NCBI RefSeq assembly: GCF_003977615.1
Contig: NZ_RYZR01000008.1
Location: forward strand, 124,001 to 188,000
Direction: 5' to 3'
Origin: Dyella dinghuensis
GTDB taxonomy: Bacteria > Pseudomonadota > Gammaproteobacteria > Xanthomonadales > Rhodanobacteraceae
DNA length: 64,000 bases
Of this stretch, positions 1 to 64,000 are shown piece after piece. A program made the translations under genes and the position numbers. Under the pieces are notes generated by a model. The model saw only the letters and a program-made list of their open reading frames with translations, had not been told where the DNA came from and did not search any database. How positions within the stretch are numbered: the first letter of the stretch is position 1; the number at the start of each line of letters is the position of its first letter.

Positions 1-2
1 TG

Positions 3-1376
3 CAGGCCGTGGTCGGCCGCAGCTTTCGCCGCCCGGCGCCGTATGAAGATGCCTACACGATGGCCGCCACCGCGGTGCTTCGCCTGATCCGCAACTACAA
101 CATCGACCCGCGCGAAGTCGGCCAGCTTGCCCTGGGCACCGAGAGCAGCAAGGACAACTCCGCCGGTGCCGTGATCGTGCGCGGCATGGTCGATCGCGAG
201 CTGGAACGCCTTGGCTTGCCGCGTCTGTCGCGCAACATCGAAGTGCCTGAATTCAAGCATGCCTGCCTTGGCGGCGTGTATGCGCTGAAGAGTGCGCTGC
301 GCTATGTCGCCTTCGACGGACAGCATCGCAAAGCCATCGTCGTGTGCAGCGATATCGCCGAATACGAGCGCGGCTCCACCGGCGAACAGACGCAAGGCGC
401 AGGCGCCGTGGCCATGCTGGTGGAAGCCACGCCGAAACTGTTCGAAGTGGATCTGGAACACTCCGGCAGCGCATCGGACTACCGCGGCCCGGATTTCCGC
501 AAACCGTTCGCTCGCCATTTCGATCAGGACTATTCCGAGCGCGGCAAGCGTCTGCACGATTTCCCGATCTTCAGCGGCAAGTACTCCACGTTCGCCTACC
601 TCGACGAAACGGGACAGGCGTTCGACGCGATGATCGAACGCCTCGGCACGACCGGCAGCGAATTCCTCGCGTCGGTGGATAGCCTGTTTTTCCATCGTCC
701 GTATCACATGATGCCGCTGCAGGCATTGGCCTTTATCTACGCCCGCGCACTCGCACGCGCACCGCAACCCAATGCGGAATTTCAGGCGCTGTGCGAACAG
801 GCTGGCGTGTCGCCGGAAGGCGTGATCGAAGAATGTCGCAACAATCCGGATCTGTACGGTGACTTCGTGCGTCGCGGCGGTCACGCCGATGCCGCGCAGG
901 AACCGCATCCGCTGACGACGAAGTTGTCGGGCGTGGTGCGCAAGAGTCCGGCGTTCCAGCAATTGCTCGCCACGCGCGTGAAACTTGGCACCGATTCGGC
1001 CATGGAACTGGGCAATCTCTACACCGCCGCCTTGCCGGCGTGGATTGCTGCAGGTTTCGAAGATGCGCTGGAGCAGAACGTCGACCTGACGAACGCCAAG
1101 CTTGCCGCTATCGGCTATGGCAGCGGCGATGCCGCCGAGGCTGTGCCGCTGCGTGTCGTACCGGGTTGGCGGGATGCCGCCAGCAAGATCGGTTTCCGCA
1201 AAGCGCTGGAAGCATCGGTCGATCTGTCACAGCAGCAGTACGAAGCCCTGCACGACGGCAAGCACGTCGATCTGAATTGTCCGCCGCGCGATCAGTTCGT
1301 CATCGCCCGCACCGGTAGCACGTACGAAAACGCGTTCCAGGACTTGGGCGTGGATTACTACGAATTCGCGCCTTAA
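3..1376 (+). CDS. hydroxymethylglutaryl-CoA synthase family protein, 5' end missing
   Basis: This is a thiolase-fold condensing enzyme that would join acetyl-CoA and acetoacetyl-CoA into HMG-CoA in the cytoplasm. The frame is already open at the window edge, so the N-terminus lies outside; the first in-frame GTG at 9 is unlikely to be the start because the family has about 60 more residues there. Visible family marks are the glutamate region LALGTESSKDNSAG, the catalytic cysteine in HACLGG (codon 264-266), the AGAVAMLVE strand and the catalytic histidine region FFHRPYHMMP. The visible part is about 457 residues, so the full protein is longer than the usual bacterial enzyme of about 390. No mevalonate-pathway neighbour is seen downstream. 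The family is well supported; whether it serves isoprenoid, leucine or acyl-chain chemistry is open. Confidence 0.85.
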   Translation, partial: QAVVGRSFRRPAPYEDAYTMAATAVLRLIRNYNIDPREVGQLALGTESSKDNSAGAVIVRGMVDRELERLGLPRLSRNIEVPEFKHACLGGVYALKSALRYVAFDGQHRKAIVVCSDIAEYERGSTGEQTQGAGAVAMLVEATPKLFEVDLEHSGSASDYRGPDFRKPFARHFDQDYSERGKRLHDFPIFSGKYSTFAYLDETGQAFDAMIERLGTTGSEFLASVDSLFFHRPYHMMPLQALAFIYARALARAPQPNAEFQALCEQAGVSPEGVIEECRNNPDLYGDFVRRGGHADAAQEPHPLTTKLSGVVRKSPAFQQLLATRVKLGTDSAMELGNLYTAALPAWIAAGFEDALEQNVDLTNAKLAAIGYGSGDAAEAVPLRVVPGWRDAASKIGFRKALEASVDLSQQQYEALHDGKHVDLNCPPRDQFVIARTGSTYENAFQDLGVDYYEFAP

Positions 1377-1414
1377 TTGGCGGCGACTCGGCGCTTCACC
1401 GAAAGCATGTTGCC

Positions 1415-1468
1415 CGTCATTCCCGCTTGACCAGCTTCGCTGTTGAGAAGCGCCTCGCGGGAATGACG
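1415..1468. repeat. palindromic intergenic repeat (GTCATTCCCGC type)
   Basis: A perfect 12-base inverted repeat, CGTCATTCCCGC at 1415-1426 and GCGGGAATGACG at 1457-1468, encloses a 30-base loop that contains a weaker hairpin. The outer sequence resembles the ends of the elements near 30.75 and 43.4 kb. It lies between the HMG-CoA synthase gene and modE. There is no T-tract on either side, so a simple intrinsic terminator is less likely than a REP-like or MITE-like element. Confidence 0.6.
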
Positions 1469-1544
1469 AGCCGAGACACTCGCTTCGCGGCCCATTTAGC
1501 TAGACTCGGTCTCGCTGAAGCGACACCACGAGGCTGGCGCGATC

Positions 1545-2339
1545 ATGTTCAAATTAAAAGGCGTACTCTCGCTTCACTCCGACGACCGTGCTCTGGGCGG
1601 CGCCGATCGCATCGCATTGCTGGCCAAGATTGACGAAAACGGATCGATCACCGCTGCCGCCCGCGCCGTAGGAATGAGTTACAAGGGCGCATGGGACGCC
1701 ATCGACGCCATGAACAATCTGGCGGATGAGCCCCTCGTAACACGCGTAACCGGTGGCAAGGGCGGCGGCGGCTCGCAACTCACCGAGCGTGGCAAGCGGT
1801 TGATCGAAGCCTTCGCTGCGCTGGAAGATGTGCATCGCCGCTTCTTCGAACAATTCGAAACGCTGGCCAATGAATCGGCCGCCGACATCAAGCTGATAAG
1901 GAGCCTTATGTTCCGAACCAGTGCGCGCAATCAGCTGGCCGGTCGTGTGGTGAACATCCACAAGGGTGCCGTCAACGACACCGTTGAACTTGCATTGCCC
2001 GGTGGTGAACATGTCGTGGCCACCTTGACCTGCGAAAGCACGCAGGATCTCGGACTTGAGATCGGCAGCGAAGCGATTGCGCTCATCAAATCGTCGTCGG
2101 TGTTGATCGCACTGCCGGATGACGGTATGCGCCTTTCCGCGCGCAATCAATTTCCGGGAACGGTCGTCCAGGTGACGATGGGCGCGGTGAATGCGGATGT
2201 ACGTATTCGCCTGGACGGCGGCAGCGTCATGACGTCCATCGTGACGACCGAAAGCGTGTCGGCCTTGGGCTTGGCCGAAGGTGTGGCGGTGGTAGCCGTG
2301 GTCAAGGCATCCAGCGTCATTCTGGGGACAGCCCGCTAG
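1545..2339 (+). CDS. modE: ModE-family molybdate-responsive transcriptional regulator
   Basis: A 264-residue cytoplasmic DNA-binding protein that senses molybdate. Residues 1-110 form the LysR-like winged helix-turn-helix typical of ModE (ENGSITAAARAVGMSYKGAWDAI, then a glycine-rich wing TGGKGGGGS). Two Mop/TOBE molybdate-binding domains follow, at roughly 122-190 and 196-264, each opened by the signature SARNQ. The length matches E. coli ModE (262). The ATG at 1545 is chosen because the helix-turn-helix begins directly after it. In the family, the molybdate-bound dimer represses modABC and activates molybdoenzyme genes. Here the neighbours are a molybdopterin-fold secreted protein and a porin, not a molybdate ABC transporter. 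Confidence 0.93.
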   Translation: MFKLKGVLSLHSDDRALGGADRIALLAKIDENGSITAAARAVGMSYKGAWDAIDAMNNLADEPLVTRVTGGKGGGGSQLTERGKRLIEAFAALEDVHRRFFEQFETLANESAADIKLIRSLMFRTSARNQLAGRVVNIHKGAVNDTVELALPGGEHVVATLTCESTQDLGLEIGSEAIALIKSSSVLIALPDDGMRLSARNQFPGTVVQVTMGAVNADVRIRLDGGSVMTSIVTTESVSALGLAEGVAVVAVVKASSVILGTAR

Positions 2340-2371
2340 TCCGCGCTTTTGTACTGCCCTTCACAGGAAAC

Positions 2372-2395
2372 CGTCATATACTCGACCTTATTACG
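2372..2395. promoter_or_regulatory. possible ModE operator
   Basis: An imperfect inverted repeat, CGTCATATA at 2372-2380 and TATTACG at 2389-2395, lies between modE and the molybdopterin-binding-like gene. It resembles the known ModE consensus of CGTTATATA and TATATAACG half-sites separated by a few bases. The match is partial: one half is shortened and one position is changed. The regulatory link is inference. Confidence 0.35.
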
Positions 2396-2509
2396 CCTCG
2401 ACCCGAGGCGCGGGGATAGGTCGGGCTTATGCTTCCCAAGGGCGGATGTGCATTCATCACGCAGCAGACCACATCGCGCGCCGCTGGTTTTCGTTGCGGC
2501 AACACCGCG

Positions 2510-3025
2510 ATGACGCGCCGATGGTTGGCGCTGTTACTCGCCCTCCTCGCCTTCTCATCCATCAACGTCGCTGCGCAAACGGCGCCCGCCGATCAGCCGG
2601 TTGTGCGCGTCATTGCCGATGGCAAGGCACCTATAACGCTCGATCACACTGCATTGGCCGCGATGCCGCGGGTCAGCGTCACTGCATCTGCGCATCACGA
2701 AGCACCGAGTCGATGGCAAGGCGTGTCGCTGCAAAGCATCCTGCAAAAAGTGGACGCACCAAGCGGCGAGAAACTGCGCGGACATGCCATGACGACGATC
2801 GTGCGCGTCACCGCATCCGATCACTACCAGATTGTTTTCAGCCTCGCCGAACTCGATCCGATGCTCGGCAACGAACAAGCGATGCTGGCCGACACGCAAG
2901 ACGGTCATCCGATTGCGAAGGACGGCCCTTACCGAATCGTTGTACCTGGGGACAAACGGCCGGCACGCTGGATACGCAGCGTGACGACGATCGAGGTAAT
3001 CAACACCGCAGCACCCTCACCCTGA
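2510..3025 (+). CDS. secreted molybdopterin-binding-like protein
   Basis: A 171-residue protein with a signal peptide (MTRRWLALLLALLAFSSINVAAQ, cleaved near residue 23). The body resembles the oxidoreductase molybdopterin-binding fold found in periplasmic sulfite-oxidase-like proteins: a strand pair VRVIADGKAPITLDHTALAAMP, a WQGVSLQSIL segment, and near the end the GPYRIVVPGDKRPARWIRSVTTIEV motif typical of the domain. The conserved cofactor-ligating cysteine of true sulfite oxidases is not apparent, so catalysis is doubtful. An ATG at 2429 in the same frame would give 27 extra residues before the signal peptide, so 2510 is preferred. It sits between modE and a porin gene, which fits a molybdenum-linked role; that role is inferred. 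Confidence 0.7.
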   Translation: MTRRWLALLLALLAFSSINVAAQTAPADQPVVRVIADGKAPITLDHTALAAMPRVSVTASAHHEAPSRWQGVSLQSILQKVDAPSGEKLRGHAMTTIVRVTASDHYQIVFSLAELDPMLGNEQAMLADTQDGHPIAKDGPYRIVVPGDKRPARWIRSVTTIEVINTAAPSP

Positions 3026-3088
3026 TTCCTTTCCATAACCACGCAGATGGTGATTGCGTTTCGCCACGCCATCACGGGAGAACTCCAC

Positions 3089-4660
3089 ATGCTGAAGAAA
3101 TGGATAGTTGCGAGTCTGGCTGTTGCGTTGATGATTGCCAGCATCACGGCACAGGCCGATACGGCAAGCCCTGCCGATCCGCAAGCCGCACAACCGGCTC
3201 CTGCTGCGCCATCCACTCCTGCCGCGTGCTCAAGCACGCAAGAGTTCTTCGCTACCGATTGCCCACTGACCTGGCACGGCATCACGCTGTACGGCGCGTA
3301 TGACGTCGGCTTCGGCTGGGTCAGCCATGGCATGCCGACCAACGGGCATAACTATGAAGGCGAATCGTTGGTCAATCGCAACGGCAATCGGTCTCGATAT
3401 CTGATCGAACCGAACAACCTGCAGCAGACGGGTGTCGGCATCCGCGCGAAAGAAAAAATTGTCGAAGGCTGGACGGTGGTGTTCAACGCATCGACCGGTT
3501 TCAACCCACAGTCTTTCGAGATGGCCAATTTGGCGGCCACCAATACCGTCAATAACGGCCGTGCGCGGCAGAATTATTCGTTTGCCGGAGATGGCGCACG
3601 TGCGGGCCAAGCGTTCAACGACGAAATCTATGGTGGTATCTCGTCGACGGATTTCGGCACGCTTACGTTCGGTCGTCAGCGCGCGCTCGGCACCGATGTG
3701 ATGCTCCAATACGATCCCGCCGGCGGTGCCTACGCCTTTTCGTTCATCGGCTATAACGGTTTGATGGCTGGCGGCGGCGACACGCAGGACACGCGTTGGG
3801 ACAACGCCGTGAAATACCGCCTCACCTATGGCCCGTTCCACGTCGGCGCGATGTACAAATTCACCGATGGTCAGGGCGGTTGCTACTCAGCATCGTCCAC
3901 CTGGACGGCTGCCACGTGTACACAGGAAGGCACGCACAACCAAGCTTATGGATTGGACGTCGGTGGAACGTACAACAAATTCTCCGCCGACTTTGTCTAC
4001 CAGCATGTCGACCAGGCGATCAGCGTCGTCAACCCGCTGCTGGGGCCGGAGAGTCTGACGCAACCGTATCAATCGACGCTCAATAGCATCAATACCAACC
4101 CCATTACCGGCGCCAACGTGATCTCGCCGGCCAACACCGAATACGGCATCGTGACCAACAACAGCGCCATCATGGGCACAGCCAAATATACGTGGGACGC
4201 GTTCAAGTTCTTTGTCGGCTACGAACATATCCGCCAGATGAATCCCAACAACCCCTTGGGCGTTGGCGCCACCGCGCAGGGCGGTTATCGCCTGAGCGGT
4301 GTCGAAGACAACAATCTCGATTCGCCCAAGATCGTGCAGGTCTGGTGGACAGGCGTGAAATACGCGCTCGGCAGCAAGACCGACATCACGGTGTCTTACT
4401 ATCACGAGCTGCAGAACGACTTCCGTATTCCGACGACCTGCTCAGTCGCCGCCGGATTCCGCAGCTCCTGTGGCGGCACGCTCAACGAAGTGTCGCTCTA
4501 TGTAGATCATCACTTCACCAAGCGTTTCGACGCGTATGCGGGTGTTGCGTATTCCGACGTGAGCGGCGGCCTTGCCATCGCCATTCCGCACGGTCCCGGC
4601 GTTCCCTACTACCACGACAACAATCTTGCGCCGACCATTGGTGCCCGCTTCATCTTCTGA
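3089..4660 (+). CDS. Gram-negative outer-membrane porin
   Basis: A 523-residue beta-barrel precursor. A signal peptide (MLKKWIVASLAVALMIASITAQA) is followed by an Ala/Pro-rich linker with a lone cysteine. The barrel starts at LTWHGITLYGAYDVGFGWV, has the porin hallmark strands GVGIRAKEKIVEGW and IYGGISSTDFGTLTFGRQR, and ends with the terminal phenylalanine of outer-membrane proteins (GARFIF). It belongs to the general Gram_neg_porin family and is longer than the usual 350-400 residues. The ATG at 3089 is preceded by GGGAGA, so the in-frame ATG at 3047 is not used. It lies 63 bases after the molybdopterin-fold gene and may be co-transcribed with it. The substrate cannot be told from sequence; anion or molybdate passage is only a hypothesis. 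Confidence 0.85.
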   Translation: MLKKWIVASLAVALMIASITAQADTASPADPQAAQPAPAAPSTPAACSSTQEFFATDCPLTWHGITLYGAYDVGFGWVSHGMPTNGHNYEGESLVNRNGNRSRYLIEPNNLQQTGVGIRAKEKIVEGWTVVFNASTGFNPQSFEMANLAATNTVNNGRARQNYSFAGDGARAGQAFNDEIYGGISSTDFGTLTFGRQRALGTDVMLQYDPAGGAYAFSFIGYNGLMAGGGDTQDTRWDNAVKYRLTYGPFHVGAMYKFTDGQGGCYSASSTWTAATCTQEGTHNQAYGLDVGGTYNKFSADFVYQHVDQAISVVNPLLGPESLTQPYQSTLNSINTNPITGANVISPANTEYGIVTNNSAIMGTAKYTWDAFKFFVGYEHIRQMNPNNPLGVGATAQGGYRLSGVEDNNLDSPKIVQVWWTGVKYALGSKTDITVSYYHELQNDFRIPTTCSVAAGFRSSCGGTLNEVSLYVDHHFTKRFDAYAGVAYSDVSGGLAIAIPHGPGVPYYHDNNLAPTIGARFIF

Positions 4661-4783
4661 GCGGTTTGCGGGCGATCGCATCGAGAGTGCACCGACAAAG
4701 TAGCCGTCCACACATTGCAGGCAATCATGAAACGCCGCTGAGGAAAGTACGTGCGTAGCTTCCTCGGCGACATGTCTGCGCTT

Positions 4784-4799
4784 ATGATCGGGCGATCAT
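4784..4799. promoter_or_regulatory. short perfect palindrome upstream of a small membrane protein gene
   Basis: ATGATCG at 4784-4790 is mirrored by CGATCAT at 4793-4799, with two bases between. It lies 16 bases before the ATG at 4816 and just before the ribosome-binding site. It could be an operator or part of a translation-level hairpin. No regulator can be assigned. Confidence 0.3.
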
Positions 4800-4815
4800 C
4801 CTCGAGGAGCCAATC

Positions 4816-5034
4816 ATGCGTGCCATCCTGGTCATCATCGGAATCGTGCTGTTGGGCGCAGGGCTTTGGGTTGTGTTCGGTCACGGCAGCTATACGCAAA
4901 CCGATACCGTCTTTCAGCTGGGTTCGGCGAAGCTCACCGCGACCCACGACAAAGTCATTCCCGAATGGCTGGGCATTGCAGGCATCGTGGTAGGTGGCTT
5001 GCTGACACTCGGCGGCCTGCTCTCGAAGCGCTGA
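4816..5034 (+). CDS. small two-helix membrane protein
   Basis: A 72-residue inner-membrane protein. Residues 3-21 (AILVIIGIVLLGAGLWVVF) and 51-70 (LGIAGIVVGGLLTLGGLLS) are hydrophobic helices, separated by a polar stretch of about 28 residues that ends in PEW. The layout resembles the short DUF3185-type proteins, but I do not recognise it firmly. A GAGG ribosome-binding site precedes the ATG. It is flanked by a 16-base palindrome upstream and a repeat pair directly downstream of the stop. Its function is unknown. Confidence 0.65.
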   Translation: MRAILVIIGIVLLGAGLWVVFGHGSYTQTDTVFQLGSAKLTATHDKVIPEWLGIAGIVVGGLLTLGGLLSKR

Positions 5035-5040
5035 TTTTCT

Positions 5041-5208
5041 CCCTCTCCCCTATGGGGAGAGGGCTGAGGTGAGGGGCCAATGTTGTGCTGCCCGCCATTT
5101 GAAGCGAGCTTTTGCTCTCAACGCTTCTCGCAATGAAAGCGCGCGCTGTAGAAACATTTTCGCAAGCCCGAGCCCCTCACCCCGCCCCTCTCCCCATCGG
5201 GGAGAGGG
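5041..5208. repeat. pair of inverted REP-like hairpins (REPIN-type), CCCTCTCCCC family
   Basis: The first unit, at 5041-5076, is a hairpin of CCCTCTCCCC and GGGGAGAGGG followed by a GGTGAGGGG tail. The second, at 5173-5208, is the same unit inverted (CCCCTCAC tail, then the hairpin). About 96 bases lie between them. This arrangement of two inverted REP units is what has been called a REPIN. It fills the gap between the small membrane protein gene and uvrD. The same family is found inside uvrD at 6666-6770. No REP-associated tyrosine transposase gene is present in the window. Confidence 0.8.
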
Positions 5209-5232
5209 AGGAATGCGTAGCCGCACAGCGGC

Positions 5233-5238
5233 TACAAT
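5233..5238 (+). promoter_or_regulatory. candidate -10 box of uvrD, leaderless spacing
   Basis: TACAAT at 5233-5238 is a near-consensus sigma-70 -10 hexamer. Its expected transcription start, about seven bases downstream, falls at 5245-5246, exactly on the second ATG of uvrD. No convincing -35 box or ribosome-binding site is seen. This suggests a leaderless message starting at 5246. Confidence 0.4.
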
Positions 5239-5245
5239 GCCGCAG

Positions 5246-7534
5246 ATGGATGTCTCGCACCTGATCGACTCACTCAACGACGCGCAACGCGAAGCGGTCT
5301 GCGCGCCACCCGGCCACTACCTGATTCTTGCGGGCGCAGGCTCCGGCAAGACACGCGTATTGACCCATCGCATCGGCTGGCTCAATCAGGTCGAGCATGT
5401 GCCGCCGTGGGCGATTCTTGCCGTGACCTTCACAAACAAGGCCGCGGGCGAAATGCGCGCGCGCATCGAGCACCTCATTCCCGGCGGTACACAAGGACTG
5501 ACGGTCGGCACCTTCCACGGCATCGCGCATCGTCTGCTACGCAGGCATTGGCGTGAAGCCGGATTGCCAGAAAGTTTCCAGATTCTCGATGCCGACGATC
5601 AGCAACGGCTGGTCAAGCGCGTCATCGCCGGACTCGGCCTGGACGAAGCACGCTTCCCGCCGCGTCAGGCCGCATGGCAGATCAACAGCTGGAAAGACGA
5701 AGGCAAGCGCGCGGAGAACATCGAGCACGGACAACATCCCGTCACGCGCACATTGGTGCAAATCTATCAGGCGTATGAAGACGCATGCCGTCGTGCAGGC
5801 CTGGTCGATTTCGCCGAACTGCTGCTGCGCGCACACGAATTGTGGTTGAAACAGCCGGCCATTCTTGAGCATTACCAGCAACGCTGGCGCTATCTATTGA
5901 TCGACGAATTCCAGGACACCAATTCGTTGCAATACGCGTGGATTCGCGTGCTCGCCGGTCAAACCGGCCAGGTCTTCGTCGTGGGCGACGACGATCAGGC
6001 AATTTACGGCTGGCGTGGTGCGAAGGTCGAGAACGTGCAGCAATTCCTGCGCGATTTCCCTGGCGCGCGAACGATCAAGCTCGAACAGAATTACCGTTCT
6101 ACGTCGAACATTCTCAAAGCCGCCAACAGCGTGATCGAACGCAATGGCAGCCGTCTTGGCAAACAGTTGTGGACGGCCGGCGAGGAAGGCGATCGCATTG
6201 CCGTTTACGCCGCGTATAACGAGCAGGACGAAGCACGATTCGTCATCGAGCGCATTCGCGAATACATCGCCGAACACGGCAACGCGAAAGACTGCGCCAT
6301 TCTCTATCGTTCCAACGCGCAATCGCGCAACTTCGAAGAGCAGTTGATCCAGCACGATGTTCCGTATCGCGTGTATGGCGGCCTGCGCTTCTTCGAGCGC
6401 GCCGAAATCAAGGATGCGCTTGCTTACCTGCGCCTCACCGCGAATCGTCACGACGATGCGGCGTTCGAGCGCGCCGTGAATACGCCGCCACGCGGCATCG
6501 GCGATCGTACGCTGGATGTGTTGCGCCGGCGTGCGCGGCAGGACAGCACGTCAATGTGGGAGGCTGCGCTTGTCGAACTTTCCAGCAGCACGGAATTAGC
6601 AGGGCGCGCGAAGAATGCGGTGAAAAGCTTCCTCGCCATGATTGACGAGATGGCGCGCACTTTTGCCCCCTCTCCCCTCCGGGGAGAGGGCTGGGGTGAG
6701 GGGACAACCTCGCCGGAACTCCTCGCTTCGAACAGCCCCTCACCCAACCCTCTCCCCGAAGGGGAGAGGGCTAGTGCGGCATTGCCACTGGCCGAACAGA
6801 TCGACCACGCCATCGTGCAATCGGGTCTGCGCGATTTTTATGAAAAAGACAGCCGCGGCAATGCCGAATCGCGCGTAGAGAACCTGGACGAACTGGTCAA
6901 CGTCGCGTCCCGCTTCGAATTGACACCCGATGACATCGAAGCAGGTCTGAGCGAACTCTCCGCATTTCTTTCGCACGCAGCACTTGAAGCCGGCGAAGGC
7001 CAGGGCGACTCGTGGGATGACTGCGTGCAGTTGATGACACTGCACTCGGCGAAAGGCCTCGAGTTTCCGCTGGTTTTCCTGGTTGGCGTGGAAGAAGGCT
7101 TGTTCCCGAGCCAGCGTTCCGTCGAAGACGAAGGCCGACTGGAAGAAGAACGCCGCCTCGCCTACGTCGGTATCACGCGTGCACGCGAACGTCTCGTCAT
7201 AACGCACGCCGAATCGCGCCGCATGCACGGCACAGAAATGCTGGCGCGCCCTTCCCGCTTCCTGAGCGAAGTGCCGCCGTCGCTGATCGACGAAGTACGG
7301 CCGCGCGTGCAGGTCAGTCGCCCGCTCTACGCCGGCCGCTTTGCCGAACCGGCGCCGTCGCTGAAAGAAGATTTACCGGTGAGACTTGGACAACGCGTCA
7401 GCCATCCCAAGTTCGGCGAAGGTGTCGTGGTCAGTGCCGAAGGCAGCGGCGCGCATACGCGCTTGCAAGTGAACTTCGAAGGCGAAGGCAGCAAGTGGCT
7501 GGTTGCCGCTTACGCGAACCTCACGCCGCTTTGA
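5246..7534 (+). CDS. uvrD: DNA helicase II, with in-frame repeat insertion
   Basis: A superfamily 1A 3'-5' helicase for nucleotide-excision and mismatch repair. Residues from 1 read LNDAQREAV (Q motif), AGAGSGKT (Walker A), FTNKAAGEMRAR (motif Ia), LLIDEFQDTN (Walker B), VGDDDQAIYGWRGA (motif III), EQNYRST (motif IV), LMTLHSAKGLEFPLVFLVGVEEGLFP (motif V) and RRLAYVGITRARERL (motif VI), with the C-terminal Tudor-like tail GQRVSHPKFGEGVV. The ATG at 5246 matches the family start; upstream in-frame codons run through a repeat. At 762 residues it is longer than the usual 720-740 because residues about 474-509 are encoded by a pair of REP-like hairpins at 6666-6770. The insertion falls in a loop between motifs IV and V, keeps the frame, and would be translated as a Pro/Gly/Glu-rich linker. 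Confidence 0.95.
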   Translation: MDVSHLIDSLNDAQREAVCAPPGHYLILAGAGSGKTRVLTHRIGWLNQVEHVPPWAILAVTFTNKAAGEMRARIEHLIPGGTQGLTVGTFHGIAHRLLRRHWREAGLPESFQILDADDQQRLVKRVIAGLGLDEARFPPRQAAWQINSWKDEGKRAENIEHGQHPVTRTLVQIYQAYEDACRRAGLVDFAELLLRAHELWLKQPAILEHYQQRWRYLLIDEFQDTNSLQYAWIRVLAGQTGQVFVVGDDDQAIYGWRGAKVENVQQFLRDFPGARTIKLEQNYRSTSNILKAANSVIERNGSRLGKQLWTAGEEGDRIAVYAAYNEQDEARFVIERIREYIAEHGNAKDCAILYRSNAQSRNFEEQLIQHDVPYRVYGGLRFFERAEIKDALAYLRLTANRHDDAAFERAVNTPPRGIGDRTLDVLRRRARQDSTSMWEAALVELSSSTELAGRAKNAVKSFLAMIDEMARTFAPSPLRGEGWGEGTTSPELLASNSPSPNPLPEGERASAALPLAEQIDHAIVQSGLRDFYEKDSRGNAESRVENLDELVNVASRFELTPDDIEAGLSELSAFLSHAALEAGEGQGDSWDDCVQLMTLHSAKGLEFPLVFLVGVEEGLFPSQRSVEDEGRLEEERRLAYVGITRARERLVITHAESRRMHGTEMLARPSRFLSEVPPSLIDEVRPRVQVSRPLYAGRFAEPAPSLKEDLPVRLGQRVSHPKFGEGVVVSAEGSGAHTRLQVNFEGEGSKWLVAAYANLTPL
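6666..6770. repeat. REPIN-type repeat pair inside the uvrD coding sequence
   Basis: Unit one, at 6666-6703, is the CCCTCTCCCC/GGGGAGAGGG hairpin followed by CTGGGGTGAGGGG. Unit two, at 6736-6770, is the inverted form. The spacer is about 32 bases. It is the same family as the pair at 5041-5208. The whole element keeps the uvrD frame open and contributes residues such as PSPLRGEGWGEG and PSPNPLPEGER. Confidence 0.9.
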
Positions 7535-7547
7535 GGAGAGTGCGCCG

Positions 7548-8123
7548 ATGAGCGAACAAGATCTCCGCGACAGCCGTCGCCAGCTCAGCTTTTTTCATGG
7601 CCAGCTCGAAGACTTGTACAAGCGTCTGCCGTGGGGTCATCGCTTGGTCGATGGCCTTTCGATGGCGGCGCAGGCCTTGGCTGCGGGCAGTCTCGGTTAC
7701 AGCGTCGGCTTGCTGCTACACACGGAGCAAGCCTTCTGGGGCGCGCTGACGGCGATCTCCGTCACGCAACAAACGTACATGGATACACGCAAATCGTCGC
7801 TCGATCAGGTGATTGGCGCGGGCATCGGCGGGACGGTCGCGCTGATCGGCTCCTATGTGGCGAAGGACAATTACACCGCCTATGCCATCACCATGGCGGT
7901 GGCGATCATGCTGTGCTGGTGCTTCAAAGTGGGCAGCTCCGGTAAGTTGAGTGCAACGACGGTCACCATCGTCATGCTCGTCCCGCATGCAGGTCCGTTC
8001 TGGACCGTGGCACTTACTCGACTGGGTGAAGTCACCATCGGTATTGCGAGCGCGCTGCTGGTCACGCGGCTCGCACATTGGCTGGAAGATCACTGGCTGG
8101 GCGATCCCAACGCAGATTCTTGA
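7548..8123 (+). CDS. FUSC-family membrane protein (aromatic acid exporter-like)
   Basis: A 191-residue inner-membrane protein resembling the N-terminal membrane half of fusaric-acid-resistance and aromatic-acid exporter proteins. A hydrophilic N-terminus of about 35 residues is followed by four hydrophobic stretches near residues 38-65, 75-115, 120-140 and 145-175. The family signature is visible as FWGALTAISVTQQTYMDTRKSSLDQVIGAGIGGTVALIG. It lacks the cytoplasmic C-terminal half of full-length FUSC transporters, so it may be a minimal member. The ATG at 7548 is chosen because it has an AGGAGAG ribosome-binding site. It lies 13 bases after uvrD and is probably co-transcribed. The substrate is unknown. 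Confidence 0.75.
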   Translation: MSEQDLRDSRRQLSFFHGQLEDLYKRLPWGHRLVDGLSMAAQALAAGSLGYSVGLLLHTEQAFWGALTAISVTQQTYMDTRKSSLDQVIGAGIGGTVALIGSYVAKDNYTAYAITMAVAIMLCWCFKVGSSGKLSATTVTIVMLVPHAGPFWTVALTRLGEVTIGIASALLVTRLAHWLEDHWLGDPNADS

Positions 8124-8216
8124 ATCCATCTCGCAGTTAAACGCAGGCTCTTGCTGTGAAACCTGCGCCGGATAGGCCGGTCCATTTTGATCGACGCCAC
8201 ACGTATCGATCACGCC

Positions 8217-8558
8217 ATGAACGCCGCAGCAGAAAAACAACAACCGTGTCTGCACCACGATATCTGCGTACACATCTTTACCGCATCGGCTGCAATGGTC
8301 GGCGTGTGCCTTACGGTGATCGGCATCATCCGCGTCGTGATTTCGCTGCGTCGGCCGGACATCTTTGGCGATGATCTGCTGGCCATCAACGCCATGCTCT
8401 ATCTCGCTGCCTGCCTGGTGTCGTACTGGGCGTTGCGCACACGTAACCTGCGGCGAAATCACCGGCTGGAACGTGGCGCGGATGTGTTGTTTCTTGTCGC
8501 GTTGACGCTGACGGCGGTGAATGCGGCGTTTATTGCGTGGGCCGTTTCCGTGCATTGA
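8217..8558 (+). CDS. hypothetical three-helix membrane protein
   Basis: A 113-residue protein that I do not recognise. After a short polar head rich in His and Gln there are three hydrophobic segments: HIFTASAAMVGVCLTVIGIIRVVISL, DLLAINAMLYLAACLVSYWAL, and, after a basic loop RTRNLRRNHRLERG, ADVLFLVALTLTAVNAAFIAWAV. The positive loop suggests that side faces the cytoplasm. A TTG at 8187 in frame could extend it by ten residues, but the ATG at 8217 is more natural. It lies about 90 bases after the FUSC gene and is followed directly by a repeat cluster. Confidence 0.6.
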   Translation: MNAAAEKQQPCLHHDICVHIFTASAAMVGVCLTVIGIIRVVISLRRPDIFGDDLLAINAMLYLAACLVSYWALRTRNLRRNHRLERGADVLFLVALTLTAVNAAFIAWAVSVH

Positions 8559-8566
8559 GGGGCTTA

Positions 8567-8759
8567 CCCCTCCCCAACCCTCCCCTACTTCGCAGGGGAG
8601 GGAGTTTGATGCGCGCTGCATTACACCTCCCTCGAATGGGAGCCGCGTTGCCCCTCCCCCTGCGAAGTAGGGGGAGGTTGGGAGGGGGTCGCACGCACTA
8701 GCCGTATCGCCAGGTTGTTTGACCCCACCCCAACCCTCCCCTGCTCGCAGGGGAGGGAG
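8567..8759. repeat. three copies of a CCCTCCCC-type palindromic repeat
   Basis: Copy A at 8567-8603 and copy C at 8722-8759 are in one orientation (CCCAACCCTCCCCT, loop, AGGGGAGGGA). Copy B at 8651-8688 is inverted. Each forms a hairpin around a TCGCAG loop. The family differs from the CCCTCTCCCC units near uvrD. The 327-base gap between 8558 and 8886 is mostly made of these copies; I see no other gene in it, and an in-frame ATG at 8766 that would extend the next small ORF is not favoured. Confidence 0.75.
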
Positions 8760-8885
8760 CAGCGAATGACCAAGTTCCTGCCGTTCGAAAAAATTTACGC
8801 GTTCTATACGCGGGGCGCCGATTTCGCTACCCGCTTCTTATACCCCGGTCTCCACAATGCGCAGCTGTGTGGCACCGAGGCTTTT

Positions 8886-8978
8886 ATGGACGCTATCTAT
8901 CTCATTTTCGGTTTTGTGCTGGCTGCGGCCACGCTGGGCTTTCTGTTGCTCTGCGACCGCCTGGGGCCACGAAGCTAA
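8886..8978 (+). CDS. 30-residue single-helix protein preceding kdpF
   Basis: A short ORF starting MDAIYLIFGFVLAAATLGFL and ending CDRLGPRS: one transmembrane helix followed by an acidic/basic C-terminal cap. A GAGG ribosome-binding site lies about six bases before the ATG. Similar tiny membrane ORFs with a CE/CDRL-like end are often found just before kdpF in other bacteria, usually unannotated. It lies 42 bases upstream of kdpF and so probably belongs to the operon. Its function is unknown; it may stabilise the Kdp complex as KdpF does, but that is inference. Confidence 0.6.
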   Translation: MDAIYLIFGFVLAAATLGFLLLCDRLGPRS

Positions 8979-9020
8979 CCGCGCGCGGCGCTGCCGCGAG
9001 TCTCTAACGGAGCGAATCCC

Positions 9021-9113
9021 ATGAACTTTTTCTACGGACTGGCCGCCGTCATCGCGGTGGCTTTGACGGTTTATTTGTGCGTGGCGCTGTTGAAACCGGA
9101 GTGGTTCGAATGA
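9021..9113 (+). CDS. kdpF: K+-transporting ATPase small subunit KdpF
   Basis: A 30-residue single-span membrane peptide (MNFFYGLAAVIAVALTVYLC, then VALLKPEWFE). The KPE(W/R)F end is the family signature. KdpF is a small lipid-like stabiliser of the KdpFABC complex in the inner membrane. The gene has an ACGGAG ribosome-binding site, and its stop codon overlaps the kdpA start by four bases (ATGA), indicating translational coupling. Confidence 0.93.
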   Translation: MNFFYGLAAVIAVALTVYLCVALLKPEWFE

Positions 9114-10912
9114 CTGCCAATGATTTCATCCAGATCGGTATCTTTCTGGTCGTCCTTTTGTTGCTCGTCAAACCGATGGGCCGCTACATGGCGCATGTGT
9201 ACGCCGACGAACCCAATCGCGTCACGCGTCTGGGCGGTGGCGTGGAGCGCTTCATTTATCGCCTCTGCGGCATCAAAGCAAATGAAGACATGGGGTGGAA
9301 GCAGTACGCCATCGCCATGCTCGTCTTCAATGTGTGCGGCATGGTTGCGGTCTATGTTTTCCAGCGTGTGCAGCAGTGGCTGCCGCTGAATCCGCAGCAC
9401 TTTCCGGCACTCTCGCCGGATCTGTCGATCAATACCGCCATCAGCTTCGTCACCAACACCAACTGGCAGGCCTACTCCGGCGAGTCGACGATGAGCTATC
9501 TCACGCAGATGGCCGCGTTGGCAGTGCAGAATTTCCTGTCTGCAGCGACGGGCATCGCGGTGCTGATCGCCGTGGTGCGTGGTTTTGCGCGCAAGACGAC
9601 GAAGGGCATCGGCAACTTCTGGGTCGATCTGACGCGTACCACGCTTTATGTGCTGATGCCGCTGTCGTTCCTGCTGGCGATGCTGCTGGTCTCGCAGGGC
9701 GTCATCCAGAACTTGAAGCCGTATGTGGACGTGCCAGTGGTGCAGACCAGCTCGTACGCCCAACCGGTGACCGACTCGGCTGGCAATCCGGTCAAGGATG
9801 CTTCCGGTAATCCGGAAACCAAACCTGCACAAACCACCACGCAAACCCTTCCGATGGGTCCGGCTGCATCGCAGATTGCGATCAAGATGCTGGGTACCAA
9901 CGGCGGTGGTTTCTTCGGTGCCAACTCGGCACATCCGTACGAAAACCCGACACCGTTCTCCAATTTCCTGGAAATGCTGGCGATCTTCCTGATCCCGGGC
10001 GCACTCTGCATCACCTTCGGTCAGATGGTGAGCGACCGTCGGCAGGGTTGGGCGATTCTCGCCACGATGCTGGTGATCTTCATTCCGCTTGTCATTGGCG
10101 TAACGGCTGCCGAACAGAGTGGCAATCCGATACTGCATTCGCTGTCGATCGATCAGCACGCATCGGCCTTGCAATCCGGCGGCAATATGGAAGGCAAGGA
10201 AACGCGTTTTGGCATCGTCGCGAGCAGTCTGTTTACGGCCATCACCACGGCTGCTTCCTGCGGCGCGGTGAATAACATGCACGACTCGCTCACGCCGCTC
10301 GGTGGTTTGGTTCCGATGTGGTTGATGCAGTTGGGCGAAGTGATCTTCGGCGGCGTGGGTTCGGGTCTTTACGGCATGTTGGCCTTTGCGGTGGTCGCCG
10401 TATTCATTGCAGGACTGATGGTAGGCCGCACGCCGGAATACCTGGGTAAGAAGATCGAAGCCTACGAGATGAAGATGGCGAGCCTCGCCGTGCTGATTCC
10501 CTGCGCGCTCGTCGTGATCTGCACTGCTATCGCCGTGATGATGCCAACCGCGACCGCCACCGTGGGCAACCCGGGCGCGCACGGTTTCAGCGAAATTCTC
10601 TACACGGTGACGTCGGCTACCAACAACAACGGCAGCGCGTTCGGTGGGCTCTCCGCGAACATTCCCTTCTGGAACGTCATGCTGAGCGTATGCATGTTCT
10701 TCGCACGCTACACGCTGGCGATCGCGATGCTTGCACTGGCGGGCTCCGTCGCCGCGAAAAAGCATGTACCCGAATCGGCCGGCACGCTGCCTACGCACAC
10801 GCCACTCTTTGTCACGCTATTGGCCAGTGTGGTGATCATCGTCGGCGCACTTACCTTTTTGCCCGCGCTCGCGCTCGGTCCCATCGCCGAATATCTGATG
10901 TCGGCGCACTGA
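9110..10912 (+). CDS. kdpA: K+-transporting ATPase, channel-like subunit KdpA
   Basis: The potassium-selective, channel-like subunit of the KdpFABC P-type pump in the inner membrane, 600 residues with about ten helices. The four pore-loop filters are visible: NTNWQAYSGE, GTNGGGFFGANSAHPYENPT, SCGAVNNMHDSLTPLGG and TSATNNNGSAFGG. It is longer than the E. coli protein (557). The extra length lies mainly in a polar, probably periplasmic, loop rich in Thr, Gln and Pro (around QTSSYAQPVTDSAGNP) just before the second filter. The ATG at 9110 overlaps the kdpF stop. The gene is expected to respond to the KdpDE system encoded downstream. Confidence 0.97.
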   Translation: MTANDFIQIGIFLVVLLLLVKPMGRYMAHVYADEPNRVTRLGGGVERFIYRLCGIKANEDMGWKQYAIAMLVFNVCGMVAVYVFQRVQQWLPLNPQHFPALSPDLSINTAISFVTNTNWQAYSGESTMSYLTQMAALAVQNFLSAATGIAVLIAVVRGFARKTTKGIGNFWVDLTRTTLYVLMPLSFLLAMLLVSQGVIQNLKPYVDVPVVQTSSYAQPVTDSAGNPVKDASGNPETKPAQTTTQTLPMGPAASQIAIKMLGTNGGGFFGANSAHPYENPTPFSNFLEMLAIFLIPGALCITFGQMVSDRRQGWAILATMLVIFIPLVIGVTAAEQSGNPILHSLSIDQHASALQSGGNMEGKETRFGIVASSLFTAITTAASCGAVNNMHDSLTPLGGLVPMWLMQLGEVIFGGVGSGLYGMLAFAVVAVFIAGLMVGRTPEYLGKKIEAYEMKMASLAVLIPCALVVICTAIAVMMPTATATVGNPGAHGFSEILYTVTSATNNNGSAFGGLSANIPFWNVMLSVCMFFARYTLAIAMLALAGSVAAKKHVPESAGTLPTHTPLFVTLLASVVIIVGALTFLPALALGPIAEYLMSAH

Positions 10913-10947
10913 TCCCTCCGGGCTGATTGAATAGGAATTCTGATTCC

Positions 10948-13020
10948 ATGACTTCGCATACACACGCCGTTAGCAGCTTCGATCGCACGTTGATCTGGAG
11001 AGCCGTTGCGGATGCGTTCCGCAAACTTTCGCCGCGGTTGCAGTTCCGCAATCCGGTCATGTTCGTGGTGTTCGTCTGCAGTGTTCTCACCACCTTGTTA
11101 TGGGTGCAGGCACTTGCCGGTCACGGTGAGGCGCCGACCGCCTTCATCTTCTGGGTTAGCATCTGGTTGTGGTTCACGCTGTTGTTCGCCAACTTCGCCG
11201 AAGCATTGGCCGAAGGCCGAGGCAAGGCGCAAGCCGCCGCACTGCGCAGTTCGCGCAAGGACGTGATCGCCAAGAAATTGGCCGAACCCAAGCGCGATGC
11301 TCCCATTGTGTTCACGCCATCGAGCGAATTGCGCACCGGCCACTACGTGCTGGTGGATGCGAACGAGCAGATTCCCGGCGACGGCGAAGTGGTCGCCGGC
11401 GCAGCGAGCGTCGATGAAAGCGCGATCACGGGCGAATCCGCACCCGTCATTCGTGAAGCCGGTGGCGATCGCAGTGCAGTAACTGGCGGTACGCGCGTAC
11501 TGTCGGACTGGCTTGTCGTGAAGATCACCAAGAACCCGGGCGAAAGCTTCCTCGATCGCATGATTGCGATGGTGGAAGGCGCGTCGCGCCGCAAGACGCC
11601 GAACGAAATCGCGCTGACCATTTTGCTGGCGAAGTTCACGCTGATCTTCCTGCTGGCCTGCGCCACGCTGCTGCCCTACTCCATCTACAGCGTGCAGGTG
11701 GCAGGTAAAGGCAATCCGATCACGTTGACCGTGTTGATCGCGCTGCTGGTCTGCCTGATTCCCACCACGATTGGTGCGCTCCTGTCGGCGATCGGCATTG
11801 CCGGTATGGATCGCATGATCCGCGCCAACGTCATCGCGACATCCGGCCGTGCCGTGGAAGCGGCGGGCGACGTCGATGTGTTGCTGCTGGACAAGACCGG
11901 CACGATCACGCTCGGCAATCGTCAAGCTGTCGCGTTTCATCCGGCCCCGGGCGTCGAAGAGCGCAGCCTCGCCGATACGGCACAGCTTGCGTCGCTCGCC
12001 GACGAAACGCCGGAAGGCCGCAGCGTCGTAGTGCTGGCGAAGGAGCGCTTCAATCTGCGCGAGCGCGAGCTGGAATCGCTGCACGCCGAGTTCGTTCCGT
12101 TCACCGCGCAGACGCGCATGAGCGGCGTAAACATGGGCGAGCGCCGCATTCGCAAGGGCGCGCTGGATGCTGTGGAACGCTATCTGGAAAGTCTCAACAG
12201 TCATCTTCCGCCGCCTGTGAAGCGCATGGCCGAAGACATCGCACGCCGCGGCGCGACGCCGCTGATCGTCACCGAAGGCGACCGCGCACTTGGTGTGATC
12301 GAACTGAAAGACATCGTGAAGGGTGGCATCAAGGAACGCTTTGCCGAATTGCGCCGCATGGGCATCAAGACGGTGATGGTGACGGGCGACAACCCGCTCA
12401 CCGCCGCAGCGATTGCCGCCGAAGCCGGTGTCGACGACTTCCTCGCAGAAGCGACGCCCGAAGCAAAGCTCAAGCTGATCCGCTCCATGCAATCGCAAAG
12501 CCGCCTGGTCGCGATGTGCGGTGACGGCACCAACGACGCCCCCGCTCTCGCACAAGCCGACGTGGCTGTGGCGATGAACACCGGCACCCAGGCGGCGAAA
12601 GAAGCCGGCAACATGGTGGATCTGGATTCCAATCCGACCAAGCTGATCGAAGTGGTGGAGATTGGCAAACAGATGCTGATTACGCGCGGCTCGCTGACCA
12701 CGTTCTCGATCTCCAACGACGTGGCCAAGTACTTCGCGATTATTCCAGCCGCGTTTGCCACCACCTATCCGGCCTTGAACACGCTGAATGTGATGAAGCT
12801 GGCGACACCGCAGAGCGCCATCCTTTCGGCGGTGATCTTCAACGCACTGATCATCATTTTCCTGATTCCGCTGGCATTGAAAGGCGTGAAGTACCGCGCG
12901 CTCGGTGCCGGTGCACTGCTGCGCCGCAATCTATTGGTCTATGGCCTGGGCGGCATCGTGGTGCCGTTCATTGGCATCAAGTTGATCGACATGCTGTTGG
13001 TTCTGTTTGGACTCGCCTGA
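10948..13020 (+). CDS. kdpB: K+-transporting P-type ATPase catalytic subunit KdpB
   Basis: The 690-residue ATP-hydrolysing subunit of KdpFABC. It shows the actuator motif TGES (AITGESAPV), the phosphorylation site DKTGTIT with Asp315, the nucleotide-domain KGA(L)DAVERY region, the TGDNPLTA motif and the hinge [15 protein letters not shown]. The length agrees with E. coli KdpB (682). The ATG at 10948 is preferred over an in-frame TTG at 10927, because homologues begin shortly before the first helix. It lies 35 bases after kdpA. The next two genes interrupt the canonical A-B-C order. Confidence 0.97.
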
Positions 13021-13032
13021 GGAGGCGTTGTT

Positions 13033-13233
13033 ATGCAAACCGTGAAACTGTCCGTTTCGTTACCCGATGCTGACCATCCGCAGATGGAATTACGTGTCAC
13101 GTCAAATGATTCCGATTGCGATGTGGTGATAGAACTGCCGGTACGCGGGCAGCCAAGGGGAGCCGCGACAGCCACCGATGCGCCACTGACGGCAGAAGAC
13201 GAATACGTGCTTGGCGGTTACGCCGGCATCTGA
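13033..13233 (+). CDS. 66-residue acidic hypothetical protein in the kdp operon
   Basis: A small soluble protein with no signal peptide or membrane helix. The first half alternates as a beta-strand pattern (TVKLSVSLPDADHPQMELRVTSNDSDCDVVIELPV) and the second is a loose Ala/Thr-rich acidic tail ending DEYVLGGYAGI. A strong GGAGG ribosome-binding site precedes the ATG, and the gene lies 12 bases after kdpB, so it is probably translated with the operon. I do not recognise a family. Its place between kdpB and the outer-membrane barrel suggests a Kdp-linked role; nothing more can be said. Confidence 0.55.
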   Translation: MQTVKLSVSLPDADHPQMELRVTSNDSDCDVVIELPVRGQPRGAATATDAPLTAEDEYVLGGYAGI

Positions 13234-13296
13234 CAAAAAAATCGGCGTCGCTACGGGGCGATGCCGTCCCAGTAGTGACTCGTTTGAGAGGAAGTT

Positions 13297-14775
13297 ATGT
13301 ACGTCAAGAAGGCTCTTGTCACCTCCATCCTGCTAGCCGCCGCGCCGTTGTCGCAGCAAGTGTTGGCGCAATCGACCAACGTCAGCGTGATGCCGGCCGG
13401 TCCTGCTCCGACGGCGCTCGCCCAAGCGGGCAGCAGCGATTGCAGCCATGGTTTCTTCACGCGCTTTGCCGATGCCTATCGCGAAGATGCGCAACCATCT
13501 TCCTCGAGTTCGCCTGCACCTGCGCGCCGCGCGATGGATGCGCCGTTCGATTCGCCGCCCTTCCCCAATTCGGAGTGGCAGATGGGTGGCGTACCCGCGC
13601 CGATCGGCGTGCCGGATACCAATTCCACCTATCCGTTGGAAAAGGCACTGGCTTGCACCAAGGTCGGTAATTGGATGCAGCGCAATCGCATCGAAGTTTT
13701 CGGTTGGGTGACACCGGCGGCCAATGCGAGTACGTCCAACTTTTCGAACTTCCCCGTGTCCTACAACACGCGCCCCAATCGCGTTGAGTTGGACCAACTC
13801 GTTACCAACATCACGCGTGTCGAAGACACGGTGCAGACCGATCACATCGATTGGGGTTTCGACATTTCCAATCTATACGGCTACGACTATCACTACACCG
13901 TGACCAAGGGCATCTTCAGCAATCAGCTGCTGAACAATCCCGCGCCGGGCCAGCCGAGCAACGGCAAGATTTACGGCGACGATCCGATGCTTTTCTACGG
14001 CGATATCTACATTCCGTGGGTTGCGGAAGGCATGGTCATTCGCGTCGGTCGCTGGTTGTCGCTGCCGGATATCGAAGCACAGTTCTCACCGCAGAACTAT
14101 CTGGTGACTCACTCGATTCTGTACACGGTCGATCCGTACACGCAGACCGGCGTGATGACAACGACCAAGCTAAGCAGCCAGTGGACATTCCAGATCGGGA
14201 TCAATGCCAGCAATGACACGGCGCCGTGGAATTCATCCGCTCGCCCGTCGCTGCAAACCTGCGTGCGCTGGGTATCGGCCGATAACAACGACATGCTTTA
14301 CCCCTGCATCAACAACTGGAACAAGTCCGACTACAACTACAACAACGTGCAGATGTACGTCACGACGTGGGGCCATCGTTTCAGTCAGCGCTTCCATATG
14401 CTGACCGAGGCCTACCGCATGTATGGCCGCGCCATTCCGGGCTATGGCCCCGGTGGCACGCCGGGTGTTGCCGGCTCGTCGCCGGTGCCGGGCGAAGCGG
14501 GCGAATTCGGCGTCGTGAACTATCTGAACTTCGAATTGAACACCAACAACATGCTGTCGTTCCGCAACGAGTTCTACAACGACGAAAAAGGTCAGCGCAC
14601 GGGTTTCGCCACGCGCTACAGCAGTCATACGATCGGCATTACACACTGGGTTTCGCAGGATCTGGAGATTCAGCCGGAACTGCGTTACGACCATTCGTAT
14701 GACGAGAACGCATACAACGGCGGCCGGAAAGACTATCAAGTCCTTGCCGTGCTCGACGCGATCATTCACTACTGA
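13297..14775 (+). CDS. outer-membrane beta-barrel protein embedded in the kdp operon
   Basis: A 492-residue exported protein. A signal peptide (cleaved near SQQVLAQ, residue 24) is followed by a Pro/Ser-rich linker and then a barrel-like body with alternating aromatic and polar strands ([80 protein letters not shown]). It ends [10 protein letters not shown], an aromatic C-terminus expected of outer-membrane barrels. It resembles the OmpL-like putative beta-barrel porin-2 group. It begins 63 bases after the 66-residue gene and stops 10 bases before kdpC, so it is inside the operon. It may let K+ through the outer membrane under potassium starvation; this is inferred from position. Confidence 0.75.
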
Positions 14776-14785
14776 GGTAACCGCC

Positions 14786-15364
14786 ATGGGTCGGTTGATT
14801 CGCAATGCACTAACCATGTTGGTGGTGATGACCGTCATCACCGGCCTGATCTATCCGATGGTCGCCACCGGTGTGGCGCAGGTGCTGTTTCCGCACCAAG
14901 CCAACGGCAGCCTGATCGAACGCGACGGCAAGCCGATCGGTTCCGAACTGATCGGCCAGTATTTCGACGACCCCAAGTATTTCTGGGGCCGTCCGTCGGC
15001 CACGACACCGCAGCCGAATAACGGCACCGCGTCAAACGGCTCGAATCAGGGACCGACCAACACCGCGCTGCGCGATGCCGTGCAGCAACGCATCGATGCG
15101 CTGCGCAAGGTCGATCCGGGTAATACGGCGCCGGTACCGGCAGATCTGGTTACCGCATCGGGCAGCGGCCTTGATCCTGAAATCAGCCCCGCGGCTGCGC
15201 AATATCAAGTAGCACGCGTTGCGCGTGTGCGGCACTTGAGCGAGCAGCAAGTGCAGACGTTGGTGGCGCAGTTCACGCAAGGCCGCCAGCTGGGCTTGCT
15301 TGGCGAACTACGCGTCAATGTCCTGCAACTGAATCTCGCGCTGGACAGCCAGCAGGTGCATTGA
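14786..15364 (+). CDS. kdpC: K+-transporting ATPase subunit KdpC
   Basis: A 192-residue periplasmic subunit anchored by one N-terminal helix ([20 protein letters not shown]), which helps bind K+ and ATP in the KdpFABC complex. Family motifs are [22 protein letters not shown] and the C-terminal [26 protein letters not shown], with the length as in E. coli (190). An in-frame ATG at 14699 lies inside the barrel gene and is rejected; the ATG at 14786 follows a GAGGTAA ribosome-binding site. The 217-base gap to kdpD contains a palindromic element. Confidence 0.96.
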
Positions 15365-15400
15365 CATGGCATTTCCGACGATGTCACAACGCCAGGGACG

Positions 15401-15527
15401 GCGACTTTCCTCTGCAGCGATTCCGGCGCAAGCCGGAGTCCAGTGTGCCGACGTGATTTGCACAAAGCTCCCGCTGCATCGCTACTGGATTCCAACCGCC
15501 TGCGATGACAGAAGGAAAGACAGTCGC
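15401..15527. repeat. MITE-like palindromic element between kdpC and kdpD
   Basis: Outer arms GCGACTTTCCT (15401-15411) and AGGAAAGACAGTCGC (15513-15527) are imperfectly complementary. Inside is the hairpin ATTCCGGC-GCAA-GCCGGAGT at 15420-15439 followed by CCAGTG, and a degraded mirrored copy CTACTGGATTCC at 15482-15493. The same core occurs at 30752-30771 and 43378-43397. It separates the pump genes from the sensor gene. Confidence 0.65.
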
Positions 15528-15581
15528 TTTCGCAAAGCATTGCGCGCATGATGCCCGCCATCGGCAACTCGATGACTGCCC

Positions 15582-18239
15582 ATGACCGAAACATCCCGTG
15601 ACGCACGCGCCGATGCCCTGCTCGATGTCGTGCAGGAAGACAGCCATCGGCGCCTGAAGATTTTTCTTGGTGCAGCTCCCGGCGTCGGCAAGACCTACGC
15701 CATGCTTTCGGCTGCGCGCGAGTTGAAACGACAGGGCGTCGACGTGGTAATCGGCTTGGTGGAAACGCACGGCCGCGCTGAAACAGCGGCGTTGCTCGAA
15801 GGCCTCGAAGTTCTGCCGCGACTGGTTCTGAACTATCAAGGCCGCGATTTCACCGAATTCGATGTCGATGGCGCGCTCGCGCGCAAGCCGGACATTCTGC
15901 TGGTCGACGAACTCGCACATCGCAATGTGCCTGGCAGTCGGCATGAACGGCGCTGGCAGGACATCGCCGAGTTGCTCGATGCAGGTATCGAGGTTTACAC
16001 CGCGCTCAATGTGCAGCATCTGGAAAGCCTCAACGATCAGGTGCGCCGTATTACTGGCATTACGGTGCGCGAGACGGTTCCCGATGCTTTTCTCGATCGT
16101 GCGCGCGATATCGTACTCGTCGACCTTCCGCCACGTGAGCTGATTACACGCCTGCGGCAAGGCAAGGTCTATATGCCGGAGACGGCAGCGGCCGCGCTCG
16201 ATGCGTTCTTCTCGCCGACGAACCTCGGTGCATTGCGCGAGCTGGCGGTTGATACCGTTGCGGGCCACGTCGATAGCGATCTGCGTGAGCACATGCTGGC
16301 GCGCGGCGGTGCGATGCCCGTGCGCAGGCGCGTCATGGCAGCGATCGACGGGCATGCGCAAAGCGAATACTTGGTGCGCATTGCGCGGCGCATTGCCGAG
16401 CGCCGTGGCGCGCCATGGAGCGTTGTGTTTGTCGATACCGGCGCAGCGCTGGACAACGCGCGGCGTGAGCGTGTCGATACGGCGATGCGTCTCGCGCGTC
16501 GTCTTGGCGGCGATGCCACCGTATTGCGCGGACATGCGATTGCCGATGAGCTGCTGTTGCACGCCGACCGCGAAGGCGTTGGCCAGATTATTCTCGGCCG
16601 CACACGCGAACGCCTGCTTGCGCGCATGGTTGGACGCTCACTGACGCAACAATTGCTTCGTCGTGGTGCGCATCTTGAGTTAACGATCGTTGCCACACCG
16701 ACAGAGCGCGCACAGGCACGCCGGCGATTGCGCCTAATGCCAGCGCGAGGGCGGCGCGACGAATACATCTTTGCGACCGTTGTCACAGCGGTCGCCATCG
16801 CACTGGCATTTGTCGCCGATCGCTACCTATCCGTCGCCAATCTTGCGCTGATTTTCCTCACCGCAGTGATGACCGTCGCGGTGCGCACACGCATGGCGGT
16901 AGCAGTCTACACCGCGATCCTGTGTTTTCTCGGCTACAACTTTTTCTTTGCACCGCCGCGCTACACGCTGGCCATCTCCAATTCGGATGACGTACTCGCG
17001 GTGACCCTATTCCTAGCGGTCGCATTGATTTGCAGCCGGCTTGCTACGCGTCTCGCCAGTCAGGTGGAATCGCTGCGCGCCGCGCATGATCAATCGCACG
17101 CACTGCTCACGCTCGGCCAGCGTTTGACGGCCAGCGCCGATGCGAACGGCGCACGCGAAGTGGGCGCCGCCGCACTAGCGCACGGCTTGCGATGCGAGGC
17201 GGCGATTCTCGCGCGCGATGTCGAACATCATCTGCAAATTGCCGCACATAGCACGCCCGAACTCAAACTGACGGCACAGGACCTCGCCGCTGCGGAATGG
17301 TGCGAACAGCACGCCGAAGCGGCGGGCCGTTTTACCGATACGCTGAACGCCGCACGCTGCTGGATGTTGCCGCTCGGCAGCGAAGATCGTCGCCTTGGCG
17401 TGGTTGCACTGCGATTTGAAAACGGCAATGCGCCGGATATCGAACGCCGCAGTCTCGCACTGGCGATGGTGCAGGATATCGGTCAGGCGCTGGAGCGCGC
17501 GCGTCTGGCGTCGGAACTGGAAGGTGCACGCGTACAAGGCGAGACGGAGCGTTTGCGCAATGCCCTGCTTTCGTCTGTTTCGCACGATCTGCGTTCACCG
17601 CTGGCATCGATGATCGGTGCAGCGGGCACGCTCTCCAGTTACTGGGCGCAATTACCTGCAGGCGAACGGCAGGAATTGCTCGACGCGATTCTGGGCGAAG
17701 GGCAACGCCTGGATCGCTATATCCAGAATCTTCTCGATATGACGCGACTGGGTCACGGCACACTCAAGCTCAATCGCGACTGGACCGACGCCGAGGAAAT
17801 CGTCGCCTCCGCGGTGACACGTTTGCGCAAACTGTTCCCCGAATTGCGCGTGGATTGCATGCTGCCGAACGAAACGGTGCTGTTGTTTGTGCATCCGGCA
17901 TTGATCGAGCAGGCGCTGTTCAATATCCTGGAGAATGCCGCGCGTTTCTCACCGCCCGGTGAAGCCGTGCGTGTGGTGGTGCGCGTAGCCGGTGACCGGT
18001 TGTTTATCGACGTGATCGATCGCGGCCCCGGCATTCCCGAAGAAGAGCGCGCACGCATCTTCGACATGTTCTATTCCGTCGCACGCGGCGACCGCGCGCC
18101 GCAGGGCACCGGCCTGGGCCTGGCGATCTGCCGCGGCATGATCGGCGCGCACGGCGGCAGCGTGGAGGCCTTGCCCGGCGAAGGCGTTGGGACCACCATT
18201 CGCATCAGCCTGCCCCTCCCCACGCCTCCTACGCCATGA
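15582..18239 (+). CDS. kdpD: osmosensitive K+ channel histidine kinase KdpD
   Basis: An 885-residue inner-membrane sensor kinase controlling kdp expression. In order: the N-terminal KdpD domain with Walker A GAAPGVGKT at residues 30-38 and LLVDELAHRNVPGSRH; a universal-stress-protein-like domain around 240-375; four membrane helices in the DUF4118 region (about 390-500); a GAF-like segment (510-640); a HisKA box SVSHDLRSPLAS with the phospho-accepting His668; and a HATPase domain with NILENAARFSPPG and GTGLGLAICRG. The length matches E. coli KdpD (894). Its last four bases overlap the kdpE start. It signals low external K+ or turgor by phosphorylating KdpE. Confidence 0.96.
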   Translation: MTETSRDARADALLDVVQEDSHRRLKIFLGAAPGVGKTYAMLSAARELKRQGVDVVIGLVETHGRAETAALLEGLEVLPRLVLNYQGRDFTEFDVDGALARKPDILLVDELAHRNVPGSRHERRWQDIAELLDAGIEVYTALNVQHLESLNDQVRRITGITVRETVPDAFLDRARDIVLVDLPPRELITRLRQGKVYMPETAAAALDAFFSPTNLGALRELAVDTVAGHVDSDLREHMLARGGAMPVRRRVMAAIDGHAQSEYLVRIARRIAERRGAPWSVVFVDTGAALDNARRERVDTAMRLARRLGGDATVLRGHAIADELLLHADREGVGQIILGRTRERLLARMVGRSLTQQLLRRGAHLELTIVATPTERAQARRRLRLMPARGRRDEYIFATVVTAVAIALAFVADRYLSVANLALIFLTAVMTVAVRTRMAVAVYTAILCFLGYNFFFAPPRYTLAISNSDDVLAVTLFLAVALICSRLATRLASQVESLRAAHDQSHALLTLGQRLTASADANGAREVGAAALAHGLRCEAAILARDVEHHLQIAAHSTPELKLTAQDLAAAEWCEQHAEAAGRFTDTLNAARCWMLPLGSEDRRLGVVALRFENGNAPDIERRSLALAMVQDIGQALERARLASELEGARVQGETERLRNALLSSVSHDLRSPLASMIGAAGTLSSYWAQLPAGERQELLDAILGEGQRLDRYIQNLLDMTRLGHGTLKLNRDWTDAEEIVASAVTRLRKLFPELRVDCMLPNETVLLFVHPALIEQALFNILENAARFSPPGEAVRVVVRVAGDRLFIDVIDRGPGIPEEERARIFDMFYSVARGDRAPQGTGLGLAICRGMIGAHGGSVEALPGEGVGTTIRISLPLPTPPTP

Positions 18240-18934
18240 CTGCTGCCAATCCGTGCGCCTTGGTCATCGATGACGAGACGCAGATCCGCAAATTTCTCGA
18301 TATCGGTCTGCGCGCCGAGGGCTATGACGTGTTGCTCGCCGCCAATGCGGCGGAAGGGCTGGCGCTCGCAGCGACACGCGATCCGGATGTGGTGATTCTG
18401 GATATCGGACTGCCCGATCGCGAAGGGCACGACGTGTTGGCCGAACTGCGCCAATGGACGCAAGTCCCCGTACTGATGCTGTCCGTGCGCGATACCGAAC
18501 AGGAAAAGGTCAAGGCGCTGGACGCCGGCGCCAACGATTACATGACCAAGCCTTTCGGTATCCAGGAGCTGATGGCACGACTGCGCGCATTGATGCGCAA
18601 TCGGGTTGGCGGTGCCGAGGCGCCACCACGCTACGACGACGGGCACCTGCATATCGATCTGGGTTTGCGCGAAGTGACGCTTGATGGTGCGCCGCTGGCA
18701 TTGACGCGCAAGGAATACGCGGTACTTGCGATGCTCGTGCGTCATGCCGGACGCGTGGTCAGTCAACAGCAATTGCTGCGTGAGATATGGGGCGGCACAC
18801 ATGTGCAGGACACGCATTATCTGCGCATAGTGCTTGGCAAACTTCGGCAGAAACTCGGCGATGACCCCGCCACACCGCGATGGTTGAAAACTGAGCCCGG
18901 CGTGGGTTATCGGTTTCTGCCTGGCGGCCAATAA
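18236..18934 (+). CDS. kdpE: KdpE response regulator
   Basis: A 232-residue OmpR/PhoB-family regulator, the partner of KdpD. The receiver domain has the acidic pair DDE at 12-14, the phosphorylated Asp56 (VVILDIGLPD), the conserved Thr/Ser region LMLSVRD and the lysine in NDYMTKPFG. The C-terminal winged helix begins about residue 130 and includes LTRKEYAVLAMLVRHAGRVVSQQQLLREIWG and the closing VGYRFLPGGQ. The overlap with kdpD (ATGA) shows translational coupling. Phosphorylated KdpE would activate the promoter upstream of the small ORF and kdpF. Confidence 0.97.
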   Translation: MTAANPCALVIDDETQIRKFLDIGLRAEGYDVLLAANAAEGLALAATRDPDVVILDIGLPDREGHDVLAELRQWTQVPVLMLSVRDTEQEKVKALDAGANDYMTKPFGIQELMARLRALMRNRVGGAEAPPRYDDGHLHIDLGLREVTLDGAPLALTRKEYAVLAMLVRHAGRVVSQQQLLREIWGGTHVQDTHYLRIVLGKLRQKLGDDPATPRWLKTEPGVGYRFLPGGQ

Positions 18935-18953
18935 GACGCCTCAACTTCATCGC

Positions 18954-18990
18954 ACATAAAAAATCCCCGGCACATGGGTTACCGGGGATT
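18954..18990 (-). terminator. rho-independent terminator of the hem cluster
   Basis: AATCCCCGG (18962-18970) pairs with CCGGGGATT (18982-18990) around an 11-base loop. On the minus strand the stem is followed by a run of Ts (the A-run at 18958-18963 on the plus strand), so it ends transcripts of hemD-hemX-hemY. On the plus strand there is no T-tract after the stem, though it might still weaken kdpE read-through. Confidence 0.75.
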
Positions 18991-19214
18991 GGAATAACGC
19001 TGGATGTGCAAAACCCGTCTTGTGATTCGCGCTTTACAAATGAAAAAACATCCGTGTTCGCAATGCTCCACACACAGCTGCTTGTTGTGAGGGCGCCAAG
19101 CAGCGAGTGGAATGTAAGGCGAAGCACGACAGCGAAATATCGGACGGGGCTTAAATGCAGGCCCCATCGCACACTCATCAGACAAAGACGAGATTTACGG
19201 CGAAATGATTTGCG

Positions 19215-20474
19215 CTACTCGCGCAATCGCGGCACGCCATGGGCATCGCGTTCTTCGATAGCGATGGGACGCGTGTCCAAACGTCCACCCACCACATCCG
19301 CAGCGGGCAACGGTTCGGCATTGTCGCCACGTGCCAAGGCGATGGCGTTGCGATAGCAGCGCTGCGCCAAGCCGGTGTCGCCGATGCCGGTATACGTATC
19401 ACCAAGGGCTTCCCACGCATTCGCGCCGGGTGCCAGCGCCAGCGACCGTTCGAGGTACGGACGTGACTTGGTCCATATCTTCAGGCGAACGCACATGCGA
19501 CCCAGCGCGAGCAGCAGGCTCGGATCATTGGGATGCCCATCCAACCAGCTTTCGGCGCGGCGCAACCGCGCTTCCAGATCATCGCCCGCGAGCGTGCCGT
19601 AGGTCTCGACCAACTGTGACGACCATTCGCGACGCAGCGCGGATTCCACTTCATCCATAGCCGGAAGCGTGAGTCCGTACGCGGCCGCTTTGCGGGCGTA
19701 AGCGTCGACAACGGCAGGTGCGCGCCGCTGCGATTTCGGCAACGACGACCACAACGCGTTGAGCACGGCGCCATCGCCCGCACCGTTGAGGCTGGCGACG
19801 AGAATCTGCGTTTCGAGTGCGTTGTAGGCACGCGTGCCGAGCACGCCGCTTTTCTGCAACGGATCGAGTGCTTCGCGCGCGCGACGCGTATCGCCGTTGG
19901 CCAGCGCCGCCATCGCATATTCGCGCCAGCCACCCGGACTCAAACTGCCGCTATCGGCTTCAGATGTGAGCAGCGCCAGTGCTTCGGCGGGTTTGCCATC
20001 GCGGCGCAAGACGCGTGCACGCAGGACACGCGCAGCACGTGGCGCAACCTGGGCAGCTTCATCCAATGATTCCAACGCACGCCCGTGCTCACCGCGACGC
20101 GATGACGCTTCTGCTGCAGCAAGCAACGCAGGGCCACGCAACATGTCCAGACGCGACGCACGGTTGAGGTCGCGTTCGGCATCGCCATGGCGACCCTCCA
20201 TCAACGCCACAAGACCGTCCGCAAGCCGCTGCTGACTGACGCGGCGATGACGGCGCGAGAAGGCACCAAACGGCCAACGCACGACACGCCACAACACGTT
20301 GATCGCTGCCCACAGGAGCACCAGCAACACGACAGCAGCGAGCAAACTGGTCTGCGCGGTGACACCGCGAAAGCGGATCAAGACATAGCCGGGATCTTCC
20401 GCCACCCAATGCCAGCAGAAAGCTGCCACCGCGGCGGCGATCACCAGCAGCAGAATCCAGCGCCAAACCTTCAT
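19215..20474 (-). CDS. hemY: HemY-like tetratricopeptide membrane protein
   Basis: A 419-residue protein of the proteobacterial HemY family, which accompanies HemX and is linked to late haem synthesis; this is not the Gram-positive HemY oxidase. Two N-terminal helices (WILLLVIAAAVAAFCWHWV and LLAAVVLLVLLWAAINVLWRVV) are followed by a basic RRHRRVSQQRLADGLVALMEGRHGDAERDL segment and repeated helical pairs of TPR type to the C-terminus (for example PSLLLALGRMCVRLKIWTKSRPYLERSLAL). The start overlaps the stop of hemX by four bases. The terminator at 18954-18990 follows. The exact biochemical role in the family is not settled. Confidence 0.88.
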   Translation of the reverse strand: MKVWRWILLLVIAAAVAAFCWHWVAEDPGYVLIRFRGVTAQTSLLAAVVLLVLLWAAINVLWRVVRWPFGAFSRRHRRVSQQRLADGLVALMEGRHGDAERDLNRASRLDMLRGPALLAAAEASSRRGEHGRALESLDEAAQVAPRAARVLRARVLRRDGKPAEALALLTSEADSGSLSPGGWREYAMAALANGDTRRAREALDPLQKSGVLGTRAYNALETQILVASLNGAGDGAVLNALWSSLPKSQRRAPAVVDAYARKAAAYGLTLPAMDEVESALRREWSSQLVETYGTLAGDDLEARLRRAESWLDGHPNDPSLLLALGRMCVRLKIWTKSRPYLERSLALAPGANAWEALGDTYTGIGDTGLAQRCYRNAIALARGDNAEPLPAADVVGGRLDTRPIAIEERDAHGVPRLRE

Positions 20475-21589
20475 GGCTTGTTCCCTGCTGGTGCAACGGC
20501 GCTGCTTCCACTATCGGGTTTGAGTGCGTGCACAGCGCGCAGATTGCGCAGTTCGCTCAATGCACCGCCGAGTTTTACCGGAATGGCCGGCTTGAGCTGA
20601 GTACTCATCGTGGCCAGATGCTCGCGAGCTTGTTGCACCGCCGCCGATTGCGGATCGAATTGCGTGGCGAGACCTGCATCGGCGCGCTTGAGTGCCGCGG
20701 TGCAACCGTTGTCGTCCCATGCGAGCAAGGACGCCTGCGCCTGCGCCAGATCGAGCGCAATGAGCTCGCGCGCAATACGCGCATCGGCGATATCGACGGG
20801 TGCACCGTTATCGCGCTGAATCTGGATCACGCTGTGCAAGCCGCGCACGATGCGCGCCCACACGCCGTTGTCCTGGTTCGTGACGGGTTCGTCCAACGGT
20901 TTCAGCGGAAGATTGGGAAGATCGTTGCGCAGCTGCATCACGGTATCGAGCAACTGTTCGCGATCGGCGACCTGACTCTTCACCAAGGCATCGTGCTCGG
21001 CATCGATGCTTTGACGCACACCGTTGAACGCGTTGTCGTTCACACCGGCCAGCGTCTGCGATGCAAGCGCGTACGCCTGCGCGGCACCTTGTGCATCGTG
21101 GAACAGCGTATAGCGCTCCGTGCCCATGCGTAGCAGGGATTCGGTTTCATCCAAGCGCATCGCGTCCTGACCGGATAGCGTCTTTTCGGAAAGCCGGCCG
21201 ACGGCTTCTTCCAGATCGCGCACACGCTGGTCCTGCGCGAGCAATTCCTCACGCAGCGAGTGATTGACCTGATCGCCGTCGTTCAACCGCTGCAGCAGCA
21301 CGGTGTCCTGGCCATTGGCGGCGGTGAGCGCGTGCTCGGTGGCCGTGACGCGATCTTCCAGTCCTGTCGTCGTGCGCAGCGCGACGGTGCTGATCTGAGT
21401 GAGCTTCCATTGCTTCCACCCCACGTAACCCACGCCGATCAGCGCGATCAACGCAATCAGCAGGGTCAGCGCCAGCGTGCCTCCCGTCGAACGCGACGAT
21501 GTCGCTGACCGGCTGGCACGCGGGCTGTCGGAGGGCACGCTCTTGGGCGCGGCGGGGGTGCTTTCGGGGGTGAGGTCGTCCTGGCTCAT
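20471..21589 (-). CDS. hemX: HemX family membrane protein
   Basis: A 372-residue inner-membrane protein often labelled uroporphyrin-III C-methyltransferase, although no SAM-methyltransferase motif is present. A Ser/Pro/Thr-rich cytoplasmic head of about 38 residues leads into one helix (LALTLLIALIALIGVGYVGW). A long, probably periplasmic, coiled region follows (VALRTTTGLEDRVTATEHALTAANGQ, LREELLAQDQRVRDLEEAVGRL), then an alpha-helical domain with QLRNDLPNLPLKPLDEP. It lies between hemD and hemY in the usual order, 30 bases from hemD, and overlaps hemY. The likely role is scaffolding tetrapyrrole enzymes; this is family-level inference. Confidence 0.9.
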   Translation of the reverse strand: MSQDDLTPESTPAAPKSVPSDSPRASRSATSSRSTGGTLALTLLIALIALIGVGYVGWKQWKLTQISTVALRTTTGLEDRVTATEHALTAANGQDTVLLQRLNDGDQVNHSLREELLAQDQRVRDLEEAVGRLSEKTLSGQDAMRLDETESLLRMGTERYTLFHDAQGAAQAYALASQTLAGVNDNAFNGVRQSIDAEHDALVKSQVADREQLLDTVMQLRNDLPNLPLKPLDEPVTNQDNGVWARIVRGLHSVIQIQRDNGAPVDIADARIARELIALDLAQAQASLLAWDDNGCTAALKRADAGLATQFDPQSAAVQQAREHLATMSTQLKPAIPVKLGGALSELRNLRAVHALKPDSGSSAVAPAGNKP

Positions 21590-21619
21590 GCGCGCATGCT
21601 AACAGCCCCCGCGGCCGGC

Positions 21620-22405
21620 TTAGTGGGGCATGCGTGAACAGATTTTGACAGTGGCGGCCAGCAAATCCTCGGAATGGGCAGACGTGGCCAGTTCGACCCG
21701 CGAAAAGCCGTCCAGACGCGCAAGCTCCGCGATCCGCTCGCTGCTCACTACAGCGACCGCGCGGCGCAAGCGGTCACGCGCGGCGGCGGGCAGAAGTGTC
21801 AGCAGATGACGCATGGCCTCGGCGCTGGAAAAGAGCACGCAGGCGGTACTGGGAAGTTGCATGACGGCATCGATGTGACGCCGGTTCAATCGCGGCGCGC
21901 CGCGGGTATAGACGTGCACCTCGCGCACCGTCGCACCACGTTTGGCGAGCTGTTCCTGCAAGAGGCCGCGGCCATCTGGTGCGGTAATCAGCGCCACGCG
22001 CCGGCCTTGCAAGGATTGCAGCGCCGGCAATGCGAGTACGCCTTCGCTGTCTTGCCGTGTCGTGGGGACTTGCGCATCCACGCCGTGCTGGTGCAACACG
22101 CGCGATGTGCCCTGACCGGTAGCGACGACATTGGCATGTGTATCCAGCGCCGATAGCGCCGTGGCATATCGCACGGCGGCGGGGCTGGTGAAAATCAGCA
22201 GGTCATCGCGCTGTGCCTGTTGCCATTGCGCGCGTGCCGTGTCGACATCGGACATCGCACGCAGGGAAAGTCCAGGCAAGAGCAATGGCGTAGCACCAAG
22301 CGTGCGAACACGCCGCGCCAGCGACCCGCCCGTGCCCGCCGGTCGGGTAATCACAACCGTACAGCCGGCCAGTGAACTGCCGTGTTGTGAAGACTGCGCG
22401 CTCAC
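21620..22405 (-). CDS. hemD: uroporphyrinogen-III synthase
   Basis: A 261-residue cytoplasmic enzyme that closes and rearranges hydroxymethylbilane to uroporphyrinogen III, the branch point of haem, sirohaem and cobalamin. Typical weakly conserved family segments are visible: VVITRPAGTGGSLARRVRTLGATPLLLPGLSL, LLIFTSPAAVRYA, VVATGQGTSRVLHQHGV, GRRVALITAPDGRGLLQEQLAKRGATVREVHVYTR and VLFSSAEAMRHLLTLLP. It is the first gene of the minus-strand hem cluster; hemC, usually upstream, is not adjacent here. The divergent thioesterase gene starts 82 bases away. Confidence 0.93.
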   Translation of the reverse strand: MSAQSSQHGSSLAGCTVVITRPAGTGGSLARRVRTLGATPLLLPGLSLRAMSDVDTARAQWQQAQRDDLLIFTSPAAVRYATALSALDTHANVVATGQGTSRVLHQHGVDAQVPTTRQDSEGVLALPALQSLQGRRVALITAPDGRGLLQEQLAKRGATVREVHVYTRGAPRLNRRHIDAVMQLPSTACVLFSSAEAMRHLLTLLPAAARDRLRRAVAVVSSERIAELARLDGFSRVELATSAHSEDLLAATVKICSRMPH

Positions 22406-22487
22406 GCCCGTTTCGCCGGTATCTGGGTTGGGTCTGGAGTGTAGCGTCTACACTGTACGTCTCACCTCCCCTCCCTGTTGATGTTCG

Positions 22488-22970
22488 ATGGACAAACCCG
22501 CTTTGCATACCGCCGCCCAGGCCTTGGTCGCATTTATTCACGATGGCATTCCGCTGGCGCGGGCCATGGCACTCGAACTCGGGGATTACGATGGCGAGCG
22601 GCTCACCCTTCGCAGCCCGCTGGCACCCAACGTGAACGATAAAGGCTGCGCCTTTGGTGGCAGTCTCGTCAGCCTGATGACATTGACCGGCTGGGGCCTC
22701 GTCGAATTGGCGCTGCGCCAGCGCGGCGAAGATTGCGATGTGTACGTGGGCGAATCGACCGTGCGCTACCTGAGTCCCGTGTGGGAGGACTTCCAGGCCG
22801 AAGCACAGCCCGCAGCGCACGCCGACTGGACCACCTTCTTCGCCACGCTCGCTACACGCGGCCGTGCGCGCATCGGCGTAACGTGTCAGATTCCCGGTGA
22901 AGAGGGCAAGCCGGCCGCTACCCTTGAGGCACAGTTCGTGGCGAAGCGTCGTACGACTGCGGCAGAATAG
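22488..22970 (+). CDS. YiiD_C-type hot-dog thioesterase
   Basis: A 160-residue single-domain protein matching the C-terminal thioesterase domain of YiiD. It opens with a helix (LHTAAQALVAFIHDGIPLARAM). The core reads GDYDGERLTLRSPLAPNVNDKGCAFGGSLVSLMTLTGWGLVEL, where NDKGCAFGGS is the family's substrate-side loop, and the closing strands are GRARIGVTCQI and ATLEAQFVAKR. It should hydrolyse an acyl thioester (CoA or ACP); the substrate is unknown. It is divergent from hemD and precedes the lipoprotein gene by 26 bases. Confidence 0.85.
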   Translation: MDKPALHTAAQALVAFIHDGIPLARAMALELGDYDGERLTLRSPLAPNVNDKGCAFGGSLVSLMTLTGWGLVELALRQRGEDCDVYVGESTVRYLSPVWEDFQAEAQPAAHADWTTFFATLATRGRARIGVTCQIPGEEGKPAATLEAQFVAKRRTTAAE

Positions 22971-22996
22971 GTTGTCCTGAAGGGGAGGCTCGTCTC

Positions 22997-23437
22997 ATGC
23001 GTCGAATTGTCGGTCCGCTGGTGCTGTCCACCGTGCTGCTGTTATCCGGTTGCGCCACCGATAAGCGCAGCGATTCGCTCGACCACACCCTACTCGAATA
23101 CGCCAACGCGGTGCGTTGGGATGGCTTCGAAGCCGCCCAGCAGTTCGTCGATCCCAAAGTGCGCGATGCACATCCCATCACCGACTTTGATCGCCAACGC
23201 TTCACTCAGTTACGCGTAAGTGACTACGACGAAGGCACAGGCGCGATTGCAGGCAGCGACCCCAACGAGATCCGGCAGACCGTGAACATCGGCCTGGTCA
23301 ACATTCATACACAGGCCGAGCGCCACATCATCGACCATCAGGTCTGGAAGTACGACCAGGCGAAGAACAAGTGGTGGCTGGAAACAGGGCTGCCCAATCT
23401 CGACGAAACGGCGCCTCCAAACCCCAACGGTTATTGA
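22997..23437 (+). CDS. hypothetical lipoprotein
   Basis: A 146-residue protein with a lipoprotein signal: MRRIVGPLVLSTVLLLSGC, with lipobox LSGC and Cys19 as the lipidated residue. The residue after the cysteine is Ala, so outer-membrane sorting is expected. The mature part has an NTF2-like look (LLEYANAVRWDGFEAAQQFVDPK, then paired strands ending KNKWWLETGLP) and a Pro/Asn tail. The ATG follows AGGGGAGGC. I do not assign a function. Confidence 0.75.
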   Translation: MRRIVGPLVLSTVLLLSGCATDKRSDSLDHTLLEYANAVRWDGFEAAQQFVDPKVRDAHPITDFDRQRFTQLRVSDYDEGTGAIAGSDPNEIRQTVNIGLVNIHTQAERHIIDHQVWKYDQAKNKWWLETGLPNLDETAPPNPNGY

Positions 23438-23483
23438 GGCCTGAACCCCGCTCGCCGGACAAGCCCAAGGCCCGTCGCGCAGG

Positions 23484-23489
23484 TATAAT
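23484..23489 (+). promoter_or_regulatory. candidate -10 box for the rhodanese-like gene
   Basis: A perfect TATAAT lies 50 bases before the ATG at 23539. No good -35 box is visible 17 bases upstream, so this is a partial promoter match only. Confidence 0.35.
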
Positions 23490-23538
23490 CTGCCGTTTAC
23501 CTGCAACCGCGCGGCCTGTCCGCGCCCGTGGATGGTCC

Positions 23539-23982
23539 ATGAACGATTTTATGCACAAGCTGCCCCAGTTCGTGGGCAACCATTTGTTTCTGGTCGCCTT
23601 ATTGGTGGCGGTGATCCTCGCGTTGTTTGTCACGCAGGTGATGGTGTGGATGCGCAAATACACGGAGCTGACGCCGGCCGGCCTGACGCAGCTGATCAAT
23701 CGCGATACCCCGCTGTTGATCGATCTTTCCGCGAGCGCCGACTTCGAAAAAATGCATGTACCCGGCGCCAAGCACGTGGCTATGAGCCAGTTCGATCCGG
23801 AAAACAAGGATCTGGCGAAAGCGCGCGAGTTGCCTGTCGTAGTGATGGACAAAGACGGCCGCAACACAGACAGCGCCGCGCAGCGACTCATCAAGGCGGG
23901 CTTTACGCGCGTCTACACCCTGGGTGGTGGCGTGCTGGCGTGGCAGGCGGCGCAATTGCCGACGGCGAAAGGCCGCAACTGA
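23539..23982 (+). CDS. YibN-like membrane-anchored rhodanese domain lacking the catalytic cysteine
   Basis: A 147-residue inner-membrane protein: an N-terminal amphipathic region, one helix (NHLFLVALLVAVILALFVTQVMVWM), then a rhodanese fold starting LTPAGLTQLINRDTPLLIDLSASADFEKMHVPGAKHVAMSQF. At the position where active sulfurtransferases have a Cys-containing loop it reads VVVMDKDGRNTDSAA, with no cysteine. The E. coli YibN protein, encoded near secB and grxC, similarly has an altered loop. It is therefore probably a binding domain and not an enzyme. The long in-frame upstream extension to 23371 overlaps the lipoprotein gene and is rejected. Confidence 0.85.
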   Translation: MNDFMHKLPQFVGNHLFLVALLVAVILALFVTQVMVWMRKYTELTPAGLTQLINRDTPLLIDLSASADFEKMHVPGAKHVAMSQFDPENKDLAKARELPVVVMDKDGRNTDSAAQRLIKAGFTRVYTLGGGVLAWQAAQLPTAKGRN

Positions 23983-25068
23983 TCAGGCTTCGTTGATGCC
24001 CGCGCGTGCGGCGAGAATCTGCGCCAGCACGTCGGGTGCGTAATCGAACGAGTCGTAATAAAGCCGGTCTTCGGGCAGACCGGCATCGGTAAACAATTTT
24101 CGTCCGGCATCGATCATCGCTGGCGGCCCGCTCATGTAGACGTCGTGGCCGGAAAGATCCGGATGATCGTCGAGCACCGCTTCGTGCACCAACCCTTCGC
24201 GCGTGCCATCACGGCGCGCCAATTCCGGATCGGAAAGCACCGCGTGAAAGCGAATATTCGGCGTAGCGGCCGCCCACTGTTCGGCAAGCGAGCGTTGATA
24301 GAAATCCGCAGGACTGCGTGCGCCCCAATAGACGTTTATCGCGCGGCGCGTACCTAACGCGAGAAAGTGTTCGACGATGGCTTTGACCGGCGCAAAACCG
24401 GTACCGCCTGCCATGAAAATCATGGGCCGCTCCGAATCTTCACGCGGCACGAAGGTGCCGAGCGGACCTTCGATGCGCAGCGTGTCGCCTTCCTTGAGCA
24501 CGTCGCTCACCCATGATGTAAACCCGCCGCCCGCGACGTGGCGAACGTGCAGCTCGATCGTGCCATCGGCTTGCGGGCCATTCGCAATCGAAAACGGCCG
24601 GCGGCGGCCGTCTTCCAGCAAAACATCCAGATATTGACCAGGCAACCAGTTCAATCGCGCCTCGCCTGCCTTGGGTTCCAGATGCAAGCCGATCACATCG
24701 GGTGCGAGCTGCCATTTACGCGTTACACGCACATCGAGTTGCCGACGCGCCACGTCTTCAACCGACGTGATTTCACGTGCCGCCACGACGAGATCGGTCA
24801 ATGGCACGGCCTGGCACAGCAAAACGGCGTGGCGCGCACGATCATGCACATCCAGCGCGGTAGGCGGATTGCGCGGATAGTCGCAACGGCCCTCGATCAA
24901 GGTGGCCTTGCAACTGCCACACACACCGGCGCGGCAGGAATACGGCAGCGCGACACCCGCGCGCTGCGCCGCTTCCAGCACGGTTTCGCCGGGCAGTACG
25001 TCGAAACGGCGGCCGGAATTGGAGAGGGTAACGGTATGCACGTTGAGGTGACCTGAGCGATCCTGCAT
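23983..25068 (-). CDS. ferredoxin-NAD(P)H reductase-type flavoprotein (AscD-like)
   Basis: A 361-residue three-domain electron-transfer protein. Residues about 10-95 form a plant-type [2Fe-2S] ferredoxin with CRAGVCGSC and the distal cysteine in LLCQ. Residues 105-205 form an FAD domain with RRPFSIANGP. The remainder is an NAD(P) domain with MAGGTGFAPVKAIVEHFL and the closing MSGPPAMIDAGRKLF. It is usually annotated as CDP-6-deoxy-L-threo-D-glycero-4-hexulose-3-dehydrase reductase, but in this group it is more likely a general reductase, with the partner oxygenase elsewhere. The stop abuts the convergent rhodanese gene with no gap, and the start is 56 bases from menI on the other strand. Confidence 0.88.
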   Translation of the reverse strand: MQDRSGHLNVHTVTLSNSGRRFDVLPGETVLEAAQRAGVALPYSCRAGVCGSCKATLIEGRCDYPRNPPTALDVHDRARHAVLLCQAVPLTDLVVAAREITSVEDVARRQLDVRVTRKWQLAPDVIGLHLEPKAGEARLNWLPGQYLDVLLEDGRRRPFSIANGPQADGTIELHVRHVAGGGFTSWVSDVLKEGDTLRIEGPLGTFVPREDSERPMIFMAGGTGFAPVKAIVEHFLALGTRRAINVYWGARSPADFYQRSLAEQWAAATPNIRFHAVLSDPELARRDGTREGLVHEAVLDDHPDLSGHDVYMSGPPAMIDAGRKLFTDAGLPEDRLYYDSFDYAPDVLAQILAARAGINEA

Positions 25069-25124
25069 TGTCGCCGCTGGGGTGGTCGGCGGACAATGCG
25101 GGCTGATCAGGCGAGTATCAACGT

Positions 25125-25565
25125 ATGCGCATCTGGAAACAGGATATCGACCTTGCCAGCCTCAACGGTTGGAGCACCAACACGCTGATGGAGGCGATTG
25201 GTATCCAAATCACCGCCATGGGCGACGACTGGCTTCAGGGCACCATGCCCGTGGACCGCCGCACGCATCAGCCCTATGGCCTGCTGCACGGTGGCGCCTC
25301 GGTGGCGCTGGCCGAAACGCTCGGCAGCACGGCAGCCATGCTCACGCTGGATTCGGCCAAGGAACGCGCGGTGGGTCTGGATATCAACGCCAATCACATG
25401 CGCGGCGTGCTCAGCGGAACGGTGACCGGTACGGCGCGCCCGCTGCATCTGGGCCGTTCCACGCAGGTGTGGGAAATCCGCATTGAGGACGAAAACGGCA
25501 AGCTCGTGTGCATTTCACGCCTGACGATGGCGGTGGTGCCCGCCACTGCCGTAGGTTCGCGTTGA
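25125..25565 (+). CDS. menI: hot-dog thioesterase, MenI/YdiI type
   Basis: A 146-residue acyl-CoA thioesterase closely resembling E. coli YdiI (1,4-dihydroxy-2-naphthoyl-CoA hydrolase) and EntH. Family marks are MPVDRRTHQPYGLLHGGASVALAETLGS, which contains the catalytic glutamate in LAETLG, NANHMRGVLSGTVTGTARPLHLGRSTQVWEI, and the terminal CISRLTMAVV strand. No menaquinone genes are adjacent, and Xanthomonadales generally rely on ubiquinone, so the physiological substrate may be another aryl- or acyl-CoA. The symbol reflects similarity and not proven pathway membership. Confidence 0.85.
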   Translation: MRIWKQDIDLASLNGWSTNTLMEAIGIQITAMGDDWLQGTMPVDRRTHQPYGLLHGGASVALAETLGSTAAMLTLDSAKERAVGLDINANHMRGVLSGTVTGTARPLHLGRSTQVWEIRIEDENGKLVCISRLTMAVVPATAVGSR

Positions 25566-25595
25566 TGCCATGCCTTCCCTTTGCACGGCGTCGCG

Positions 25596-26543
25596 ATGAC
25601 TGACGAAACGCCGTATGCGCGCCTTACGCCCGATCTCGTGCTCGATGCCGTCAATGCCTGTGGCTTATGGCCCGACGGCCGGCTGCTCGCGCTCAACAGC
25701 TACGAAAACCGGGTCTGGCAAGTCGGCGTGGAAGATGACGCGCCGGTGATCGCAAAGTTCTATCGGCCCGGCCGATGGAGCGACGCGGCCATTCTGGAAG
25801 AACATGCCTTCGCGCAGGAACTCGCCGATGCAGAGATTCCGGTTGTCGCACCCAGCGTTTACACCGGCCGCACGCTGCTGCATTACGACGGTTATCGCTA
25901 TGCGCTCTCACCCCGAAGTGGTGGGCGCGCGCCCTCGCTGGAATCAGCCGATCAGCTGGAATGGCTGGGCCGGTTGATTGCGCGCATGCACTCGGTCGGT
26001 GCGCGCGCTTCTTTCGTGTATCGCGGCAGAATCGATCGCGAAACCTTGATTGAAACGCCGATGCACGCCGTGCTTCATTCCCACCTGCTTCCCGCATCGC
26101 AGATCGATCGTTATCGTGGCGCCGTAGAGCGTGTGGATCATGCTGTCGCCGCGCGCTTTGATGCAATCGGCCCAGTGCGTACGCTGCGATTGCATGGCGA
26201 TTGTCACCCGGGCAATGTACTTTGGACGGACGCAGGCCCGCACTTCGTCGACCTGGACGATGCGCGCATGGGGCCGGCCGTGCAGGATTTATGGATGCTT
26301 GCGCATGATCAGCGCGCGATGGATGCGCTGCTTGAAGGTTATGGTTCGATGCGTGATTTCGATCACGCAGAACTTGCACTCATTCCTGCGCTACGTGCCA
26401 TGCGACAAGTACATTATGCCGGCTGGATCGCGGCGCGCTGGCAGGATCCGGCCTTTCCCGCCGCGTTCCCGTTTGCCGCCGAACCGCGCTGGTGGGAACA
26501 ACACATCACCGACCTGCACGAGCAGGCGGAAGAACTCGAATAA
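25596..26543 (+). CDS. srkA: stress response kinase A (YihE family)
   Basis: A 315-residue serine/threonine protein kinase of the APH-like fold. Visible are LNSYENRVWQVGVEDDAPVIAKFYRPGRWSD (nucleotide-binding lobe with the lysine in VIAKFYRP), the catalytic loop LRLHGDCHPGNVLW and the metal-binding FVDLDDARMGPAVQDLW. The family counteracts stress-induced death, in E. coli under Cpx control together with DsbA. An in-frame TTG at 25581 would add five residues; the ATG at 25596 is chosen. It lies 30 bases after menI. Confidence 0.92.
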   Translation: MTDETPYARLTPDLVLDAVNACGLWPDGRLLALNSYENRVWQVGVEDDAPVIAKFYRPGRWSDAAILEEHAFAQELADAEIPVVAPSVYTGRTLLHYDGYRYALSPRSGGRAPSLESADQLEWLGRLIARMHSVGARASFVYRGRIDRETLIETPMHAVLHSHLLPASQIDRYRGAVERVDHAVAARFDAIGPVRTLRLHGDCHPGNVLWTDAGPHFVDLDDARMGPAVQDLWMLAHDQRAMDALLEGYGSMRDFDHAELALIPALRAMRQVHYAGWIAARWQDPAFPAAFPFAAEPRWWEQHITDLHEQAEELE

Positions 26544-26561
26544 CGATACACGAGGTATTGA

Positions 26562-26999
26562 ATGCGCCAGATTTTGTTTCGCCTCATCGGCATTTTGGAA
26601 GTTGCGGGCGGTTTTTATGGTTTGGCGCGCGTACTGCCTCGCCTGTTGGAAATCGGACCCTTGCGCACTGCGGCGATTGGGCTCATCGAATTGGCGTTGT
26701 ACGTGTTCGTCTTGGTGGCCGGCGTTCTGCTGATTGAAAACAGCGAACGCGGCGTTCGTCTCTCCAGCATCGCGCAGTTATTGCAATTGCCGCTGATCGC
26801 CACGCCGGTCTTCAGCTACGGCTTTCACTGCGGCGGCTTTGTGAACCTATACACCACGCTGCATATCCCCACTCACCCGGATATCGGGTGGCATTTCGGC
26901 AGCGAGGGCTTCATTCTGCAATTCGTCGGTCCGGCGGTGTCGCACCTGGGCGTCAACCTGCTGGCCCTGCTTTCCTGGCTGATCCTCAAGCTTCGCTAA
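26562..26999 (+). CDS. hypothetical integral membrane protein
   Basis: A 145-residue protein with about four hydrophobic helices (LFRLIGILEVAGGFYGLARVL, AAIGLIELALYVFVLVAGVLLIEN, LSSIAQLLQLPLIATPVFSYGFHCGGFVNLYTTL, LGVNLLALLSWLILKL). A polar loop HIPTHPDIGWHFGSEG lies between the last two. It follows srkA by 18 bases. I do not recognise a family. Confidence 0.6.
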   Translation: MRQILFRLIGILEVAGGFYGLARVLPRLLEIGPLRTAAIGLIELALYVFVLVAGVLLIENSERGVRLSSIAQLLQLPLIATPVFSYGFHCGGFVNLYTTLHIPTHPDIGWHFGSEGFILQFVGPAVSHLGVNLLALLSWLILKLR

Positions 27000-27038
27000 G
27001 AATCGCCTGTCAAAACGGCCCCTTCGCGCATGGCGGGT

Positions 27039-27044
27039 TATCAT
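27039..27044 (+). promoter_or_regulatory. candidate -10 box of rlmI, leaderless spacing
   Basis: TATCAT at 27039-27044 precedes the ATG at 27051 by six bases, so the expected transcription start coincides with the start codon. No ribosome-binding site lies between them, and no clear -35 box is seen. Confidence 0.3.
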
Positions 27045-27050
27045 GGCGGG

Positions 27051-28244
27051 ATGAATAGCTCGTCGCCCGTTGCCAGGTCCGTGACCGATCTGCCAGTTAT
27101 CCGCCTCAAATCCGACCGCACCCCGGGACATCCATGGGTGTGGTCGGCGCAGGTCAACAAACCCGAAACACGCCTTCCGCCCGGCAGCGTTGTCGATGTG
27201 GTGGATGCGAAGAACCGTTTTGTCGGTCGCGGATTCTGGAATGGTCACGCGCGTATTGCGTTGCGCCTGCTGACCACAGATGCCAGTGAATCGATTGACG
27301 CCGACTGGATCTCGGCACGCATCGAACGTGCCGTCACGCTTCGCCGCGAGTTGCTGAAGCTCGATGCGGTTACCGACGCATGGCGCGTCGTGCACAGCGA
27401 AGGCGACGGTCTTTCCGGGCTTATCGTGGATCGCTACAACGACATTCTGGTGATCGAATACTTCGCCGCCGGCATGTGGAAATTCCGCGACGCGATCCAT
27501 GCCGCGCTGCTGCGCCAGTTTCCTGGCGCACGCCTGTACTGGTTTGCCGAAAGCCATGTGCAAAAGCAGGAATCGTTCGACTGTCGCGCGATGGAAGCAC
27601 CCACTCCGGTGGAAGTGCATGAGCACGGCCTGCGTTTTCATGCTGCGCCGGGTTACGGGCACAAGACCGGTTTCTTTGCCGATCAACGCGACAATCGTCA
27701 ACGCTTCGCCGAACTTGCGCGCGGCCGGCGCGTGCTCGACCTGTGCTGCAACGCAGGCGGGTTTGCCGTACACGCCGCAGCCGGCGGTGCGCGTGAAGCA
27801 ATCGGCGTCGACATGGACGCGGGTATTCTGGAAATCGCTCGCGCCAATGCATCGGCGAACCATGTCGATGTGCGTTTCGAACAGGCCGATATCTTCGACT
27901 GGCTCCGTCAGGCTATCGCGCGCGGCGAGCACTACGACGCGGTAATCCTCGACCCCGCCAAACTCACCCGCGACCGCACCAAGGTGATGGACGCGTTGAA
28001 GAAATACTTCGCGATGAATCGCCTCGCACTCGACGTGATTCCACCGGGCGGCTTATTGTTGACGTGTTCGTGCACCGGCCTGGTCAGCGAGGCGGATTTT
28101 CTTGAGATGCTTCGCCGTGTTGCACTCAATGCAGGCCGCGAAATACAGATACTGGAAACGCGCGGCGCGGGTGCCGATCACCCGGTGCGTGCCGATGTGC
28201 CGGAAAGCCGCTATCTCAAAGCAGTGTTTTGTCGGATCGACTGA
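27051..28244 (+). CDS. rlmI: 23S rRNA m5C1962 methyltransferase RlmI-type
   Basis: A 397-residue SAM-dependent RNA methyltransferase. The N-terminal PUA domain (about 1-85, VIRLKSDRTPGHPWVWSAQVNK) is followed by a linker domain with DGLSGLIVDRYNDILVIEYFA and the catalytic Rossmann domain: GHKTGFFADQRDNRQ, RVLDLCCNAGGFAVHAA (SAM loop), IGVDMDAGILEIARANA, AVILDPAKLTRDR and LLLTCSCTGLV with the catalytic cysteine. The length agrees with RlmI (396). An ATG 21 bases upstream in frame is also possible. The 3' end overlaps the convergent membrane-protein gene by 29 bases. Confidence 0.9.
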   Translation: MNSSSPVARSVTDLPVIRLKSDRTPGHPWVWSAQVNKPETRLPPGSVVDVVDAKNRFVGRGFWNGHARIALRLLTTDASESIDADWISARIERAVTLRRELLKLDAVTDAWRVVHSEGDGLSGLIVDRYNDILVIEYFAAGMWKFRDAIHAALLRQFPGARLYWFAESHVQKQESFDCRAMEAPTPVEVHEHGLRFHAAPGYGHKTGFFADQRDNRQRFAELARGRRVLDLCCNAGGFAVHAAAGGAREAIGVDMDAGILEIARANASANHVDVRFEQADIFDWLRQAIARGEHYDAVILDPAKLTRDRTKVMDALKKYFAMNRLALDVIPPGGLLLTCSCTGLVSEADFLEMLRRVALNAGREIQILETRGAGADHPVRADVPESRYLKAVFCRID

Positions 28245-28884
28245 GCGGTTCGGCACCCACACGCCAAAGCAAAATCAGCAAGTAAGCCAGCATGAGAAAC
28301 GCAATCAACAGAAAAACCGCATTGCGAAATGTCGTGGCGTAACCCAGTGCCGACGCATCGATGAAACCGTAAGGATAAGCGCCGATCACCTCACCGCGAA
28401 CCATCGCGTAAATGAAATAAATCAGCGGATAGATACTCCACCAAAAGGGTAACACCCAACGAAGCCGCATGGCGCGCAACGCGACAAAACTAAAAAGCAC
28501 GTATAGCGCCGGCACCACGTAGTGAAGCAGCACATCGGCGATCAACTGCAAACCTTGCGGCTTCCACACATGCCGCAAAAGCAGAAAATAAGCGACGCTG
28601 ACAAAGGCAATGCTGGTCGCCACCCAGCCCACCGCGACCGGTCTTACAAAAAATCGGCCCAGCCAAGACGCCGGGGCCATCATTGGTGCCACTGAAGCAA
28701 GCAGCACCAATAAGTTGGTCGTGATGGTGAAGAAGCCCAGATACAGCACCACGCCGTAGCCAATCGATTTGCCATTCGCTTCAGCGAGACGCAGGGAAAG
28801 GTAAAACTGCAGCGCCAACGCGACGAACACCACCACCGCCGTCAAACCAAGCAACGCCTTGGCTGCTTTGCCCGATGTCGCCAT
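28216..28884 (-). CDS. Pr6Pr family membrane protein
   Basis: A 222-residue protein with six hydrophobic helices, first AKALLGLTAVVVFVALALQFYLSL and last NAVFLLIAFLMLAYLLILLW. Family-like features are FFTITTNLLVLLA after helix two, the central VADVLLHYVVPALYVLFSF with a conserved His, and WWSIYPLIYFIYAMVRGEVIGAYPYGFIDAS. This matches the Pr6Pr/FAR-17a-like group of unknown function, whose eukaryotic relatives hydrolyse fatty-acid esters. The ATG at 28884 is chosen because the in-frame extension to 28980 is not hydrophobic and reaches the divergent rmuC start. The end overlaps rlmI by 29 bases. Confidence 0.8.
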   Translation of the reverse strand: MATSGKAAKALLGLTAVVVFVALALQFYLSLRLAEANGKSIGYGVVLYLGFFTITTNLLVLLASVAPMMAPASWLGRFFVRPVAVGWVATSIAFVSVAYFLLLRHVWKPQGLQLIADVLLHYVVPALYVLFSFVALRAMRLRWVLPFWWSIYPLIYFIYAMVRGEVIGAYPYGFIDASALGYATTFRNAVFLLIAFLMLAYLLILLWRVGAEPLSRSDKTLL

Positions 28885-28982
28885 GACACCCCCCAATCCG
28901 TAAGGATTGCCCGATACTACCCGCAATCTCAGGGACTGATACGCCTGCGGGTAAACTGTGCCCAGACAGCCCGGAATCACCC

Positions 28983-30344
28983 ATGCCTTTGATCGATATT
29001 CTGCTGATTCTTCTCATTGTCCTGCTCATCTTGCAGGTCGTGACTTTGCTGCGCGGCCGCGGCGACGCAGGCCTCAACGCCCGCCTCGACGCTCTGAAGG
29101 ACGACAACCGCCATCTGCGCGAAGCGCTGGCGCAAGAACAACGCGCCGGCCGCAGCGAACTCAGTCAAACACTCCTGCAATTCGGCCAGCGGCTGGACAC
29201 ACTGACCGAACGCACCGACACCAGCATTCAGTCACTCAACCAGCGACTCACCGAAGACGCACGCCGCGGCCGCGAAGAACTCACCGTCACGCTCGCCCGT
29301 CTTGGCGAACAACAGCAGCAGCAATTGAAGGAACTCACCGCCGATAACGAAAAACGCCTCGGTGAAGTTCGCACCACGCTGGAAACCAAGCTCAGCGCCA
29401 TCCAGCAAGACAATGCGACCAAGCTGGAACAAATGCGCGCAACGGTCGACGAAAAACTGCAATCCACGCTCGAAACGCGCCTGGGCCAATCCTTCAAGCT
29501 CGTCTCCGAACGACTGGAAGCCGTGCAGCGCGGCCTCGGCGAAATGCAATCGCTCGCCAGCGGCGTCGGCGACCTGAAACGCGTGCTCAGCAACGTTAAG
29601 ACACGCGGCATTCTCGGCGAAATGCAACTCGCAGCATTGCTCGATCAAATGCTCACGCCCGAGCAATACGCCTCGAACGTCGCCACGGTTCCTGGCTCCG
29701 ACGAACGCGTCGAATTCGCCATCAAGCTCCCAGGTGGCGAGCGCGACAGCCAGGTGTGGCTACCCATCGACGCGAAATTCCCGCGCGAAGACTACGAACG
29801 CCTGCTCGACGCACAGCAGCAAGCCGACGCCGAAGGCGTCGAACGCGCTGCAAACATGCTCGAACGCCGCATACGCGACGAAGCCAAAACCATCCGCAGC
29901 AAATACATCGCCGCGCCCCACACCACCGACTTCGCCATCCTCTTCCTGCCCACCGAAGGCCTCTACGCCGAAATCATCCGCCGCCCCGGCCTGTTCGAAA
30001 GCTTGCAACGCGAACAACGCGTCACCATCGCCGGCCCTACGACGCTCTCGGCGTTGCTCAACAGCCTGCAAATGGGCTTCCGCACGCTTGCCATCCAGCA
30101 ACGCAGCAGCGAAGTGTGGCAACTGCTCGGCGCGGTAAAAAACGAATTCGGCAAATTCGGCGACGTGCTGAAAACCGTCCGCAAAAAACTCGACGAAGCC
30201 GGCAAACACCTCGACACCACCACTACCCGCACGCGCGCTATCGAGCGCAAATTGCGTGATGTGGAATTGCTGCCCGGTGAACAAACACAGCAATTGCTTG
30301 GTGATTCTGTGGCGGGTGAAGAAGAGATCGCTGAAGACCAATAG
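28983..30344 (+). CDS. rmuC: DNA recombination protein RmuC
   Basis: A 453-residue protein with an N-terminal membrane helix (LIDILLILLIVLLILQVVTLL), a long coiled coil over about residues 30-190 (repeated Leu/Gln/Glu heptads such as ARLGEQQQQQLKELTADNEKRL), then the RmuC nuclease-like domain: SNVKTRGILGEMQLAALLDQML, VEFAIKLPGG, VWLPIDAKFPREDYERLLDA and VTIAGPTTLSALLNSLQMGFRTLAIQ. DAKFP resembles the PD-(D/E)XK active-site strand. RmuC limits inversions at short inverted repeats in E. coli, which is of note in a genome so rich in palindromic repeats. It is divergent from the Pr6Pr gene. Confidence 0.95.
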   Translation: MPLIDILLILLIVLLILQVVTLLRGRGDAGLNARLDALKDDNRHLREALAQEQRAGRSELSQTLLQFGQRLDTLTERTDTSIQSLNQRLTEDARRGREELTVTLARLGEQQQQQLKELTADNEKRLGEVRTTLETKLSAIQQDNATKLEQMRATVDEKLQSTLETRLGQSFKLVSERLEAVQRGLGEMQSLASGVGDLKRVLSNVKTRGILGEMQLAALLDQMLTPEQYASNVATVPGSDERVEFAIKLPGGERDSQVWLPIDAKFPREDYERLLDAQQQADAEGVERAANMLERRIRDEAKTIRSKYIAAPHTTDFAILFLPTEGLYAEIIRRPGLFESLQREQRVTIAGPTTLSALLNSLQMGFRTLAIQQRSSEVWQLLGAVKNEFGKFGDVLKTVRKKLDEAGKHLDTTTTRTRAIERKLRDVELLPGEQTQQLLGDSVAGEEEIAEDQ

Positions 30345-30809
30345 GTCGCTGCCCGCGTTTTGGCTTTTCAGTTTTGGCCTTTCAACTTCGGGTTTTCAGC
30401 TTCGGCTTTCCGCTGTTCGCTTTTTCAAAAAGTGCGCGAAGCGCACCGCTCTTGATCTTCGAGCCCCTTATGCGGTGAGTGAGACGGGGACGAAAAGGCC
30501 CGCAGGGGAATCGGCATGGATGCCGATTCCTTTTCGCCAGGGCAGGATGCCCTGTCGAAAAGCCCGGCCCCGTCTCACGGTCTCGGAGGGCGAAGCCCGG
30601 AGAGCACCGCATACGGGGTGCCCTTTCTTTGGGTTACTTTTCTTTGGGCACGCAAAGAAAAGTGACTCGTCCGTCGGCAGACGGGCGAAACGCCCGCCGC
30701 GTAAGCGAGCCCACCGGCGATATCGCATCAACCAAGCGATACAGTCACCGGATTCCGGCCTTCGCCGGAATGACGGGATAACCGTTGAGGTGAATTTGAC
30801 GGCGCTGGT
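30345..30809. other. 465-base structured non-coding stretch
   Basis: There is no convincing gene here. After a T/G-rich segment (30355-30430, with repeated TTTTGGC/TTTCAG words) comes a chain of hairpins. GAGACGGGG (30481-30489) pairs with CCCCGTCTC (30568-30576) as a closing stem. Within it are an 11-base perfect stem at 30507-30517/30520-30530 and CAGGGCA/TGCCCTG at 30538-30554. Then comes an 11-base perfect stem at 30636-30646/30653-30663 (CTTTTCTTTG and CAAAGAAAAG), and finally ATTCCGGC-CTTC-GCCGGAAT at 30752-30771. Similar CTTTCTTTGGGTTACTTTTCTTT stretches are multicopy in Xanthomonadales and Pseudomonas genomes and are often miscalled as genes. Confidence 0.7.
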
Positions 30810-31628
30810 TCAAGCTAGCGCTTGTGCAGCAGCTCGCTTGATCAGCGCATCATCCGGGCGAACCCCTGTGTAGAGCACAAACTGCTCCACCGCCTGCAAC
30901 ACAATCACCTCTGCCCCCGTAATAACCGGCTTCCCGAGCAACTGTGCCAACCGCACAAGAGGTGTCAAAACCGGCAACGCCACCACATCAAACACCATCC
31001 GCGCCGCCTCGACTTCCTCTCGGCTAAATGCCAACGTATCCGCCTCAGCCCCACCCTCCATCCCAATCGGCGTCACATTCACCAATAACTCCGCGTTCAA
31101 TCCGGACGCATCAGCCGCCCACGCATACCCACAAATATCCGCCAATCTGCGCCCTGCCTCTTCATTACGCGCAACGACATACCCCGACATAAATCCAGCA
31201 TCACGAAACGCACACGCCACAGCCTTCGCCATCCCTCCACTACCACGCAACACCACACGCGTATCCGGCGAAATACGATAACGCTCGATCAACTTCCGTA
31301 TCGCGATGTAATCGGTGTTGTACGCACGCAATAAACCATCGTCATTGACAATCGTATTGATCGACGCAATCGCCTGCGCCGACGCATCGATTTCATCCAC
31401 CAACGGAATGCATGCCTCCTTGAACGGCATCGAGACCGCGCAACCGCGAATCCCCAGCGCGCGGATGCCCGCAATCGCCGCAGGCAAATCCTTCGTCGTA
31501 AAAGCCTTGTAGACAAAATTCAGATCCAGCGCCTCATACAGAAAATTCTGAAAGCGCGTTCCGAAGTTGCCCGGGCGCCCGGACAGGGACATGCAAAGCT
31601 GGGTGTCGCGGTTGATCGAACGAGGCAT
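30810..31628 (-). CDS. shikimate 5-dehydrogenase-like protein, divergent substrate site
   Basis: A 272-residue NADP-dependent oxidoreductase of the AroE/YdiB family. The catalytic lysine is in VSMPFKEACIPLVDEID and the aspartate in AYNTDYIAIRKLIE, with NTIVNDDG before it. The nucleotide fold is VVLRGSGGMAKAVACAFRDAGF, then VNVTPIGM and a closing GAEVIVLQAVEQF. The N-terminal shikimate-binding loop, usually GNPIxHSxSPxIHN, reads LSGRPGNFGTRFQN, so the two substrate-binding serines are not conserved. It probably acts on a substrate other than shikimate, or is a second, specialised copy. It is divergent from folE. Confidence 0.8.
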   Translation of the reverse strand: MPRSINRDTQLCMSLSGRPGNFGTRFQNFLYEALDLNFVYKAFTTKDLPAAIAGIRALGIRGCAVSMPFKEACIPLVDEIDASAQAIASINTIVNDDGLLRAYNTDYIAIRKLIERYRISPDTRVVLRGSGGMAKAVACAFRDAGFMSGYVVARNEEAGRRLADICGYAWAADASGLNAELLVNVTPIGMEGGAEADTLAFSREEVEAARMVFDVVALPVLTPLVRLAQLLGKPVITGAEVIVLQAVEQFVLYTGVRPDDALIKRAAAQALA

Positions 31629-31807
31629 GTCGCGGGCTCTGGGTCAGTCGGCAAGGTCCGCCATTGAAACCGGCCAAAACGGCCCGAATCTCCAGCGAAC
31701 CCGCCAAGCATACCCACCTCGCCAGGCCAGTCCGTGAACCATCCTGAGCCGGCAGGCTTGACGCCAGCGCTACACTTACCCGCCTGAGCACGTTTCAAGG
31801 AAGCCGC

Positions 31808-32410
31808 ATGAGCGAGCACCACACATCCAACGGGGTTACCCGCGACGAAGCCGAAGAAGCCGTGCGCGTCCTTTTGCGCTGGGCGGGCGAAGACCCGTCG
31901 CGCGAAGGCCTGATCGATACGCCCAAACGCGTCGTCAAAGCCTACAAGGACTGGTTCAACGGCTACGAGATCGATCCGGGTGAGTACCTGCGCCGCACCT
32001 TCAAGGAAGTGGCCGGTTACGACGAAATGGTCGTGCTGCGCGATATCGAATTCGAAAGTCATTGCGAACATCACATGGCGCCGATCATCGGCCGCGCGCA
32101 CGTAGGTTATCTGCCCACTAATCGTGTGGTCGGCATCAGCAAGCTTGCGCGCGTGGTCGATGCCTACGCGCGACGCTTTCAGGTGCAGGAGAAGATGACG
32201 GCGGAGATCGCCCGCTGCATCCATGACAACCTGCATCCCAGCGGTGTGGCGGTCGTGGTCGACGCAAGCCACGAATGCATGACCACCCGCGGCGTGCACA
32301 AGCGTGGCGTATCGATGATTACCAGCCAGATGCTCGGCAGCTTCCGCGACGATGCACGCACACGCGCCGAGTTTCTGGATTTCATCGGCATCCACGGCGG
32401 CCGGCGCTGA
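31808..32410 (+). CDS. folE: GTP cyclohydrolase I
   Basis: A 200-residue enzyme that makes dihydroneopterin triphosphate from GTP, the first step of folate synthesis. Zinc ligands are visible in [21 protein letters not shown] and in [11 protein letters not shown]; the family also shows [38 protein letters not shown] and STSVM-like [10 protein letters not shown]. The length matches type IA enzymes. It has an AAGGAAG ribosome-binding site and a TACACT -10-like box about 33 bases upstream. The stop overlaps the next gene's start (TGATG). Confidence 0.97.
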
Positions 32411-32727
32411 TGCGCGCCTTGGCCGCCGCGCTGCTGTTCCTACCGCTCGCGGTGCTGGCCCAGGGGACGGACCTTTTCCATGCCATGGATACCAATGGCG
32501 ACGGCCGCATCAGCGAAGACGAGTATGTGACGTACATGAGCCAGGGCTTCTACCGCCTGGATCGCAACCACGACGGCATTCTCGAATCTGACGAACTGCC
32601 CGGCGGCCGCGGCGGCCCGGTCACCCTCAAGCAGTGGCAGGACAACCTGCGGCGCGAATTCCACAAGCTAGACCGCAACCACGATGGCTACCTGAGCCCA
32701 CGGGAACTGGCCCAGCCGCCGATGTAA
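32410..32727 (+). CDS. exported EF-hand calcium-binding protein
   Basis: A 105-residue precursor. The signal peptide [19 protein letters not shown] is followed by three EF-hand-type loops: DTNGDGRISEDE, DRNHDGILESDE and DRNHDGYLSPRE, each with the Asp-x-Asn/Asp-x-Asp-Gly pattern. The loops are separated by short helices. It starts inside the stop of folE (TGATG), so translation is probably coupled, an odd pairing of a folate enzyme with a periplasmic Ca2+-binding protein. An in-frame ATG at 32275 lies inside folE and is not used. Confidence 0.85.
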   Translation: MRALAAALLFLPLAVLAQGTDLFHAMDTNGDGRISEDEYVTYMSQGFYRLDRNHDGILESDELPGGRGGPVTLKQWQDNLRREFHKLDRNHDGYLSPRELAQPPM

Positions 32728-32832
32728 CCGCTACAGCCGGCTTCCCTGCGGCGTTTCGCACACTTTCAGCCCATGCCAAGGGTAGTGTCATCGGCTATCG
32801 TTCGCGCTCCACCTTTCCGTACACATCACTGC

Positions 32833-34185
32833 ATGGACTCCGCTCCGACCACCGTCACCCGCCGCCACAACGCCGCGCTGTCTTTCATCTTCGTGACGGT
32901 GATGCTGGACATGCTGGCCTTCGGCATCATCATTCCGGTGCTTCCGCACCTGGTCGTGCAACTGAGCGGCGGCAGCATCGCGCACGCAGCTGTGTGGACG
33001 AGTTTCTTCGGCACGCTGTATATGCTGATGCAATTCGTGTTCTCGCCGATCCAGGGCACGCTTTCCGATCGCTTCGGCCGGCGCACGGTGATTCTGATTT
33101 CCAGCTTCGGGCTTGGCATCGACTTCATCGTGATGGCGATAACGCCAGTGCTGTGGCTGCTTTTCATCGGCCGTGGCATTTCCGGCATTTGCGCGGCAAG
33201 TTTCTCGACGGCGAATGCGTATATCGCCGACATCGTGCCGAAGGAAAAACGCGCGGCGGCTTTTGGTGCATTGGGCGCGGCGTTCGGCGTCGGTTTCATT
33301 GTCGGCCCTGCGCTGGGCGGTTTCCTTGGTCATTTCAGCCTGCGCTTGCCGTTCTGGGCGGCGGCGGTGCTGTCGCTCGCCAATTTCTGCTACGGCTTCT
33401 TCGTGTTACCCGAATCGCTGCCGCTGGAGAAGCGCACGAAACGATTTGACTGGAGCCATGCCAATCCGTTCGGCGCGCTCGTCTTGCTGCGCCGTTATCC
33501 GCAGGTGTTTGCGCTGGCCGCGGTGTTTTTCCTGATCAATCTGGCGCAGTTCTCGCTCAACTCCACCTACGTGCTGTACACGGACTACCGCTACGGCTGG
33601 GGCCCGCAGGCCGTGGGTTACACGCTGGCGCTGGTGGGTCTGTGCAGCGGTCTCGTGCAGGCGGTACTGGTGAGCAAACTGATGCCACGGCTCGGCGAAA
33701 AACGCCTGATCATGATTGGCCTGACGCTCTGCGTGGTTGGCTATATGTTCTTTGGCCTGTCCTCGGTGGGCTGGGTTTTCCTGCTCGGCATTCCGTTCCT
33801 TTGCCTGGGAGGCCTTTCCGGACCGCCCGCACAGGCGCTGATGACGCAGCAAGTCGATCCGCACGAACAGGGTCGTCTGCAAGGTGCACTAACCAGTCTT
33901 GCCAGTCTCGCCGGCATCTTCGGACCGGCGCTGTTCGCCAACCTTTTCGCGTTGTTTATCAGCGATCACGCGCCAATCCATTTGCCCGGCGTTTCCTTTG
34001 TGCTCGCCGCGTCGTTGCTGGCGATCGCGGCGATCATCGCGTACTACGCAATCCAACACGTGCAAGCGTCCCATTCCCCCTCTTCGACGGAACCTTCCGC
34101 TGCCATGGCGTGCGAACTCTCGCCACTGGCTGGTGAAGTGGCCGGCGAATCTCTTCACACCGATAAAACGGAGTCGTCCCCATGA
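32833..34185 (+). CDS. MFS efflux transporter, TetA/TCR-like
   Basis: A 450-residue, 12-helix major-facilitator transporter resembling tetracycline-class drug antiporters. Helix 1 reads FIFVTVMLDMLAFGIIIPVLP (the acidic residue and LAFGIIIPVLP are TetA marks); motif A is GTLSDRFGRRTV; motif C is GAAFGVGFIVGPALGGFLG; the domain linker holds KRTKRFDWSHANPFGAL. A Ser/Pro-rich tail of about 40 residues follows the last helix. Resistance function is not implied; most chromosomal members export other compounds. The ATG at 32833 is preferred over 32773. The stop overlaps the DUF1993 gene by four bases. Confidence 0.88.
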   Translation: MDSAPTTVTRRHNAALSFIFVTVMLDMLAFGIIIPVLPHLVVQLSGGSIAHAAVWTSFFGTLYMLMQFVFSPIQGTLSDRFGRRTVILISSFGLGIDFIVMAITPVLWLLFIGRGISGICAASFSTANAYIADIVPKEKRAAAFGALGAAFGVGFIVGPALGGFLGHFSLRLPFWAAAVLSLANFCYGFFVLPESLPLEKRTKRFDWSHANPFGALVLLRRYPQVFALAAVFFLINLAQFSLNSTYVLYTDYRYGWGPQAVGYTLALVGLCSGLVQAVLVSKLMPRLGEKRLIMIGLTLCVVGYMFFGLSSVGWVFLLGIPFLCLGGLSGPPAQALMTQQVDPHEQGRLQGALTSLASLAGIFGPALFANLFALFISDHAPIHLPGVSFVLAASLLAIAAIIAYYAIQHVQASHSPSSTEPSAAMACELSPLAGEVAGESLHTDKTESSP

Positions 34186-34688
34186 GCATTTCGATGTACC
34201 AGACCGCTGTACCTGTCTTCCTGCGCGCACTCGGCAACCTCAAGCACGTGCTGCAGCAAGGTCAGGCCCACGCCAAGGACAAGAAGGTCGAAGATTCGGT
34301 GATGCTGCAAAGCCGCCTGATCGCCGACATGTTGCCGCTGGTCAAGCAAGTGCAGATTGCTACCGACATGGCCAAAAACGCTGCCGCGCGTCTGGCAGGC
34401 GTCGACCCGCTGAAGTTCGAAGACAACGAAACCACGTTCGATGAGCTGATTTCGCGCATCGACCGCGCTGTCGATTACATCAAGAGCTTCAAGCCCGAGC
34501 AGATCGACGGCAGCGAAACGCGTGCCATCGTCGTTCCGTCACGCAATGGCGAAACGAAGTTCGAAGGTCAGGCCTATCTGCTGCACTTCGTACTGCCGAA
34601 CGTGTTCTTCCATTGCACCACCGCTTACAACATTCTGCGCGTGGCTGGCACGAACATCGGCAAGAACGATTTCATCGGTAAAGCGTAA
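34182..34688 (+). CDS. DUF1993 domain protein
   Basis: A 168-residue soluble protein of the DUF1993 family, with a DinB-like four-helix character. Segments are SISMYQTAVPVFLRALGNLKHVLQQGQAHAKDKKV, LIADMLPLVKQVQIATDMAKNAAARLAG, DETTFDELISRIDRAVDYIKSF-like (here NETTFDELI) and FVLPNVFFHCTTAYNILRVAGTNIGKNDFIG. Known members carry no assigned reaction. It is translationally coupled to the MFS gene upstream. Function unknown. Confidence 0.9.
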   Translation: MSISMYQTAVPVFLRALGNLKHVLQQGQAHAKDKKVEDSVMLQSRLIADMLPLVKQVQIATDMAKNAAARLAGVDPLKFEDNETTFDELISRIDRAVDYIKSFKPEQIDGSETRAIVVPSRNGETKFEGQAYLLHFVLPNVFFHCTTAYNILRVAGTNIGKNDFIGKA

Positions 34689-34703
34689 GGCTTTTCTTTT
34701 CGC

Positions 34704-34730
34704 GTGCAGGGCGAATCATTCGCCCTGCAC
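34704..34730. terminator. perfect 12-base inverted repeat after the DUF1993 gene
   Basis: GTGCAGGGCGAA (34704-34715) and TTCGCCCTGCAC (34719-34730) are exactly complementary around TCA. It lies 16 bases after the stop. It has a short C/T tail but no true T-run, so it is either a weak terminator or an mRNA-stabilising hairpin. Confidence 0.5.
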
Positions 34731-34813
34731 AGCGTCTCTTGATGCTGTCGCCCGCAATGGGCACATCGAGCAACTCGCCCTGCATCAAACACAACCCCTC
34801 TAGTACTTGTACG

Positions 34814-34843
34814 TACTGCATCGTGCAGTAACGGGCTTTTTTT
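34814..34843 (+). terminator. possible rho-independent terminator
   Basis: TACTGCA (34814-34820) pairs with TGCAGTA (34824-34830); six bases later comes a run of seven Ts. The gap between stem and T-run is longer than usual, so support is moderate. Confidence 0.45.
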
Positions 34844-35085
34844 CGTCTTTCAGATTTCCTGGCACTCGCCCTTCATCAAATTAGGCGCCGTCCGATTGTT
34901 GCAAAAACCTCGGTCGCTTATTTGATCGTTACGGTTCGCAACGAATTTTCCCTTCTGGGGTCGGGCCGTAAATCCGCGGCAGTCACCTTAGTAGCCATGC
35001 GTCATGGCTAGGGATGACTTTCGCTTTTGTCATCCGCCATTCGCTGTACCGCTAAGCAACGAACGGCGACTCCAGGGAGAACACC

Positions 35086-38000
35086 TTGAAAGCAGGAAGT
35101 ACTTTTAATTACTCGTTATTGGCCTTGGCCTGTGCAGCCGCGCTGGCGAGCACGAGCGTGTTTGCGCAGTCCACAACCGGCAGCATTGGTGGTCAGGCGC
35201 AGCCAGGCGTAACGATCACGGCCACCAGCTCAACTGGCTTGGTTCGCAAAACCATCACAGACAATTCGGGGCGCTATAGCTTCACTAACCTCCCGCTTGG
35301 CACGTATAGCGTCTCGCTTCAGCGAGACGGGGTTGTTGTTGATAAGCGCGACAACGTGAGTATTGTCGTGAACGCGAACACAGATGTGTCGTTCGCTTCG
35401 GCTTCGAATGCGAAGTCGCTTGGCACGGTTACTGTCTCTGCCGCAGGACTACCCCCTATCGACGTGACAGCCGTGGATTCGCGCACAGTTCTCACATCCA
35501 AAGAACTTGCGCAGCTTCCGATTACTCGTAGCGCAGAAGCGATTGCGTTGCTTGCACCGGGTACTGTTGGTGGCAGCAGTTACTTCAGCGGCCCGACCGG
35601 CAATCCACTAGTTTCGTTCGGGGGCGCATCAGTTACTGAAAATGCCTATTACATTAATGGCTTCAACACGACAGACCCGCTTTCCGGCCTAGGTGGTATC
35701 AGCTTGCCTTATGGCTCGATTGATCAGCAAGAAGTGTTCACCGGCGGCTATAGCGCCAAATACGGACGTTCGGACGGCGGCGTTATCAACCAGGTTGGCA
35801 TGCGCGGCACCAATCAGTGGCATTTTGGCGTGCAGGTATTGAGGGAACCTGGTTTTCTTGCATCTGATCCCAAGAACGTCTACTACCCCAACACGACACT
35901 TCCCGCAGGTTACGGTTATCAAAATCCCGCGCTTGCCGGCACGCTTTACCGTTCGCGCAAGGACAATACGGCTACGCACACGGCGTACAGCTTTTATGTC
36001 GGCGGTCCGCTGATCAAAGACAAGCTTTTCCTTTTCGCATCGGCAGAAGCTGAGAAGAGAGACGGCTTGTCGACATCGTCGTCATCGTCCTCCCAACCAT
36101 ACGACGAGCACTACAGTTACAGCCTGCCAAAGCATTACGTCAAGCTGGACTGGAATATCAACGACAGCAATATCCTCGAGTTCACCAACATATCGAGCAA
36201 AGAATCCTTTAGCGGCAGCCTGGATGAGTACGACTACGACACTCGTTCGCAAGGTCCACTGTTCGGTTATGACACATCGACCAAGACGGGCTCTGATATC
36301 TACATCGGCAAGTACACCAGTTATATCACCGATGACTTGACCTTCTCGGCCACTTACGGCAAGACCAAGGTTATGGATTACAGCCAAGTTCCTGGCGCTG
36401 ATCCCACGCTGCCTTATCTCGGTGGTGTGTTGAGTGAGGATCCGAGCATTACTGGTGGAATCCCCATCACCAATGGCATTACCACGCCCTACGTAAAGTC
36501 GCCTGATGCCAGAAGCAGCAGCCATGGCCTGCGCCTGGATCTCGAATACAAACTGGGCGATCACACGCTTTCCGCTGGCATTGACAACATAACCACTTCA
36601 TCGACTGATGAAGGTCAACAGGTATTTGGACCTGCCTATGCATGGCTCTATGGCAAGGCCAGCAAGCCAAATACCCCGCTGAATCCCGACTTCGGCGTTG
36701 GTGCGCCAGGTGGTAATGGTTACTACGTGCGCAAATACATCTACACCACGACGACCAGCATGTCGGTGGATCAAACCGCGCAATACCTGGAAGATCGCTG
36801 GCAGGTGAATGATCGCTGGTTGGTGAGCATTGGTCTTCGCAACGACCAATTCTCCAACTACAACAATCTCCATCAGGCATTCGTGCACAACACGAATCAA
36901 TGGGCGCCACGCCTCGGATTCAGCTGGGACGTATTGGGCGACTCCACGTTCAAGGTATTCGGTAACTTGGGCCGCTACTACCTTGCGCTGCCCAATAGCG
37001 TGGCCGAACGGGCAGCGGGCCCTTCCACTTATACCAACGAGTATTTCACCTACACCGGTATTGATCCGACCACCGGCGCGCCGACTGGGCTAACTCCTAT
37101 CGGACCCGGCCCGATCTCTTCCAATGGCGAATACGGGCAAACGCCGGAACCCAAGACGGTTACCGCGACTGATCTTCGTTCGCAATATCAGGACGAAGCT
37201 ATCCTGGGTTTCACCAAGATGCTTGGCAGCAAATGGATGTACGGCGCCAAAGTTACCGTGCGCAGGCTGGAAACAGCTATCGATGACGTTTGCGACGATG
37301 ATGCTGTGGCCAGAAAGATCGTTGCGTCGGGTATCGATCCGAATAGCGTCGTATTTCCGAACAGCTGCTTGATCTTCAATCCCGGCAAGACCAACACATT
37401 CTTGCTGGCCAATGCCGATGGCAATGGCTATTCCAAAGTCACGATGACGAATCAGGATTGGGGTTTCACCGATGGAGCAAAGCGTAAGTACTACGCACTT
37501 GATCTATTCCTGGAACATCCATTCGATGGCAAGTGGCAGGGTCGCATCGACTACACATTCTCGCGTAGTTATGGCAATACCGAAGGTCAGGTGCTTTCCA
37601 CCATCGGTCAGGACGACGTGTCCAAGACGCAGGACTGGGATTTCTGGCAGCTCATGGAAAACAGCAATGGGGTTCTGTCGAACGATCGCACACACGTGCT
37701 AAAGGCCAGAGGTGCGTACCAAATCTCGCCGGAATGGATGATTTCCGGTTCGCTGCAAATCGCGTCTGGCGCACCCAAAGTTTGCCTGGGCTATTACGGC
37801 ACTGACGAATCCGATCCGGTGTTGTATGGCTCCGCTTACCACTATTGCGCTGGCAATCCGACGCCGATCGGTAGCCTGGGACGGTTGCCATGGACGAAGC
37901 AGCTCAATCTGGGTGTGACATATCGACCACCGTTTGCGGATAAGAAACTCGCATTCAGCCTGGACGTTTTCAATGTGTTGAACGAACGCAAACCTACAGT

Positions 38001-38112
38001 GCTCGATGCAACCTACGAAACCGATCCGTATACGGTTTCCAACACCTATGGCATGCCGCTGTATCAAGAAGCTCCACGCTACGTTCGCCTCTCGGCCACG
38101 TACGACTTCTGA
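35086..38112 (+). CDS. Oar-like TonB-dependent receptor with carboxypeptidase-regulatory domain
   Basis: A 1008-residue outer-membrane receptor precursor. It starts at TTG, supported by AGGGAGA eight bases before and by the signal peptide that follows directly (NYSLLALACAAALASTSVFAQ). Residues about 30-110 form a carboxypeptidase-regulatory-like Ig domain (GVTITATSSTGLVRKTITDNSGRYSFTNLPLGTYSV). A plug domain follows (VDSRTVLTSKELAQLPITRSAEAIALLAPGT, YINGFNTTDPLSGLGGISLPYGSIDQQEVFTGGYSAKYGRSDGGVIN), then a large barrel ending YVRLSATYDF with the terminal Phe. This is the Oar/adhesion-receptor class, common in Xanthomonadales; its ligand is unknown. The gene reads somewhat richer in A and T than its neighbours. 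Confidence 0.9.
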   Translation: MKAGSTFNYSLLALACAAALASTSVFAQSTTGSIGGQAQPGVTITATSSTGLVRKTITDNSGRYSFTNLPLGTYSVSLQRDGVVVDKRDNVSIVVNANTDVSFASASNAKSLGTVTVSAAGLPPIDVTAVDSRTVLTSKELAQLPITRSAEAIALLAPGTVGGSSYFSGPTGNPLVSFGGASVTENAYYINGFNTTDPLSGLGGISLPYGSIDQQEVFTGGYSAKYGRSDGGVINQVGMRGTNQWHFGVQVLREPGFLASDPKNVYYPNTTLPAGYGYQNPALAGTLYRSRKDNTATHTAYSFYVGGPLIKDKLFLFASAEAEKRDGLSTSSSSSSQPYDEHYSYSLPKHYVKLDWNINDSNILEFTNISSKESFSGSLDEYDYDTRSQGPLFGYDTSTKTGSDIYIGKYTSYITDDLTFSATYGKTKVMDYSQVPGADPTLPYLGGVLSEDPSITGGIPITNGITTPYVKSPDARSSSHGLRLDLEYKLGDHTLSAGIDNITTSSTDEGQQVFGPAYAWLYGKASKPNTPLNPDFGVGAPGGNGYYVRKYIYTTTTSMSVDQTAQYLEDRWQVNDRWLVSIGLRNDQFSNYNNLHQAFVHNTNQWAPRLGFSWDVLGDSTFKVFGNLGRYYLALPNSVAERAAGPSTYTNEYFTYTGIDPTTGAPTGLTPIGPGPISSNGEYGQTPEPKTVTATDLRSQYQDEAILGFTKMLGSKWMYGAKVTVRRLETAIDDVCDDDAVARKIVASGIDPNSVVFPNSCLIFNPGKTNTFLLANADGNGYSKVTMTNQDWGFTDGAKRKYYALDLFLEHPFDGKWQGRIDYTFSRSYGNTEGQVLSTIGQDDVSKTQDWDFWQLMENSNGVLSNDRTHVLKARGAYQISPEWMISGSLQIASGAPKVCLGYYGTDESDPVLYGSAYHYCAGNPTPIGSLGRLPWTKQLNLGVTYRPPFADKKLAFSLDVFNVLNERKPTVLDATYETDPYTVSNTYGMPLYQEAPRYVRLSATYDF

Positions 38113-38187
38113 TTCATGGATTGAAGTGACAGCCATCTTTTAACGCTGAAAGACGCAAAAGAAAGATGGTGGCCTTACCCGGGCTAA

Positions 38188-38213
38188 GGGGCCGGCATTG
38201 CCGGCCCCTTTTT
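38188..38213 (+). terminator. rho-independent terminator of the receptor gene
   Basis: GGGGCCGGC (38188-38196) pairs perfectly with GCCGGCCCC (38200-38208) around ATT and is followed directly by five Ts. It is one of the clearest terminators in the window. A second, weaker pair, CCATCTTT and AAAGATGG, brackets the region just before it. Confidence 0.9.
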
Positions 38214-38300
38214 CGTTGGTTCGCGTTTATCAGAGGTGGGGTTGCCATAGGGCGGACCGAACCGCATATACCGGTCATAACCAGCTACCTGAGACCAAAC

Positions 38301-38954
38301 ATGGCTGACACCAAACATCTAAAAATCGACTTCGTCTCCGACGTCGTCTGCCCATGGTGCGCCATTGGGCTCAAGTCGCTCGAACAGGCGCTTCAGAAGC
38401 TCGACGGCAGTGTGTCGGCCGATCTTCACTTCCAGCCCTTCGAGCTGAATCCGCAGATGGCGCCGGAAGGCGAGGACGTGGCTGAGCATCTGGCGCACAA
38501 GTACGGCAGTACGCCGGAGCAGATGGCCCAGAACCGTGAAGGCATACGCCAGCGTGGTGCTTCGCTGGGTTTCACCTTCGATATGGACAAGCGCAGCCGC
38601 ATCTACAACACCTTCGACGCGCATCGCCTGCTGCATTGGGCCGAGCTGGAAGGCAAGCAGCATGCGCTGAAGCTTGCACTGCTGGGAGCGTATTTCACGA
38701 AAGGTGAAGACGTGAGTTCGTACGACGTGCTGGCCCGGGTGGCCGGCGAAGTGGGTCTGGATGCCACCAAGGCCCGCGAGGTGCTCGACAGCGGGCGCTA
38801 TGCGGACGAGGTTCGCACGCAGGAGCGTTTCTTCCAGGAACAGGGCATTCGCGCCGTGCCGTCGGTGATTGTGAACGGGCGCTACCTGATCCAGGGTGGC
38901 CAGCCGCCGGAAGTCTTCGAGCAGACCCTGCGGCAAATCGCTGCCGAAAGCTGA
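38301..38954 (+). CDS. DsbA-family oxidoreductase, FrnE type
   Basis: A 217-residue thioredoxin-fold protein with an inserted helical domain. The redox motif CPWC is at residues 17-20 (FVSDVVCPWCAIGLKSLEQAL). Further marks are FQPFELNPQMAPEGED, RIYNTFDAHRLLHWAELEGKQHALKLALLGAYFTKGEDVS and, with the cis-Pro loop, GIRAVPSVIVNGRYLIQGGQPPEVFEQTLR. There is no signal peptide, so it acts in the cytoplasm, as FrnE of Deinococcus does in disulfide and oxidative-stress chemistry. The start is the ATG at 38301; a longer upstream frame overlaps the terminator and is rejected. Confidence 0.9.
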   Translation: MADTKHLKIDFVSDVVCPWCAIGLKSLEQALQKLDGSVSADLHFQPFELNPQMAPEGEDVAEHLAHKYGSTPEQMAQNREGIRQRGASLGFTFDMDKRSRIYNTFDAHRLLHWAELEGKQHALKLALLGAYFTKGEDVSSYDVLARVAGEVGLDATKAREVLDSGRYADEVRTQERFFQEQGIRAVPSVIVNGRYLIQGGQPPEVFEQTLRQIAAES

Positions 38955-39021
38955 GGCAGCCATCTGCGGCAGGCGGTGGACGACGTGAGACAATGCGTCG
39001 TCCCGTTCCGCCCTGCCCTGC

Positions 39022-40677
39022 ATGCTGCGACTCACCGATATCAAGCTACCGCTGGACCACGCCGAGGAGGCGCTGGCGGCGGCCATCCGCGACCGGCTTC
39101 ACGTCGGCCAGCAGGCTATCCGTAGCTACACGGTGTTTCGCCGTGGCCACGATGCGCGCAAACGTGGCGCGATCCAGCTGATCTATACGCTGGATGTCGA
39201 TGTCGCGGATGAAGCGAAGTTGCTGCAACGTTTTGCGGACGACCCGCATGTGCGTCCCACGCCCGACACGAACTACAAATTCGTGACGCAGGCGCCGACG
39301 ACGCTCGCACGTCGCCCTGTCGTGATCGGCCTGGGCCCCTGCGGTTTATTCGCCGGACTGATTCTGGCGCAGATGGGCTTTCGCCCGATCATCCTCGAAC
39401 GCGGCAAAGCGGTGCGCGAACGCACCAAAGACACCTGGGACCTGTGGCGCAAGCGCAACCTGCATCCGGAGTCGAACGTGCAGTTCGGCGAAGGCGGTGC
39501 GGGTACGTTTTCCGACGGCAAGCTCTACAGCCAGATTTCCGATCCGCATCACTACGGACGGAAAGTGCTGGTCGAATTTGTGAAAGCCGGCGCGCCGGAA
39601 GAAATCATCTACGTCAGTAAACCGCATATCGGCACCTTCCGCTTGGTGACGATGGTGGAAAATATGCGCAACACCATCGAATCGCTGGGCGGCGAAATTC
39701 GATTTCAACATCGCGTCGACGACATCGAAGTCGAAACCGATTCCGATGGCGTGCGTCACGTACGCGGTGTGGCGCTGAGCAACGGCGAGCAAATTCGCAC
39801 CGATCACGTTGTGTTGGCACTGGGCCATAGCGCACGCGATACGTTCGAGATGCTGCACAAGCGCGGCGTGTATCTGGAAGCCAAACCGTTCTCGATCGGC
39901 TTTCGCGTCGAGCACCCGCAATCGATGGTCGACAACGCACGCTTCGGTCCGCAAGCGGGACATCCGCTGCTCGGCGCGGCGGACTACAAACTTGTGCATC
40001 ACTGCCACAACGGCCGCTCCGTCTACAGTTTCTGCATGTGCCCCGGTGGTACCGTCGTGGCCGCAGCAAGCGAGCCGGGCCGGGTTGTCACGAATGGCAT
40101 GAGCCAGTATTCACGCAACGAACGTAATGCAAACGCGGCGATTGTGGTCGGCGTCGAACCGAGCGACTTTATTCCGTATGACGACAGCGGCAGCCCGCTT
40201 GCAGGCATCGCGTTGCAACGTCATTGGGAAAGCCGCGCTTTTGAACTGGGTGGCGGCACCTATGAAGCGCCTGGACAGTTGGTGGGCGACTTCATCGCCG
40301 GTCGTACTTCGTCGGCGTTCGGCGAAGTACAGCCTTCCTACAAGCCAGGTGTGCATCTGACCGATCTCGCTCACGCCATTCCCGATTACGCCGTGGAAGC
40401 CATTCGCGAGGCCATGCCTGCCTTTGATCGAAAGCTGAAGGGCTTCGCGCGGCATGATGCGATTTTTACTGGCGTGGAGACACGCACGTCGTCACCCGTT
40501 CGCATACGCCGCAACGACGACGATTATCAAAGCCTCAACACGCGCGGGCTGTTTCCCGCAGGCGAAGGCGCTGGTTATGCGGGCGGCATTCTTTCAGCTG
40601 GCGTCGATGGCATTCGCGTTGCCGAAGCCGTAGCGCTGAGCATCGCTGCCATGCATCAGGCAGCACATGCTCACTGA
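39022..40677 (+). CDS. FAD-dependent dehydrogenase (COG2509-type)
   Basis: A 551-residue flavoprotein. Residues 1-95 form a small N-terminal domain (MLRLTDIKLPLDHAEEALAAAIRDRL, then SYTVFRRGHDARKRGAIQLIYTLDV). The FAD-binding start is PVVIGLGPCGLFAGLILAQMGFRPIILERG. Conserved family segments are ESNVQFGEGGAGTFSDGKLYSQISDP, HIGTFRLVTMVENMR, SFCMCPGGTVVAAASEPGRVVTNGMSQYSRNERNAN and GLFPAGEGAGYAGGILSAGVDGIRVAEAV. The family is widespread but no reaction is established. The last 11 bases overlap dinG, suggesting co-translation with a repair helicase. Confidence 0.9.
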   Translation: MLRLTDIKLPLDHAEEALAAAIRDRLHVGQQAIRSYTVFRRGHDARKRGAIQLIYTLDVDVADEAKLLQRFADDPHVRPTPDTNYKFVTQAPTTLARRPVVIGLGPCGLFAGLILAQMGFRPIILERGKAVRERTKDTWDLWRKRNLHPESNVQFGEGGAGTFSDGKLYSQISDPHHYGRKVLVEFVKAGAPEEIIYVSKPHIGTFRLVTMVENMRNTIESLGGEIRFQHRVDDIEVETDSDGVRHVRGVALSNGEQIRTDHVVLALGHSARDTFEMLHKRGVYLEAKPFSIGFRVEHPQSMVDNARFGPQAGHPLLGAADYKLVHHCHNGRSVYSFCMCPGGTVVAAASEPGRVVTNGMSQYSRNERNANAAIVVGVEPSDFIPYDDSGSPLAGIALQRHWESRAFELGGGTYEAPGQLVGDFIAGRTSSAFGEVQPSYKPGVHLTDLAHAIPDYAVEAIREAMPAFDRKLKGFARHDAIFTGVETRTSSPVRIRRNDDDYQSLNTRGLFPAGEGAGYAGGILSAGVDGIRVAEAVALSIAAMHQAAHAH

Positions 40678-42769
40678 CGATCTGAAAACCGTCATTCGCG
40701 ACGCGTATGCACGCATCAAGGATGGACTTCCCGGCTTCCGGGCGCGCTCCGCGCAAACACGCATGATTGCGGAGGTGGCCCGCGCGCTGTCGCACGCGGG
40801 CGGCGCCGCGGTGATCGAGGCGCCTACCGGCACCGGTAAATCGATGGCTTATCTGATTGCGGGCGTGGAAGTAGCGCGTGCGCAGAAAAAGAAACTGTTG
40901 ATCGCCACGGCCACGATCGCGCTGCAGGAACAGTTGGTGGAACGCGATATTCCACTGTATTTGAAACTCAATGGCAGCGATGCCAAGGTCGCCATCGCGA
41001 AAGGCCGCGGCCGCTATCTGTGCCCGCGCAATTTGCGCATGGCCGCCAACAGTCTCGTCGACAGCGGACAAATGGGATTGGCGCTCGACACCGATCTTGC
41101 GCTGTGGAGCAAACCACCTGCAGAGCGTGACAAAACGGTTCTGCGCAGACTCACGGATGCGTTCGACCACCATGAGTGGAACGGCGACATGGACGCCGCA
41201 CCGGAAACACCCGGCGACATGCTTCGCGCCATGATCACGACCAGCGCCGGCGGCTGCACGGGGCGTCGTTGTGCGCAATTCATGGCGTGTCCGTTTTTCG
41301 CGGCTCGTCGTGCCGTGGCCGATGCGGACATCATCGTCGCCAATCAGGACCTGGTGCTTTCCGATCTCACGATGCCCGGTGACGATGACAACTGGGGCGG
41401 CATCATTCTCCCCAAGCCCGACGACACGCTTTACGTGTTCGACGAGGCGCATCACATGCCGAACAAGACGATCGATCGCGGTGCTTCCGATGTGCCGCTA
41501 GGCACGGCCGTGCGGCAGATCAGTCGCCTGGCGCGCCAGGTGCATGCGGCCTATTCGCTGACCGATAAGGAAGTGATCGCCAAACTCACGCTCGATACCG
41601 GCGATGCAAAACTGCAGGAATTGAGTGACGCGCTGGAAGATCTCGAACGCGAGATAAAACTATCGTGGTTGCCGGATCCCTCCGAAACGGAACCGATGTA
41701 TCGCGGTTCACTGGGGCAGCTTCCCGATACGTGGGTGCAACACGCCACATCGCTCTACATCCTGACGTCGGAAGTGCATCGCTGGCTGACCGCGGTGCGT
41801 CGAACGGTCACCGAGATGAGCGAAGGCGGCCCAACCCAGGAAGCGCTGTCGCGCGAATTGGGCATCGCACTGGAACGCATGGATCGCCAGGTACGCACAT
41901 GGCGCGCATGGTCCAGCGACGATCCCGAGCATGCACCGCCACTGGCGCGCTGGGTCACGCTCTCGCACGATCAGCAATTCGTTTGTCATGCGTCGGCCGT
42001 TTCGGCTGGCGCATTGTTGCGCGCCATTCTCTGGGACAACGCCAGTGCCGCGATCATGACGTCCGCCACGCTCAGCGCAGGCGGAAACTTTCGCGGCTTC
42101 GCCGATGCTGTGGGTTTACCGGACGACGCGGTAACGATAAGCCTGCCCTCGCCGTTCGATCTCAGCACGCAAGCCCGTCTGGAAGTACCTGCTTTGTCCG
42201 CACTACCGGATGAGCGCGAACTGCATGCGCAAGCCGTCACCGAATGGCTCGCCGAACATCTGGACTGGGATGCGGGCAATCTCGTGTTGTTCACCTCACG
42301 CGCAAAACTGGAGCGCGTGCTGCAACGCCTGCCCATCGACAAAGTGCGCAAGGTTCGCGCACAAGGGTCGCTTGGTAAAACGCAACTTATCGCCGAACAT
42401 GTTGCCGCGGTGGAATCGGGCAAAGGCAGCACGCTGTTTGGTCTTGCATCGTTCGGCGAAGGGCTCGATCTTCCCGGCAAACTTTGCGAAACCGTGGTGA
42501 TCACGCAATTGCCGTTCGCCGTGCCGACCGACCCGGTGGGCGCAACATACGCCGAATGGCTGGAATCGCGCGGCCGCAACCCATTCCTCGAAGTGTCCGT
42601 ACCGGAAGCGACGCGATTGCTGACGCAGTATTGCGGACGACTTATTCGCAGCGAAACCGATCACGGCCGCATCGTGTTGCTGGATCGTCGCGTGGTCACG
42701 CGACATTACGGCAGCCAGATGCTAAAAGCTCTACCACCCTTCCAGCGCGTGATCGAGCGTACGGCATGA
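40667..42769 (+). CDS. dinG: DinG/YoaA-type iron-sulfur DNA helicase
   Basis: A 700-residue XPD-like superfamily 2 helicase. Walker A is APTGTGKS (52-59), with LLIATATIALQEQLVERDIP after it. Four iron-sulfur cysteines are seen in GRYLCPRN and in GGCTGRRCAQFMACPFF. The DEAH box is VFDEAHHMPN. The C-terminal half has MTSATLSAGGNFRGFADAVGL, LVLFTSRAKLERVLQRLP, GLASFGEGLDLPGKLCETVVITQLPFAVP and YCGRLIRSETDHGRIVLLDRR. Members unwind R-loops, forks and D-loops, 5' to 3'. DinG and YoaA are hard to separate by eye. It overlaps the flavoprotein upstream and HutD downstream. Confidence 0.93.
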   Translation: MLTDDLKTVIRDAYARIKDGLPGFRARSAQTRMIAEVARALSHAGGAAVIEAPTGTGKSMAYLIAGVEVARAQKKKLLIATATIALQEQLVERDIPLYLKLNGSDAKVAIAKGRGRYLCPRNLRMAANSLVDSGQMGLALDTDLALWSKPPAERDKTVLRRLTDAFDHHEWNGDMDAAPETPGDMLRAMITTSAGGCTGRRCAQFMACPFFAARRAVADADIIVANQDLVLSDLTMPGDDDNWGGIILPKPDDTLYVFDEAHHMPNKTIDRGASDVPLGTAVRQISRLARQVHAAYSLTDKEVIAKLTLDTGDAKLQELSDALEDLEREIKLSWLPDPSETEPMYRGSLGQLPDTWVQHATSLYILTSEVHRWLTAVRRTVTEMSEGGPTQEALSRELGIALERMDRQVRTWRAWSSDDPEHAPPLARWVTLSHDQQFVCHASAVSAGALLRAILWDNASAAIMTSATLSAGGNFRGFADAVGLPDDAVTISLPSPFDLSTQARLEVPALSALPDERELHAQAVTEWLAEHLDWDAGNLVLFTSRAKLERVLQRLPIDKVRKVRAQGSLGKTQLIAEHVAAVESGKGSTLFGLASFGEGLDLPGKLCETVVITQLPFAVPTDPVGATYAEWLESRGRNPFLEVSVPEATRLLTQYCGRLIRSETDHGRIVLLDRRVVTRHYGSQMLKALPPFQRVIERTA

Positions 42770-43326
42770 CCATCATCCGATTGCGCGAATGTCACTCCGT
42801 GCCATGGAAGAACGGCATGGGACGTACGCGCGAACTGGCGATCCATCCAGCTGGCGCGGGTATGGACGATTTCGTCTGGCGTGTCAGTGTCGCGGATGTG
42901 GATAGCGCATCGCCGTTCTCTGCGTTTCCGGGCATCGATCGTCACATCGCATTGCTGCAAGGCGCCGGTTTTACGATGACGCTGGACGACGGTCGCGAGC
43001 ATGCACTCGTGGCGCCTTTCACGCCTTTTGCATTTCCTGGCGAGGCGCATGTTTCGGTGAGCCTCACCGGCGGCCCGACGCGCGATTTCAATCTGATGAT
43101 TCGCCGCGAGCGTGCGCGCGGTGAACTGGTCGTCTGGGAAGGGCCATGCCGTCAGGTTGTCGATGATGCCGTTGCGCTGATTTTCTGCGTGCAGGGACAT
43201 GTGGATACGTCGGAAGGACGGCTGCAGGCCGGCGAAGCGTGGCTTCCCGTTCGGCAGACGGATCGTGTCACACTGGATTTGCATGCATTGGCACTTGTGG
43301 CACGGGTTGAAGTGCGCGGAAATTAG
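42766..43326 (+). CDS. HutD family protein
   Basis: A 186-residue cupin-like protein: TIIRLRECHSVPWKNGMGRTRELAIHPAGAGMDDFVWRVSVADVDSASPFSAFPGIDRHIALLQGAGFTM is typical of HutD, with PWKNG.G.T.E and FS.FPG.DR signatures, and the later SLTGGPTRDFNLMIRR. In Pseudomonas, HutD accompanies histidine-utilisation genes and is thought to limit urocanate accumulation. No hut genes are present here, so the local role is unclear. The start codon overlaps the dinG stop (ATGA). Confidence 0.88.
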   Translation: MTIIRLRECHSVPWKNGMGRTRELAIHPAGAGMDDFVWRVSVADVDSASPFSAFPGIDRHIALLQGAGFTMTLDDGREHALVAPFTPFAFPGEAHVSVSLTGGPTRDFNLMIRRERARGELVVWEGPCRQVVDDAVALIFCVQGHVDTSEGRLQAGEAWLPVRQTDRVTLDLHALALVARVEVRGN

Positions 43327-43371
43327 TGCGTGTGGCGTCAAGGTGTATTTTGTGACGCTCTTGCTTCTATG

Positions 43372-43502
43372 CTCGTCATTCCGGCGCAGGCCGGAATCCA
43401 GTGACGACAACATACAGACGAGGTACTTAGGCACAGCCTGAGTACACTGGATTCCGGCCTGCGCCGATACGCTTTACAACAGCGTAGCTGGTCAATGACG
43501 AG
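43372..43502. repeat. MITE-like element with terminal inverted repeats
   Basis: Ends are CTCGTCATT (43372-43380) and AATGACGAG (43494-43502), perfectly complementary. Inside, the hairpin ATTCCGGC-GCAG-GCCGGAAT (43378-43397) plus CCAGTG is mirrored by CACTGGATTCCGGCCTGCGCC at 43445-43465. The element fills most of the gap between hutD and the NnrU gene. No transposase is present. The same core hairpin is found at 15420-15439 and 30752-30771. Confidence 0.75.
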
Positions 43503-43540
43503 TGAAACAACTTCGCAAACCAACATAATGAGGTAGCCGT

Positions 43541-44119
43541 ATGCTCGTGCTAGTCCTCGGCTTGATTCTTTTTATCGGCATCCATTCGGTGCGCATCGTT
43601 GCGGACAGCTGGCGCACGCAATTCATCGCCAAGCACGGGCTGAAGCGTTGGAAGGGCATCCACTCCCTGTTCGCCATTGTCGGTTTCGTATTGATCGTGT
43701 GGGGCTTCGGGTTGGCCAGACAGCATCCGGTCGTGCTCTATGTACCGCCGATATGGTTGAGCCGCCTCAATGCATTGTTCATGCTTATCTCGCTGATCTT
43801 TTTCGCGGCGGCGCGTGTACCGAACAATCACATCAAGGCGAAGTTCGGCCATCCACAAACCCTCGCCGTGAAGATCTGGGCGTTTGGCCATCTTCTCGCC
43901 GTAGGCATGCTGCACGATGTGGTGCTGTTCCTGCCGTTTTTGATCTGGTCGATCGCGCTGTACGCCGTGTCCCGTCGCCGCGACCGGCTAGAGGGCAAGG
44001 TGTATCCGCCAGGCACCGTCAAGGGCGATGTGCTGATCGTCGTGATTGGCGTGGTGGTCTGGGCCCTCTTCGCCTATTGGCTCCACAGCCTGCTGATTGG
44101 CGTTAAGCCCGTGATGTGA
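43541..44119 (+). CDS. NnrU family membrane protein
   Basis: A 192-residue protein with five or six helices. It opens LVLVLGLILFIGIHSVRIVADSWR, with the family motif HSVR/IV and a conserved histidine. Next come WKGIHSLFAIVGFVLIVWGFGLAR, IWLSRLNALFMLISLIFFAAA, AFGHLLAVGMLHDVVLFLPFLIWSIALYAVSRRRDR and a closing IVVIGVVVWALFAYWLHSLLIG. Its relatives include NnrU, near nitrite and nitric oxide reductase genes, and MddA/isorenieratene-type methyltransferase-like membrane proteins. No denitrification genes are adjacent. Confidence 0.88.
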   Translation: MLVLVLGLILFIGIHSVRIVADSWRTQFIAKHGLKRWKGIHSLFAIVGFVLIVWGFGLARQHPVVLYVPPIWLSRLNALFMLISLIFFAAARVPNNHIKAKFGHPQTLAVKIWAFGHLLAVGMLHDVVLFLPFLIWSIALYAVSRRRDRLEGKVYPPGTVKGDVLIVVIGVVVWALFAYWLHSLLIGVKPVM

Positions 44120-44198
44120 ACGGGGTGCCAGCAGTCATCTTCGCCTGCCGGGCTGCCTGGGCTAAAGTTTGGGCAGTTCTCTCCACCGGGTGAAACAT

Positions 44199-44396
44199 AT
44201 GGTCGGCTTTCTGCTCTGGTTGGTGTTGCTGATCTTCTGCTGGCCGCTGGCCCTGCTGGCGCTGGTGCTCTATCCCATCGTGTGGCTGCTTTTGCTGCCA
44301 TTCCGCCTGGTCGGCATTACTGTCACGGCAGTTTTCGAATTGCTTGGCGCAGTGCTGATGTTGCCTGCGCGCGTTTTGCGCGGACGGCCGGTCTGA
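44199..44396 (+). CDS. small hydrophobic membrane protein
   Basis: A 65-residue protein, almost entirely hydrophobic: MVGFLLWLVLLIFCWPLALLALVLYPIVWLLLLPFRLVGITVTAVFELLGAVLMLPARVLRG. It probably forms two helices joined at the PFRLVG turn, with a basic C-terminus. A CACCGGGTG stretch precedes the ATG; the ribosome-binding site is weak. An in-frame ATG ten codons upstream (44169) is possible. Function unknown. Confidence 0.55.
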   Translation: MVGFLLWLVLLIFCWPLALLALVLYPIVWLLLLPFRLVGITVTAVFELLGAVLMLPARVLRGRPV

Positions 44397-44426
44397 TTTT
44401 CAGCCGCTGCCTGCGCACGCGTCGCG

Positions 44427-45026
44427 ATGTCTGAAAAACCTTTTTCACCCGCTAGCGAACGCAACCGCGGACCTATCCTGACGGTGTTGCGCGAGTGGTT
44501 TGCCGATCGTACGAGGGTGCTGGAGATTGGCAGCGGCACAGGCCAACATGCAGCGTATTTCGCGGCGGCGATGCCGCAGCTTCTATGGCAGTGTTCGGAT
44601 CGCGCGGAATATTTATCCGGTATACGTTTGTGGCTCGACGAAGCGGCGTTGCCCAACGCGCCGTCACCCTTGCCACTGAATGTCATGGGCAATTGGCCGA
44701 CTGAGCGCTATGACGCCGTATTCAGCGCCAACACCCTGCACATCATGGCGTGGCATGAAGTCGAGCACATGTTCGCGAAGCTTCCCAGTGTCATGACAGA
44801 CAATGCCTATGTCGCCATCTACGGCCCGTTCAATATCAATGGCCGCTTCACTAGCGAGAGCAACGCATCGTTCGACCGCGACCTGAAAATGCGCGGTGCA
44901 CATATGGGTATTCGTGATGCTACCGATGTCGATGCGCTTGCATCGAAAGCAGGTTTCGATCTCGTCGACGACGTGGCCATGCCGGCGAACAATCGACTGC
45001 GTTTGTGGAAGCGGCGCCGGATGTAA
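44427..45026 (+). CDS. DUF938 SAM-dependent methyltransferase-like protein
   Basis: A 199-residue class I methyltransferase fold. The family head is KPFSPASERNRGPILTVLREWF, the SAM loop VLEIGSGTGQHAAYFAAAMPQL, then DAVFSANTLHIMAWHEVEHMF and VAIYGPFNINGRFTSESNASFDRDLKMR, a run strongly conserved in DUF938. The substrate is unknown. Its stop codon lies inside the loop of the terminator hairpin at 45012-45050. Confidence 0.9.
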   Translation: MSEKPFSPASERNRGPILTVLREWFADRTRVLEIGSGTGQHAAYFAAAMPQLLWQCSDRAEYLSGIRLWLDEAALPNAPSPLPLNVMGNWPTERYDAVFSANTLHIMAWHEVEHMFAKLPSVMTDNAYVAIYGPFNINGRFTSESNASFDRDLKMRGAHMGIRDATDVDALASKAGFDLVDDVAMPANNRLRLWKRRRM

Positions 45027-45050
45027 TCTGTCCGGCGCCGTTTCGTCTTT
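45012..45050 (+). terminator. rho-independent terminator overlapping the DUF938 stop codon
   Basis: CGGCGCCGGA (45012-45021) pairs perfectly with TCCGGCGCCG (45031-45040) around a 9-base loop that carries the TAA stop. The tail TTTCGTCTTTCTT is T-rich. It also separates this gene from the convergent ester-hydrolase gene ending at 45052. Confidence 0.7.
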
Positions 45051-45051
45051 C

Positions 45052-46977
45052 TTACTGGCCCGATACGACCGGCAAGCTGATGAAGCTTGCATGGTCGGGC
45101 GTATGCCAGATGCGCTGCGTGGCTTTCACGTAATCGCTCGGCTTGGCGTCGAAGATGTTGTCGACGAACGTCTGCGGGTTGCGGTCATACAACGGGAACA
45201 GCGTCGACTGCACCTGCACCATGATGCGATGGCCCGGCTGGAACACGTGATTCACCGTCGGCAAACCGAAGGTGTAAACCAGCGGCTCGTTTGACGCGAT
45301 CGCCTGCGGATGTTCGAAACTGGTGCGATAACGGCCGCGGAAGATATCGAGCGAAATCGGCAGCTCGTAACCGCCCATCGACGGAGTCGACGGCACCGTG
45401 TCGGGATATACGTCGATGATCTTCACCACCCAGTCGCTATCCGTGCCGCTGGTCGATGCCACCAGATTCACCTGCGGCGCACCGCCCAGATGCATCGGTG
45501 CAGTGAGCGGCTCGCTGACGTATGTCACGACATCCGGACGGCCATCGACAAAACGCTGATCGTCGAGCAACCAATGCGTCCACGCTTCATGATCGGTCGC
45601 CACGACGGGACGCGGGAGATACGGCACGGGCTTGGCCGGATCGGAAACGTATTCGTCGTACTTCGCATCGCTTGCGCTCGGCGCATCGAACGACAAACGG
45701 CCATCCGCCTCGAGGTAGAGCGGCTTCGGCTTGGATGCGCAACCCTTCTCGCACGACAGCGGCCAATGGCTGTAACGATCCCAGTGATTTTCGCCCGTGT
45801 TGTAGATGAACACCGGCGGCGTGTTTGCCTTCGGCGCGCCATCTTTCAGGTATTGATTGAAGAAGGGCAGCAACACATCACGACGGAATTGCAATGCGGT
45901 GTCGCCGTCCCACTTCATCGGTCCGAGCTCGCTACCGTCGTAGTTCACCTGACTGTGACGCCATGGGCCCATCACCAGATGGTTCAAGGTGTTGGTCTTG
46001 TCTTTCGGCTCGATCGCTTCGTAGCTGTGGATCGCGCCCCACATGTCTTCCTGGTCCCACAGGCCCTGCTCCCACATCACGGGCACTTTCAGCGGCTGCT
46101 GCGCCATCACTTTGTCGAGCGCCTGGGCCGACCAGAAAAGATCATAGGCCGGATGCTCATGCACCTTGCGCCAGAATGGCAGCGCGTCCAAGCCATTCGC
46201 ACGCGCGTAATCACCGGCCGATCCGGCACGCAGATAGTTGGTGTAATCGTCCAGATTCTCGCGCGGGATCATGTAGCCCGTGCCTTTCTGCGTCGTCTGG
46301 AAGGTGATGTAGTCGAGATTGTTCTGGCGGAACGCACCGTAGTGGAACCAGTCATCGCCCATCCAGCCATCCACCATCGGGCTTTCCGGTGCAGCGACCT
46401 TCAGCGCCGGGTTCGGATTCACCAGCGCCATCACCACTGTGAAACCTTCGTACGACGAACCGAGCATGCCAACTTTGCCGTTCGATTCGGGAAGGTTCTT
46501 CGACAGCCAGTCGATGGTGTCGTAAGCGTCGGTCGACTCGTCGATCTTGGTGCTGTTGAGCGGTCCGCGCAGCGGCAACGTCATCACGTAGTCGCCTTCG
46601 GAACCGTATTTGCCGCGGATATCCTGGAACACGCGGATGTAACCGGCTTTCACGAACACTTCGTCACCCTGCGGCAGGATGTCGAGCATGTGCGTGGAAA
46701 GCGTACGCTGCGCGCGCATGCTGGCGTTGTACGGCGTACGCGTCAGCAGGATCGGCGCGTTGTGTGCGCCCTTCGGAATCACGATCACCGTGTGCAGCTT
46801 CACACCGTCGCGCATCGGGATCATCACGTCGCGCTTGATGTAATCGTAGGAGTCTGTCGGTGCCTTGAAGCCGGCCGGAATATCCGGCGTCATCGGCGCG
46901 GTTTGCGCATGGGCGCAGGCAGCGGAAAACGCCACCGCGAGTGCGGTGAGCGAAAGCAGGGAACGAATGGGACGCAT
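45052..46977 (-). CDS. secreted CocE/NonD hydrolase, alpha-amino-acid ester hydrolase-like
   Basis: A 641-residue precursor with a signal peptide (about 1-24, ending CAHAQ). The alpha/beta-hydrolase domain shows RDVMIPMRDGVKLHTVIVIPKG, LTRTPYN, IRVFQDIRGKYGSEGDYVMTLPLRGPLN and the nucleophile motif GSSYEG with Ser175. The acid-histidine region includes MWEQGLWDQEDMWGAIHSY and MGPWRHSQ. The C-terminal jelly roll ends with QPGHRIMVQVQSTLFPLYDRNPQTF. It closely resembles the Xanthomonas and Acetobacter beta-lactam-acylating ester hydrolases, which cleave or transfer alpha-amino acyl esters in the periplasm. The physiological substrate is likely small peptides or amino esters. It reads toward a convergent neighbour at 45026. 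Confidence 0.92.
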   Translation of the reverse strand: MRPIRSLLSLTALAVAFSAACAHAQTAPMTPDIPAGFKAPTDSYDYIKRDVMIPMRDGVKLHTVIVIPKGAHNAPILLTRTPYNASMRAQRTLSTHMLDILPQGDEVFVKAGYIRVFQDIRGKYGSEGDYVMTLPLRGPLNSTKIDESTDAYDTIDWLSKNLPESNGKVGMLGSSYEGFTVVMALVNPNPALKVAAPESPMVDGWMGDDWFHYGAFRQNNLDYITFQTTQKGTGYMIPRENLDDYTNYLRAGSAGDYARANGLDALPFWRKVHEHPAYDLFWSAQALDKVMAQQPLKVPVMWEQGLWDQEDMWGAIHSYEAIEPKDKTNTLNHLVMGPWRHSQVNYDGSELGPMKWDGDTALQFRRDVLLPFFNQYLKDGAPKANTPPVFIYNTGENHWDRYSHWPLSCEKGCASKPKPLYLEADGRLSFDAPSASDAKYDEYVSDPAKPVPYLPRPVVATDHEAWTHWLLDDQRFVDGRPDVVTYVSEPLTAPMHLGGAPQVNLVASTSGTDSDWVVKIIDVYPDTVPSTPSMGGYELPISLDIFRGRYRTSFEHPQAIASNEPLVYTFGLPTVNHVFQPGHRIMVQVQSTLFPLYDRNPQTFVDNIFDAKPSDYVKATQRIWHTPDHASFISLPVVSGQ

Positions 46978-47138
46978 GGGAATCTCCGCAACGGCCGCCC
47001 AAAGCCCTGGCGGCTGGTGCCATCGATGTCAGGAATGCTGCTCTCCCGGCAGCCTTGTGACTTTACGCGATCCTGTCATAAACCCATGCATGACTTTCCG
47101 CCTAGTTCCCCCTTGCATTTGCGGCTCACTGAGGGAGG

Positions 47139-47573
47139 ATGTCGGCGGGTTACTTCGTAGGATTTCGCACCTTGCAAGCCATCGACACCCTGACACCGTG
47201 TCCCTGCGGCAATGTCGCTGGCTACGCGCGCTGCTGCGGCCCGTTCCATGATGGTGCTGTCGCGCCGACGGCCGAGATGCTGATGCGTTCGCGCTACAGC
47301 GCGTATGTGCTCAAGCGCGAGGACTATTTGCTTGCCACCTGGCATCCCAGCACGCGACCGGCACACCTGAAGCTTGCTGCGCAGCAACCTGCGCCGACAT
47401 GGCTTGGGCTCGACGTGAAATACCACGAGGAAGACGGCGAGCACGCGACGGTCGAGTTCGTTGCGCGCCTGCGCTATGGCGGCGGCAAAGCCCAGCGCAT
47501 GCATGAGATCAGTCGGTTCGTGCGCGACGGTGGTTGCTGGTATTACCTGGACGGCCGTTTCCCGGAAAGCTGA
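47139..47573 (+). CDS. YchJ-family SEC-C zinc-binding protein
   Basis: A 144-residue protein of the UPF0225/YchJ family. The N-terminal SEC-C motif is [21 protein letters not shown], with four cysteines for zinc, and the NTF2-like body reads [32 protein letters not shown], then [36 protein letters not shown]. coli YchJ carries the motif at both ends; here only the N-terminal one remains, as in many homologues. A TTG at 47172 in frame could be the true start. Function unknown. Confidence 0.88.
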
Positions 47574-47587
47574 AACGTTCGCGTTCG

Positions 47588-48346
47588 TTAGCGAATGATC
47601 AATTCGCTTTCGCCATCGAATCGTGCATTCGGCCCAAAACGCCGTTCGACGATACGGCCTTTGCCTTTGTAATCGATCGCCACGATGGTGCTGGCGCGCG
47701 TGCCGTACTGCTCGCCTCGAATGAATGCCGACGAGAGCCAACGCTCGCGCTCAAGACCCACGCCTGTATCCGGCAGCGTTTCATCGGGCGCCTGACGTTC
47801 ATCAGCCAACGCAGCCAAGAGCGGTGCGAAATCCTCTTCGTGACCAGCATCCATCCAATGCCTCAGCCGCTGCATCAAGGCACGCGTCTTCGGCCACGGC
47901 GTGTTGAAGTCGGCGTTGGAAAGACCGTGAATGCCTGGCTCAATTGCTTGCGCACGCGCCTGCGGACGATTGCCGATGTAAAAACCATGCGCGGTATCGA
48001 ACGTAAGCAGATTGAAGGGACGATAATCGGACGCTGTATCGACCAGTTTTCGCGCATGCACCAGAGCGTCATCTGGACCATTGAGATAGTCCGTCGCCAG
48101 CAAGCCACGGGATGCGCCGTGTTGCGGATCGCGCGGATCGCGCACATTGGTCACCACGCAACAGCGTCCCGCGGCCGTTGCACCCAGCCACGTACCGCCT
48201 GCCTCCAGATCGCGACCGCCGGTGATGGGCGAGTCGGCCCAATGCGCCAGCGGCGCGCTGGGTCTGGCATGAAACTCGTCGCGGTTGCCCGCGAGCAAAA
48301 GCCGCCAGCGCGGGTGGACATGCCAGGCGAAGGCGATCAGACACAT
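47588..48346 (-). CDS. NRDE (TANGO2-like) family protein
   Basis: A 252-residue protein starting MCLIAFAWHVHPRWRLLLAGNRDEFHARPSAPL. The NRDE motif and the Cys at position 2, expected to become the N-terminal nucleophile after Met removal, are the family signature. Further marks are GGRDLEAGGTWLGATAAGRCCVVTNVR and GIHGLSNADFNTPWPKT. The fold is of Ntn-hydrolase type; eukaryotic TANGO2 is linked to haem or lipid handling. Its reaction is not established. It is convergent with the YchJ gene (14-base gap) and 10 bases from the mgsA-like gene upstream. Confidence 0.87.
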   Translation of the reverse strand: MCLIAFAWHVHPRWRLLLAGNRDEFHARPSAPLAHWADSPITGGRDLEAGGTWLGATAAGRCCVVTNVRDPRDPQHGASRGLLATDYLNGPDDALVHARKLVDTASDYRPFNLLTFDTAHGFYIGNRPQARAQAIEPGIHGLSNADFNTPWPKTRALMQRLRHWMDAGHEEDFAPLLAALADERQAPDETLPDTGVGLERERWLSSAFIRGEQYGTRASTIVAIDYKGKGRIVERRFGPNARFDGESELIIR

Positions 48347-48356
48347 GTGCGTCTCC

Positions 48357-49238
48357 TCAACCCGTCCGCAGCGAAGCGCGACGGCGCGCCGCTTCGGCCC
48401 AGCGCGTGGCCACGCGCGGCGATGTCACGCAGACAGCGGCATCCGTCACGGTCGTCACGGCGCGTTCCAACAACTGAATGTCGGCTTCGTGCTGACGAGC
48501 CACATGCGGATCCTCGAAAAAGATCGCGCGCTGGCAACGGCGCTCCAGCACAAGATCGGCAATCTGTGCGTCGCCGCCCATCGGGCCGCTCTGGTAGCGA
48601 TGCACCCAAAGCTTGTCTTCCGGCCAACCGCGGCTCCAAGCCAACTCGTTGAGCTGCTGGCCTGTCGTCCCAGTACCCACGCGACGCGCAAAACGGGAAA
48701 GCAGATCGAAGTGATCGGAAGCATACGCCATCATTTGCGGTTTCATGGCGTCATGCGCAATCAAGGCGATCGTCTGCGTTTCCAGCGCGTACAACGCATC
48801 GGCGCCGGGATCGGGCGCGAGACCTTTGTGCATGCGCTCCGCTTCGATCCAATCGCGCGCCGACGCCACGGTCGAGATGAACGGCTTATGGTGAATCACG
48901 CATTGCCGCTTCAGTGCAACAGCTTCGGGAAACGTGGACGACGGTGTCACCGGGTTCATCAGATAGATCGCACCGTCGAGCACACGTCCCGATTCCGGCA
49001 AGCCCACGACTTCGGCCACGAGCTTCATCAAGCCACCCTCGTGGCCATACGGATAGCGCACGAGCCCAGGGTATTCGGCCAACCAGCCTTCACGCACGAT
49101 CGCATCGTAGGTGCGACCGACCGCGTGCAGATGGATGTCCAGCTCACGGATGCCCTGATGGCAATCCTTCAACCAATGAAACAACGCCGCATCGTTGTGA
49201 TCGTGATGACGGGTATTGGCAGCCAGACCGATGCGCAT
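48357..49238 (-). CDS. double-domain methylglyoxal synthase-like protein
   Basis: A 293-residue cytoplasmic protein. Residues about 155-290 match E. coli MgsA, which turns dihydroxyacetone phosphate into methylglyoxal: IALIAHDAMK (His162/Asp163), GTGTTG (phosphate loop), SGPMGGD (Asp223), FFEDP (Asp243) and RQHEADIQLL (His250, Asp253), so the known catalytic residues are kept. Residues 1-134 look like a second, degenerate copy: IGLAANTRHHDHNDA, HAVGRTYDAI, GHEGGLMKLVAEV and IYLMNPVTP, without the catalytic aspartates. Normal MgsA is about 150 residues. The N-domain could be regulatory or structural, as a pseudo-subunit of the hexamer. It lies between the NRDE and Spm-like genes on the same strand with short gaps. 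Confidence 0.85.
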   Translation of the reverse strand: MRIGLAANTRHHDHNDAALFHWLKDCHQGIRELDIHLHAVGRTYDAIVREGWLAEYPGLVRYPYGHEGGLMKLVAEVVGLPESGRVLDGAIYLMNPVTPSSTFPEAVALKRQCVIHHKPFISTVASARDWIEAERMHKGLAPDPGADALYALETQTIALIAHDAMKPQMMAYASDHFDLLSRFARRVGTGTTGQQLNELAWSRGWPEDKLWVHRYQSGPMGGDAQIADLVLERRCQRAIFFEDPHVARQHEADIQLLERAVTTVTDAAVCVTSPRVATRWAEAARRRASLRTG

Positions 49239-49262
49239 GCAGCATTTCCTTGATAAGACGAT

Positions 49263-50492
49263 TTATCCGAAGAACCAGTAACACACGGCGATCGATGCGA
49301 TAACCCCCGCAAGATCGGCCAGTAGTGCACATCCAACTGTATGTCGTACTCGCTGTATGCCCACCGCGCCGAAATACACCGCGACCACATAAAACGTAGT
49401 CTCCGTACTTCCTTGCACCGTGGCCGCGACAAGCGCCGGAAAGCTGTCGACGCCCGAATGATGCATCGTTTCGATCAGCATCGCGCGTGAAGCGCTTCCG
49501 GAAAATGGCTTCACCAGCGCCGTGGGCAACGCATCGACAAATCTCGTATCCAGCCCAGCGTGCAGTGCCAGCCAGCGGATGCCGTCCAGTGCGAAATCAA
49601 GCGCACCTGAAGCGCGCAGCACACCCACCATGCACAACATCGCCACGAGGTACGGCAACAACTCTTTCGATACCTCGAACCCTTGTTTCGCGCCATCGAT
49701 AAAACTTTCAAACAAGGGTACGCGCTTGTAAGCACCCGCACACAGGAAAACGATGATGATGCCGAACAGCGCCAGATTACCGAGCAAGGATGACAACGAA
49801 GCCAAAGCCACCGCACTAAGCGATGCGAGAAAGGCCAAAAACGCTGCCAATATCAGACCACCACCGCCCAACCAGGCCAACACGACCGGATCCCACAGTC
49901 GCAGGCGCTGCATGTACGCCACCGACAAAAGCCCCGTGAGATTGGAAGCAAAGTGCGCAATCAGAATCGGAAGAAAAACCAATGTGGGATCGTGTGCACC
50001 GGCTTGCGCGCGGTACATGAACACCATCACCGGCAATAGGGTGAGCGATGATGCATTGAGCACCAGAAAAAGAATTTGCGCATTGCTGGCCGTGTTGTCG
50101 GAAGGATTCAGCGTTTGCAGTTCGCGCATCGCACGCAAACCAATCGGCGTGGCCGCGTTATCCAGACCCAGCGCGTTCGCAGCGAAATTGAGCGTGATCA
50201 AGCCAATGGCAGGATGACCACGCGGCACTTCCGGCATCAGCCGCGCAAACAGCGGGCCGAGCAGGCGTGCAAGCCCATCGACGAGCCCAGCGCGCTCTGC
50301 GATCACGAGGAACCCCAGCCACAGCGTCAACGTGCCGAACAACATCAGCATGAGCTTGACGGAGAGGTCGGCCATCTCGAACAGCGCGCTTACTATCGCT
50401 GCAAAAACGGTTTCGTCGCCGCCGATCAGCCAGCGCGCCAACGCGGCGACTGCGGCAACAAGGAATAAGCCGAACCACAGGCGGCTCAGCAT
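49263..50492 (-). CDS. SpmA-SpmB fusion, nucleoside-recognition (Gate) membrane protein
   Basis: A 409-residue protein with about ten helices that joins the two Bacillus spore-maturation proteins SpmA (N-half) and SpmB (C-half). The N-half has the family core GFLVIAERAGLVDGLARLLGPLFARLMPEVPRGHPAIGLITLNFAANALGLDNAATPIGLRAMRELQ. The C-half has GAKQGFEVSKELLPYLVAMLCMVGVLRASGALDF, LVKPFSGSASRAMLIETMHHSGVDSF and QGSTETTFYVVAVYFGAVGI. Both are Gate (nucleoside recognition) domains, so transport is likely. The host is Gram-negative, so a spore role is excluded. It lies 24 bases upstream of the mgsA-like gene on the same strand. Confidence 0.85.
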   Translation of the reverse strand: MLSRLWFGLFLVAAVAALARWLIGGDETVFAAIVSALFEMADLSVKLMLMLFGTLTLWLGFLVIAERAGLVDGLARLLGPLFARLMPEVPRGHPAIGLITLNFAANALGLDNAATPIGLRAMRELQTLNPSDNTASNAQILFLVLNASSLTLLPVMVFMYRAQAGAHDPTLVFLPILIAHFASNLTGLLSVAYMQRLRLWDPVVLAWLGGGGLILAAFLAFLASLSAVALASLSSLLGNLALFGIIIVFLCAGAYKRVPLFESFIDGAKQGFEVSKELLPYLVAMLCMVGVLRASGALDFALDGIRWLALHAGLDTRFVDALPTALVKPFSGSASRAMLIETMHHSGVDSFPALVAATVQGSTETTFYVVAVYFGAVGIQRVRHTVGCALLADLAGVIASIAVCYWFFG

Positions 50493-50565
50493 GCGCGTTG
50501 ATTCGGATCGATGCGATAAGGCATACCACCATTCTGAGCGACAACGTCCATCGTCGCCAGACGCT

Positions 50566-50602
50566 ATAAAGAAAACGGCGCGCCGATGGCTCGACGCGCC
50601 GT
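50566..50602 (-). terminator. rho-independent terminator of the first tandem receptor gene
   Basis: ACGGCGCGCCGA (50575-50586) pairs with TCGACGCGCCGT (50591-50602), one mismatch, around TGGC. On the minus strand the tail reads TTTCTTTATA. The stem is closely related to that at 53801-53830, as expected if the terminator was duplicated with the gene. Confidence 0.75.
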
Positions 50603-50628
50603 ATTTTCCGCATGCATGGAAAGGAAGC

Positions 50629-53451
50629 TTAGAACTTCACCTTCACGCCTATGTTCCAGAAGCGGCCGACAATACCGGCGTAATCGTAGGTCGGGTTGTA
50701 GAGGTTCGCTGCATAGTTCAACGGATCGATCGGTGGCTTGCGGTCGGTAACGTTATCGACCGAAGCCGTCACTGTGATGTGATCGTTGATCTTGTAGCTG
50801 CCGACGAGATTGCCGTAGGTGAACGAGGCCATGGTGCAGTTGCTCGCCAGCGGGCCACCATCAGCACCCAGAGCGTCGAAGCACGCCGTGGTACCCGTGA
50901 CGTCTTCAGCCGACTCGTACTCCTTGCTGGTGAAGTACACGGTGGCAGTCACACTAAGCGGACCGTACTCGATGGTGTTCGCCCAGTTGCCGCGTGTGCG
51001 AGGCGTACCGGCACCCGAGGACAGGTTGTACGGACCCTGCGTACCGACGTAGCTCTGGATCTCGCCAGCGACGTCTTCCTTCCACTGGAAGATCTGCGTG
51101 CCTTGCATTTCGCTGATGTATTTGATGCCATTGCTGAACTCGAAGTGCGCCTGCAAGTCCAGATCCAGACCCGTCGTCTTCAGCCAGTTGCCGTTGATGT
51201 AATCGGCGCCCACGAAAACCGGGCGCGCCGGAGCGGTCGGATGCAACGGATCAGGCGTATCGAACACCATCGTATAGCCCGGCAATACCGTGCCGGTGTT
51301 GTAGTAGTTCAACAACGCAACGCCCGGATCAGCCGGTACGATCACATTGCTCTTGCGGATGTTGTAGTAATCCAGCGAGGCATTCAGCCAGCTGGTCGGC
51401 TGCACCACCACACCGAAGGTGAAGCTCTGCGATTTCTCCGGCTTCAGGTTCGGGTTACCCGAGTTGCCTTCTTCCAGGGCATACGGCACGGTCACGTAGT
51501 TGTCGTAGCCGTGTGCTGCAAGGTACGCCGGCGGCGCGCCCTGAGCTTCCACCGAACCATTGACGAAGCCTGCGCTGTAGCTGCCTGCGCTTTCACCGAA
51601 CTGCGGAGCGCGGAAGCCCTTCGAGTAGGTGCCACGCAGCGCCAGCCAATCGAACGGTTTCCACTTCAGGCCGGCCTTCGGCGAGAAGTCGTTGCCGATA
51701 TTCGGGTAATGGTCGAAGCGGCCGGAAACGTCGGCTTCCAGGCTTTCCAGCAGCGGTGCGTCGAATTCGCCGTAGATACCGCTGACGTTGCGGTTACCGG
51801 TGATGAACGTCGAGCCCAGACCCTGATAGATACCACCCGGATTGAGCGGCTGTTCCGACTGGTTTTCATGACGGAACTGCACGCCACCGGCGAAGCCGGA
51901 GGTGCCGCCCGGCAGGTCGAACAGTTCGCGGTTGACGGTGAAGTCAAACACGTCCATGTCCGAGGTGTCGGTCACGCGGTAGGTCGGTGCCACCAGATTA
52001 CGCACCGCCTGGCTGTTCGACGACGGATCGACGAAGTTGTACGAACCGTTGGCGATGGCGGTCAACAATCCTTCGTAACTGATCAAACCCGCGTTCGTGT
52101 AGTCGAGCGAGTTGTGATTGCCCACCACCGACGCTTCGTAGTTCCACTCGCCCCAGGTGCCCTGCAAATCGAGCACGCCGCGAATATTGTGATTGTCGGT
52201 CGAGGTAAAGGTCGGAATATCGCCGAATGCGTAGTTGATCAGCGCGTACTGGCCAGGGTACGGATTCGACGGATTGCCAGGCGGCAGTTCGATCGTGTCG
52301 GTGTTGTTCGGCACGCTGCTCTGAATCTGCGACGGCTGACCATTGGCGATCAATTTGCTTTCGTAGTAACTCAACGAGGCATAGGCCTTGGTCGTGTCGT
52401 TGAACTTGAACGTATAACGACCATAGAGGCCACCGCGGTTCGTGTACTGCTGGGCATAGCCGAATTTGTTGGCTTGGTCCTGCGCGCAATAGGTACCCGT
52501 GTTCGGCCCCGTTCCGGGAACCGTTTCAAGTTGGGTACCGTCCGTGCAAGGACCCAGCGGTTGGAAACCACCTGTCGCCAGACCACCCGGTGTGGTTCCA
52601 GCCGGCGCCACCGAGCCAACCGTGGAGCCGTTGGTGTTGTTCGGGTTGCCGTTACGCAGATCAGGGCCGCCGATGCCGGTGAAGTTCGAGCTGTTGAATG
52701 GATAGCTGCGATCGCTTAAGGGGATCGCCTGATCCTGCTCCCATTCGGCACTGAAGTAGGCGTTGTAGTGATCTGTATCCAGATCGCCGAGACCGGCCAG
52801 CAAGGTCGCCTTCTTGGTGAAGCCGCCGCCGTGCTGCGAATCGCCAACGTCGGCGCTGCCCTCAACGCCCTGGTAGCTCGACTTCAGAATGATGTTGACC
52901 ACGCCTGCGATCGCGTCGGAGCCGTAGATCGAGGAGGCGCCGTCCTTCAGGACTTCGATGCGCTCAACAGCCGCCAACGGAAGGCTCTGCAAGTCGACGA
53001 ACGAACGGATACCGTCGTCCACCAGCGGGTAGCTGGCTGCACGTTTGCCATCGATCAGCACCAGCGTGGAATTCACGGTCAGGCCGCGCAGCGCGACGCC
53101 CGCCGAACCCACGGCGAAGCCGGCGGTGAATGAGGGAGGAATCGTGCCGCTGTTGTCAGCGGAAACGGCACGTACGACGTCGGAGACAGTGGTGAAGCCC
53201 GAACGTGCGATGTCCTGGGCGGTAATCACGGTCACCGGCGAGGGCGTTTCCGTGTCAACGCGCGGCAGCGCAGAACCCGTCACCGTGATGGTCTGCAGCT
53301 GTTTGGCGTTGCCGGAAGCTGGAGCAGTTTGCTGAGTCGTCGACTGCTGATCCTGGGGACTGGTAGCCGGGGCAGTCTGGGCGAAGGTGGCTCCGTAGAC
53401 GGGGGCCAACAACAACCCCGCCAACGAGAGCGCAAGCTTATTACGTTTCAT
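50629..53451 (-). CDS. TonB-dependent receptor, tandem copy 1
   Basis: A 940-residue outer-membrane receptor. The signal peptide MKRNKLALSLAGLLLAPVYG (to about residue 25) is followed by a Gln/Thr-rich linker, a TonB-box-like QTITVTG and the plug (SPVTVITAQDIARSGFTTVSDVVR, GLTVNSTLVLIDGKRAASYPL, LPLAAVERIEVLKDGASSIYGSDAIAGVVNII). A barrel with long extracellular loops follows, including WLALRGTYSKGFRAPQFGE, and the end is FWNIGVKVKF with the terminal Phe. The GGAGGGG ribosome-binding site fixes the start at 53451. It is almost identical to the next gene upstream (copy 2). It belongs to the Xanthomonadales siderophore/nutrient receptor class without visible ligand specificity. Confidence 0.93.
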   Translation of the reverse strand: MKRNKLALSLAGLLLAPVYGATFAQTAPATSPQDQQSTTQQTAPASGNAKQLQTITVTGSALPRVDTETPSPVTVITAQDIARSGFTTVSDVVRAVSADNSGTIPPSFTAGFAVGSAGVALRGLTVNSTLVLIDGKRAASYPLVDDGIRSFVDLQSLPLAAVERIEVLKDGASSIYGSDAIAGVVNIILKSSYQGVEGSADVGDSQHGGGFTKKATLLAGLGDLDTDHYNAYFSAEWEQDQAIPLSDRSYPFNSSNFTGIGGPDLRNGNPNNTNGSTVGSVAPAGTTPGGLATGGFQPLGPCTDGTQLETVPGTGPNTGTYCAQDQANKFGYAQQYTNRGGLYGRYTFKFNDTTKAYASLSYYESKLIANGQPSQIQSSVPNNTDTIELPPGNPSNPYPGQYALINYAFGDIPTFTSTDNHNIRGVLDLQGTWGEWNYEASVVGNHNSLDYTNAGLISYEGLLTAIANGSYNFVDPSSNSQAVRNLVAPTYRVTDTSDMDVFDFTVNRELFDLPGGTSGFAGGVQFRHENQSEQPLNPGGIYQGLGSTFITGNRNVSGIYGEFDAPLLESLEADVSGRFDHYPNIGNDFSPKAGLKWKPFDWLALRGTYSKGFRAPQFGESAGSYSAGFVNGSVEAQGAPPAYLAAHGYDNYVTVPYALEEGNSGNPNLKPEKSQSFTFGVVVQPTSWLNASLDYYNIRKSNVIVPADPGVALLNYYNTGTVLPGYTMVFDTPDPLHPTAPARPVFVGADYINGNWLKTTGLDLDLQAHFEFSNGIKYISEMQGTQIFQWKEDVAGEIQSYVGTQGPYNLSSGAGTPRTRGNWANTIEYGPLSVTATVYFTSKEYESAEDVTGTTACFDALGADGGPLASNCTMASFTYGNLVGSYKINDHITVTASVDNVTDRKPPIDPLNYAANLYNPTYDYAGIVGRFWNIGVKVKF

Positions 53452-53800
53452 TTGGAACCCCTCCAAGGTGTGACCGCTTTAAGGTGTAACCGCTTGTGAG
53501 TTGCCCATTCGATCCGCTGGATAGAGAAACCGGATCCCTCCCGATCCGTATTTGGCATCTAACACATTACCAAGCCATATACAAGCAATTAACATTACGC
53601 ACGTTGTTGCGGCTAGCGCAAGAGCAGACGATTGCTTGTAATCTATTGTTCTATCAGTCCTTTTTTCCTTACGAAGATGTAAATCGCAAATTTTTATGAA
53701 AACGATTTCATAGCAAACGGCGACGCATTTGTTATGCCCTTACTGGGGGAATCGCGCCCGTTTGATGAGTGATTTTTGTAAAGCGATACCGCAAAAAGAA
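53452..53800. other. promoter-bearing intergenic region between the tandem receptors
   Basis: About 350 bases without a gene, clearly richer in A and T than the rest of the window, especially 53560-53720. It should hold the promoter of copy 1 (minus strand). On that strand a TTGCTTGTATATGG stretch followed by GGTAATGTG lies near 53560-53590, a plausible but unproven promoter. A LacI-type palindrome lies at 53696-53711. Confidence 0.5.
53696..53711. promoter_or_regulatory. LacI-family-type operator candidate
   Basis: ATGAAAACGATTTCAT is a 16-base palindrome with one mismatched pair and a central CG, the hallmark of LacI/GalR-family operators (AAACG and CGTTT half-sites). It lies about 245 bases upstream of the copy 1 start. 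Such sites control sugar-related TonB receptors in Xanthomonads and Caulobacter. No LacI-type regulator gene is nearby. Confidence 0.45.
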
Positions 53801-53830
53801 CGCGGCGCGTCGATTGCTCGACGCGCCGCG
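53790..53830 (-). terminator. rho-independent terminator of the second tandem receptor gene
   Basis: CGCGGCGCGTCGA (53801-53813) pairs perfectly with TCGACGCGCCGCG (53818-53830) around TTGC. On the minus strand it is followed by TTCTTTTTGC. It lies 80 bases after the stop of copy 2. Confidence 0.82.
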
Positions 53831-53910
53831 CTTGTACAACAGATAGGTTCTATATCGTCTTTGACGGGTCGCCCGCCGCGATGCTCGCGACGGGCGAACA
53901 TCGCCGAAGC

Positions 53911-56721
53911 TTAGAACTTGACCTTCACGCCCAGGTTCCACATACGGCCGACGATACCGGCGTAATCGTAGGTCGGGTTGTAGAGGTTGGCCGCGTAGTT
54001 CAGCGGGTCGATCGGCGGCTTGCGATCCGTCACGTTGTCGATGGAGCCCGTCAGCGTGATGTGATCGTTCAACTTGTACGTTGCCACCAGGTTGCCGTAG
54101 GTGAACGACGCCATGGTGCAGTTGTTGGCCAGCGGACCACCGTCGGCACCCAGGGTGTCGAAGCAAGCCGTGGTACCCGTGACGTCCTCAGCCGATTCAT
54201 ACTCCTTGCTGGTGAAGTACACGGTGCCCGTCAAGCTGAACGGACCGTACTCGATGGTGTTCGCCCAGTTGCCGCGCGTGCGAGGCGTACCGGCACCCGA
54301 AGACAGGTTGTACGGACCCTGCGTACCGACGTAGCTCTGCACCTGGCCCGCGACGTCTTCCTTCCACTGGAAGATCTGCGTGCCCTGCATTTCGCTGATG
54401 TACTTGATGCCGTTGCTGAACTCGAAGTGTGCCTGCAAGTCCAGATCCAGGCCCGTCGTCTTCAGCCAGTTGCCGTTGATGTAGTCGGCGCCCACGAAGA
54501 CCGGACGCGCCGGAGCGGTCGGATGCGACGGATCGGGTGCGTCGAACTGCATCGTGTAGCCCGGCAACACCGTGCCGTTCTCGTAGTAGTTCAACAACGC
54601 CACGCCCGGGTCAGCCGGCACGATCACGTTGGTCTTCTTGATGTTGTAGTAGTCCAGCGAGGCATTCAGCCAGCTGGTCGGCTGCACCACCACACCGAAG
54701 GTGAAGCTGCTCGACTTCTCCGGCTTCAGGTTCGGGTTACCCGAGTTGCCTTCTTCCAGGGCGTACGGCACGGTCACGTAATTGTCGTAGCCGTGTGCAG
54801 CGAGGTACGACGCCGGTGCACCTTGCGCCTGCACCGAGCCGTTGACGAAGCCAGCGCTGTAGCTGCCTGCGCTTTCACCGAACTGCGGAGCGCGGAAGCC
54901 CTTCGAGTAGGTGCCACGCACGGCCAGCCAATCGGTGGGCTTCCACTTCAGGCCGACCTTCGGCGAGAAGTCGTTACCAACGGACGGGTAATGGTCGAAG
55001 CGGCCGGAAACGTCGGCTTCCAGGCTTTCGAGCAGCGGTGCGTCGAATTCGCCGTAGATACCGCTGACGTTGCGGTTACCGGTGATGAACGTCGAACCCA
55101 GACCCTGGTAGATACCGCCCGGATTGAGCGGCTGTTCCGACTGGTTTTCATGACGGAACTGCACGCCACCGGCGAAACCGGAGGTGCCGCCCGGCAGATC
55201 GAACAGTTCGCGGTTGACGGTGAAGTCAAACACGTCCATGTCCGAGGTGTCGGTCACGCGGTAGGTCGGCGACACCAGGTTGCGGACAGCCTGGCTGTTC
55301 GACGCCGGATTGACGAAGTTGTACGAACCGTTCGCGATCGCGGTCAGCAGACCCTGGTAGCTGAGGAAGCCAGCGTTCGTGTAGTCGAGCGAGTTGTGGT
55401 TGCCCACCACCGATGCTTCGTAGTTCCACTCACCCCAGGTGCCCTGCAAATCGAGCACGGCGCGGATGCTGTGGTTGTCGGTGCTCGTCTGCTGCGGAAT
55501 GTCGCTGAACAGGTAGTTGATCAGCGCGTACTGACCCGGGAACGGGTTGGACGGATTACCGGGCGGCAGTTCGATCGTGTCGGTGTTGTTCGGCACGCTG
55601 TTCTGGATCTGTGCCGGCGTACCGTTGGCGATCAGCTTGCTTTCGAAATAATCCAACGACGCATAAGCCTTGGTCGTGTCGCTGAACTTGAACGTGTAGC
55701 GGCCGTAGAAACCACCGCGGTTCGTGTACTGCTGAGCATAGCCGTACTGATTGACCGTGTTCTGCGCGCAGTAGGTGCCCGTGTTCGGACCCGTGCCCGG
55801 AACCGTCTGAAGCGAGGTACCGCCCGTGCACGGACCCAGCGGCTGGAAGCCGCCCGTGGCCGCACCACCTGCCGTCGCACCAGCCGGTGCCACCGTGCCA
55901 ACAGAGGAACCGTTGGTGTTCAGCGGATTACCGACGCGAAGATCCGGGCCGCCGATACCGGTCAGGTTATCGCTGTTGAAGGGATAGCTACGGTCCTTGA
56001 GCGGGATCGCCTGATCCTGTTCCCATTCCGCGCTGAAGTAAGCGTTGTAGTGATCCGTATCCAGATCACCAATACCGGCCAGCAAGGTCGCCTTCTTGGT
56101 GAAGCCGCCGCCGTGCTGCGTATCGCCGATATCGGCGCTGCCTTCCACACCTTGGAAGCTGGACTTCAGAATGATGTTGACCACGCCCGCGATCGCGTCG
56201 GAGCCGTAGATCGAGGAGGCACCGTCCTTCAGGACTTCGATGCGCTCAACAGCCGCCAGCGGAAGGCTCTGCAAGTCGACGAACGAACGGATACCGTCGT
56301 CCACCAGCGGGTAGCTTGCTACGCGCTTGCCATCGACCAGCACCAGCGTGGAGTTGACGGTCAGGCCGCGCAGCGCGACGCCCGACGAACCCACGGCGAA
56401 GCCGGCGGTGAATGAGGGAGGAATCGTACCGCTGTTATCCGCGGAGATGGAGCGCACCACGTCGGAAACAGTGGTGAAACCCGAACGTGCAATGTCCTGG
56501 GCAGTGATCACGGTCACCGGGGAGGGTGTTTCCGTGTCAACGCGCGGCAGTGCAGAACCCGTCACGGTGATGGTCTGCAATTGCTTGGCGTTGCCCTGGG
56601 TCGGAGCAGCCTGCTGAGTCTGGTCCTGCGAGGTTGCGGGGGCGGTTTGTGCAAAAGTCGCGCCAGCAATAGGAGCCAGCAGCAAACCCGCCAATGAAAG
56701 CGCAAGCTTGTTACGTGTCAT
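53911..56721 (-). CDS. TonB-dependent receptor, tandem copy 2
   Basis: A 936-residue outer-membrane receptor with the same architecture as copy 1: signal peptide MTRNKLALSLAGLLLAPIAG, QTITVTG box, plug with VITAQDIARSGFTTVSDVVR and VERIEVLKDGASSIYGSDAIAGVVNII, barrel with SKGFRAPQFGE, and end MWNLGVKVKF. By eye most residues match copy 1, including a long run around GTSGFAGGVQFRHENQ and NVSGIYGEFDAPLLESLEADVSGRFDHYP. Differences gather in the N-terminal linker and in surface loops. The start at 56721 follows GGAGGG. Its own AT-rich leader suggests separate transcription. Confidence 0.93.
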   Translation of the reverse strand: MTRNKLALSLAGLLLAPIAGATFAQTAPATSQDQTQQAAPTQGNAKQLQTITVTGSALPRVDTETPSPVTVITAQDIARSGFTTVSDVVRSISADNSGTIPPSFTAGFAVGSSGVALRGLTVNSTLVLVDGKRVASYPLVDDGIRSFVDLQSLPLAAVERIEVLKDGASSIYGSDAIAGVVNIILKSSFQGVEGSADIGDTQHGGGFTKKATLLAGIGDLDTDHYNAYFSAEWEQDQAIPLKDRSYPFNSDNLTGIGGPDLRVGNPLNTNGSSVGTVAPAGATAGGAATGGFQPLGPCTGGTSLQTVPGTGPNTGTYCAQNTVNQYGYAQQYTNRGGFYGRYTFKFSDTTKAYASLDYFESKLIANGTPAQIQNSVPNNTDTIELPPGNPSNPFPGQYALINYLFSDIPQQTSTDNHSIRAVLDLQGTWGEWNYEASVVGNHNSLDYTNAGFLSYQGLLTAIANGSYNFVNPASNSQAVRNLVSPTYRVTDTSDMDVFDFTVNRELFDLPGGTSGFAGGVQFRHENQSEQPLNPGGIYQGLGSTFITGNRNVSGIYGEFDAPLLESLEADVSGRFDHYPSVGNDFSPKVGLKWKPTDWLAVRGTYSKGFRAPQFGESAGSYSAGFVNGSVQAQGAPASYLAAHGYDNYVTVPYALEEGNSGNPNLKPEKSSSFTFGVVVQPTSWLNASLDYYNIKKTNVIVPADPGVALLNYYENGTVLPGYTMQFDAPDPSHPTAPARPVFVGADYINGNWLKTTGLDLDLQAHFEFSNGIKYISEMQGTQIFQWKEDVAGQVQSYVGTQGPYNLSSGAGTPRTRGNWANTIEYGPFSLTGTVYFTSKEYESAEDVTGTTACFDTLGADGGPLANNCTMASFTYGNLVATYKLNDHITLTGSIDNVTDRKPPIDPLNYAANLYNPTYDYAGIVGRMWNLGVKVKF

Positions 56722-56932
56722 TTCTAAATACCCTCCAAGGTACAACTGATTGTGATCGCCCAACTAGATATTCGGTACTTGAGTGGGGAGTTGGACGTGT
56801 GAGGCCACCTCCGAAGTCTTCCACACCCCGAAGGTTTGATACAAGTCCTTAACAAGGCGCAATTTATTACGAAGCGTTCCCGTAAGGTTCTTCTTGATTA
56901 TTTACGATATATGTAATTGTTTTTTTTGGATT

Positions 56933-56968
56933 TTATAGAGAGAAGCCGACAACACTAGTGTTACCGGC
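56933..56968 (-). terminator. probable terminator of gltB-gltD
   Basis: On the minus strand GCCGGTAACAC and GTGTTGTCGGC (56945-56968 overall) form a stem with two G-U pairs around a CTAG-centred loop, followed by TTCTCTCTATA. The inner 12 bases AACACTAGTGTT are a perfect palindrome. It lies 44 bases after the gltD stop. The T-tract is weak, so an operator for the receptor gene is an alternative. Confidence 0.5.
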
Positions 56969-57011
56969 GCATTACCGATTCGCAAATTCTAGCGGTTAAT
57001 GTGAGGTGCGC

Positions 57012-62881
<5,870 letters not shown>

Positions 62882-62980
62882 GACCAAAACCCTCTTCCGA
62901 TTTTTCGACTCGCTAGGGCGCAAAACGCTTACCGCCGTAAGGCAGTAAGCAGATGCGATAAAGGCGTGCAGCCCGACTTT

Positions 62981-62997
62981 ACGCACATCTTGTGCGT
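62981..62997. promoter_or_regulatory. perfect inverted repeat in the gltB-envC divergent region
   Basis: ACGCACA (62981-62987) is mirrored by TGTGCGT (62991-62997) with TCT between. It lies 100 bases upstream of gltB and 157 upstream of envC in a 272-base divergent promoter region that holds no gene. It could be an operator for gltB; the regulator is unknown. Confidence 0.35.
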
Positions 62998-63141
62998 CGC
63001 GTCAAAGCCTTCTAGACGTCCAAATGAAAAACAAACGCGACCGCATAACAGCGTGCGCTAACAGACCAATTTCTACTCGATGCCTGTGAGGGCGCGCCAC
63101 GGCGCCATTCGGGGCGTCTCGCCGGATGAGTCCAGCTCGGA

Positions 63142-63147
63142 CATAAT
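63142..63147 (+). promoter_or_regulatory. candidate -10 box of envC, leaderless spacing
   Basis: CATAAT at 63142-63147 is followed by CCGCGC and then the ATG at 63154, so the predicted transcription start is the A of the start codon. No ribosome-binding site fits between them. Confidence 0.4.
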
Positions 63148-63153
63148 CCGCGC

Positions 63154-64000
63154 ATGCCGACACTTTCACGCGCCCTCCGCCCGCTCCTTTCCGCCTCGAT
63201 CGCCTGCGCGATCGCACTCGCAGGCCTGCCCGCTGTGCCCGTTCACGCGGCGCAGGACAGCAAGACCGAAGCCGAGCAAGCCCAGACACGGCAACAACTG
63301 GCCGATCTGCGCGCCAAGATGCAGGCATTGGCCAAGGAGGAGGCCGATACCGCTTCCAAGCGAGATAGTGCGAATGCCACGCTGGCGAAGCAGTCCGATG
63401 CTGTCGCGGCGGCCGCAAAGGCCATTCGCGACACCGACGCGCAGATCGCCGCCAAGCAACAACAGCTGGATCAGTTACAAACGCAACGAACGGCGCTCGA
63501 ACAAAACCTGGATGGCCAGCGCGCAGCGATTGCCGATCTATTGCGCGCGACCTACGCCGTCGGTTCGGGATCGGACCTTCGCCTTTTGCTGGGCGACGAG
63601 GACATCGCGCGCATCTCGCGCTCGCTCGCCTACTCCAAATATTTCCAGCAAGACCGGTTGCAGAAAGTACAGCAGCTGATGACCGAGCTGGCCAAGCTGC
63701 AGGATCTGGAAACGCAGATCACCACCGAGCAGCAAGCCTTGCAGGCCACCCGCGCCCAACGTCAGCAGCAGGCCGCCGCCCTGGAAGACCAGCGCAAGGC
63801 GCAACAGAAACTCGCCGGCCAGATCGACGCGCAATATAAGAATGAAGCCCAACGCCTGTCGGCCCTGAAGCAGAACGAGCAGTCGCTGGACGAGCTGTTG
63901 GGCAAATTGCAGAAAGCCATCGACGAAGCCGAACGCGAAGCCGCGCGCCGCTCGCGCCCGAACCCGACGTTGCCGTCGGGAGCACCCGGCAAGGCCCTGG
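63154..64000 (+). CDS. envC: murein hydrolase activator EnvC, 3' end missing
   Basis: The visible 282 residues run off the window. A signal peptide (MPTLSRALRPLLSASIACAI and on to about residue 33, PVHA/AQD) is followed by a long coiled coil over about 36-250: EAEQAQTRQQLADLRAKMQALAKEEADTASKRDS, QIAAKQQQLDQLQTQRTALEQNLDGQ, a break at LLRATYAVGSGSDLRLLLGDEDIARISRSLAYSKYFQQDRLQKVQQL (typical of EnvC), and a further Gln/Lys-rich coil. The basic/proline linker RRSRPNPTLPSGAPG probably leads into the degenerate M23 peptidase (LytM) domain beyond the edge. EnvC activates AmiA/AmiB amidases at the septum through FtsEX. It is divergent from gltB. Confidence 0.9.
   Translation, partial: MPTLSRALRPLLSASIACAIALAGLPAVPVHAAQDSKTEAEQAQTRQQLADLRAKMQALAKEEADTASKRDSANATLAKQSDAVAAAAKAIRDTDAQIAAKQQQLDQLQTQRTALEQNLDGQRAAIADLLRATYAVGSGSDLRLLLGDEDIARISRSLAYSKYFQQDRLQKVQQLMTELAKLQDLETQITTEQQALQATRAQRQQQAAALEDQRKAQQKLAGQIDAQYKNEAQRLSALKQNEQSLDELLGKLQKAIDEAEREAARRSRPNPTLPSGAPGKAL

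Follow-up and report, generated by a model that had tools for sequence, protein, structure and literature searches.

How does a pair of palindromic repeats come to lie, in frame, inside the gene for DNA helicase II? This question is raised by a locus of the soil bacterium Dyella dinghuensis, from which we analyzed a stretch of 64,000 nucleotides (hereafter, the window, to which all coordinates refer). uvrD is located at 5246 to 7534 on the plus strand; it starts with the ATG at 5246 and forms a single open reading frame of 762 amino acids with the Pfam UvrD N- and C-terminal domains and a tudor domain, the UvrD match continuing on both sides of the insert, and its product aligns with Escherichia coli UvrD (2is1) from residue 1. 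Within this frame, the left REP (6666 to 6703, plus strand) consists of a hairpin at 6668 to 6690, CCCTCTCCCC-TCC-GGGGAGAGGG, and the inward tail CTGGGGTGAGGGG, and by eye resembles other copies in the same genome. A spacer (6704 to 6735, plus strand), which is alignable in the copy in ppc and in other near full-length copies, separates it from the right REP, which is inverted (6736 to 6770, minus strand) and consists of the tail CCCCTCACCC and a hairpin at 6748 to 6770, CCCTCTCCCC-GAA-GGGGAGAGGG. Both hairpins are perfect palindromes, and the inward tails GGGTGAGGGG and CCCCTCACCC give the inverted REP doublet that defines the REPIN layout. Thus, a preliminary description of the window, which had proposed a REPIN-type pair in frame within uvrD and an insert rich in Pro, Gly, and Glu, was right on both points, the insert being rich in Pro, Gly, Ser, and Glu.

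The palindromes span residues ~475 to 509 of the protein and, based on the 2is1 alignment, the insert corresponds to residues ~472 to 477 of E. coli UvrD, which we take to be part of the 2B subdomain; by the same alignment, it presumably follows the GIG region and precedes motif V. Many relatives with a short linker have a UvrD of 731 amino acids, i.e., ~31 residues shorter than the protein in the window. In RNA folding predictions, the single hairpins reach −20.8 and −21.2 kcal/mol, and the whole element folds into one long hairpin of −77.5 kcal/mol (z −5.5). uvrD has one doublet of this REP family within the gene and another just before its start codon, the latter at 5041 to 5208 (strand not assigned, pitch 145), directly upstream of the ATG and outside the protein. 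A longer version of the pattern matched three times in the window (at 5054 and 5173 in the leader doublet and at 6681 in the insert) versus 0.01 expected in shuffled sequences. The possibility that the insert is an assembly artefact, raised in the preliminary description, is ruled out because other genomes of the genus have in-frame inserts at the same place.

In the genome of D. dinghuensis itself, the pattern finds 50 perfect palindromes and none in the reversed control, and for 35 of the 48 hairpins examined an inverted partner tail lies no more than 220 bases away. Nine of these 48 hairpins lie inside five conserved ORFs, namely, uvrD, a gene for an lhr-type helicase, ppc, hrpA, and lpd, in a count that rests on nine ORFs scanned for protein families, with ORFs touched by a repeat only at the edge mostly left out. 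The others are without a demonstrated gene, so that the family lies mostly outside genes, as is typical of REPs and REPINs. This agrees with the earlier statement that such repeats are normally found outside genes; the unit also lies in frame in other genes of the same genome (hrpA, ppc, the lhr-type gene, and lpd), a count that the preliminary description had called for. By eye, neither a GTAG nor a CGTC tag is common to the 48 copies. Alignable spacers occur not only in uvrD but also in ppc and in copies that are apparently outside genes, the ORFs there being outside the family scan. The genome contains one gene for a Y1 transposase (PF01797), and the 3.3-kb locus around it (L146) contains no perfect palindrome. 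In all five genes (5/5), the left arm is read in one and the same frame, giving PSPxxGEGxGEG. With in-gene arms included, 39 of 42 arms are open in this frame, 34 in a second frame, and 7 in the third, in line with the earlier proposal that the family can stay open in the frame used. Because two frames are regularly open, the evidence for a frame bias of the in-gene left arms is weak. These reading frames are compatible with the idea that the repeat family may act as a source of linker peptides.

We compared 87 uvrD genes, of which 80 were from named contigs, taken as the best 80 among 344 relatives, and seven from a set of 16 genomes of the genus, from which nine uvrD loci had been dropped because contigs of equal length marked them as duplicates of the 80. 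In this set, a conserved F precedes the insert site and the helix LAEQIDHA follows it. At this site, 43 genes have a short linker (6 to 19 residues, F included), 30 have a REP-class insert (27 by motif count and three relics set by hand), and 14 have arrays of the GGGANNC class. Nine inserts had a motif hit of both kinds, and only L078 (11 and 2) had at least two of each. The REP class comprises 25 A/B-like and five D-like inserts, the latter assigned by hand, and takes several forms: type A, as in the window; type B, in which the stem is shifted by one base; chimeras with a left A arm and a right B arm (by eye, L093, L105, and L208); loops with a nested hairpin; the five D-like inserts; and decayed remnants (L047, L025, and L049), among which the long linker has outlasted hairpin decay in L047 and L025. 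At least two perfect 9-base stems are kept in 21 of the 30 REP-class inserts, which extend over 19 to 70 residues after the F. No insert peptide contains a stop codon, and the frame is kept in all 86 readable genes (in L028, the site is a run of N). P, G, S, and E together account for 59% of the insert peptide in 24 A/B-like rows, for 43% in inserts of the GGGANNC class, for 40% in short native linkers, and for 25% in the flanks; hydrophobic residues make up 14, 17, 12, and 31%, respectively. When filled and empty genes are compared in pairs by eye, the native linker appears to be replaced rather than cleanly interrupted. The preliminary description had dealt with this particular repeat pair. 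Such a loop is absent from 43 of the 87 genes, and the other genes are occupied by several different repeat families; we conclude that what is constant is the site and not one repeat family. Among the surveyed sequences, L028 and L035 (both uvrD of G011) have a run of N exactly at the insert, i.e., an assembly gap at the repeat, and L066, on a MAG contig, has two copies of the C-terminal uvrD motif as a result of a duplication or a misassembly.

The content of the site differs even between close sisters. With four states, at least 26 changes are needed on a protein tree of the flanks and at least 23 on a DNA tree; when the labels of the protein tree were shuffled 200 times, the mean was 38.3 and the minimum 33. 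These counts are minima given each tree, 24 to 28 of the 84 inner branches are weak, and gains and losses are not separable. Five sister pairs with 100% SH-aLRT support in the DNA tree differ in insert type: L078 (D) and L103 (C), L085 (D) and L107 (C), L060 (C) and L069 (short), L065 (REP) and L096 (short), and L063 (REP) and L089 (D). Based on codon alignments, omega of the flanks is 0.034, 0.039, 0.057, 0.084, and 0.203 in the five differing pairs and 0.044 to 0.057 in three insert-free pairs; the flanks are, therefore, under purifying selection. In the three rows whose type A arms are intact (L016, L054, and L057), the arms differ by 3 to 8%, the spacers by 24 to 53%, and synonymous sites of the flanks by 40 to 60%. 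Because the arms vary less than the synonymous sites, either the intact arms arose later than the locus or they have been refreshed from genomic copies. Where the left arm has decayed (L046) or the arms are of type B (L063 and L093), the difference from type A is 11 to 56%.

We also counted repeats in 25 genomes, which were picked by insert type and not at random; the counts allow overlapping matches and include the copies in uvrD. Type A palindromes numbered 7 to 141 in eleven genomes with an A/B insert and 0, 0, 0, 0, 6, and 0 in six genomes with a short linker; type B palindromes, which can overlap type A, numbered 2 to 29 in the same eleven genomes and were absent from the six. In seven genomes with a GGGANNC-class uvrD, type A counts were 22, 0, 1, 149, 27, 0, and 0. 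Among these seven genomes, GGGAWTC occurred 27, 46, and 35 times in G042, G036, and G058, GGGAAC occurred 469 and 47 times in G017 and G077, and G053 and G118 had none of either, the only two GGGA patterns searched. GGGAWTC was also found 27 times in G057, which has an A/B insert, and GGGAAC nine times in G045, which has a short linker; in G055, which has a D-type insert, the counts, which cover the A and B patterns, were one for type A and four for type B. Because these counts are mixed, the agreement between uvrD insert type and the repeat load of the genome is partial: repeat-poor genomes have short linkers, but the class present in uvrD is not simply that of the most abundant repeat.

Altogether, we consider it probable that a permissive linker in UvrD has repeatedly been colonized or refreshed by palindromic repeats, which are kept if frame and hydrophilic peptide allow. 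According to this model, the linker joining two helices of the 2B subdomain would be a permissive landing site for REP doublets and GGGANNC inverted arrays, which are spread through many genomes of this bacterial family and whose insertions in most genes would presumably have been purged. An insert surviving at the uvrD linker would be one that keeps the frame and is hydrophilic and probably unstructured; and because the linker would tolerate inserts of this kind, inserts would time and again have arrived, decayed, and been lost, and the emptied site would have been taken by other repeat families. Arrival may have occurred by transposition, by template switching between repeats, or by conversion of an existing copy, with a share of conversion suggested by the chimeric arms. 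We infer that these processes, rather than the import of foreign uvrD alleles, brought in the inserts and that the insert is translated as part of one protein, in which it would be disordered and near neutral in effect. The occupancy by several families, the open frames, the selection on the flanks, the likeness of the arms, the partial agreement with repeat load, and the inserts in other genes all support a colonized linker. The incompleteness of that agreement, the absence of young arms from the decayed and type B rows, the diverged left flanks, the apparent replacement of the native linker, and a search of the genome that identified no mobilizing enzyme argue against it; given the chimeric arms and the alignable spacers, an old insert may also have been converted. 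The locus provides a natural replicated experiment in which mobile palindromes become protein at the same codons, with many turnovers, several families, and empty sisters, and it opens to experiment the question of whether REPs within repair genes are passengers that the cell tolerates or modifiers of repair and mutation rate.

Conversion of an old insert leads to the alternative that a single ancient insertion was inherited vertically, with its arms homogenized by gene conversion from genomic repeats and with many losses. The alignable spacers of the A/B-like inserts, the chimeras L093, L105, and L208, and the relics L047, L025, and L049 all fit such a history. We had considered spacer similarity as proof of vertical descent; however, because alignable, near full-length copies are likewise present in ppc and at places that are apparently intergenic, it does not prove descent at this locus, and we dropped this argument. 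Moreover, GGGANNC and D-like inserts are present in close sisters of other types, and short linkers are found in all 12 rows of the Luteibacter/Pinirhizobacter clade and in 10 of the 13 that belong to the D. japonica clade, making a single ancient insertion unlikely in our view. Alternatively, homologous recombination between the uvrD alleles of different species could have brought the inserts to the site, as might be suspected from the nearly identical insert boundaries in all genes and the apparent replacement of the native linker. Also, over the 150 bases to the left of the insert, some pairs show more divergence than the gene does on average (80, 84, 86, and 87%; for L078 and L103, 80% versus 93% over the whole flanks), which could reflect local exchange. 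Nevertheless, in seven of seven pairs, of which six are sisters in the DNA tree and the seventh, L102/L110, in the protein tree alone, the two 150-base flanks taken together resembled the partner, despite its different content, more closely than the best gene sharing the coarse type (87 versus 85, 92 versus 85, 92 versus 84, 91 versus 87, 89 versus 85, 89 versus 88, and 91 versus 85% identity), with margins of 1 to 8 points, some of which are small. We therefore do not favor interspecies recombination of the uvrD region and regard it as rather improbable.

Two further alternatives assign a function to the insert. It could be a domesticated linker that is under selection and tunes UvrD through 2B rotation, dimerization, or contact with MutL. 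The 2B subdomain is described as a regulatory part in the available portion of PMC13238157, an effect of intragenic REPs on repair is the subject of speculation in that of PMC3733652, and the long linkers of L047 and L025 have persisted beyond their hairpins. Yet, 43 of 87 genes manage with a short linker, the length of REP-class inserts varies from 19 to 70 residues, and in-frame inserts are also present in the metabolic genes ppc and lpd; accordingly, we give selection for a tuned linker little credence. Finally, the hairpins might act in cis on DNA or mRNA by pausing or by an effect on stability, with the peptide as a by-product. The strong predicted fold (−77.5 kcal/mol, z −5.5) and the second doublet just upstream of the uvrD start codon point in this direction, but the hairpin-less relics L047 and L025 retain the in-frame stretch and, because the families at the site differ in sequence, no one structure would be kept across them, as far as can be extrapolated from the folding of the window element; an action in cis is thus very improbable.

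The GGGANNC class, with tandem units of ~7 bases, presumably resembles the short heptanucleotide tandem repeats of bacteria, but here the units form inverted arrays within a coding linker. The Rickettsia palindromic elements (RPE) occur in other hosts, and the likeness to them is one of description; we know of no reuse of one site by several families of RPE. In the accessible part of PMC3733652, RPE are presented as in-frame palindromes in genes that likely encode functional proteins, and in the uvrD orthologues, as far as their sequences indicate, an in-frame element likewise appears to leave a conserved gene intact. REPINs (Bertels and Rainey 2011, PMC3116915), as described in the text available to us, share with the window family the inverted REP doublets with a spacer, the high copy number, and the mostly intergenic location; the window copy differs in lying inside a gene and, as far as the single PF01797 locus indicates, its family has no evident link to a RAYT gene. 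The closest precedent comes from Di Nocera et al. (2013, PMC3733652), where, in the available part, intragenic REPs are reported in genes for DNA synthesis and repair, with the UvrD/REP helicase named, different REPs are reported at about the same recB site in two Xanthomonas, and the effect on repair is already a matter of speculation. These REPs, like ours, are palindromic repeats in frame inside conserved genes; they are tagged with GTAG or CGTC, whereas the window family by eye shows neither tag. Because intragenic REPs, including one in a UvrD/REP helicase gene, are thus published, at least in this part of the source, a single intragenic copy in uvrD is of a known kind. In that part, other such genes are hit at different sites, whereas here one uvrD site is reused across species by several classes and with chimeric arms. 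Among the best-ranked literature matches, we found no report of the recurrent occupation of one uvrD site by several families, so that the way in which different repeat classes reuse this site in many species appears to be new within that literature; the excerpted text of PMC12306157 does not name the genera of these relatives.

Similar insertions recur at a few other places. In hrpA, at least two REP cores were present at one site in 9 of 14 readable loci of the genus (16 fetched), with the motif-based extraction leaving 2 of 16 loci of the genus and 12 of 14 other loci unreadable; by eye, GGGAAC-like repeats occupy the hrpA site in G004 and in L162, from another genus. ppc had in-frame repeats in 4 of 30 loci sampled from 55 genomes with a match, lhr had at least two REP motifs in 10 of 28 readable loci (30 sampled, two unreadable by motif-based extraction), and lpd had the repeat in three of three loci, which were chosen because they matched. 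In uvrD itself, in-frame GGGANNC inverted arrays are present at a second site near residue ~240 in L098, L108, L229, and L232, and a small one in L107, in a survey of 128 sequences that includes some genomes twice and in which 10 of the 41 loci L207 to L247 were unreadable at the main uvrD site. We take this second site to lie between motifs II and III. It is tempting to regard the 2B linker and the second loop of uvrD together with the sites in hrpA, lhr, ppc, and lpd as standing docking sites for successive palindromic families, which would displace one another in frame on the time scale of the bacterial family and continuously rewrite the linkers of core helicases; we advance this wider proposal only tentatively and would not bet on it. 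If it were true, effects on helicase regulation and mutation rate would be possible.

Some individual loci add minor observations. In L164 (hrpA of G008), the left REP arm is tandemly amplified in frame. L245 is long at the second uvrD site with no GGGANNC array there. L290 and L291, two lhr loci lacking REP motifs, have the DLFA peptide that is also seen in repeat-bearing lhr, which may be native or a spacer remnant. L296 (lhr of G003) contains at the lhr site a translated stretch with PAKAE and DSRLRGNDG, which we take to resemble another common proteobacterial repeat.
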